Origin: Nitrospirota bacterium
Lineage (GTDB): Bacteria > Nitrospirota > Thermodesulfovibrionia > UBA6902
Length of the DNA stretch: 35,008 nt
Reading direction: 5' to 3'
Assembly (NCBI GenBank): GCA_016234115.1
Contig: JACRHD010000027.1
Span: 1-35,008 of the forward strand
How positions within the stretch are numbered: position 1 is the first letter of the stretch; every line of letters starts with the position of its first letter. A program made the position numbers and the translations under genes. A model generated the notes under the pieces. It saw only the letters and a program-made list of their open reading frames with translations, was not told the DNA's origin and ran no database searches. Below, piece after piece: positions 1 to 35,008 of the stretch.

Positions 1-121
1 GCACAGAGACACTGAGAAAACAAGAGGTTATCGAATAATTTTGCTTCATCACTTAGGTGAATGATTCATATTGGCCTTTTCTCTTATTTTTTAACTCTGT
101 GCCTCCGTGCCTCTGTGGTTA
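1..121. repeat. Palindromic intergenic repeat, ACAGAG family, left arm cut by window edge
   Basis: The left arm (1-16, GCACAGAGACACTGAG) is complementary to the right arm around 91-121, which reads CTCTGTGCCTCCGTGCCTCTG and on to GTGGTT. The same words recur at 28700-28844, 30466-30484 and 34476-34620. The rest of the gap up to 293 shows no convincing gene: a TTGACT / TAAGAT pair near 147-175 could be a weak promoter, but nothing coding follows on the plus strand. Confidence 0.8.
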
Positions 122-293
122 ACTGCTTTTTCTAAGTTTAAGCGTCTTGACTCGAAGGCAATTCCTGATAAGATGTTTAAAGAAAGGAGCGCGTCTGACT
201 GCCGGATGGTTTAAAAAATACCTTTCTCATTGAGATGAGGCCCCTATTCGGTCAGGCGTTAAGTCAGACAAGGACCTGCGTCGAACGCGGGGT

Positions 294-2885
294 TCAGACC
301 TCACCCAGCTTCTTCTTCATCTCAAATAATTTATTGAGCGCCTCAAGCGGCGTCATACTCATTACATCAAGACCGAGGAGCTCTTTCATCACAGGGTCGG
401 CCTGTGTCGTGAACAGGTCGAGCTGGTTTGTTTTTGCCGGTTCCGGAGCAGGCGCGGAAGTGTATGCGAGCTTCGGCGCGCCGAGCTCGTTGAGCTCCGA
501 CTTTTCGAGATTGGCCAATATCTCCTTTGCCCTGTCGATTGTCGAAGAAGGAAGTCCGGCAAGCCGCGCGACCTGTATACCGTAGCTCTTGTCCGCACCA
601 CCCTCTTCGATCCTTCGGAGAAAGATTATCTCATCGCCCCACTCCTTTACTGCAACGTTCATATTTTTTATCCCGTCAAGGACCAGCGAGAGTTCGGTAA
701 GCTCATGGTAATGGGTCGCAAAGAGCGTCCTCGCGCTTAATTCTTTCGCGATATATTCCACGACCGCCCACGCGATGCTGATGCCGTCAAAGGTGCTGGT
801 GCCCCTGCCGACCTCGTCAAGGAGGATGAGGCTTTTCCTTGTCGCGTTATTGAGGATATTTGCGGTCTCGATCATCTCCACCATGAAGGTGCTCTGCCCC
901 TTCGTGATAACGTCGGAGGCCCCTATCCTCGTAAAGATCCTGTCGACTACCCCTACCCTCGCCTCTTTCGCGGGGACAAAACTCCCTGTCTGCGACATCA
1001 GGACAATCAGGGCAACCTGCCTCATGTATGTCGATTTGCCCGCCATGTTGGGCCCCGTAATTATCGATATATTGTTCAGGCCCGAATCCATAAGCGTATC
1101 ATTCGGGACAAACTTCTCCGCCCCCGACAACCTCTCGATAACGGGATGCCTCCCTTCGGTTATCCTGATCACGTCTCCGTCATCGACGAGGGGGCGCTCA
1201 TAATTATATTTCTTTGCGACATAAGCGAGACTGTAAAGCGCGTCGAGTTCCGCAATAGCGGCAGCGGTCTTTTGAAGCCTGTCGGTCCCCGCGGCAATAG
1301 TGCTTCTCACTTCGAGAAAGACATCGTACTCAAGGTTTTTCAGCCGTTCTTCCGCCCCTAAAACCTTTGCTTCATATTCTTTCAACTCAGGGGTTATATA
1401 ACGTTCGCCGTTGGCAAGGGTCTGCTTTCTGATGTAGTCGTCAGGCGCCTGTTGCATATTTGCCTTTGTGATCTCGATGTAATATCCGAAGACCCTGTTA
1501 AAGCCGATCTTCAGCGATGATATCCCGGTCCTTTCCCTCTCTCTTGCCTGGAGGTTCGCGATGAAATCCTTTCCGCTGCCGCTTATCCCGCGCAGTTCGT
1601 CTATCTCCGCGTGAAAACCCTTCCTTATCATTCCGCCTTCTTTCAAAGCAAACGGAGGGTCGTCGGTTATCGCCTTTTCAATGAGAGCAGTCACCCCGTC
1701 AAGCACATCGATCTGTTCCGACAGATCTTTCAGCATCCTGTCGTCGTATTCCATGACAACGGCCTTCAGCTCCGGGAGCGTCTTCAGTGAATTTTTTAAC
1801 GCCAGCAGGTCTCTCGCATTGGCGGTCCCGCCCCCTATCCGCGCGGCCAGGCGCTCGATATCGTATATCCCATTCAGGTGAGTATGTAGCTGTGAAAGCC
1901 TGACTGAATCACCCGTCAGGGCGCTCACAGCATCCTGCCGTTCGCTGATCTCGCCCGGATCAAGCAATGGATTAAGGAGCCAGGACCTCAGAAGCCTTCC
2001 GCCCATCGGGGTAAGGGTCTCATCAAGAACATGGAGAAGGCTGCCTTCCGTTTCTCCGCTGCGCATGTTCCTGATGATTTCGAGGTTCCTCAGAGTCGAG
2101 GCGTCAAGCAGCATGCGCGATTCACGCCTCAGCACGCTCACCTTTTTAAACGAGAGCGTGTCCTTCTGGGTCTCTTCAAGATAATTCAGAAGCGCGCCGG
2201 CCGCGGAAACGGCGACGATCATCCCCTCGCAGCCGTAGCCGTCAAGCGATGAGACCCTGAAATGTTTAATCAGCTTCCTGTACGCCTCTATGTAATCGAA
2301 ATACCAGTCGTCATACGTCGTAAGATAATAGTCGCTCAGGCTGTCGGTTATCGACGAATTGGTCTTAAAGCTCAACGGGTATAAAATCTCCTTCGGCTGG
2401 AACCTGTTTATCTCGTCTACGAGCGGGTTGTGCGTCTCATAAATCAGAAATTCTCCCGTCGTGATGTCCGCGACGGCGATCCCGTATATATTTTCCTTCT
2501 GGAAAAATCCGAGAATGTAATTGTTCTCCTTCGGACTGCCGGAATGAAAAGTCCCCGGGGTGACCACTTTTACAACTTCCCTCCTTACGATGCCCTTCGC
2601 CTCCCTCGGGTCTTCCACCTGCTCGCAGACCGCGACTTTATGGCCGGCCTTCACGAGTCTCGCGATGTAAGTTTCGGATGTGAAATGCGGAACGCCGCAC
2701 ATCGGGAGCGGGTCTTCCCTGCCTTTGTCCCTCGATGTGAGAGTTATCTGAAGGGCCTTTGACGCGACTATCGCGTCCTGTCCGAACATCTCGTAGAAGT
2801 CCCCGAGACGGAAAAATACTATCGCATCCGGATAGTTCCGCTTGATATCATGGTACTGTTTCATTAAAGGGGTAAGTTCGGACAT
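294..2885 (-). CDS. mutS: DNA mismatch repair ATPase MutS
   Basis: MutS recognises base mismatches and small loops and starts mismatch repair. The 863-residue product has the usual family length. Visible landmarks are the mismatch-reading Phe-x-Glu in GDFYEMFG (residues 28-35), the Walker A loop GPNMAGKST near 611, the Walker B/signature stretch LLDEVGRGTSTFDG near 688, and the ATHYHEL switch near 722. A C-terminal NQLDLF near 820 matches the sliding-clamp-binding consensus QLxLF. The ATG at 2885 (MSELTPLMKQYHD) matches MutS N-termini. A TTG four codons upstream is possible but no clear Shine-Dalgarno sequence decides between them. It follows the PilZ gene on the same strand after 90 bp. No mutL is present. 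Confidence 0.97.
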   Translation of the reverse strand: MSELTPLMKQYHDIKRNYPDAIVFFRLGDFYEMFGQDAIVASKALQITLTSRDKGREDPLPMCGVPHFTSETYIARLVKAGHKVAVCEQVEDPREAKGIVRREVVKVVTPGTFHSGSPKENNYILGFFQKENIYGIAVADITTGEFLIYETHNPLVDEINRFQPKEILYPLSFKTNSSITDSLSDYYLTTYDDWYFDYIEAYRKLIKHFRVSSLDGYGCEGMIVAVSAAGALLNYLEETQKDTLSFKKVSVLRRESRMLLDASTLRNLEIIRNMRSGETEGSLLHVLDETLTPMGGRLLRSWLLNPLLDPGEISERQDAVSALTGDSVRLSQLHTHLNGIYDIERLAARIGGGTANARDLLALKNSLKTLPELKAVVMEYDDRMLKDLSEQIDVLDGVTALIEKAITDDPPFALKEGGMIRKGFHAEIDELRGISGSGKDFIANLQARERERTGISSLKIGFNRVFGYYIEITKANMQQAPDDYIRKQTLANGERYITPELKEYEAKVLGAEERLKNLEYDVFLEVRSTIAAGTDRLQKTAAAIAELDALYSLAYVAKKYNYERPLVDDGDVIRITEGRHPVIERLSGAEKFVPNDTLMDSGLNNISIITGPNMAGKSTYMRQVALIVLMSQTGSFVPAKEARVGVVDRIFTRIGASDVITKGQSTFMVEMIETANILNNATRKSLILLDEVGRGTSTFDGISIAWAVVEYIAKELSARTLFATHYHELTELSLVLDGIKNMNVAVKEWGDEIIFLRRIEEGGADKSYGIQVARLAGLPSSTIDRAKEILANLEKSELNELGAPKLAYTSAPAPEPAKTNQLDLFTTQADPVMKELLGLDVMSMTPLEALNKLFEMKKKLGEV

Positions 2886-2975
2886 AGAAGAAATCAAAAT
2901 TCAAAAATAAGGAATTAAAAACTATACCATAACGGCGGATTTATAGAAAAGGGGGGATATCTGCCGAAATCAGTT

Positions 2976-3308
2976 TCAGCTATCAGCGCCGGTGTCGGGA
3001 GCTTCACACCGACACAAAATTTCCAGGTAATCCCGGGGAGGGGTTACGACCTTGACTCCGATTCCGTCGTTTGCGCTGTCACCGGCAGATGATGCCGCCG
3101 TCCTTTTAACCCTGACCGGGATCATCACAGCATGCCCGCTTTGAAGGACTACCGTGTCAAAGGCCGAGTCAACCGGAAAATTCACTTCCGTATTTATAAA
3201 CATCCCGTTTTCCGAAAGATCGGTAACTGTTCCAGTGTAAACCATATTGCCGTAGAATATTCTTGCCGGCATCATGGCGGATTTTCTCTCATATGCCCGT
3301 TGTTCCAT
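2976..3308 (-). CDS. PilZ-domain protein (putative c-di-GMP receptor)
   Basis: A small 110-residue protein that is essentially one PilZ domain. PilZ domains bind cyclic di-GMP through an N-terminal RxxxR-type segment and a downstream D/NxSxxG motif. Here DLSENGMF supplies the second motif, and basic residues in QRAYERKSAMMPARI lie where the first belongs, although the exact RxxxR spacing is not clean. The ATG at 3308 is chosen because GAGG lies about 9 nt upstream; a TTG at 3326 would extend the frame by six residues. The gene starts 21 bp after the decaheme CHRD cytochrome gene ends, so it is probably the last gene of that cytochrome operon. Partner and output are not predictable from sequence. 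Confidence 0.85.
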   Translation of the reverse strand: MEQRAYERKSAMMPARIFYGNMVYTGTVTDLSENGMFINTEVNFPVDSAFDTVVLQSGHAVMIPVRVKRTAASSAGDSANDGIGVKVVTPPRDYLEILCRCEAPDTGADS

Positions 3309-3329
3309 AATAATTATCCTCTGCAAATT

Positions 3330-5072
3330 TCATCGCGCGCCGCCCCTTGGGAAAATAATCTGCCCTCTTATTTCGCCGGCGCGATTGATTTCCGTGTGCA
3401 CATTAAAGTACAACTGGTCGGCCAGCAGCGCATCGAACTGGGCCTGGGTAAAGACCGTGCCGGCCGGGACCACCCATGTCCCTTGCGTCGCGCCCTCGCC
3501 GCCTATAAGGCCGATTTCAACAGGCCCGTTCACGCCCGCAGGGGCCAGATGAATGTGTGAAGCAGTGGCAACGCTCGATAGTCCCGAGAAGCTGACTCTG
3601 CCGCTTACAGCTCTGGTAACAAGGTCCACTGTCAGTGCCCCCGTCCCGGTTCCGGAAGTCGTCACTGGCGGCGCCTCCTGCGACCCGCTCAGCGTCGTCA
3701 GGATAGTGAAGGGAAGCTGGACCTGGGCCAAATTGAGTACGGGAGCCGTTGCGCCGTCGTGACACAGAGCGCAGGCCGGGGCAAGCCCGCTCATGCCGCC
3801 TTCAAACTCAATACCGTGACAGGTGACGCAGCCTATGCTGAAATCACTCCCGTAGCTGCCGTGGAAATGAGCAGGATCGGCAGTGCCGGTCTCCCAGCCC
3901 GCCGGGTGATTTAACGGCTGGCCAAGCGCCCCCTCAGGACCGTCATGACAGGAAAAGCAGCTTATCAGCGACGATCCGCCGTCAAGGTCATCACCGTGGC
4001 AGTGCATGCACTGCTCCGCATCAAATGATACTGTAACCGGCTGAGCGCCGCCGGCCAGGTTGCGAATATATTCGGCTATGGCTTCCAGGTCCGCCTGACT
4101 GAGGTCGGTTAAGGCGGCCATAAGAGGCGTAGTGCCGATAAAGGAAGAGATGTCATCTGCCAGAATAAACGGAGACACTATACTTATTGCGGTCCTTCCC
4201 CCCGCGTCTTCACCGTGGCAGGCGGCGCACCGGGTCGAATAAAGGAAGCCGCCCCCGGACGCAGGCTGCACCGACTTGACGCCCGTTCCATGGAAATTGT
4301 CATTGCCGATTTCAAACGGGCTCACCCATCCATCGGGATGACCCAGGGGTGTAATAAAATCAAGGACCGGAGCGATAGTACCGTTATGGCAGAGTCCGCA
4401 CCCGGGGATAAACGGATTGACACTGCCTTCAAAATTAACGCCGTGGCAGGTCTTGCAACTGTCTTTGTATTTCCGTCCGTAACTGCCATGGAAATGAACA
4501 GGATCGGCGGTTCCATTATGCCAGGCCTCATTTGGATGGCCGACACCGCCGCCAGGACCATCATGACAGGTAAAGCAGCTTATCTGAGATATCCCTCCGT
4601 CCAGGTCCGAGCCGTGACAGTTCGCGCAGGAAGCCGTATCCAGGGATGTAGAGGCCGGTTGTCCTCCTGCGGCAAGGGTGGCGATATAATCGGATATTGC
4701 CTGTATGTCGGTCTGACTCAGGTCGCTCTGACCTGACATCAGGGGCACCGAGCTTATTGAGGACGCAATCAGGGAGGGCGTCTCCGACAGAATGGCGGGC
4801 CCGATCTTGCCTGCGGCATCGCTGCCGTGACAGACGGCGCACCTGTTTGAAAAGAGGATCTCTCCACTTGAAGCCGACTGTACCTTCTTGACATGCGTTC
4901 CATGAAAATCTTCGCTGCCGATTTTAAACGGGCTTGACCATCCGTCCCGATGGCTTCCCGATTCGAAATCGAACGTTGCATTAGGGTTGGCCTTGCTGCA
5001 GGCAACCATTGCCGTCGCTGCGAAAAATATCAACATAAGGAATCCGTATCTGATGGTCCTTATCTGTGACAT
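3330..5072 (-). CDS. Decaheme c-type cytochrome lipoprotein with C-terminal CHRD domain
   Basis: The 580-residue product starts with a lipoprotein-type signal (hydrophobic 11-24, MVAC box at 22-25) and carries ten CXXCH heme sites (CAVCH, CANCH, CFTCH, CKTCH, CGLCH, CAACH, CMHCH, CFSCH, CVTCH, CALCH). Residues about 41-240 and 246-448 are a clear internal duplication. Each half has one monoheme cytochrome-c-like module (CHGxDAxG, downstream PLM, then SDYIATL or AEYIRNL) followed by four closely packed sites, and each begins DGW-SPF-IG. Residues about 453-575 form a CHRD domain (SGSQEAPPV, ASHIHLAPAGVNGPV, YFNVHTEINRAGEIRGQI). The ATG at 5072 overlaps the previous gene by 13 nt and has GAGAGG upstream, implying translational coupling. 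A cell-surface electron carrier is inferred. I do not recognise a named family for the whole fusion. Confidence 0.9.
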   Translation of the reverse strand: MSQIRTIRYGFLMLIFFAATAMVACSKANPNATFDFESGSHRDGWSSPFKIGSEDFHGTHVKKVQSASSGEILFSNRCAVCHGSDAAGKIGPAILSETPSLIASSISSVPLMSGQSDLSQTDIQAISDYIATLAAGGQPASTSLDTASCANCHGSDLDGGISQISCFTCHDGPGGGVGHPNEAWHNGTADPVHFHGSYGRKYKDSCKTCHGVNFEGSVNPFIPGCGLCHNGTIAPVLDFITPLGHPDGWVSPFEIGNDNFHGTGVKSVQPASGGGFLYSTRCAACHGEDAGGRTAISIVSPFILADDISSFIGTTPLMAALTDLSQADLEAIAEYIRNLAGGAQPVTVSFDAEQCMHCHGDDLDGGSSLISCFSCHDGPEGALGQPLNHPAGWETGTADPAHFHGSYGSDFSIGCVTCHGIEFEGGMSGLAPACALCHDGATAPVLNLAQVQLPFTILTTLSGSQEAPPVTTSGTGTGALTVDLVTRAVSGRVSFSGLSSVATASHIHLAPAGVNGPVEIGLIGGEGATQGTWVVPAGTVFTQAQFDALLADQLYFNVHTEINRAGEIRGQIIFPRGGAR

Positions 5073-5500
5073 GCCCTGCACCTCTCGTTGTTCTTCCGGC
5101 CGTGGCACTTGAAACACATAGCCGGGTTTATCTTCCCGTCTATCATGTGCTGCGTGAGGTAGTCGCCTCGGTGAGGCAGGAACCTTTCCGGGGCATCCTT
5201 GTATTTGTCGCTCGGTTTAAGCTCTTCCTTGTTCGCATGGCAATCGTTACAGAACGATTCCCGGTGGCAAAGGTTGCAGGCCTGCTGACGCTGGGTGGCG
5301 TAAAACTTGTGCCTTACGCTGAAATCAGTCGTATGTTCCATTGCTGCGTACTGATCGGTGTGGCACTGGCTGCAAACAGGTTTTTCAACCTCGACAGGGT
5401 GGGTCTTTTGCAGACTCGTGTTTCCCGCACAGTTAATAATGATTGCCGCAAATATAACGAGCGCAAGTATTTTTAATATTTCCGGGTATCTGTTCTTCAT
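5060..5500 (-). CDS. Pentaheme c-type cytochrome, probable lipoprotein
   Basis: A 146-residue protein with an N-terminal hydrophobic segment (residues 8-23) ending in INC at 24, a possible though imperfect lipobox. It has five heme-binding sites: CSQCH (43), CNLCH (75), CNDCH (84), CFKCH (129) and CRACH (141). Extra histidines (H50s to H120s) could serve as distal ligands. The spacing resembles small periplasmic multiheme carriers. The ATG at 5500 lies one nucleotide after the stop of the barrel gene and the 3' end overlaps the decaheme gene, so the three genes are very probably co-translated. By position it could be the periplasmic electron feeder of the barrel. An alternative start nine codons upstream would overlap the barrel gene. 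Confidence 0.88.
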   Translation of the reverse strand: MKNRYPEILKILALVIFAAIIINCAGNTSLQKTHPVEVEKPVCSQCHTDQYAAMEHTTDFSVRHKFYATQRQQACNLCHRESFCNDCHANKEELKPSDKYKDAPERFLPHRGDYLTQHMIDGKINPAMCFKCHGRKNNERCRACHR

Positions 5501-5501
5501 T

Positions 5502-6785
5502 TTACGCCCCGATCTTCCAAGTCCCAAACCTGTAAAGGAATTTAAGGAAGACCTTCAGCTCCTCATCAAAAAAAGGGTTCTTGCCGTACTCCAGGTCGGC
5601 GGCAAATCTTACTCCGTCAGTAAGCTCGTATCCCACGGCGGCCGAAACGGCATAAGCATTCTTGACGTCGTTTATTCTCTGATCGTAGGAAACATTAAAC
5701 ACATCCACCGTCATGTCCGCCTGCCCGATCTTTTTATTTATATACGCCCTGTATTCGGTATATTTAATATCGTCGGTCTTGCCGTCCATGCGATAAGCCG
5801 ATAGACCCGCGCCCCCGGAACCTGTAACGGAGTATGAAAGCCGACCTCCGTAATAGTCCGCGTCCTCCGCAATATCGTAATCAAAATGTTTATACTGTGC
5901 CGCAAGAAGCAGGTTGTCAATAACAGCGTATGATGCTTCACCTCCAAAGATGATGACCTTCTCCTCCGGATCAATGTTGTTCAGGAAGGTAAATGCCTGC
6001 GTTGTAGCTGAAGTGAGGTACCTGCCGTAATCGGCCCAATAGAACTCCGGCGTGATCCGGAACTTCGCAATAGGGCCGAGAGCAAGAAAGTACGCATGCT
6101 CCATGATACCCTTATTAATAATATTATAAGATGATCTTCCGAGGACATTGATCTTTTCCACAGGAAAGAGCGATATATCAAAGCCACCCTCTTCTCTCAG
6201 GTCATCGCTGCTGTTTTGTTCTTTCAGATAAGATACGCCGGCGCGGTAGACGCCCGAAGTCTCATGCGTAATTCTACCGCCATAAGCCACGTCCCCGTCC
6301 CGCTCGTCAAAGTCGGTCTCAACAGGGACGCCACCGAAAGCGGCGATCCCGAACCCGCCCTTGATGTCCGCGTGCTTGTAAATGCCGTCTATCTGCTCAA
6401 GCGCCGCTCCTTCGGAGATAAACAGCCTCCCGAGATTCAGTACGGTATTGTCGGTCCTGCGCTTGAAGCTGAGATATGCATACTGAAGGTCGCCGTTGAA
6501 ATTTTTCGCAAAGCCTTCTTCGTCATTCTCTTTATATCTCGCCCAGCCGCCGGCATGAAAAGAGACCTCTTCTTTTCCAATTTCATCCGCAACAAAGTCG
6601 AGGTATTCGAAACCCGGAGAAACCGTTGTCGAACGGCTTGTCTCCCTTGACTGGAAGTAGGTTTTTGACTCTCCGTTCAGGGTAAAAGCAGGAGACTGAA
6701 TGGGACAGGAGAGCATTATCATAAATGCAGTGAAGAGCAGGACCCTGTTAATTCCGTTCCGGTTTCTCAGTAAATGCGCGTACAT
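5502..6785 (-). CDS. Outer-membrane beta-barrel protein of a cytochrome cluster
   Basis: The product (427 residues) has an N-terminal signal peptide (basic RNRNGINR then a hydrophobic run to about residue 37). The remainder consists of alternating amphipathic strands rich in Tyr, Phe and Gly, such as GGWARYKE, LQYAYLSFK, AYRMDGKTDD and FLKFLYRFGTW, with polar turns, as expected for a porin. Length and strand pattern suggest a barrel of 16-20 strands, shorter than MtrB/PioB. It is first in a tight operon with 5-heme and 10-heme cytochromes, so a porin-cytochrome conduit role is inferred. A TTGACA / TAACTT pair (6821 to 6794, minus strand) could be the promoter but would leave almost no leader before 6785. 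No Shine-Dalgarno sequence is evident, so the start is uncertain. Confidence 0.75.
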   Translation of the reverse strand: MYAHLLRNRNGINRVLLFTAFMIMLSCPIQSPAFTLNGESKTYFQSRETSRSTTVSPGFEYLDFVADEIGKEEVSFHAGGWARYKENDEEGFAKNFNGDLQYAYLSFKRRTDNTVLNLGRLFISEGAALEQIDGIYKHADIKGGFGIAAFGGVPVETDFDERDGDVAYGGRITHETSGVYRAGVSYLKEQNSSDDLREEGGFDISLFPVEKINVLGRSSYNIINKGIMEHAYFLALGPIAKFRITPEFYWADYGRYLTSATTQAFTFLNNIDPEEKVIIFGGEASYAVIDNLLLAAQYKHFDYDIAEDADYYGGRLSYSVTGSGGAGLSAYRMDGKTDDIKYTEYRAYINKKIGQADMTVDVFNVSYDQRINDVKNAYAVSAAVGYELTDGVRFAADLEYGKNPFFDEELKVFLKFLYRFGTWKIGA

Positions 6786-6793
6786 TAATAAAG

Positions 6794-6821
6794 AAGTTAC
6801 CACAATTTCGGGACTTGTCAA
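6794..6821 (-). promoter_or_regulatory. Candidate sigma70 promoter for the barrel-cytochrome-PilZ operon
   Basis: On the minus strand TTGACA (6821-6816) is followed after 16 nt by TAACTT (6799-6794). It directly precedes the first gene, but the predicted start site falls almost on the chosen ATG, so either the mRNA is near-leaderless or the real promoter is further up. Confidence 0.35.
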
Positions 6822-6907
6822 GGGGGCAATTAATTTTATTTAAACTACTATTGCCTCCTCCGGCGGATCATGCCGGACGCGACAGGCGCGATAAATTATT
6901 TTTAATC

Positions 6908-7078
6908 TTGTAATCCGGATCACTGCCTTAATTGGGATGATCCTTTATTATTCTTCAATGCATGATGATCTGTATCCGACTATATCCGCGTGTTTTATAC
7001 CTGACAATGCGTTGCGCGACATATTTTTCTTTCTGTAATTCAGGTCACTGCTTGACTTGGAATGATTCTTTATTATAA
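6908..7078 (+). repeat. Imperfect direct repeat of a promoter-like block (copies 6908-6953 and 7033-7078)
   Basis: Two about 46-bp blocks, 125 bp apart, share TGTAAT, TCACTGC, TTGG-ATGAT and CTTTATTAT in the same order at roughly three-quarters identity. The right copy contains the TTGACT/TATAAG promoter, and the left copy has a decayed equivalent. The rest of 6822-7051 shows no gene. Confidence 0.6.
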
Positions 7079-7079
7079 G
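7052..7079 (+). promoter_or_regulatory. Sigma70-like promoter upstream of the MopE-like cytochrome gene
   Basis: TTGACT (7052-7057), 16-nt spacer, TATAAG (7074-7079). A start near 7086 would give a leader of about 280 nt before the TTG start at 7365, which is long enough to hold a riboswitch. Confidence 0.5.
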
Positions 7080-7124
7080 ATCATGTTTAGTAAGAATAAG
7101 TTTTACTTATTCCCTTATTATGAG

Positions 7125-7255
7125 CCTAAAGTAAGGACAGAAGAGTATCTGAGGCAAACCCGGCAAAGGCGAGGACACGCGAAAAGGGCTTGCCGACTCT
7201 CAACTAAAAATGTCGCTTACAGTTATTTGCTCTCTGACGACGCTTGTTTAAAAAA
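7125..7255 (+). ncRNA. GEMM-like (cyclic dinucleotide, c-di-GMP-I type) riboswitch candidate
   Basis: The leader core at 7151-7190 contains GGCAAACC (7153-7160), a short stem-loop with an AAAG loop, then GGACACGCGAAAAGGGC. This resembles the conserved GEMM core GGCAAACC / GAAA loop / GGACGCAAAGCC, but with inserted bases in the second half. I cannot match the 3' receptor region confidently. The setting is typical of this class: a long leader between a promoter and a multiheme cytochrome gene, in a genome segment with two PilZ genes. It may be a divergent GEMM aptamer, a decayed one, or a chance resemblance. A 70-codon frame across it (7062-7274) is regarded as non-coding. Confidence 0.45.
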
Positions 7256-7364
7256 GGAGGTGAATAGCGTTTAACCACAAGACGTAATCTTTATGCATCT
7301 AATGTATTAAAAAGAGTTCAGAAAGCCTGAACGCAAGAACGACAAGAAAACAAAGGAGTATCAA

Positions 7365-9632
7365 TTGAAAAGAACAACAATCATAGCACTGTGTACCATC
7401 GCCCTTACAGTCTTCGCTGTATGGGCATCCGACGTTTTGGCCTATGACACATGGTCTGGAGGCTGTCAATCATGTCACGGCGGCTTCCGCTCAACTTATA
7501 CCTCGCTTCACGACGGGCAGTCGTGGGGCAGCAACCTGCATGATGTGCACAGAAACACAATGTTAAGCGGAGATTGCAATGCATGTCATACCGGGTCGAG
7601 CAGGACTCCGGTATATCTTAATAGAGCAAACGGCGGAAGCGGATTTTCCGCGCTTGGCTGCTCCGGCTGCCATGGCCGGGCAGAAGACAATGTCGGCTCC
7701 GGATCGAGCGGGGCAGGCCTGCGCCAGCATCATTATATATCAGGCGAGACGGTCTGCGCCGGGTGTCATAGTGACGCCAATCCCGTAAATTTCAAACCCG
7801 TGTCCGAGAAGACGGCTCCGCCTTTCTACTTCACACCGGACACGTTACATCCTAATAAGCCCAACAGCAGTTGCAACCAGTCCCCCGGAAAAGAAAACTT
7901 TGCAGCCTCAACGGCAGGCCTCGACAACGACGGTGACGGCCTGTACGATGCTAATGATCCCGATTGTCAGGCAGTTGCAGCATGCACCGACGTCGATAAA
8001 GACGGCTACGGCTCCAACGGCGCGGCTTCCTGCACGAAAGGCACTGCGGTCGACTGTAACGATAACAATGCTGCCGTTAATCCCGGCGCTGTCGATAATA
8101 CCTGTAATGGAGTCGATGATAATTGCAGCGGCGCAGCCGATGAAGGTTATGTTCCTACAAGCACAGTGTGCGGCAAAGGAATTTGCGCAGCCACAGGCCA
8201 GTTGACCTGTCAGGCAGGCAAAACCGTAGACACCTGCGTCGCAGGGACTCCACAGACAGAGGGACCGGCGGGCAATGCTACATGCAGCGATTCACGGGAC
8301 AATGACTGCGACGGCACAACCGACTCTCTCGACTCTAACTGCGTACCGGTATGCAATCCGACAGCAGAAGTCTGCGACGGCAAGGATAATGACTGTGACG
8401 GCCAGATAGATGAGGGCATAACCTCGACACCGACTACCTGCGGTGTCGGCTCATGCGCGTCTACAGGCACACAGTCGTGCGCAGGCGGCCAGATGGTCGA
8501 CAGTTGCAAGGCGGGAACTCCGCAGACCGAGGGACCGTTCGGCAGCCCGACATGCGGTGACGGACTGGACAATAACTGCAACGGACAGACCGATGTGACG
8601 GATGCAAGCTGTGCTCAGACATGCGTACCGGCAACTGAAGTCTGCGACGGCAAAGACAATGACTGTGACAGCCAGATAGACGAGGGCATAACCTCGACAC
8701 CGACTACCTGCGGCGTCGGCTCATGCGCGTCAACAGGCACACAGTCGTGCGTAGGCGGCCAAATGGTCGACAGTTGCAAAGCGGGTTCGCCCACAGCAGA
8801 AATATGCGACGGCAAAGACAACAACTGTAACGGGACAACAGACGACGGCATAGCCTCAACACCTACGACGTGCGGCGTCGGAGTCTGCGCGGCCACAGGT
8901 CAGTCAACCTGTCAGGGCGGCAGGATGGTCGACAGTTGCACTGCCGGGACCCCGCAGACAGAGGGACCGTCAGGCGGCGCAACATGCAGTGATTCACTTG
9001 ATAACAACTGTAACGGACAAACCGATGCAGCAGACGCAAACTGCTCAGGGACTCCTCCGACGGCGTGTATTGACAAAGACCGCGACGGTTACGGTTCCAA
9101 CGGCGCGCCTACATGCAAGAAGGGTACGGCGATTGACTGTAACGACAGCAAGTCGTCTGTAAATCCAGGGGCCGCTGAAGTATGCGACGGCAAGGACAAT
9201 AATTGCAACGGCAGGACCGATGAAGGCGTTGCAAAGACCTATTACAGAGATAGCGACAGGGATGGTTACGGAAATCCGGCCTCTTCCAAAGAAAGCTGCA
9301 GAAGATCTTACGGTTACGTCATAAACAATACAGATTGTAATGACTCAAACTGGAGAATTCATCCCCAGGCTATTGAAACATGCGGAGATGGTATCGACCA
9401 GAACTGCAATGGAAACACTGACGACGTGTGCGCAGTGGACAATGATGAAGACGATGATGATGAAGGCGGCAGTTCCGGAGCTCCGGCCGATCATACCGAC
9501 AGTCAGGATGGGAAAAGGCACAAACCCGGCAAGGACGAGCCGTATGACAACAAGTGCACTTCCTGTCACGGCAGCGATCTGCGCGGCGGTGCCGGCCCTT
9601 CCTGCTATTCTTGCCACGGCAAGGAATGGTAG
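7365..9632 (+). CDS. Secreted hexaheme protein with nine MopE-type metal-binding repeats
   Basis: The 755-residue product starts at a TTG with AAGGAG seven bases upstream and has a clean signal peptide ending DVLA at residue 26. Four heme sites lie at the N-terminus (CQSCH 34, CNACH 71, CSGCH 99, CAGCH 131) and two at the extreme C-terminus (CTSCH 731, CYSCH 747). Between them are nine copies of the MopE-type putative metal-binding motif, typified by CDGKDNDCDGQIDEG (near 247, 307, 337, 397, 427, 481, 541, 607, 673), plus DKDGYGSNG calcium-loop-like segments. A very acidic DNDEDDDDE stretch precedes the C-terminal hemes. MopE-type repeats occur in surface proteins and one founding member binds copper. 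A surface-located metal-binding electron carrier is inferred. It stands alone, bounded by its own promoter and terminator. Confidence 0.88.
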   Translation: MKRTTIIALCTIALTVFAVWASDVLAYDTWSGGCQSCHGGFRSTYTSLHDGQSWGSNLHDVHRNTMLSGDCNACHTGSSRTPVYLNRANGGSGFSALGCSGCHGRAEDNVGSGSSGAGLRQHHYISGETVCAGCHSDANPVNFKPVSEKTAPPFYFTPDTLHPNKPNSSCNQSPGKENFAASTAGLDNDGDGLYDANDPDCQAVAACTDVDKDGYGSNGAASCTKGTAVDCNDNNAAVNPGAVDNTCNGVDDNCSGAADEGYVPTSTVCGKGICAATGQLTCQAGKTVDTCVAGTPQTEGPAGNATCSDSRDNDCDGTTDSLDSNCVPVCNPTAEVCDGKDNDCDGQIDEGITSTPTTCGVGSCASTGTQSCAGGQMVDSCKAGTPQTEGPFGSPTCGDGLDNNCNGQTDVTDASCAQTCVPATEVCDGKDNDCDSQIDEGITSTPTTCGVGSCASTGTQSCVGGQMVDSCKAGSPTAEICDGKDNNCNGTTDDGIASTPTTCGVGVCAATGQSTCQGGRMVDSCTAGTPQTEGPSGGATCSDSLDNNCNGQTDAADANCSGTPPTACIDKDRDGYGSNGAPTCKKGTAIDCNDSKSSVNPGAAEVCDGKDNNCNGRTDEGVAKTYYRDSDRDGYGNPASSKESCRRSYGYVINNTDCNDSNWRIHPQAIETCGDGIDQNCNGNTDDVCAVDNDEDDDDEGGSSGAPADHTDSQDGKRHKPGKDEPYDNKCTSCHGSDLRGGAGPSCYSCHGKEW
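8367..8786 (+). repeat. Near-identical 150-bp direct repeat, 270-bp period, inside the MopE-like gene
   Basis: 8367-8516 and 8637-8786 are almost identical at the DNA level; both encode the block from EVCDGKDNDCD through GGQMVDSCKAG. Because codon choice is shared as well as amino acids, the duplication is recent or is kept uniform by recombination. Shorter related units lie on either side. Confidence 0.85.
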
Positions 9633-9671
9633 AATTAAGACAGTAGCTAAGCCCGGCAATCCGGCTTAATT

Positions 9672-9716
9672 AAACAGGCCCGCAACGGAGCGTTTCCGTT
9701 GGCGGGCCTGTTTCTT
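9672..9716 (+). terminator. Rho-independent terminator after the MopE-like gene
   Basis: AAACAGGCCCGC (9672-9683) pairs perfectly with GCGGGCCTGTTT (9702-9713); AACGGA pairs with TCCGTT inside, and a T-rich tract follows. Confidence 0.9.
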
Positions 9717-9753
9717 TATAAATATATTTGCGAATTGACGGAAGTGCATAAAT

Positions 9754-9780
9754 AAAAAGGGGAGCTGAAGCACCCTTTTT
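9754..9780. terminator. Bidirectional terminator hairpin, probably ending the PilZ gene
   Basis: AAAAAGGG (9754-9761) pairs with CCCTTTTT (9773-9780) around an 11-nt loop. The A/T runs on both sides would let it work in either direction. It lies 28 bp beyond the 3' end of the minus-strand PilZ gene. Confidence 0.7.
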
Positions 9781-9807
9781 ATTTTAAATGATAAATCAAA
9801 GAGCAGG

Positions 9808-10125
9808 CTAATGAAGTGTCTTCAAAAACTCCTTGTATTCCGAGGGAGGATCTATAATTTCCAGTCCCACACTGTTTGTGCGGTCTTCCACGGAATTGTC
9901 AACAGCCCATTTCACATGACAGTTGAGATTTATTATCTTCCCGCTGTTAAGCTCGAGCTCAAGATCTACTTCAGCGCCGGGCACATAATCGTGATTATTG
10001 GGGGCAGTGATCATGTAAATCCCGCTCTCTGAAAGGTTCTCTATAAAGACCGAGCAGTTTTCCGTACACGAGATGCGCTCGGCCTTAAGGTTCACCGTTT
10101 TCCTCTCGGCGCGTCTTCTTTCCAT
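9808..10125 (-). CDS. PilZ-domain protein, stand-alone
   Basis: A 105-residue single-domain PilZ protein. The N-terminus is strongly basic (MERRRAERKTVNLKAERI), providing the arginine-rich c-di-GMP-binding segment, and NLSESGIYM matches the D/NxSxxG motif. The C-terminal GLEIIDPPSEYKEFL resembles GVKVVTPPRDYLEIL in the other PilZ protein at 2976-3308, so the two are likely paralogues of one subfamily. The ATG at 10125 has AAAGGGG upstream. A TATACT box (10171-10166, minus strand) may be its -10 element, but no good -35 is seen. It is monocistronic, between two terminators and the tRNA. It is a c-di-GMP effector by family; its target is unknown. Confidence 0.87.
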   Translation of the reverse strand: MERRRAERKTVNLKAERISCTENCSVFIENLSESGIYMITAPNNHDYVPGAEVDLELELNSGKIINLNCHVKWAVDNSVEDRTNSVGLEIIDPPSEYKEFLKTLH

Positions 10126-10324
10126 ATGACCCCTTTCGTTTTCAGGAATTCATTTAACGATGTGTCAGTATAGCAAAACAAACAAAAAAAGGGATATATT
10201 TTTAGTCAGGTATTAAATCCCCTTCCTCGGCCCTGGGTATCGGAACAGCTTCTTCATCTTTAATGCGGCGATATGCTAAACTATTTCAATCGTTTTCTAA
10301 GCTCTTAACTTTTAACTCGATAGA

Positions 10325-10398
10325 GCCCCCTTAGCTCAGTAGGATAGAGCACAGGTTTCCTAAACCTGGTGTCGCAGGTTCGATCCCTGCAGGGGGCA
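10325..10398 (+). tRNA. tRNA-Arg (anticodon CCU)
   Basis: A complete 74-nt cloverleaf. The acceptor arms GCCCCCT (10325-10331) and AGGGGGC (10391-10397) pair and are followed by discriminator A. The D-arm reads AGCTC-GAGC, and the anticodon stem CAGGT/ACCTG encloses loop TTCCTAA with anticodon CCT. The T-arm is GCAGG-TTCGATC-CCTGC. The 3' CCA is not encoded. It reads rare AGG codons. Confidence 0.97.
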
Positions 10399-10560
10399 TT
10401 TTTCTTTGAACTTGCCGGAAAACCGATGATTTCACTACACAATAAAATCCGTTTCCCGCCATACCGATATGATATAATTCTCTCTATCCTGATCATGTCA
10501 TAGAGATGTGGCAGGTACGCCTGAAGTGAAGAAGGCATGAAGTAACAGAGCGGTTTCTTT

Positions 10561-12744
10561 ATGACGCCGTCACGTCATGCCTCCGTCGCAACATTTGCTA
10601 TGGCTTACATTTTACAACATAGGACTAACAGGAAAATTTCCGCTGGAAGATATTACCCTCTCGGCGCAACACTGCATGAAGACGGGACCAATTTTGCGGT
10701 CTATTCACGTCATGCCCACGAAGTATTTTTACTCCTGTTCGACAAACCGGACGGGGAGCCGACCGACATTTTCAGGATCGAAAACAGGACTAAATATATA
10801 TGGCATACATATGTTCATGGCTTAAAGGCGGGGCAGCTTTACGGGTATAAGGTCAGGGGCGATTTCAATCCAGCCTCAGGAATGAGGTTTAACGAGAACA
10901 AGCTCCTCATCGACCCTTGCGCAAAGGCGCTGACCGGCAAATTCAGGAATACCGACAACCTGCTCCTTGCATATGACGGCCGTTCGCATGCAAAAGACAT
11001 GTCTGTCGATATTCGAGATAATACCGCGATTGTTCCGAAGTCCATCGTGACGGACGACGGCTTCGACTGGCAGGGAGACTGTCCGCTTTGCCTTCCGTTT
11101 GAAAAGACGATCATATACGAAGTCCACCTGAAGGGTTTCACGGCGCACGCTTCCTCCGGGGTGAAAAATCCCGGCACTTACCCGGGATTCGTTGAAAAGA
11201 TCCCTTACCTCAGAGACCTCGGCATAAACGCCGTCGAGTTCCTCCCTCTGCAGGAATTTTACATTGACGATTTCCTCCTCGATAAAGGGCTGACAAATTA
11301 CTGGGGTTATAACACCATCGGTTTTTTCGCCCCTGAATCGTCTTACGGCTCGGGCGATTACCACGGCTGCCAGGTGAATGAATTCAAGACGCTCGTCCGT
11401 GAACTTCATAAGGCCGGCATCGAAGTTATAATGGATGTTGTTTACAATCATACGGGTGAAGGAAACGAGCTGGGCCCTACCATGTGCTTCAGGGGAATCG
11501 ACAACCCCACTTACTACTGCCTCACCGGTCCTCCCCACGAACCGTACCGCTACTACATGAATTATACGGGCTGCGGCAACAGCATGAACCTTTCGGATAC
11601 TCATGTCATTCGCTTTGTCATGGATTCCCTTCGCTACTGGGTCGAAGTGATGCACGTCGACGGCTTCAGGTTCGACCTCGCTTCCGTCCTTGGAAGGGAA
11701 GAAGGATACTTCAGGAGATCGGCGTCATTCTTTGACGCGATCTCCCAGGACCCGGTGCTCAACAGGATAAAATTAATAGCCGAGCCGTGGGACCTCGGCA
11801 CATATGAGGTGGGGAATTTCCCTGTCGACTGGTCGGAATGGAACGGGAGGTTCAGGGACACCATGAGGAAATTCGTCAAAGGCGACGCGGGACAGATGAG
11901 AGACCTCGGCTGGAGGCTGACGGGTTCCGCTGACTTGTATAAAGACGACGGACGGTCCGCGTATAACAGCATCAACTTCATTACCTGTCATGACGGCTTC
12001 ACTCTCAATGACCTCGTATCGTATAACTATAAACACAACGAGGCCAATCTTGAATACAACAATGACGGCACGAACGACAACCATTCATGGAACTGCGGGG
12101 TCGAAGGCGAAACGGATGATATCAATGTTACACGCCTGAGAAAGCAGCTCGTTAAGAACCACGTCTGCTGCCTCATATTTTCTTCAGGGATACCTATGGT
12201 CCTGGGCGGCGATGAATTTCTGAGGACACAGAAGGGCAACAATAACGCGTACTGTCAGGACAATGAGATAAGCTGGTTCAACTGGGAATATATCGACAGG
12301 AATGCGGACGTCCTCGAATTCTTTAGAATGGCCGTTGCATTCACAAGGAGATATACGATCCTCCAGCGCAGAAAGTTCTTCCTGGGCGCGGACCTCGATG
12401 CTGACCGCATGCCGGATATCACATGGTACGGACCGGATCTCGGAAAACCCGAATGGGACAATCCCGAAGCGAGGACGCTGTGTTTCATGCTGGACGGCGG
12501 AGAGGAAAAATCAGAGACCGGAGATTACCGGCTCTTCTTCATACTGAATGCCGATCACGATGTCAGGCACGTAAAACTGCCGCTCTTTGAAGGCGGAAGA
12601 AGATGGCGGAGAGTGATTGATACGAGCCTTCAGCCCGGCGAGGATTTCATGGACACGGGGAGTGAAGTGCTTATTACCCCTCCCGACCATTATTTTGCAA
12701 ACGCGCGGAGCGTGGTCGTGCTGCTTGATGCGGAGAAACAGTAA
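10561..12744 (+). CDS. glgX: Glycogen debranching enzyme GlgX (isoamylase-type, GH13)
   Basis: This enzyme hydrolyses alpha-1,6 branches of glycogen or limit dextrin in the cytoplasm. The 727-residue product has an N-terminal CBM48-like module (GRYYPLGATLHEDGTNFAVYS and on), then a GH13 barrel. Visible GH13 motifs are region I DVVYNHT (about 293), region II GFRFDLAS with nucleophile Asp372, region III IAEPWD with acid/base Glu408, and region IV ITCHDGF with Asp478. The length is typical for GlgX. The start is uncertain: ATG 10561 and ATG 10600 (MAYILQHRTNR) both lack a Shine-Dalgarno sequence, and the second is closer to usual GlgX N-termini. A TATAAT box at 10473-10478 could be its -10, without a clear -35. 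No other glycogen genes are in the window. Confidence 0.95.
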   Translation: MTPSRHASVATFAMAYILQHRTNRKISAGRYYPLGATLHEDGTNFAVYSRHAHEVFLLLFDKPDGEPTDIFRIENRTKYIWHTYVHGLKAGQLYGYKVRGDFNPASGMRFNENKLLIDPCAKALTGKFRNTDNLLLAYDGRSHAKDMSVDIRDNTAIVPKSIVTDDGFDWQGDCPLCLPFEKTIIYEVHLKGFTAHASSGVKNPGTYPGFVEKIPYLRDLGINAVEFLPLQEFYIDDFLLDKGLTNYWGYNTIGFFAPESSYGSGDYHGCQVNEFKTLVRELHKAGIEVIMDVVYNHTGEGNELGPTMCFRGIDNPTYYCLTGPPHEPYRYYMNYTGCGNSMNLSDTHVIRFVMDSLRYWVEVMHVDGFRFDLASVLGREEGYFRRSASFFDAISQDPVLNRIKLIAEPWDLGTYEVGNFPVDWSEWNGRFRDTMRKFVKGDAGQMRDLGWRLTGSADLYKDDGRSAYNSINFITCHDGFTLNDLVSYNYKHNEANLEYNNDGTNDNHSWNCGVEGETDDINVTRLRKQLVKNHVCCLIFSSGIPMVLGGDEFLRTQKGNNNAYCQDNEISWFNWEYIDRNADVLEFFRMAVAFTRRYTILQRRKFFLGADLDADRMPDITWYGPDLGKPEWDNPEARTLCFMLDGGEEKSETGDYRLFFILNADHDVRHVKLPLFEGGRRWRRVIDTSLQPGEDFMDTGSEVLITPPDHYFANARSVVVLLDAEKQ

Positions 12745-12807
12745 CGAGTGACAAGTTACAAGTGACGGGCAATTTAAGACAACCATTCGTTACTTGTCAC
12801 TCGTTAC
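12741..12807. repeat. Palindromic repeat, GTGACAAGT family, between convergent glgX and hisF
   Basis: GTAACGAGTGACAAGT (12741-12756) is the exact reverse complement of ACTTGTCACTCGTTAC (12792-12807), with further degenerate copies of the same word on both sides. It fills the convergent gap, overlaps the glgX stop codon and could terminate both transcripts. Confidence 0.8.
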
Positions 12808-12818
12808 CCGTTACTTTA

Positions 12819-13661
12819 TTACAGTCTCACCAGCACGCCTTTAGACTTCAGATATTCTTTGGATTCACGGACAGTATATTCCCTGTAATGATAAATTGAG
12901 GCGGCAAGCGCTGCGTCGGCCTTACCCTCGACAAGCCCTTCCCGTAAATGCTCAAGCGTCCCTACCCCGCCGGATGCGACGACCGGAATTGAAACCGCTT
13001 CTGCGATAGTCCTTGTCAATTCTATATCATAGCCGTCCTTTGTCCCGTCCCTGTCCATGCTTGTAAGCAATATCTCACCCGCGCCGAGGTCTTCCATCTT
13101 CTTCGCCCACTTGACGGCGTCGATCTGTCGCATCTTTCGCCCGCCGTGAGTCGATATCGCCCATCTGCAAGGGGCAAGGGGCAAGGGGCAAGGGGCAACT
13201 TCTTTCAGAAAAGAATCTCCGAACCACGGTTCTTCCGGCTCATAAACCATGCCTTCTTTGATCCTCTTCGCGTCAACTGCTACGACAATACACTGGCTCC
13301 CGAATCTTTCCGCGGCATCCCGGATGAAATACGGATTAATCACCGCGGTTGTATTTATGGAAACTTTGTCACATCCTGAATTCAGCAGGTCCCTGATGTC
13401 CTCGATAGTCTTTATTCCCCCGCCGACCGTCAACGGCATAAAGACATCGTCAGCCGTCCTTGCGACGACGTCGAGAATGATCTTCCTCTTTTCATGAGAA
13501 GCCGTGATATCAAGAAACACCAGCTCATCCGCGCCCTGCTCGTCGTAGAATTTTGCGTTCTCGACAGGGTCGCCCGCATCAATAAGATTTTTAAAGTTTA
13601 CCCCTTTAACGACCCTTCCGTCCCTTACGTCAAGACAGGGGATTATGCGTTTTGCCAACAT
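12819..13661 (-). CDS. hisF: Imidazole glycerol phosphate synthase cyclase subunit HisF, with an unusual insertion
   Basis: HisF uses ammonia from HisH to turn PRFAR into imidazole glycerol phosphate and AICAR in histidine synthesis. The catalytic aspartates are present: Asp11 in CLDVRDGRV and Asp130 in VVAVDAKR. The phosphate-binding GGI and SGGVG motifs are also intact. The protein is 280 residues against roughly 250-256 in the family. The excess lies at residues about 138-166, between DAKRIKEG and [10 protein letters not shown], and includes [12 protein letters not shown], which is encoded by a CAAGGGG tandem heptamer repeat (13168-13198). The frame is intact. The ATG has AAGGAG upstream and follows hisA by 10 bp. 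Whether the insertion impairs the enzyme is unknown; its site, the loop after strand 5, may tolerate it. Confidence 0.95.
13168..13198. repeat. Tandem heptamer CAAGGGG x4 inside hisF
   Basis: Four uninterrupted copies of CAAGGGG plus CAA on the plus strand. The period of 7 is not a multiple of three, so gain or loss of one unit would shift the hisF frame. The same word is scattered in the palindrome at 32589-32654. Confidence 0.95.
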
Positions 13662-13671
13662 TTAATACTCC

Positions 13672-14400
13672 TTAAGCAACTGATAATTTTGAAATTTGAA
13701 TCGCTTCCTTTAAGTTAAGCGTGCCCTCATACAGAGCCTTCCCTGTAATCACTCCCCATAAATTCTTTATCTCAAGCAAACTTTTTATGTCATAGATTTT
13801 TGAAACCCCTCCGGAGGCGATGACGGGAATCTTCACCGCCGCGGCCATCTTTGCCATCGCGTCAATGTTCGGGCCGCTGAGCATCCCGTCCCTCGATATA
13901 TCCGTATAGATAATTCCCGACACTCCTGCATTCTGCATACTTTCCGCAAATTCAATCGCGCCGAACCCGGTGACTTCCTCCCAGCCTTTAACGGCGACCT
14001 TGCCGTCTTTTGCATCGATACCGGCTATCACCTTGCCGGGGAATTTCCCGCAGGCTTCTTCAACCATCGCGGGATTTTTGGCCGCTGATGTGCCGATTAT
14101 GACCCTGTCTACCCCGAGAGATATAAGCTTCTCTATTCTCTCAAGGTCCCTGATTCCTCCGCCTACTTCCACAGGGATATCGATCGCCTTTCTAATGGCC
14201 CTTATTTTGTCAAAGTTTCTCTGTTCACCGGTAAACGCCCCATCGAGATCGACGATGTGCAACAGCTCGGCCCCCAGCGAGGCCCAGTGTTTTGCCATTG
14301 CCTCGGGATCATCGGAATACACTGTCACCGCTTCCTTCCTTCCCTGGAGGAGCCTGACGCACTTGCCGTCTTTTAAATCTATCGCCGGTATAACTATCAT
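13672..14400 (-). CDS. hisA: Phosphoribosylformimino-5-aminoimidazole carboxamide ribotide isomerase HisA
   Basis: HisA isomerises ProFAR to PRFAR, the step before HisF. The 242-residue product is a beta/alpha barrel of normal length. The start at 14400 gives MIVIPAIDLKDGKCVRL with catalytic Asp8. EVGGGIRD, AGIDAKDGK (second catalytic Asp) and YTDISRDGMLSGPN are clear family motifs, and VIASGGVS is the C-terminal phosphate-binding loop. An upstream extension of the frame (to 14466) runs into a palindromic repeat and is not believed. It is followed by hisF on the same strand and diverges from the ferritin-like gene. Confidence 0.97.
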   Translation of the reverse strand: MIVIPAIDLKDGKCVRLLQGRKEAVTVYSDDPEAMAKHWASLGAELLHIVDLDGAFTGEQRNFDKIRAIRKAIDIPVEVGGGIRDLERIEKLISLGVDRVIIGTSAAKNPAMVEEACGKFPGKVIAGIDAKDGKVAVKGWEEVTGFGAIEFAESMQNAGVSGIIYTDISRDGMLSGPNIDAMAKMAAAVKIPVIASGGVSKIYDIKSLLEIKNLWGVITGKALYEGTLNLKEAIQISKLSVA

Positions 14401-14422
14401 CGGTAAAGTATAACAGAGTCGG

Positions 14423-14516
14423 GAGTTTAGAGTATAGAGTTTAGTAAGGAACGAGCAACATCTCATCCTTACCCGAAAGGGTCATTACTAAACTCCGGAC
14501 TCTTAACTCTAAACTC
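14423..14516. repeat. Palindromic repeat, GTTTAGAGT family, between hisA and the ferritin-like gene
   Basis: The left arm (14423-14450) is built of GAGTTTAGAGTATAGAGTTTAG. The right arm (14485-14516) carries the complementary words TTACTAAACTC and CTCTAAACTC. An inner CCTTACCCGAAAGGGT hairpin lies between. It sits at the divergent start region. Confidence 0.75.
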
Positions 14517-14526
14517 TTAAATGGTC

Positions 14527-14554
14527 TTGACATTTCTCCGGGATATGATAAATT
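14527..14554 (+). promoter_or_regulatory. Sigma70-like promoter of the ferritin-like gene
   Basis: TTGACA (14527-14532), 16-nt spacer, TAAATT (14549-14554). The following ATG at 14583 gives a leader of about 22 nt containing GGAGGAGG. Confidence 0.65.
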
Positions 14555-14582
14555 GAGTATAAATTACACGGAGGAGGTTTCT

Positions 14583-15017
14583 ATGGCAAACAAGGAATTA
14601 ATCGACGCATTGAATCAGGACCTCGCCCTCGAGTTAGGCGCGATAACGCAGTACATGTGGCACCATGCGATGGCAGAAGGTTTAAACAGCCCCTCTATCA
14701 CGGAGTTATTCAAAAAAATCAGCATCGTGGAGATGAAGCATGCGGAGTCGTTTGCCGAAAGAGTTGTTTACCTCGGAGGCACGCCTGTCACAAAGCCGTC
14801 TGAGATAAAGATGGGGGGCGACCTGAAGAAGATGATGGAGGATGACCTTGCCGGGGAACGCAACGCCATAAAGCAGTATAAGGCGCATTTGAAATTGGCG
14901 GAGGGCCTTGGAGACCCTGTAACGCGCCGGATGCTTGAAAGTATTATTGCCGATGAAGAGGGACATGACGACACATGGAGCACTATTTTAGGAATTAAAT
15001 CTCTCTTAGAGGAGTAA
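14583..15017 (+). CDS. Ferritin-like diiron protein (bacterioferritin family)
   Basis: A 144-residue four-helix bundle protein. Diiron ligands are visible in the expected order: Glu17 in LALELGAITQY, Glu50 and His53 in IVEMKHAE, Glu92 in LAGERNAIKQY, and Glu125/126 with His128 in ADEEGHDD. The family stores iron as a ferric mineral or detoxifies iron and peroxide in the cytoplasm. It is slightly shorter than classical bacterioferritin (about 158) and I cannot confirm the heme-binding methionine, so it may be a bacterioferritin-related protein without heme. The ATG at 14583 is preceded by a strong GGAGGAGG; an upstream in-frame start (14553) would lie inside the promoter. It is monocistronic. 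Confidence 0.9.
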   Translation: MANKELIDALNQDLALELGAITQYMWHHAMAEGLNSPSITELFKKISIVEMKHAESFAERVVYLGGTPVTKPSEIKMGGDLKKMMEDDLAGERNAIKQYKAHLKLAEGLGDPVTRRMLESIIADEEGHDDTWSTILGIKSLLEE

Positions 15018-15362
15018 TTGATAAATTTCAGGAACCCGCAAGCGGGGTGCCTGCGGGAGAGGGGGATTCCCTTCATGGAGGCGCGATTCTGTAAAGCCCT
15101 TCGTCTCTGTGATCTGGGAGTCCCTCCATCATTTTTGCAGCTCGCCGGAAATTACCCGTCTAAAAATATATCTTTTCCCGCCATTCCCTCAGCCTATTGA
15201 GGATGAATCAATTGGTCGAATGGCATGGTTCGACAGGCTCACCATGACAAGCTTGTCACCCTGAGCCTGTCGAAGGGTGTACCGGCTTATCCAAAAAATC
15301 CCTATCAGAAGAACCAGGTTACATGGAATTTTTAAACGTAATGATGGATAATAAAGCGCCTT
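15018..15362. other. Intergenic region without a gene
   Basis: No coding frame is convincing here. A short hairpin (AACCCGCAAGCGGGGTGCC, near 15032-15050) may terminate the ferritin-like gene. A palindrome occupies 15227-15278 and is listed separately. Confidence 0.6.
15227..15278. repeat. Palindromic repeat, TTCGACAGGCTCA type
   Basis: TTCGACAGGCTCA (15229-15241) and its reverse complement TGAGCCTGTCGAA (15262-15274) flank a smaller inner palindrome (TGACAAGCTTGTCA). In my experience this word is a common interspersed hairpin in many environmental bacterial genomes; no function is assigned. Confidence 0.9.
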
Positions 15363-16082
15363 ATGCGTCACAGGATAAAATTGTTCAAAACACTCATCGC
15401 CGTCTCCGTTTTAATTATAGCCGTCACCTGTTACCTCTTTCTGTATCCCGATGTTTCCCGCCTACGGAAAGAAAATCCTCAAAAGACGTCCTTTATGGAA
15501 TATCGTGAGGCAGAGTGGAACAGAGACGGTAAAAAGATAAAATTGAAACAGAAGTGGACCCCGCTCCCGGGAATATCTCCCTATCTCGTTAAGGCCGTGC
15601 TGATAGCGGAAGACGATAAATTCTATCAGCACGAGGGTTTTGATTTTGAGGCGATCGAGAAGGCAATCGAAAAAGACATGAAACAGAAAAAATTCAGATA
15701 CGGCGGAAGCACAATCAGTCAGCAGCTTGCAAAGAACCTCTATCTCACCCCCTCAAAAAATCCATTAAGGAAATTAATGGAAGCGATACTCACGTGGAGG
15801 CTGGAGAAGGACCTTTCCAAAAAAAGGATCCTCGAACTGTATCTAAACGTGGCGGAATGGGGAGACGGGGTCTTCGGGATAGGCGCAGCCTCTTTTCAAT
15901 ATTACGGGAAACCCGCCTCGACTTTAAGTCCCGAAGAATCCGCGCGCCTGGCATCGGTACTGCCGAATCCGAGAAAATATAATCCCGCCGGAACATCCCG
16001 ATACGTGGAAAAACGTTCGAAGCTGATTTACAGCATAATGGTCAGAAGAGGTATTGTTCAGGAAGAATACGATTTACCCTGA
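15363..16082 (+). CDS. mtgA: Monofunctional peptidoglycan glycosyltransferase MtgA (GT51)
   Basis: It polymerises lipid II into glycan strands at the outer face of the inner membrane. The 239-residue product has one N-terminal membrane anchor (residues 8-27) and a GT51 domain. Motif 1 is IAEDDKFYQHEGFD with catalytic Glu83, followed by RYGGSTISQQLAKNL (113-126). KLMEAILTWRLEKDLSK holds the second catalytic Glu140, and RILELYLNVAEWG and SPEESARLASVLPNP complete the family pattern. No transpeptidase domain follows, hence monofunctional. The length is typical. The ATG at 15363 is taken because it gives the membrane anchor, though no strong Shine-Dalgarno sequence is seen. Confidence 0.95.
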   Translation: MRHRIKLFKTLIAVSVLIIAVTCYLFLYPDVSRLRKENPQKTSFMEYREAEWNRDGKKIKLKQKWTPLPGISPYLVKAVLIAEDDKFYQHEGFDFEAIEKAIEKDMKQKKFRYGGSTISQQLAKNLYLTPSKNPLRKLMEAILTWRLEKDLSKKRILELYLNVAEWGDGVFGIGAASFQYYGKPASTLSPEESARLASVLPNPRKYNPAGTSRYVEKRSKLIYSIMVRRGIVQEEYDLP

Positions 16083-16156
16083 CAACCGCACAAAGGGAGG
16101 GCTGCATCCCTGAAACCATATTGGAATGGAATTCCACATGAATAACCGGCGATAAA

Positions 16157-16185
16157 TTGCAGAACAAGGATGAATAATCTATTAT
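16157..16185 (+). promoter_or_regulatory. Sigma70-like promoter for crcB-DUF190
   Basis: TTGCAG (16157-16162), exact 17-nt spacer, TATTAT (16180-16185), 31 bp before the crcB start. I could not see a fluoride riboswitch in the 16083-16215 gap. Confidence 0.6.
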
Positions 16186-16215
16186 ATAGCCTGCAAAGGA
16201 TGAGGGCGGAAAATT

Positions 16216-16602
16216 ATGACTAAAGTGATGCTTCTTGCTGCCGGCGGCGCCATCGGCACGGTGCTCCGCTACACATTATCGGGGTTGATATACAGAATAT
16301 CAGACGGCGTATTCCCGTGGGGAACATTATTTGTAAATCTTACAGGCTCGTTTGTCATCGGACTTTTATGGGGATTGTTTGATGTTGAAAATTTGTCTCC
16401 GAATTTCAGAAACTTCGTATTTGTCGGCATCCTCGGGGGATACACCACGTTCTCGACATTTACCCTGGAAAGTTTCAACCTTCTCAGAGACAATGAATTC
16501 GGGCATGCGCTGTCCAACATACTGGCAAGCAATATCCTCGGTATCATGCTGGTATTGGCCGGATTTTTTGCAGCGAGGTCTGTAGTCAGTGCCATTAAAT
16601 AA
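16216..16602 (+). CDS. crcB: Fluoride channel CrcB/Fluc
   Basis: A 128-residue inner-membrane protein with four hydrophobic helices. Fluc channels export fluoride as antiparallel dimers and protect enolase and pyrophosphatase. Family signatures are GGAIGTVLRY at the N-terminus (10-19), the pore segment WGTLFVNLTGSFVIG (about 35-49), and the central helix break GGYTTFSTFTLES (about 75-87). The size is typical of the single-domain form. The Shine-Dalgarno sequence GAGGGCGG precedes the ATG. The DUF190 gene follows after 27 bp on the same strand, a frequent pairing. Confidence 0.96.
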   Translation: MTKVMLLAAGGAIGTVLRYTLSGLIYRISDGVFPWGTLFVNLTGSFVIGLLWGLFDVENLSPNFRNFVFVGILGGYTTFSTFTLESFNLLRDNEFGHALSNILASNILGIMLVLAGFFAARSVVSAIK

Positions 16603-16629
16603 TAAATTTATGTTCCTGGAGAGACAACC

Positions 16630-16962
16630 ATGAAACTGCCGGAAGAAGGGAAACTGTTAAGAATATTTATAGGGGAATCCGACGTATATAAAGGAAAGGC
16701 CCTCTATGAAGCCATTGTATTGAAGGCACGGGAATTAAATCTGGCCGGAGCGACCGTCTTTCGGGGAATAATGGGTTACGGGGCCACCAGCCGCATTCAC
16801 ACAATCAAGCTCCTCAGGCTCTCAGAGGACCTGCCGGTAATGATAGAGATAGTAGATACAGAGGAAAATATTAATAAACTGCTCCCCTTTCTCGATGACA
16901 CGGTCCTGGAAGGAATGATAACAATGGAGAGCATCAAAATCATAAAATACAGGCACGGCTAA
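16630..16962 (+). CDS. DUF190 family protein (PII-like)
   Basis: A 110-residue protein of the DUF190 family, a small ferredoxin-like fold related to PII signalling proteins. Diagnostic stretches are [39 protein letters not shown] and [14 protein letters not shown]. Its biochemical role is not established. Repeated genomic linkage with crcB suggests a function in fluoride or ion homeostasis. It is the second gene of a crcB operon. Its stop codon overlaps by 4 bp the stop of the convergent chemoreceptor gene (CTAA shared), so no room exists for a separate intergenic terminator. Confidence 0.93.
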
Positions 16963-18470
16963 ACCTTAAAGAACCCTATTTTGTTCTGAAGATCAAGAGA
17001 CATCTTTTCAAGGATATCCGAGGACATTTTAATCTGCCTCGTAGCTTCATTGGATTGATACGCAACGACCAGAATGCTTTCCATATTCCTTGCGACAAAC
17101 TCCGCGTTTTTGAACTGATCTTCAGCCGCTCTCAGAATCTCCTGAACAGTATCGGCCGACTTCTCCGAAGTCTCGACTATCTGGTTCAGCGCAACCTTTG
17201 CTTCCTCGGCATATCTTACGCCGTTTTCAACTTCCAGCTTGCCCGCATTCATGGATTCTACCGACCTCTCAGAGTCTTCCTGTATCTTCACTATCATTCC
17301 GGCTATTTCTTTTGTCGCGTTGCCCGTGCTTTCAGCCAATTTCTTGACCTCGTTGGCAACTACGGCAAAGCCCCTTCCCTGCTCTCCTGCCCGCGCAGCC
17401 TCGATGGCCGCATTAAGCGCGAGCAAATTCGTCTGTTCGGCGATGTCGTTAATGACCTTCAGGATATTGCCGATCTCCTGAGAACTTCTGCCTAACTTTT
17501 CAATTATATCGGACGTCTGTCTGACCGTATCCGCTATATTTTCCATCTTCCTGACGGTCCCCTCGACAATATCTTTGCCTTTACTTGCGATATCGGACGC
17601 CTCCCTGGAAGCCTTGGCGGACACCACCGCGTTATTGACCACGTCCGATATACTCTGGGATATCTGCACAACCGTCGAAGCCACCGTCTCTGTCTGCTCC
17701 TTCTGGTTGGTCGAGCCTTTCGTGAGATCATCAGCAGTTGCCGAAAGCTCCGTGCTCGCAGACGATACCCCGTCAGAGTTGTCCTGAACAGTCCTTATTA
17801 TTTCGTGGATGTTGTCGACGAAGTTATTGAACCACCTGGACAATTCCCCCAATTCGTCGTCCGTGTCGGTAATAAGTCTCTTGGTAAGGTCTCCGTCGCC
17901 CTGCGCAATATCCTTAAGCATGTCCACCGTTGCATGCACCCTGTTTGTTATGACCTTGCGGACCAGCATTATGATTCCAAGCGCGAGCAGGACCATCGCA
18001 GCAATTATACTGCCGCTTATTATCATGATGCTGTTGTTTATGTTCGCGTTCAGGCTCTTTTTGTTGTAGCCTATTTTTAAATAACCCAGGACCTCCCCCT
18101 GCTCATCCTTTATCTCTTTTTCATAGATCAACAGCGAAGCCGTATCAGCCGGGACCGTGTCGGCGGACGTCATGGGCTCTTTCTTGTTATTGTAGAAAAC
18201 AGCGAACGCTACATCAGGGTCGCTCTGGAGCGCTTTAACGAATTTTTCAAAATCGCTGAAATCGAAAATCGCGAAATAGTCCGCGCTCAGCTTGGTCACG
18301 AAACCGGCCACCGATTCGCCTTTTGAGTCCATCATCGAAAGAAACGAGGTCTTGTTTCTCTGGACCATAAATATTCCCAGGGCGCAAAACAGTACGACTG
18401 CAAGCGTCAGGGTCGGTATAAGAAATTTCTTGCTTATGGTATTGAACTCAATCAGGTTTTTCATGGTCAT
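16959..18470 (-). CDS. Methyl-accepting chemotaxis protein
   Basis: A 503-residue transmembrane chemoreceptor. TM1 lies at about 16-34, followed by a small periplasmic sensor region of about 110 residues (35-145) and TM2 at about 147-169. A HAMP domain follows (about 170-225, with GDGDLTKRL and [11 protein letters not shown]), then the long signalling coiled coil. The hairpin tip that contacts CheA/CheW ([20 protein letters not shown]) is intact near residues 345-365. The sensor has the size of a single Cache-like domain, but I cannot assign the ligand. No C-terminal CheR/CheB pentapeptide tether is present. AGGGG precedes the ATG. It lies directly downstream of the 13-heme cytochrome gene (30 bp gap) and could be co-transcribed with the conduit operon, which would link taxis to respiration on external acceptors (inference). 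Confidence 0.95.
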
Positions 18471-18500
18471 GTTCCCCTAACAGTATATTTCATACCCTTT

Positions 18501-20765
18501 CTATCGCGTGCCGTTGAGATAGTCAAATGCATTGCCTTCCCCCCCGAGTGTATCCTCAACGGACCCGTTGTGAGCGTCGTCATCGAGGAAATCGATGCTG
18601 TCATATAAGAGTCTTCTCACATACTCACGATTGTGAGCGTATGCGACCGGTATGTGTTTCAGGAGGTTGAAATTAAAAGCGGCGCCCAGAGTGTCTAAAT
18701 TGGCCCATGTCATGTACTGATACGAAGAAGTGCGTTTAGCAGAATCAGTGCACGAAGCCGAATTTTTCCAGAAATACGGATGATAATCTCCGCAATAATA
18801 TATTCCATCATTCGCAAGCTGGGTCTGGAGGGCATCAAGCGCGGCATTATATTGGGTGTCGCGGGTGTTCAGCGTCGAGATCAACGTCGATTCACTGTCG
18901 TGGCATCTGGAGCATACTTTGGTATAAACTTTTATGTTTATTACATCACCGTCGTCGTCCTTTTCCACCGGTTCCAGCTCATGGTTGGTATGATCATCAT
19001 CCGTCAGCATATGGCAGCCTACACACGGACCCTGGTCGCCGTCGGAGCCTTCTCCCGTCCCGATTGACGCATGAGCAAAACCCGTAACATTACTGTAATC
19101 CAGATCTGAGAATTCATAGCCGATAGTCCTGAATAAAATGCCGCCGTCGGCGAGGTAATGAGGGTTATAATTTGAAAAGCTGGACGATGGCGTACTGGAT
19201 AAATCCTTTATATACTGACCTGTCTGCCTGCCTGAATGGCAATTCACACAGATATAAGACCCGGCGATGTTCGTCGGGATGCTCCTGCCGGAAGGATACG
19301 CATATTTGGTTGAGTCCGGTCTTACGAATTGGCCCGGACTCCGTAAATCACCCACATTTGACGTATGGCAGGCCCAGCAATAGAGCATCTCCCTCTGATT
19401 GTCCGTAAGATACGAAAAATCGTTATTCACAGGATCATATGCGGATGGGCCGTCAGCCATGTTCCTGAATCCTGTTGCAGTGTGGCACCTCTGACAGGCC
19501 TGCCTGTTCTCCGCTTTAAAATCATAGTGCACGAAAGCCGGTCCCTCGTCCTCCGTGACCTCGTATTTGTGCGTTGTCGAATCCTGTGTGGTCCGGAGTA
19601 TGAACCCGCCGTGAGAGGAATTTGCCCATTCAACGTTTATGGTCTTGTCGGCGTTGTGCTGGTTATGGCAGTCCCGGCAGGCCCTGCTGTTTGAGGGATC
19701 AATGTTGTAACCTTCTATGTCGGCAGTTGTCGAGTCATCGAAGTGAGAGTCATAAATGATCATTTCAGTATCGAGAGACCCCGAATCCACCGCGCCGCCC
19801 GACCATGAACCCGGATTGTTTTTGCCGTGGTAACTGTCTTCAATGACCTGATGGCAGTTGGTGCATGTATTGTACTCGGCCGACTGCCCGGTAGTCGCCG
19901 CCATCAGGAGCCGGCTCGGATCATGAGCGTCATGACACGTCCGGCACTGCACGGCATTCACATCGGCAACAGTCTCATTAACAGTATCGGAATCGCTGTC
20001 ATAATCATAATTCAGCAGAGTGCTGTAACCACCCGATATGTCTTTATACTCTCTTGCCCCTTCATCTGTGTGGCACTTTGAACATGCGGCCATTGAATCC
20101 GTCGTACTTCCCGCCGCATAAATCTCGCTGTTTATCGAACCCGCGTGCGGAGACGCCAGGTAATCCGTGTAAATGCTACCGCTCTCGAGATAATCCGTTA
20201 CATACGTATCGCTCACATGGGTATTATCGTCATGGCAATTACCGCAGATGTCCGCTCCGGGCGCAGCATAAGGGATCGCGCCGATCCCGAAGTGATTGCC
20301 TCCGGAACCGTGACAGCTTTCACAGCCGACCACGGGCCTGTCGACAGTGCCCAGAAAGCTTATGCCCGTTCTAAGATAATATTCATCGAGGAGCATTCCG
20401 TCTCCCAGCTCATCATGACACGTTGAGCAGCCCGAGCCGGTCAAATCGGCAAAGGACGGGCTGCCTGCATAGTCGGTCCCCTCGTAGTTCCCGTGCGGCC
20501 CGTTCTTCCAGATCGAGAATATGTTTGTACTGCAACAGGAGGCTGATGCGGCAACTATCCCGGCCGCGCTTCCTACCGAGACACCGTCCGCATGGCAACC
20601 GTAGCACTCGGTAATGCCCACATAACTCCCGCTTGCAGGCGATGACCCGGAGTCTGAACCTGCTGATCCCCCTCCCCCGCCTCCGCAACCCGATAACATT
20701 ACAAGCGGGACCATTACCACTGAAATCAACATAATGGATCCGATCAATATTTTTTTTGTCTTCAT
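18501..20765 (-). CDS. 13-heme c-type cytochrome, outer-membrane lipoprotein
   Basis: A 754-residue secreted lipoprotein. The N-terminal hydrophobic segment ends in the lipobox LSGC (24-27), followed by a Gly/Ser-rich linker (GGGGGGSAGSDSGSS) typical of surface-exposed cytochromes. I count thirteen CXXCH sites: CYGCH, CSTCH, CESCH, CGNCH, CSKCH, CRTCH, CTNCH, CRDCH, CQRCH, CWACH, CVNCH, CVGCH and CSRCH. The C-terminal roughly 150 residues lack heme motifs and may be a structural or binding domain. GAAGGTGA precedes the ATG. It is the last cytochrome gene of the cluster with MtrA- and MtrB-like genes, so it fits the role of terminal extracellular reductase (MtrC/OmcA-equivalent), without visible homology to those named proteins. 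The electron acceptor is unknown. Confidence 0.92.
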   Translation of the reverse strand: MKTKKILIGSIMLISVVMVPLVMLSGCGGGGGGSAGSDSGSSPASGSYVGITECYGCHADGVSVGSAAGIVAASASCCSTNIFSIWKNGPHGNYEGTDYAGSPSFADLTGSGCSTCHDELGDGMLLDEYYLRTGISFLGTVDRPVVGCESCHGSGGNHFGIGAIPYAAPGADICGNCHDDNTHVSDTYVTDYLESGSIYTDYLASPHAGSINSEIYAAGSTTDSMAACSKCHTDEGAREYKDISGGYSTLLNYDYDSDSDTVNETVADVNAVQCRTCHDAHDPSRLLMAATTGQSAEYNTCTNCHQVIEDSYHGKNNPGSWSGGAVDSGSLDTEMIIYDSHFDDSTTADIEGYNIDPSNSRACRDCHNQHNADKTINVEWANSSHGGFILRTTQDSTTHKYEVTEDEGPAFVHYDFKAENRQACQRCHTATGFRNMADGPSAYDPVNNDFSYLTDNQREMLYCWACHTSNVGDLRSPGQFVRPDSTKYAYPSGRSIPTNIAGSYICVNCHSGRQTGQYIKDLSSTPSSSFSNYNPHYLADGGILFRTIGYEFSDLDYSNVTGFAHASIGTGEGSDGDQGPCVGCHMLTDDDHTNHELEPVEKDDDGDVINIKVYTKVCSRCHDSESTLISTLNTRDTQYNAALDALQTQLANDGIYYCGDYHPYFWKNSASCTDSAKRTSSYQYMTWANLDTLGAAFNFNLLKHIPVAYAHNREYVRRLLYDSIDFLDDDAHNGSVEDTLGGEGNAFDYLNGTR

Positions 20766-20866
20766 AAGTTCACCTTCACTTTATTTCGATATTTCACAAA
20801 AGAAACTTTAATGGCTTATGACCTTCATCAGTTTCCATACCTGTGAAACGCGCGTAAATCCTGACC

Positions 20867-21784
20867 CTATTCTATTACCCTGGCTCCGCCCCCGCCGGTA
20901 TTAGCGGAAGCGTTGAGTCCGCAGGCCTTCGCCTCCTTGACATTGACGGTTATTTGCAACTGTTTTGACTGCCTTACCGGGATTTCAGACGGCTTTGCGC
21001 CGCCCAAAACTTTTTTCAACATGTCGGCCAGCGCCGCGCCCTGTTCTTTAGGGTCGGCAGTGACGGTCAATATAATGCCGGCATTCTCTCCCCCCCCTAT
21101 TAACGCGGCCGTTGGTATTTTGTCTCTGCGGGCTGCGCCGATGATGTCTTTGATGTTGGACATTGCGGCGCCGCAGGTCGTCATTATAAGAGCGTCCACC
21201 CCTTTTATATCATCCTTATTCACCTGGTCTCCGATGCCGAACATGACCGACTGGAAGCCCAGTGCCCCCTCGCTCTTCTTGATGTCCCTCGCCTGTATTA
21301 TCGTGTCTTTCTCCGACTTGCTGAAAATGACGCCGAGTTTTGAAAACTTCGAGATTCCGCTCAGGTCCTTAAGGACCTTTTCGACAGGCACGGACAAACT
21401 GACTCCCGTGGCGTTCTTACCGGAAATGTTCATCGAATCGGGATCATAGACGCCGGCGTATAAAATCGGGATGTCGGACGTCTCCTTCATGACAGTCAAG
21501 GTTGCGGGCGCGCCGTAGCAAATAATAACGCTCGCGCCTATGCCCACGAGTTTCCTCGCGGCATTCGTCCATGACATCGGGTCCGGCATAGGTTTCTGGA
21601 CAACGATCTCCACGTCCTTGCCCATCTCTTCGACCAGGGCCTTATGAATGTCTCTGTAATACTGAATATCGGCGGTCATTATCGCGCCGACTGTCTTCGC
21701 CGACGCGGCATGACCCTGAGAAAGCACAAGCATTACAGCCGCCGATAAAAAAAATACCCTCTTTAATTTAAATCCTAATCCCAT
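20867..21784 (-). CDS. ABC-type substrate-binding protein (ABC_sub_bind family)
   Basis: A 305-residue exported protein with an N-terminal signal peptide (VFFLSAAVMLVLSQGHAASA). It has the two-lobed type I periplasmic-binding-protein pattern of the ABC_sub_bind family: VGAIMTADIQYYRDIHKALVE, ARKLVGIGASVIICYGAPAT, DIPILYAGVYDP, TGVSLSVPVEKVLK and IPTAALIGGGENAGIILTVT. No permease or ATPase gene is adjacent. The ATG overlaps the end of the barrel gene by 10 nt, so it is translationally coupled to the electron conduit. It could deliver or sense a ligand, or have been recruited as a structural part; the sequence does not decide. The C-terminus GGGGARVIE is unusually glycine-rich. Confidence 0.85.
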   Translation of the reverse strand: MGLGFKLKRVFFLSAAVMLVLSQGHAASAKTVGAIMTADIQYYRDIHKALVEEMGKDVEIVVQKPMPDPMSWTNAARKLVGIGASVIICYGAPATLTVMKETSDIPILYAGVYDPDSMNISGKNATGVSLSVPVEKVLKDLSGISKFSKLGVIFSKSEKDTIIQARDIKKSEGALGFQSVMFGIGDQVNKDDIKGVDALIMTTCGAAMSNIKDIIGAARRDKIPTAALIGGGENAGIILTVTADPKEQGAALADMLKKVLGGAKPSEIPVRQSKQLQITVNVKEAKACGLNASANTGGGGARVIE

Positions 21785-23778
21785 TTTTTCTTGACGCTTA
21801 CTATGATTACATATGCGTGTCCGTCGAGACTGCTGTCGTGAATGTTGTCAAGCGTATCGTCGATTTTGTTGTATTTGAACCCAACGTCGCATGACACGTT
21901 CTTCATGCACTGATAATCGGTCGAGACCTGGTAGTAAGTCTCCGTAAATTTCTGCCTGCTGAAAGACGCCGCCGACACGGGGTCCAGGAGGTCCGCGCTG
22001 CGCGGTGAAAATTCTCCGGCGCTCTTCGTATAAGCAACCAGGCCGAAGACATTTGCCTTCTCTACAGGAATATAATTAACAGATGCAGAATAGACGTGAG
22101 CCGTATCCTCATACGGGATACTATCGTCGACGAGAGGGTCATTGCCGGTAAAATACACGATGTCCTGCTTGATCCTGTAACGCGAATATGCATAGCTCGT
22201 CGTCAATGAAAGATTTCTCATTAACTGGAAAGCGCCGCTTCCCATCAAGCTGTCCGTCCTGGCGCTCCGGTCCTTTGCGCTTTCCGTCTCCGAGAAATTG
22301 AGGTCATTCCGTTTGTCTCCGGCAATGCGGTAAATCGCCAGCAGGTTTATACCCGGCGAAGGCGTCCAGGTGACCGACGTTGAACCCTCATCCAAATTGT
22401 CCGGCTCAATATTATATGAAGGATCGACGACCGCCTTATGAATGTATTTTGCATTGAAGTTCAATCCTTTCACCATGCGCAAATCCGTGGACAATTGCAT
22501 GGCGTGTTTTTTTGTGGCATCCTGCAGGTCCCAGTCGTCGGCGTTTTCCCTTTCGATATTCTCAAAGGAGTACTTCGCCTTCAGTGTCACCCCTCTCTCG
22601 GGGCTGTATCTCCCTGTCAATGAAAACGCGTCCGTGGTCTTTGAGATGGAGGGCTTGACCGTAAAAGTAAAGGTCCCCGGAACGAAATTGCCGGAACCGT
22701 CGTCCACCATGCCGGAAATCGAAGCGGTCGAGGGATTGTCCACATCGACATCCGTATGAGTATACTTCATAAAGAACGAAAGCCTGCTCAACGGGGTCCA
22801 CTGCAGGGTCCCAGCGCCATACAATATATCGGCGCTTGCGCCGCTGTCCTCATTATTCCTCTCCTTTATCGAAACTGTCGCGGAAGCGACAACACGCTCA
22901 TTGTAGTTGGAATGAACTTTCAGCGTGTTGGAGGAGCCTTCGAGCTCGGAGACTCTGTTATGAGGCAGGTCTCTTCGTGAACGGAAGGCGCTCGCCTCAT
23001 AACGATCAATCAGCTCATCGCCCTTCCGGACTTCGAACTTCTTTTCAACGTGGGAAAATTCAGCTTCCGCGTGACCGAGGTGGCTGTTTAGTCCGAATTC
23101 ATATTTCTCCGTGTCCCAGTCCATGTCCCTGACCTGCGTAACACGTTTCATGTTCTGGAAAAAGCCGGACCCCAGGAGGCTCCGCTGTTGAAAGTCCCCT
23201 TCTCTATTTACATAAAACAACCTGAAAAAGGCATGGGCCGGAAAGTCCGGGGCCTTCAGCCGCAATGCGACATTATTTATTCTCGTTGTCATCCCGTACT
23301 CCACAGCGCCGTCACGGGCATCAATGCTGAAGAGCGAAGAAGCCGTGTCGAGGTCCGCCAGCCTGATGTTATCCAGGTTATGGAATGACGTGGAATGCAT
23401 CCACCTTCCAACCAGCAACTCCCCGTACGCAAGATTGACGTCCCCCTGGAGGTCCTCTTTGCTATGCACATCGAAGTCCGCATGCAGCCTGATATTGTAT
23501 TTGTAGGCCTCCAGGCGTCCGCCGAAGACCGGAACATTATCCGGATGTTCATATTCAAACGCCTTCTTCGAACCGGAAAAGTCGGTGAACCTGTAGCCCA
23601 GATAGAGGGCCCCTTCCGGTTTTATTTCGGTATGCCTGTATTGCACAGGCTTTTCCTCCTGCGTGATTCCCAACTCCTCCAGCATCTTCAGGTCATCCAT
23701 ATCCTGGGCATATGTCCTGCCTGCGATGATGAAAGACAGGGTCAACAGGAAGATTTTCATATAAATCTTATTTGTCAT
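21775..23778 (-). CDS. MtrB/PioB-like outer-membrane beta-barrel of a decaheme conduit
   Basis: A 667-residue outer-membrane protein with a signal peptide (IFLLTLSFIIAGRTYAQ). It then has a long series of amphipathic strands with alternating aromatic and polar residues separated by acidic loops, for example TLQWTPLSRLSFFMKYTHTD, SFENIERENADDWDLQDATK and STDYQCMKNVSCDVGFKYN. The length and the repeated strand-turn plan (EGSTSVTWTPSPGINLLAIY, SASVNYIPVEKANVFGLVAY) match the decaheme-associated MtrB/PioB group of 22-26-stranded barrels that sheath a periplasmic decaheme protein. AGGAAC precedes the ATG at 23778; a second ATG at 23760 is possible. It lies 15 bp after the decaheme gene, which supports a physical partnership. 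Confidence 0.85.
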   Translation of the reverse strand: MTNKIYMKIFLLTLSFIIAGRTYAQDMDDLKMLEELGITQEEKPVQYRHTEIKPEGALYLGYRFTDFSGSKKAFEYEHPDNVPVFGGRLEAYKYNIRLHADFDVHSKEDLQGDVNLAYGELLVGRWMHSTSFHNLDNIRLADLDTASSLFSIDARDGAVEYGMTTRINNVALRLKAPDFPAHAFFRLFYVNREGDFQQRSLLGSGFFQNMKRVTQVRDMDWDTEKYEFGLNSHLGHAEAEFSHVEKKFEVRKGDELIDRYEASAFRSRRDLPHNRVSELEGSSNTLKVHSNYNERVVASATVSIKERNNEDSGASADILYGAGTLQWTPLSRLSFFMKYTHTDVDVDNPSTASISGMVDDGSGNFVPGTFTFTVKPSISKTTDAFSLTGRYSPERGVTLKAKYSFENIERENADDWDLQDATKKHAMQLSTDLRMVKGLNFNAKYIHKAVVDPSYNIEPDNLDEGSTSVTWTPSPGINLLAIYRIAGDKRNDLNFSETESAKDRSARTDSLMGSGAFQLMRNLSLTTSYAYSRYRIKQDIVYFTGNDPLVDDSIPYEDTAHVYSASVNYIPVEKANVFGLVAYTKSAGEFSPRSADLLDPVSAASFSRQKFTETYYQVSTDYQCMKNVSCDVGFKYNKIDDTLDNIHDSSLDGHAYVIIVSVKKKWD

Positions 23779-23793
23779 ATAGTTCCTGTTTGA

Positions 23794-24846
23794 CTAATTA
23801 ATAAACTTTCCCCTTCCGTCGGTCCCGCCGGTTGACGGCAGGTCTGTGCCGTGTATCTGTGAGTGACAATCCGTGCAGCGCGTAAAGAATGCTCCTGATG
23901 CCTGCTCTGTTGCAGGCAGATGACCGCGTGGACCGTGGCACTGAAGGCAGAGAAACGGCTCGCTGACCTTGAGGAGGTTGTTGTTGACCGAGCCGTGCGA
24001 GTTGTGACATGCCGAGCACTCGTCGTTTATGTCGGCGTGTTCAAAGACAAAGGGGCCTCTCTTTTCTCCATGGCACCGCGTACACGTCTCCTGTAAGGAA
24101 TATTCAATCAACAATCCTTCGTTGGTCGTGCCGTGCGGATTATGGCAGTCGGTGCAGAATATCTTCTGCTCCATGACCGGATGATGGCTCGGGAGCGAAA
24201 ACTCGGCGGCCTGCATCTGGTGACATTTAAGACACATATCTCTGATGTCCCTGGGTTCAGTTATAAGGGACTCCCCCGCATGGATGTTGTGACAGTTGAA
24301 ACAGGAGACATCGCTTACCGCATGCGCCCCGGCGTTCCAGTTGTGCAGGTTGAATGAAGAATTTTCCGCGTGGCATTTCAGACACATGAGAGATTGGGCC
24401 TGGGCCGGCAGGTTTTTGAGATCAATAAAGGTGTTGTAATCACACGCGGTCTGCGTCCCTTCGGCCGCGTCCTTTTCCACCATTTCGGGCGTTACCCCCG
24501 AGACGGCAAGACTGCCGGGTCCGTGGCAGGATTCGCAGTTCACAAGCGGCATGCCGGACTTTTTCGACATCTGCGCGCCCATAGTGCTGGCTTCAAAGTC
24601 ACGCTGTATTTTGTCATGATAATGGCAGGCCGAGAGACAGTTTTTGTTTCCTATATAATCGGCGTCGATCCTGCCCATAAGCAGTTTCTCGTAATCCCTG
24701 ATCGGCATCACCTGTTTTGCCGACTTGATGGTTTCACATCCGGACAACGCGACAGCAGAAAAGATCAATATCAGTAGCGCCCTTTTAATTCCAAGGGTCC
24801 CCGCTCCATGCCCGGATTGCCCTGTCATTCTGAGATTAATCATCAT
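23794..24846 (-). CDS. MtrA/DmsE-like decaheme c-type cytochrome, lipoprotein
   Basis: The 350-residue product has nine CXXCH sites (CESCH 104, CLKCH 155, CFNCH 182, CLKCH 205, CTDCH 231, CTRCH 255, CSACH 277, CLQCH 300, CTDCH 324) plus a first site with three intervening residues, CLSACH (70-75). Periodic CHxxHG-like pairs (CHNIHAGE, CHNPHGTT, CHNSHGS) are typical of the linear DmsE/MtrA family that spans the barrel. A lipobox LSGC (34-37) suggests lipid anchoring, unlike classical soluble MtrA. The start is ATG 24846 (or 24843), with AAAGGA a few bases upstream; an N-terminal extension of about 20 residues precedes the hydrophobic segment. It is the first gene of the conduit operon. Inferred role: electron transfer across the outer membrane. 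Confidence 0.9.
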   Translation of the reverse strand: MMINLRMTGQSGHGAGTLGIKRALLILIFSAVALSGCETIKSAKQVMPIRDYEKLLMGRIDADYIGNKNCLSACHYHDKIQRDFEASTMGAQMSKKSGMPLVNCESCHGPGSLAVSGVTPEMVEKDAAEGTQTACDYNTFIDLKNLPAQAQSLMCLKCHAENSSFNLHNWNAGAHAVSDVSCFNCHNIHAGESLITEPRDIRDMCLKCHQMQAAEFSLPSHHPVMEQKIFCTDCHNPHGTTNEGLLIEYSLQETCTRCHGEKRGPFVFEHADINDECSACHNSHGSVNNNLLKVSEPFLCLQCHGPRGHLPATEQASGAFFTRCTDCHSQIHGTDLPSTGGTDGRGKFIN

Positions 24847-24849
24847 CAA

Positions 24850-25208
24850 TCCTTTTAGATGTTTTACCTTTTCGTCATTTTCTAAAAAAACTTTAGATGC
24901 TTAATTAGCGACATTCCACGCGCAGAACTTTAGCGGGACTTTATTATCCGCCACGGGATGATTTGCAGGGCCCCCTTCGGGATTGCCTGACGCAAGGCTG
25001 AAGCCTTGCCCTGTGTGTAACAACCCTTGCGCGGGCGATGTCTTATAGTTTGTTATTCCCGACGGGCCGGGGGGCGTCCCGATGAACCGGGACCGTCGTA
25101 AGGGAAGGCTTTGACGCTTCAATTTATTATTTATTGATAAACTGACGGCGACAACCGTAATCTTTCAGCGCCGGAGAGACGAATTTGACGCATGCGCGTC
25201 TTTTCCCA
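24850..25208 (-). other. Structured leader region of the conduit operon, no convincing gene
   Basis: On the minus strand this gap is rich in perfect hairpins. GCAAGGC-TTCA-GCCTTGC (25009-24992) is enclosed together with CCCGAAGGG by a CAGGG/CCCTG helix, forming a possible three-way junction. GTCCCG/CGGGAC (25093-25076) forms another. A 73-codon frame (25122-24901, TTG start, no Shine-Dalgarno sequence) crosses all of these and is judged non-coding. I do not recognise the structure as a known riboswitch. Confidence 0.4.
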
Positions 25209-26066
25209 TTATTCAAATATCGATTTTTCCTTGTCATACGCCTCCCGGACATTGCCGGTCAGGAGGTCCAGTCTGTTTTTTTCAACCTTGAGAAAAACTG
25301 CCGACGGCAGCTCATGCAGCCTGATGTCCTCATTGGGACTCCTGTATCCGATGCCTAAAACCTTGCACATATGATCAGCGAGATTTACGATAGCTATGCT
25401 CCTTGCAGCAACAGGGTCCTTTTCATCTTCAAGCCTGAAATTCTTCAGATGGTGATTCTCAAGGATATTTACAAGCAGGGGGGTAAAGCCCCATTTCCCG
25501 ATTACGCGCGCGCCGATCTCCGTATGGTTGAATCCGTAAATCTCTTCCTCGGCGACCGTCGATTCCACATCCTCATTATATATCTTCATTATCACCTCTC
25601 CAAAGACGTCCGGCGTCTCGTTATTCATCACAACCTTTCCGAAATCGTGCATGAGTCCCCCGATGAAGGAGACTTCCATAGCTTCGGACCCGAAGCCCGA
25701 GGAAATCAGCTTGGCGCCGATGGCGGTCCCGACGGAATGGTCCCATAATATTTTCTCTTTCATGCCGAAGTTTTTATACAGCGCCCGGGTCGACACGGAC
25801 AGGACAAGGCTCCTTATCGTCTTGAACCCGAGTATAAGAATGGCCTGATGAAGACTGTTGACTTCGTGCCTCAGTCCGTAAAGCGCGCTGTTGGATATTT
25901 TCAGGACCCTTGCCGCTATCGTCTGATCTTTTTCTATGATATTGGTCAAATCGTCTATGGTACAGGTCTCGTCATTTAATGTTTCAAGCACCTTCCTTGC
26001 AACAAAGGGAAGGACTTTAAGATCGCCCACCCTGTTAATCAGATCTTCTTTTGAGATAACGCTCAC
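25209..26066 (-). CDS. HDOD-domain signalling protein
   Basis: A 285-residue cytoplasmic protein that is mostly one HDOD domain, a non-catalytic relative of HD phosphohydrolases found in c-di-GMP, chemotaxis and stress pathways. Family pattern: LPFVARKVLETLNDE near the N-terminus, IIEKDQTIAARVLKISNSALYG, AILILGFKTIRSLVLS, then LWDHSVGTAIGAKLIS and GGLMHDFGKVVM (HD-like) and ILENHHLKNF. No receiver or other output domain is attached. The GTG start has GGAGGG upstream. It lies upstream of the conduit operon across a 359-bp gap and may be transcribed separately. A paralogue is encoded at 29536-30360. Confidence 0.93.
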   Translation of the reverse strand: MSVISKEDLINRVGDLKVLPFVARKVLETLNDETCTIDDLTNIIEKDQTIAARVLKISNSALYGLRHEVNSLHQAILILGFKTIRSLVLSVSTRALYKNFGMKEKILWDHSVGTAIGAKLISSGFGSEAMEVSFIGGLMHDFGKVVMNNETPDVFGEVIMKIYNEDVESTVAEEEIYGFNHTEIGARVIGKWGFTPLLVNILENHHLKNFRLEDEKDPVAARSIAIVNLADHMCKVLGIGYRSPNEDIRLHELPSAVFLKVEKNRLDLLTGNVREAYDKEKSIFE

Positions 26067-26215
26067 TATGATACCCTCCTGTCGGTTTCCGCTCTACACA
26101 TAAACATTAATTATTTTAATATGAAAAAGCAACAGCTATGATTACAGAATCATTATAGTGCACAGAGATTTAAATTTGAATCCAGAGGCGGGAATTCAGA
26201 GCTTGCCCGTTATAA

Positions 26216-26244
26216 TTGACAAACAGTTCATACAGTGATAACCT
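26216..26244 (+). promoter_or_regulatory. Sigma70-like promoter of the small exported protein gene
   Basis: TTGACA (26216-26221), 17-nt spacer, TAACCT (26239-26244), about 50 bp before the GTG start at 26293. Confidence 0.55.
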
Positions 26245-26292
26245 GATTTCGTCAAAGGACATCTGTCTGAAACAAAAAAAGGAGGGCGATCA

Positions 26293-26733
26293 GTGAAAAT
26301 ATTAAAGTGGGGCTTATTCCTTTTAGGCATCATCATGCTTTCAGGATCTGCGGCCGTGGCTGCAGAGAAGATGCTGATGCAGGACAGCAGTGTGGAATAT
26401 TCCGCCGATGAGTATATGGAGGCCGAAGGCATGGCCATGCACTCAAAAGTCTATCACTCACAGGGTAAAATGAGGAAGGTAAACACGACAAAGAGCAAAG
26501 TCATCGTAACAGATCCGCAGGGCCGTAAATACGAAGGCCTCATGTGGGAGGCCAAAGAAGGCATGCTGGTAAAGATGGACGCCGCCGCAAAGGCCGAAGG
26601 CAGGAATGTGAGGATGAAGATCGAGCTCAAGAACATAAAGATTGCCAAACAGGACCCTAAGCTCTTTGAAATTCCGGCCGGTTACAAGAATATGTCCATG
26701 CCCGGTATGGGAGGCGGAGGTCCTTCAATATGA
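26293..26733 (+). CDS. Small exported protein, DUF4412-like
   Basis: A 146-residue protein with a clear signal peptide (KWGLFLLGIIMLSGSAAVAA, cleavage around residue 24). The GTG start is supported by AAGGAGGG ten bases upstream. The mature part starts with an acidic, methionine-rich stretch (MLMQDSSVEYSADEYME) and includes KVYHSQGKMRKV, KVIVTDPQGRKYEGL and the ending KLFEIPAGYKNMSMPGMGGGG. The LFEIPAGY ending and the beta-rich pattern resemble DUF4412-type periplasmic proteins, which share features with lipoprotein carriers, but the match is by eye only. It is monocistronic with its own promoter. Function unknown. Confidence 0.8.
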   Translation: MKILKWGLFLLGIIMLSGSAAVAAEKMLMQDSSVEYSADEYMEAEGMAMHSKVYHSQGKMRKVNTTKSKVIVTDPQGRKYEGLMWEAKEGMLVKMDAAAKAEGRNVRMKIELKNIKIAKQDPKLFEIPAGYKNMSMPGMGGGGPSI

Positions 26734-26761
26734 AGGACATGATGAAGAACTTCAGGTAAAT

Positions 26762-26949
26762 GGGGCTCTGCCCCAAACCCCGGTCACTTATTTGCGCGGC
26801 CAAATAAGTAACCAACAAAGGCCGCCCCGGATTGTTTCTAAACGGAAGTATTCAGGACTGCCCGCTGAATTCAAAAAACTCGCTTCGCTCAGACACTTTT
26901 GAATTCTTAACGCGTTCAGTCCTGAATACCCCCTAAAACAATCAATGGG
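26762..26949. repeat. Compound palindromic element between a small gene and glyA
   Basis: Several nested perfect palindromes lie in 190 bp: GGGGCTCTGCCCC (26762-26774); ACTTATTTG/CAAATAAGT (26786-26809); GATTGTTT/AAACAATC as outer arms; GTATTCAGGACTG (26848-26860) with CAGTCCTGAATAC (26917-26929); inner GAATTCAAAA/TTTTGAATTC; and an apical CTCGCTTCGCTCAGAC. It has no coding potential. It resembles a REP/MITE-type interspersed element, and it could also terminate the convergent transcripts. Confidence 0.75.
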
Positions 26950-26968
26950 GGATTTTCGGAAAAGTCAT

Positions 26969-28222
26969 TTAAATCTCGATGTCCCCGTAAACGGGAAATT
27001 TCCTGCACAGTTCTTTGACCCTGTCCCTGACCTGATTGATAACCGTTATGTTGTGCGGCTCGTTTATCACGCGGGAAATAAGGTCGGCGATTATGACCAT
27101 TTCGTGCTCTTTCATATTCCTGCTCGTGACTATCGGGGTGCCTATCCTTATGCCGCTCGTTATAGTTGCCGGCAGTGTATCGTGAGGTATGGAGTTTTTA
27201 TTCACGGTAAGGCCTGCCAGATCAAGGGCGGACTCGGCTTCTTTGCCGGTAATATTCTTGCCGGTCAGATCTATAAGCATTAAATGCGTATCGGTCCCGC
27301 CTGATATGATGTTGAACCCCCTGCTCAGAAGCGCTTCGGAGAGTTCTCTTGCGTTCCTGATGATCTGGAGCTGATACCGTTTGAATTCAGGCATCATCGC
27401 TTCTTTAAGCGCCACCGCCTTTGCCGCTACAACATGCATGAGCGGCCCCCCCTGCAATCCGGGGAAGATCATCTTATCTATTGCTTTGGCATATTCGGCC
27501 CTGCACATTACCATGCCCCCCCTCGGCCCCCTCAGGGTTTTGTGAGTAGTAGTAGTTACAAAATCCGCGTACGGCACAGGTGAAGGATGATTGCCTGTAG
27601 CAACGAGTCCGGCGATATGAGCAATGTCGGCAAGGAAATATGCGCCCACTTCTTTTGCCGTCCCGGACAGGGCCTTGAAATCGATTGTCCTCGAATAAGC
27701 GCTGGCGCCCGCAAGAAGTATTTTGGGCTTATGTTTTTTGGCCAGTTTTCTCACTTCATCATAATCGATCAATCCCGTCTTCTTGTCCACTCCGTAAGAA
27801 TATGTTTTATACAGCATCCCTGAAAAATTTACCTGCACGCCGTGAGACAGATGTCCTCCGTGGCTGAGACTTAACCCGAGGATCTTGTCCTTCGGTTTCA
27901 ATACAGAAAAATACACGGCCATATTGGCCTGGGTCCCTGAGTGGGGCTGAACATTCACGTGTTCGACGCCGAAGAGCTTTTTGGCCCTTTCAATGGCCAG
28001 CGATTCCACTACGTCGGCATATTCGCAGCCGCCGTAATAACGCTTATTCGGATAGCCTTCCGCGTATTTGTTCGTCAATACCGACCCCTGCGCTTCAAGC
28101 ACCGCCCTGCTCGCGTAATTCTCGGAAGCAATCAGGACGATCTTTTCCCGTTCACGCTCCATTTCCTTTACGATGGCGTTATAAATCTCGGGGTCGGTCT
28201 TCTTCAGTTCGGTCATCCTCAT
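26969..28222 (-). CDS. glyA: Serine hydroxymethyltransferase
   Basis: This PLP enzyme interconverts serine plus tetrahydrofolate with glycine plus methylene-tetrahydrofolate. The 417-residue product has normal length. Motifs are IASENYAS and [18 protein letters not shown] at the N-terminus, [30 protein letters not shown], and the PLP-lysine segment [14 protein letters not shown] (Lys near 228). The ATG overlaps the end of rpiB by 4 nt (28219-28222), so the pair is translationally coupled. The first residues MRMTELKK allow an alternative start at the second Met. Confidence 0.98.
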
Positions 28223-28668
28223 TTACAAAGCCTCGATTCTATCGCCCTGATCTTGTCAAGCCTTCTCTGATGACGCCCGCCTTCAAAGGGCGTCGTAAAC
28301 CAGGTTTTTACAATCTCAGCCGCGGTCTGTCCGTCTATGTTACGTCCCGGCAGGACAAGCAGATTGGCGTCATTATGGAGCCTGCTCATCTTCGCGGAAT
28401 AAGTTTCACCGCATAACGCGGCCCTCACATTAGGGAATTTGTTGGCGACAATCGACATGCCGATGCCGGTGCCGCACACAAGGACGCCCCTTTCGATTTT
28501 TCCGCTTGACACCAGTTCCGCGACCTTCTCGCCGAAGTCGGGATAATCAACGGATTCCTCGGTATTTGTGCCGACATCTTCCCATTCGACTCCGAGCTCT
28601 TTCAGAACAGGGGTTATCTCATTTTTCATGGCCACACCCGCGTGATCGCAGCCGATTGCTATCTTCAT
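28219..28668 (-). CDS. rpiB: Ribose-5-phosphate isomerase B
   Basis: RpiB interconverts ribose 5-phosphate and ribulose 5-phosphate in the pentose phosphate pathway. The 149-residue protein has the family pattern: [15 protein letters not shown] with Asp8/His9, [12 protein letters not shown], the catalytic cysteine in [12 protein letters not shown] (Cys65), and [19 protein letters not shown] 28668 is chosen over 28686 because AAGGAG lies nine bases before it. It is co-transcribed with glyA through a 4-nt overlap, a common arrangement. Confidence 0.97.
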
Positions 28669-28699
28669 AGGTTCAGGCTCCTTCATTGGTGTATTTTAT

Positions 28700-28844
28700 A
28701 ACCACAGAGGCACTGAGACACAGAGAACGACTAAGAAGTCAAGAACATATGAAGTTGAGAAAAAAGCTCTTAACTTCATATCTTCTCATATTCACATCTT
28801 CATATCTTCCAGTATTTCCTCTGTGCCTCTGTGTCTCTGTGGTT
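28700..28844. repeat. Palindromic repeat, ACAGAG family, between rpiB and coaE
   Basis: AACCACAGAGGCACTGAGAC followed by ACAGAG (28700-28725) pairs with CTCTGTGCCTCTGTGTCTCT and GTGGTT (28819-28844). An inner pair, ATATGAAGTT/AACTTCATAT, lies inside. It fills the divergent gap. Confidence 0.9.
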
Positions 28845-28940
28845 TCTTGATCCTAAAAGGTGAATTATATTATCAGCCTTATATAGGTAAGTCAAGAATT
28901 CCGGCAGGATTTGGGCCGGGGTAGTTTGTTATAATTCCCT

Positions 28941-29543
28941 ATGCCGACCATAGGACTTACAGGAAATTTCGGGATGGGCAAGACCACTGTCTTGCAACTG
29001 TTCCGGAAACTTGGCGCACGCTCATTTGACGTTGACAAATTCGTCCATGGGATTCTGAAAAAACCTGCAACTATCAGGCAGATTGTCCACACGCTCGGCA
29101 GGGGTGTCCTGACGGGGGACCGATCCAGACTGTCATTGAATAAAAAGCGTGTGGCTGAGATAATCTTCAGGGACCCGGAAAAGCGGAAGGCCGTTGAAAG
29201 GATCATACATCCCCAGGTGTTGAAGATGATAAAGGAGACCGGTTCGGGGATATTGAAGAAAGACCCTTCCGCCCTGATTGTCTTTGAGGTCCCTCTCCTG
29301 TTCGAAGCCGGATATGAAAAATATTTCGACCGGACAGTTGCCGTTTATTGCAGAAGGGACACGGCTGTCGGCAGGCTTCTAAAAAAAGGGGTTTCAAGAG
29401 ATGAGATATACGCAAGGCTCCGGGCCCAGATGCCTGTAACGAGGAAAATAAAGCTCGCGGATTTCGTGATAAACAACAGCTATGATACCGTGCGCACGGA
29501 AAAACAGGTAAGGCGTATTCTTGCGAGGCTCGGGATCAGATAA
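28941..29543 (+). CDS. coaE: Dephospho-CoA kinase
   Basis: It catalyses the last step of coenzyme A synthesis, ATP-dependent 3'-phosphorylation of dephospho-CoA. The 200-residue length is typical. The P-loop GNFGMGKTT (8-16) has Met where Ser is usual. FDVDKFVH corresponds to the DAD segment, IIHPQVLK and VFEVPLLFEAGYE are strong family signatures, and RLRAQMPVTRKIKLADFVINN is the C-terminal motif. No Shine-Dalgarno sequence precedes the ATG. A TATAAT lies at 28930-28935, six bases from the start codon, so translation may be leaderless or the promoter may be elsewhere. It converges on the HDOD gene with an 8-bp overlap. Confidence 0.96.
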   Translation: MPTIGLTGNFGMGKTTVLQLFRKLGARSFDVDKFVHGILKKPATIRQIVHTLGRGVLTGDRSRLSLNKKRVAEIIFRDPEKRKAVERIIHPQVLKMIKETGSGILKKDPSALIVFEVPLLFEAGYEKYFDRTVAVYCRRDTAVGRLLKKGVSRDEIYARLRAQMPVTRKIKLADFVINNSYDTVRTEKQVRRILARLGIR

Positions 29544-30360
29544 CCTCCCCGGACCTGATTTTTTCTTCAATCTTTCCGAGGTAGTCCTCCCTGATTCCGA
29601 GTATTTCAAAGGAGGCGGCTTCAAGGGGATAATTGGGATTGCTCTTTGTGACGCTGAAGACGCCGCTGCTCACTATGTAGTCGGCGATATGGACGACCGA
29701 GACGCGTTTCAGCTTCTTTGTCGCCTGGGACGGATTGTGGTGGTAAAGAATCGTGTCCAGTATGCCGTCGGGCAGGTTCCACTTTTCAGCAAGCCATGCG
29801 CCTATGTCGGCATGGGTGAAGCTGAAGACTTTCTTCTCCGCCTCCAGAAGCGACTGTTCTTTCTCAAAAATATGCAGCACCTTCATGTACGTATCGGAGA
29901 AATATTTATTCAGCACCAGGTATCCCAGGTCATGCAGTATCCCGTTCATAAAAATTTCCTCAGTGAATTTCGTCCGCAGGTCTTTCGATATCAACTGCGC
30001 CACCATCCCGACGGTCACGGAGTGATTGAAAATTCTCTGATATTCAAACGCTCCGGCCCTCTCTTCGCCTTCAAAGACGGTCATCAGGGAGATGCCGAAC
30101 GCAATGTCCCTGACGTTGTCGAAACCTATCCTCATGATGGCGTCGCTGACGGTCTGGGTCGGAGTTTTATATCCGAAAAAAGCAGAGTTGGCGACACTGA
30201 TTATTTTAGCGGCGATCGGCGGATCGTTTTCGATGATATTTTCCAGTTTTTCCACCGGAGTGAATTCATCATGAACAAGTTTCAGCACCTGCTGCGCAAC
30301 CGCCGGTATCGTCGGCAATTGGGTAATCTGCTGTACGTACTGTTTTAACGATTCATGCAT
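29536..30360 (-). CDS. HDOD-domain signalling protein (second paralogue)
   Basis: A 274-residue single HDOD-domain protein. Pattern: ITQLPTIPAVAQQVLKLVHDE, IIENDPPIAAKIISVANSAFFG, AIMRIGFDNVRDIAFG, FNHSVTVGMVAQLIS, NGILHDLGYLVLNKY, FTHADIGAWLAEKWNLPDGI and ILYHHNP. It shares this plan with the protein at 25209-26066. The ATG at 30360 is preferred to an in-frame GTG at 30378, which lies inside a palindromic repeat; neither has a strong Shine-Dalgarno sequence. The 3' end overlaps coaE (convergent). Such proteins act as signalling scaffolds; the target is not predictable. Confidence 0.93.
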   Translation of the reverse strand: MHESLKQYVQQITQLPTIPAVAQQVLKLVHDEFTPVEKLENIIENDPPIAAKIISVANSAFFGYKTPTQTVSDAIMRIGFDNVRDIAFGISLMTVFEGEERAGAFEYQRIFNHSVTVGMVAQLISKDLRTKFTEEIFMNGILHDLGYLVLNKYFSDTYMKVLHIFEKEQSLLEAEKKVFSFTHADIGAWLAEKWNLPDGILDTILYHHNPSQATKKLKRVSVVHIADYIVSSGVFSVTKSNPNYPLEAASFEILGIREDYLGKIEEKIRSGEVI

Positions 30361-30372
30361 ATCTTTGTAACG

Positions 30373-30484
30373 ATCCACAGATTACACAGATTAACACAGA
30401 TTTTTGAAAAAAATCTTTCCCTAATCAGTGGGAATCTGAGAAATCTGCGGACTGAAAAAATCTTCACTCTGTGGCCTCTGTGGT
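30373..30484. repeat. Palindromic repeat, CAGATTACA family with a half ACAGAG element
   Basis: ATCCACAGATTACACAGATT (from 30373) pairs with AATCTGAGAAATCTGCGG (30432-30450). A lone CTCTGTGGCCTCTGTGGT right arm (30467-30484) has no left partner, as if the outer palindrome had been truncated at the HDOD start. Confidence 0.8.
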
Positions 30485-30487
30485 AAA

Positions 30488-31399
30488 TTATCCCAGATCA
30501 TCGAAATGCGTAAGCTTCTTGAATTCCATATAACGGTCCTCAATTTCAGAATAGTCGAGACTCTTTATCCTGTCAAGACTGAAGGCCTCGACATTATATG
30601 AAGCCATCACGCTTCCGAAGATTATCGCCTTCCTTATGTTGGCCTCCTGAAAGTTCATCGTATTTGCAAGGTAGCCCATGAACCCCCCCGCGAAACAGTC
30701 TCCGGCGCCGGTAGGATCAAAGACGGATTCCAGCGGATAAGCCGGAGCGGCAAACACCTTTTTACCACTGAACATAAGCGCTCCGTATTCACCGCGTTTA
30801 ATGATGAGAGTCTTGGGCCCGTACGAAAGTATGATATTAGCGGCCTTCACGAGGTTCGGCTCTCCGGACAGCTCCCTCGCCTCTCCGTCATTTATAAGAA
30901 GTATATCAACTAATTTCAAAGTTTCAAGCAGGGGACCCTTTTTCCCCCCAATCCAGAAATTCATCGTATCGCAGGCGACAAGCGCCGGCTCTTTCACCTG
31001 CTGCAGCACTTCTCTCTGCAGGTCCGGGTCGATATTGGCAAGGAAGACGACCTTTTTGTCCTTATATTTCTCGGGCAGCTTCGGTTTGAAGGCCTGAAAG
31101 ACATTTAGCTGCGTATCAAGCGTGCGGGCCTCGTTCAATTCATATCCGTACTCTCCCTTCCACCTGAAGGTCCTCCCCTCCTTTTTCTCTATTCCTTCGA
31201 TATCGATCCTGCGGCTTTTCAAAAACAACAGGTGTTTGTCGGGGAAATCAGTGCCGACTACCGCGACAATGGATACGTTTGTAAAATAGCTTGCGGCCGT
31301 TGAAAAATAAGTGGCCGAGCCGCCCAAAACTTCATCTACTTCTCCGAATGGAGTTTTTACAGAATCAAATGCAACAGACCCAACCACAAGTAATGACAT
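30488..31399 (-). CDS. PfkB-family carbohydrate/nucleoside kinase
   Basis: A 303-residue ribokinase-superfamily enzyme. The N-terminal GSVAFDSV and GGSATYFSTAASYF (27-40) form the first PfkB signature region, and DPTGAGDCFAGGFMGYL (228-244) is the second, with catalytic Asp234 and the anion hole GAGD. INDGEARELSG and TLIIKRGEYGALMF are also typical. The substrate (sugar, sugar phosphate or nucleoside) cannot be read from the sequence. GGAGGG precedes the ATG. It lies downstream of a zinc dehydrogenase and an LsrF-like aldolase on the same strand, separated from them by palindromic repeats, so a shared sugar-phosphate pathway is plausible. Confidence 0.93.
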   Translation of the reverse strand: MSLLVVGSVAFDSVKTPFGEVDEVLGGSATYFSTAASYFTNVSIVAVVGTDFPDKHLLFLKSRRIDIEGIEKKEGRTFRWKGEYGYELNEARTLDTQLNVFQAFKPKLPEKYKDKKVVFLANIDPDLQREVLQQVKEPALVACDTMNFWIGGKKGPLLETLKLVDILLINDGEARELSGEPNLVKAANIILSYGPKTLIIKRGEYGALMFSGKKVFAAPAYPLESVFDPTGAGDCFAGGFMGYLANTMNFQEANIRKAIIFGSVMASYNVEAFSLDRIKSLDYSEIEDRYMEFKKLTHFDDLG

Positions 31400-31422
31400 T
31401 CATTTCCCTCCGATTATTTTTT

Positions 31423-31547
31423 ATCCGCAGATTGCACAGATTTCTCAGATTAGTTGAAAACCACAACCATAATAAAGAAGGACCGTCTTTTCTTCAGTTA
31501 CGTTGGCGTCTTTTCATTCATCTGTGTAATCTGCGTAATCTGTGGAT
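31423..31547. repeat. Palindromic repeat, CAGATTACA family
   Basis: ATCCGCAGATTGCACAGATT and on (31423-31452) is complementary to ATCTGTGTAATCTGCGTAAT and on (31520-31547). It fills the gap between the kinase and dehydrogenase genes. Confidence 0.85.
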
Positions 31548-31549
31548 GC

Positions 31550-32581
31550 CTATTCCTTTCTCTGCGGCTCGAGTATTACCTTTATCGACTCCTTAGCCTC
31601 CGCCACGAGCTGAAAACCCAGTCCGCCTTCCTTAAAGGAGAGCCGGTGCGTAATCATGTCTTTCAGGACAACCCTGCGATTGCGCAGCAGGTTCAGCGCG
31701 ACTTCGAGATCAAGGGGACTCGCGCCGTAAGAAGTCATCAGGGTTATTTCATTTCGCCACATATCATTCATCGGGACGGGGACCATGATCCCCGGTTCGG
31801 GTACGGCAAAAAACAGGCCCGTGCCCCCATGGTCTATGCAATTTAGCGCAGTTGTGGACGCCGCAAGCGCTCCGGCGCAGACGATGACAAGGTCTGCAAG
31901 CCTGTTTTCATTAAGCTCGATCAACCGTTTCCGGACATCGTCTTTTGCATTTATCACGGCATCCGCCCCGAAACGTTTCGCCGCCTCAAGACGGTATTCA
32001 TTAATATCGGTGGCGATAATACGTCCTGCCCCGAGCGCCCGGGCAAGCGCTATATGTATAAGCCCTGAAATACCGCTGCCGATAACTATAACCGTCTGTC
32101 CTGCCTTAAGACGCGCGAGTCTCTGCCCTCGAACAACGCAGGCCAGCGGCTCGATAAATGTGCCTTCTTCATAAGACATGTCTTCCGGCAGGAGATAAAC
32201 GCCCCTATCGACATTAATTTGTGGAATTCTTATATATTCCGCAAAGCCGCCGGGGTCGTAATTTGTCCTGTGCAGGGTTTCGCATGCCGTATGAGAGCCA
32301 TTAAGACAATAATAGCAATTATTGCAGGGCACGTGATGAGAGACGAAGACCCTGTCCCCCTTTTTGTACTTGTTGACGCCGTCCCCGACCTCGACGATCT
32401 CGCCCGTGATTTCATGACCCAGAACGCGCGGGGCTTTTTTGATCCTGTACCATTCCATGACATCGCTGCCGCATATGCCGCTTGCGAAAACCCTGACAAG
32501 CAGCTCTCCTGTACCTATTTGTGGAACAGGCATCTCCTCCGTCCGAACGTCCCTGTTGTTGTAGTACATTAATACGCGCAT
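31550..32581 (-). CDS. Zinc-dependent medium-chain alcohol/polyol dehydrogenase
   Basis: A 343-residue MDR-superfamily oxidoreductase resembling sorbitol and threonine dehydrogenases. Catalytic zinc ligands are Cys37 (GICGSD), His56-Glu57 (GHEITGE) and Glu144 (FIEPLACVV). The structural zinc lobe has four cysteines in CNNCYYCLNGSHTAC (86-100). The nucleotide-binding fold carries GSGISG (168-173) followed by ATDINEYRLEAAKRFGAD, whose Asp favours NAD(H). The substrate is not determined. The ATG at 32581 has no Shine-Dalgarno sequence because a palindromic repeat abuts it; a second in-frame ATG lies four codons in. It sits between an LsrF-like aldolase and a PfkB kinase on the same strand. Confidence 0.93.
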   Translation of the reverse strand: MRVLMYYNNRDVRTEEMPVPQIGTGELLVRVFASGICGSDVMEWYRIKKAPRVLGHEITGEIVEVGDGVNKYKKGDRVFVSHHVPCNNCYYCLNGSHTACETLHRTNYDPGGFAEYIRIPQINVDRGVYLLPEDMSYEEGTFIEPLACVVRGQRLARLKAGQTVIVIGSGISGLIHIALARALGAGRIIATDINEYRLEAAKRFGADAVINAKDDVRKRLIELNENRLADLVIVCAGALAASTTALNCIDHGGTGLFFAVPEPGIMVPVPMNDMWRNEITLMTSYGASPLDLEVALNLLRNRRVVLKDMITHRLSFKEGGLGFQLVAEAKESIKVILEPQRKE

Positions 32582-32588
32582 AACTGAA

Positions 32589-32654
32589 GGGGCAAGGGTC
32601 AGGGGTCAAGGGGCAAAGGACTTTACTTGACCCTTGACCCATGCCCCTTGACCC
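32589..32654. repeat. Palindromic repeat, GGGGCAAGGGTCA family
   Basis: GGGGCAAGGGTCAGGGGTCA and on (from 32589) pairs with CTTGACCCTTGACCC and ATGCCCCTTGACCC (32626-32654). It fills almost the whole gap from the aldolase stop codon to the dehydrogenase start. It shares GGGGCAA with the repeat inside hisF. Confidence 0.9.
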
Positions 32655-33454
32655 TATTTTTTCATTATCTTATTCTTTTCCTCTATAAATACTTCGTGCG
32701 CCTCTTTCGCCGTCGCCTTCTTATGAATAATTGAATGCAGCGCTTTCATGACGGCAACAGGGTATTTATTCTGCCAGACATTCCTGCCGAGATTAATTCC
32801 TATGGCGCCCTTTTGCATTCCATCGTAGACAAATTCCATGACCTCAAGCTCAGTATCGCATCTCGGCCCCCCTGCCATAACAACCGGCACAGGACATCCG
32901 TTTGTCACCTTATCGAAGTCTTCACACCAGTATGTTTTAACGACCCTCGCGCCAAGCTCCGCGGCTATCCTGCAGCATAATGCAAGATAACGGGCGTCCC
33001 TTTTCTCAAGCTCCCTTCCTACGGCAGTGACCGCCATTACGGGAATGCCGTACCGCTCACATTCGTTGACGAGTTTCGCGAGGTTCAGGAGCGTTTCCCT
33101 TTCATATTTGGTGCCGATAAAAACAGACATCCCCACGGCAGATACGTTGAGGCGCAGTATTTCCTCTATCGAGGTAGTGAGTCCTTCATTTGCAAGGTCC
33201 TCCCCCACCATGCTGGTGCCTCCGGACACCCTGAGAATAACGGGTTTGCTTTTGACGGGATCTACGGCGCTGCGTAATACGCCTCTTGTAACAAAAAGCG
33301 CGTCCGCGTACGGAAGGAGAGGCTTGATGGTCTCCCCCGGCCTTTCCAGACAACTCGTAGGTCCCTGAAAATACCCGTGATCTATCGGCATAAAAAAACA
33401 GTGTCCGTCAGGCTGAATAATCTGTGCAAGCCGGTTCCTCATTCCCCAGTCCAT
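32654..33454 (-). CDS. LsrF-like class I aldolase (DeoC/FbaB superfamily)
   Basis: A 266-residue TIM-barrel aldolase closely resembling LsrF, the 3-hydroxy-5-phosphonooxypentane-2,4-dione thiolase of AI-2 breakdown. Shared stretches, recalled from the E. coli family member, include DHGYFQGPT, ERPGETIKPLLPYAD, TRGVLRS, VMAVTAVGRE, AAELGARVVKTYW with predicted Schiff-base Lys173, GCPVPVVMAGG and GIGINLGRN-like INLGRNVWQ. No lsr transport, kinase or regulator genes are nearby. A role in AI-2 degradation is therefore doubtful; a sugar-phosphate aldolase or thiolase in a different pathway is equally likely. AAAGGAGG precedes the ATG. It heads a group with a dehydrogenase and a PfkB kinase. Confidence 0.88.
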   Translation of the reverse strand: MDWGMRNRLAQIIQPDGHCFFMPIDHGYFQGPTSCLERPGETIKPLLPYADALFVTRGVLRSAVDPVKSKPVILRVSGGTSMVGEDLANEGLTTSIEEILRLNVSAVGMSVFIGTKYERETLLNLAKLVNECERYGIPVMAVTAVGRELEKRDARYLALCCRIAAELGARVVKTYWCEDFDKVTNGCPVPVVMAGGPRCDTELEVMEFVYDGMQKGAIGINLGRNVWQNKYPVAVMKALHSIIHKKATAKEAHEVFIEEKNKIMKK

Positions 33455-33490
33455 TTTCCAAGTCCTCCTTTAAATTTTAAAAAGGGTATA

Positions 33491-33553
33491 GGTTAGGGTT
33501 AGAGGCAATGGGCTATGGGAAAACTATTGCCTATGGCCCATCGCCTACTGCCT
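33491..33553. repeat. Palindromic repeat, GGCAATGGGCTATGG family
   Basis: GGCAATGGGCTATGG (33504-33518) pairs imperfectly with CCTATGGCCCATCGCC (33530-33545), with degenerate copies of the same words on both flanks. It lies between the YkgJ-type gene and the aldolase gene. Confidence 0.75.
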
Positions 33554-33557
33554 GTTT

Positions 33558-34358
33558 TCAATTCTTCTTCTCCTTCTCCTTCAATGCCTCGTCTTTTACT
33601 TTCAGGCTCTCTTCAAGCATCATGATGTATTTGATATACCTCGCCCCGAATTTTACCAGCTCAATGTCATCGGTCCTGATTTTTTCCACTGTTTGTTCAT
33701 CAAGATCAAATACTTCTAAGAACCTGCTCTCAAATATGAATCTCCTGAACCTGTCCAGATCATAGCTCGCCATGAAAAACTGTATCTGCTTGTTCTCGCT
33801 TAGTTCAGGATGACCGGGAAGGTTTTTTCTCAACTGAACAGTCTTCCACTCCCTGTTTACCCCGTCATATAAATCAACTTCCTGATCTTTCCTCCATGAA
33901 GCTATGGTCCACTGCTTCTTCTCGTGATACCCGTAACAATGGGGCTCCCTGATAAAAAAATAAAATTCTTCTTCTTCGATGCCGGAATCGTCCTTCTTCT
34001 TTTTCCTCAATGTCCCCTGTCCGATCGGATAGTAACGGCAGTTGGCGGGACGGTCCGTATACACTGTGCATCCTTCCGCGGTCACAAAGGGGCAATTCCT
34101 TTCCTTGTCTTCATTCATTTTGAGCATTGCGTAGGGGTGCGATGATTTCTCATCGACTTTCATATTGATATAATTTTCGATAAATTCTTCCGACGACATT
34201 CCAAGCCTTTCTTTAAGTCGGACAACGTCGTACGGCGTCAAGAGGATATCTATGTTGCTGCAGCACTTGGTGAAACACTTTATGCCCTTATGACACCTGA
34301 ACCTGAATTTTGAACTTAGTGTCAATTTGACCGGTTCTACAACATCAAGCTTGCTCAT
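33558..34358 (-). CDS. YkgJ-family cysteine-cluster protein
   Basis: A 266-residue protein with the YkgJ-type cysteine pattern, thought to coordinate zinc or an Fe-S cluster. Cys22 and Cys28-x3-Cys32-Cys33 (CHKGIKCFTKCC) are followed by the typical LTPYDVVRLKERLG helix, then Cys89 (NCPF), Cys97 (EGCTVY) and Cys107 (RPANCRYYP). An extra Cys141 lies in EPHCYGYH. The C-terminal third has no recognised domain and ends in a highly charged helix (EESLKVKDEALKEKEKKN) that could form a coiled coil. ATG 34358 has AAGGAG upstream; a longer in-frame extension to 34535 enters palindromic repeats and is not believed. Biochemical function is not established. Confidence 0.9.
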   Translation of the reverse strand: MSKLDVVEPVKLTLSSKFRFRCHKGIKCFTKCCSNIDILLTPYDVVRLKERLGMSSEEFIENYINMKVDEKSSHPYAMLKMNEDKERNCPFVTAEGCTVYTDRPANCRYYPIGQGTLRKKKKDDSGIEEEEFYFFIREPHCYGYHEKKQWTIASWRKDQEVDLYDGVNREWKTVQLRKNLPGHPELSENKQIQFFMASYDLDRFRRFIFESRFLEVFDLDEQTVEKIRTDDIELVKFGARYIKYIMMLEESLKVKDEALKEKEKKN

Positions 34359-34475
34359 TTGTTCTCCTTGGAGTTTATTGTCGCTAAATGGAAATTTAAA
34401 GTAAAAATTGCCGCTACCAATTATAACAATATCCGACAATATAAATCCAAATCCCTGATTCACCATCAAGAGACA

Positions 34476-34620
34476 AACCACAGAGGGCACAGAGGAAAAA
34501 TTAAATATTAATCCACAGATTACACTGATTAACACAGATGTATTTAGAAATATTTTTTCAATCTGTGAAATCTGTGTAATCTGCGGATAGATAAATCTTT
34601 TCTCTGTGCCCTCTGTGGTT
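34476..34620. repeat. Nested palindrome: CAGATTACA element inside an ACAGAG element
   Basis: The outer arms AACCACAGAGGGCACAGAG (34476-34494) and CTCTGTGCCCTCTGTGGTT (34602-34620) are perfect complements. The inner arms ATCCACAGATTACACTGATT and on (34511-34539) and ATCTGTGAAATCTGTGTAAT and on (34561-34588) belong to the second family. Confidence 0.92.
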
Positions 34621-34681
34621 AGGTGGTGGATTCTGGAAATGTGTCATTTCAAAACGGTAACATCCTCGCAAATAGCCGGCG

Positions 34682-34710
34682 TTTACAAAATAAAGCCTTT
34701 TTTGTATAAT
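34682..34710 (+). promoter_or_regulatory. Strong sigma70-like promoter
   Basis: TTTACA (34682-34687), exactly 17 nt, TATAAT (34705-34710). This is the best promoter match in the window, yet no open reading frame follows it. Confidence 0.65.
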
Positions 34711-34716
34711 CAATTT

Positions 34717-34866
34717 GTACTAAAACTGCCCGTTAAGGGCCTCACCGAATTAAGTTCTATGACAACGGATGCTGACCTCTGATTAAAAGGTTATTCCCTG
34801 CCTACGCTAAGAGCCCAAACCTTTTAACTTCAGCCATGTCCCCTCAAGGTCAGCATCCTATTTTTT
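34717..34866 (+). ncRNA. Candidate small structured RNA, terminator-ended
   Basis: The predicted transcript of about 150 nt starts after the TTTACA-N17-TATAAT promoter. It contains a small hairpin GCCC-GTTAA-GGGC (34728-34740), then a long stem-loop. GGATGCTGACCT (34767-34778) pairs perfectly with AGGTCAGCATCC (34847-34858), and inside it TTAAAAGGTT (34783-34792) pairs with AACCTTTTAA (34818-34827). A 25-nt apical loop and a strongly asymmetric 3' internal loop (34828-34846) remain open. The closing stem is followed by TATTTTTT (34859-34866), as in an intrinsic terminator. No frame longer than a few codons exists. I do not recognise it as 6S, SRP, tmRNA or RNase P RNA. It might instead be the end of a mobile element. 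Confidence 0.45.
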
Positions 34867-34898
34867 CGGAGTCTTGTCAATAGGTGTGTAAATAGCCA

Positions 34899-35008
34899 TC
34901 AGGCGGCCATCCTTTCCAGCACCTTTGATTCCTGTTTTATAACCCCATCGACAAATGTTTTTCCGTTATAAACATCAGGCAACAACCAGTGACCTTTTAA
35001 GGAGCGGA
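34899..35008 (-). CDS. Possible 3' end of a gene running off the window edge
   Basis: A minus-strand frame open from the right edge to a TGA at 34899-34901 encodes about 36 residues, ending LLPDVYNGKTFVDGVIKQ and then ESKVLERMAA. The residue mix looks protein-like, but I do not recognise the family. It could be the end of a transposase or a hypothetical gene, or simply a chance frame. Confidence 0.25.
   Translation of the reverse strand, partial: RSLKGHWLLPDVYNGKTFVDGVIKQESKVLERMAA

Follow-up and report, generated by a model that had tools for sequence, protein, structure and literature searches.

Three adjacent genes in the Nitrospirota sequence analysed here (35,008 nt, hereafter the window) probably encode a set of proteins that wires electrons across the outer membrane. 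They specify an outer-membrane β-barrel, a pentaheme c-type cytochrome and a 10-heme lipoprotein, and are likely to constitute a porin-cytochrome conduit of the Pcc type, in which the pentaheme protein would be the wire within the barrel and the 10-heme protein its outer partner. It is related to the porin-cytochrome conduits of the metal-respiring Geobacter. In this set the Pcc family is represented in Nitrospirota by its pentaheme branch, which also occurs in Geobacterales and Holophagaceae; within it, a constant core of barrel and pentaheme cytochrome can be told apart from an apparently exchangeable outer cytochrome.

Organisation of the gene cluster

The genes are closely packed: the stop codon of the barrel gene is separated by 1 nt from the start of the 5-heme gene, which itself overlaps the 10-heme gene by 13 nt, and a gap of 21 nt then precedes a gene encoding a PilZ protein (Table 1). 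The initial annotation had described a cluster of a barrel, a 5-heme protein, a duplicated 10-heme lipoprotein with a CHRD domain, and PilZ; the open reading frames agree with its coordinates and spacings. The start codon of the barrel gene, the ATG at 6785, is compatible with a signal peptide; it also sits very near a promoter-like box, and this start is uncertain. Promoter-like sites in the region were equal in number to those in shuffled sequences, and terminator-like sites were approximately two standard deviations above the shuffles, with no evident pattern.

Table 1. Features of the proposed conduit gene cluster and the adjacent PilZ gene
Feature	Coordinates	Strand	Description
Outer-membrane β-barrel gene	5502..6785	-	ORF of 427 aa including signal peptide; no CXXCH
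Pentaheme c-type cytochrome gene	5060..5500	-	146 aa; 5 CXXCH
Predicted 10-heme outer-surface lipoprotein gene with C-terminal CHRD	3330..5072	-	580 aa; 10 CXXCH; lipobox-like AMVAC
Cytochrome module 1 (aa 41-240)	4353..4952	-	Monoheme cytochrome c-like plus four CXXCH; hemes at 78, 149, 166, 206, 225
Cytochrome module 2 (aa 245-450)	3723..4340	-	Duplicate of module 1; hemes at 282, 355, 372, 415, 434
CHRD domain (about aa 458-574)	3351..3701	-	Pfam and AF2; predicted SOD-like β-sandwich with HxH, H, R
PilZ gene	2976..3308	-	Pfam E = 2e-9

Conservation of the barrel and pentaheme pair

Of 101 related genomes, 13 contain homologues of the barrel. Homologues with an E value below about 1e-27 adjoin a homologous 5-heme gene; the weaker matches adjoin many-heme genes of another type. 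Scanning an alignment of the 5-heme protein against GTDB representatives identified 79 loci, distributed among Nitrospirota, Geobacterales/Desulfuromonadales, Holophagaceae (Acidobacteriota) and a few bins. A homologous barrel was found directly upstream on the same strand in all 78 of the loci that were scored, and a multiheme protein with 2-25 CXXCH motifs lay downstream in at least 73 of them. As it was the 5-heme protein that served to find these loci, the barrel constitutes independent evidence, and the frequencies of the two neighbours together exclude a chance arrangement. Given this order and the fusions of the barrel to cytochromes in relatives (below), the objection that the initial annotation had raised against its own reading, that the barrel might be a simple porin in an unconserved gene order, fails. 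In a phylogeny of the barrels, that of the window groups with other Nitrospirota, the nearest being that at locus L016, from the same genus (99/93).

The predicted outer-membrane barrel

Searches of Pfam and NCBIfam gave no match to the barrel, and a sequence search found no related solved structure. Folding the barrel and pentaheme proteins as a single read-through chain with AF2 produced a barrel of around 22 strands (about 21-22), most of them at pLDDT 80-97; the pentaheme part was mostly below 50. Structure prediction of this pair was confident for the barrel and left the pentaheme protein unplaced. The best Foldseek matches to the barrel were generic outer-membrane barrels, comprising porins and export barrels; the porin matches reflect the barrel fold only. 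Profile comparison with the barrels of 8-heme Pcc-like clusters in Geobacterales gave E values mostly of 1e-17 to 1e-28 (about 1e-18).

Some relatives of the barrel are fused to cytochromes. At L020 the barrel is extended at its C terminus by a linker rich in proline, a region weakly matching SPOR and a class III (c3-type) cytochrome (E = 9.5e-13), and the barrel at L025 has the same additions by sequence; at L062, a monoheme cytochrome c is found at the N terminus (E = 2.7e-9). An apparent fusion of barrel and pentaheme protein at L092 was rejected, the open reading frame being in the wrong frame. Both termini of an outer-membrane barrel are on the periplasmic side, hence the cytochromes fused to these relatives would be points of electron entry, and such natural fusions hint directly at where electrons enter. 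Together with the gene order kept at every scored locus, they support the original proposal of an electron bridge through the outer membrane.

The pentaheme cytochrome

The pentaheme protein carries a signal peptide and a non-canonical lipobox cysteine, Cys24. An alignment of 46 homologues contains, beyond the five CXXCH motifs, exactly five other invariant histidines (H34, H56, H64, H110 and H118), making bis-His ligation of the five hemes likely on the basis of the sequence. Each heme of the pentaheme protein has its counterpart among hemes 1-5 of an 8-heme OmaB-like protein (hhalign probability 99.2, E = 2.4e-19), with the CXXCH motifs and distal histidines of the two profiles in register. 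The 5-heme profile also matches 8-heme proteins of Geobacterales, mostly with E values of 1e-17 to 1e-23. Where the neighbourhoods of these were read, they are flanked by a barrel on one side and a 9-heme lipoprotein on the other, which is the ombB-omaB-omcB arrangement; the clusters consist of a barrel of 403-423 aa, an 8-heme protein of approximately 225-240 aa and a lipoprotein cytochrome, sometimes in tandem, and are called ombB-omaB-omcB-like from this architecture rather than from a named OmaB record. The homologues of the core subunits in Geobacterales keep the same gene order as in the window. Given that both the pentaheme protein and the barrel are homologous to their counterparts in these clusters, the core appears to be a short Pcc-like pair. 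When solved structures were searched by sequence with the pentaheme protein, the only matches were weak, generic multiheme ones.

The lipobox cysteine is present in 38 of the 46 pentaheme proteins, including that of the window; the eight that lack it are all from Nitrospirota. The pentaheme protein can thus do without the anchor and need not be at the surface.

The modular 10-heme cytochrome

Aligned over 206 columns, the halves of the 10-heme protein share 53% identity (E = 4e-79). Both consist of a monoheme cytochrome c-like domain plus four CXXCH motifs, which bears out the two-fold repeat that had been noticed previously. Pfam matches the protein to cytochrome c of the CBB3 type (E = 6e-17), with the MtrC/MtrF match in Pfam/NCBIfam below threshold. 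The same (1+4)-heme module was found in five more Nitrospirota genomes, each time adjoining a barrel and pentaheme gene, and it is the outer cytochrome that forms the variable part of the cluster among relatives: two modules and one CHRD domain in the window, one module and two CHRD domains at L016, and one module and three CHRD domains at both L125 (genome G003) and L126/L017 (genome G034).

The C-terminal CHRD domain, also reported in the initial annotation, is confirmed by a score of 105.2 bits against a PF07452 cut-off of 24.1 (E = 5e-30), and its AF2 model has a pLDDT of 95.8. The 28 best Foldseek matches to this model in the PDB are all Cu,Zn superoxide dismutases (SODs), with TM scores of about 0.5-0.6 and E values of 5e-3 to 9e-2, which are weak as E values. 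The domain has no match to SOD by sequence, and matches solved chordin with E = 9e-18. An SOD-like fold for CHRD was postulated by Hyvonen in 2003, as quoted in PMC5776111. An HxH motif, a third histidine and an arginine are invariant in 12 bacterial copies; no more than these is conserved, which falls short of the full set of copper and zinc ligands of Cu,Zn SOD. The histidine pattern might conceivably indicate metal binding. Among the Nitrospirota sampled, fusion of CHRD to a cytochrome is seen only in the family of the window, and no further CHRD domains were found in genomes G000, G002 and G003. A search of the literature outside subscription papers found nothing joining a CHRD domain with a multiheme cytochrome.

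Neighbouring genes

The PilZ protein encoded downstream has the RxxxR and D/NxSxxG motifs for c-di-GMP. In the three nearest relatives, at L016, L125 and L126, the cluster has no PilZ gene after it, such that this position is particular to the present genome among the near relatives examined. Since the adjacency is not conserved, PilZ was rejected as a component of the cluster, in which it had initially been included, and is treated as a neighbour. At L016, an orthologue of the other PilZ gene of the window (9808-10125) is directly upstream of the barrel gene; in the window, the two are separated by a gene that encodes six hemes and has MopE-type motifs. No ExtA-like periplasmic cytochrome gene adjoins the cluster. 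An MtrCAB-like set is found elsewhere in the window, at 18501-24849.

Proposed mechanism and alternative explanations

The barrel would act as an outer-membrane sheath of around 22 strands for the pentaheme protein which, as a short homologue of the 8-heme periplasmic Pcc cytochrome, would most likely be situated in or at the lumen. There, as a bis-His heme wire, it would take electrons from periplasmic cytochromes of the c3/c7 type. The 10-heme lipoprotein would dock on the outer side of the barrel and give electrons to, or receive them from, an extracellular partner, for instance a metal oxide, humics, a second cell or further cytochromes. The outer half of this lipoprotein may be a head that can be exchanged and duplicates in tandem; at its end is the SOD-like CHRD domain, which probably touches the extracellular partner or mineral. 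That this head is a metal-binding, possibly copper-binding, domain at the tip of the heme wire, so that the last element of the conduit would be a site that is redox-active or captures metal and not a bare heme, with copy number tuning the contact with the partner, is a speculative extension that we consider improbable.

The cluster might instead be the Nitrospirota counterpart of Geobacter ExtBCD, in which case the pentaheme protein would resemble ExtC as a lipoprotein of the outer face, and the barrel would be fed by a distinct cytochrome of the periplasm, either ExtA-like or Ppc-like. The genes are of the same type and in the same order, namely barrel, pentaheme lipoprotein and multiheme lipoprotein (PMC6148476, PMC8357294), a contiguous extBCD lacking a nearby extA has been reported (PMC6148476), and the lipobox cysteine is shared by most of the pentaheme proteins, that of the window among them. 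However, the eight Nitrospirota proteins without a lipobox argue against this explanation, as does the homology of the pentaheme protein to an 8-heme Pcc-like cytochrome that the literature places in the periplasm (PMC4245776). In 48 genomes of that family, a primer-derived pattern revealed no extD/extC end resembling that of G. sulfurreducens. Overall, it seems rather unlikely.

It is far less plausible that the barrel is a selective channel, serving cytochromes that act as a surface or periplasmic reductase of a soluble substrate, such as an oxyanion, with no wire through the membrane. ExtI, a porin encoded in a Geobacter cytochrome cluster, affects selenite and tellurite reduction and has been suggested to be a channel (PMC5877670), and in structure the barrel best matches porins and export barrels; yet such matches reflect nothing beyond the fold, whereas the strict one-to-one pairing of barrel and pentaheme protein, the homology to Pcc pairs and the barrel-cytochrome fusions of relatives all argue against this reading. 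A conduit controlled by c-di-GMP, with the adjacent PilZ protein as a functional partner, is improbable in the extreme: despite the 21 nt spacing, the c-di-GMP motifs, the different PilZ gene upstream of the L016 barrel and the alteration of EET gene expression by c-di-GMP in Geobacter described in PMC12285248, the cluster is not followed by PilZ in the nearest relatives, and a cytoplasmic PilZ protein could not directly contact proteins of the outer membrane. A Pcc-type conduit thus remains the preferred explanation.

Comparison with known systems

Members of the Pcc family have periplasmic cytochromes with 5-14 hemes, barrels of 18-22 strands and outer-membrane cytochromes with 1-15 hemes, the last of which evolve independently of the other two; a 5-heme periplasmic member has already been described, in Geobacter sp. 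M18 (Shi et al. 2014, PMC4245776). The cluster in the window fits this description, with a strand count inside the range, a 5-heme cytochrome adjoining, and consistently paired with, the barrel, and an outer cytochrome that varies independently, the gene for which is present in the cluster and encodes a predicted surface protein. This Pcc-type nature, that of a known kind of system, had been missed in the initial annotation. As pentaheme Pcc systems are already known, the cluster of the window is best regarded as a further variant of them. From the CHRD head one can derive a testable idea of how conduits recognise extracellular partners, and the small 5-heme core would be a simpler target for structure determination and reconstitution than MtrCAB.

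Among the closest known systems is OmbB-OmaB-OmcB of Geobacter (Group I), likewise arranged as barrel, periplasmic multiheme and outer-membrane multiheme cytochrome. That system has an octaheme protein where the window has a pentaheme, and the window, from a Nitrospirota host, has an outer cytochrome of a different family, built of (1+4)-heme modules and CHRD. The order of ExtBCD in Geobacter sulfurreducens also corresponds, the likeness being one of gene type and order, and its periplasmic partner is encoded elsewhere or replaceable, as in the window. In that species electrode reduction depends on extB, on extC and on extD individually, and less on extA (PMC8357294), as would suit a conduit that has no periplasmic cytochrome gene of its own; the window differs in having no ExtA next door and in its CHRD head.

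MtrCAB is alike in principle, as a barrel-sheathed heme wire with a multiheme lipoprotein at the surface. Membership of that family was rejected, the barrel and pentaheme protein matching no MtrB_PioB or MtrA/DmsE model in Pfam and NCBIfam, in keeping with the earlier view that the families are different. The fused cytochrome-porin Cyc2 resembles the relative at L062, with its monoheme cytochrome at the N terminus of the barrel, whereas the barrel of the window has no heme and belongs to a multi-subunit family in which it is paired with a pentaheme protein. With regard to chordin and microbial CHRD proteins, the copy in the window differs through its attachment to a multiheme cytochrome, and it retains the HxH...H pattern, which is absent from the solved chordin copies aligned with it.

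Intergenic elements and neighbours of the conduit

The divergent intergenic region upstream of the barrel contains two direct repeats that are 78% identical and share the core TGTAATYCRGRTCACTGC; they occur nowhere else in the whole genome and are possibly sites for a regulator. A TTGACAAGTC box upstream of the barrel is retained both in the window and in the locus from its genus, L016, and its position in the window leaves hardly any leader ahead of the barrel ATG at 6785. Transcribed divergently from the conduit is a gene for a 6-heme protein in which a metal-binding motif of the MopE type is repeated nine times (Pfam E 6.5e-54); this gene is absent from the interval between the PilZ gene and the barrel in L016.

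The same window carries a second conduit, an MtrCAB-like set whose MtrA-like cytochrome matches the DmsE family (NCBIfam E 7.5e-73). An ABC substrate-binding protein is encoded between its members.

Features in the window and in related loci
Feature	Location	Details
Direct repeats	window 6897-6951, 7022-7076	55 nt each
TTGACAAGTC box	window 6794-6821 (-); L016 about 4655-4682	upstream of barrel
6-heme MopE-type gene	window 7365-9632 (+)	755 aa, 6 CXXCH
MtrCAB-like set	window 18501-24849	DmsE-family MtrA-like cytochrome, MtrB/GSU2204-like barrel, 13-heme lipoprotein
Pentaheme and 8-heme Pcc-like clusters	G132 C1:3876239-3888482	about 12 kb apart at most
Barrel-class III cytochrome fusion	L020 3577-5859; L025 3597-5906	cytochrome C-terminal
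Monoheme cytochrome c-barrel	L062 4245-5834	cytochrome N-terminal

Related loci

The proximity of pentaheme and 8-heme Pcc-like clusters in genome G132 is paralleled in several further genomes of its family. In some Nitrospirota (loci L024, L026, L027, L028 and L030), a large protein with 7-10 hemes, whose N-terminal region is of the GPAG type, is encoded ahead of the conduit; several of these loci also have a lipoprotein-like gene there, which may encode a foldase.

Barrels are also found fused to cytochromes. In L020 and L025, the barrel is followed by a proline-rich linker, a weak SPOR match and a class III cytochrome with four CXXCH motifs. The architecture of the L062 protein is similar to that of Cyc2.
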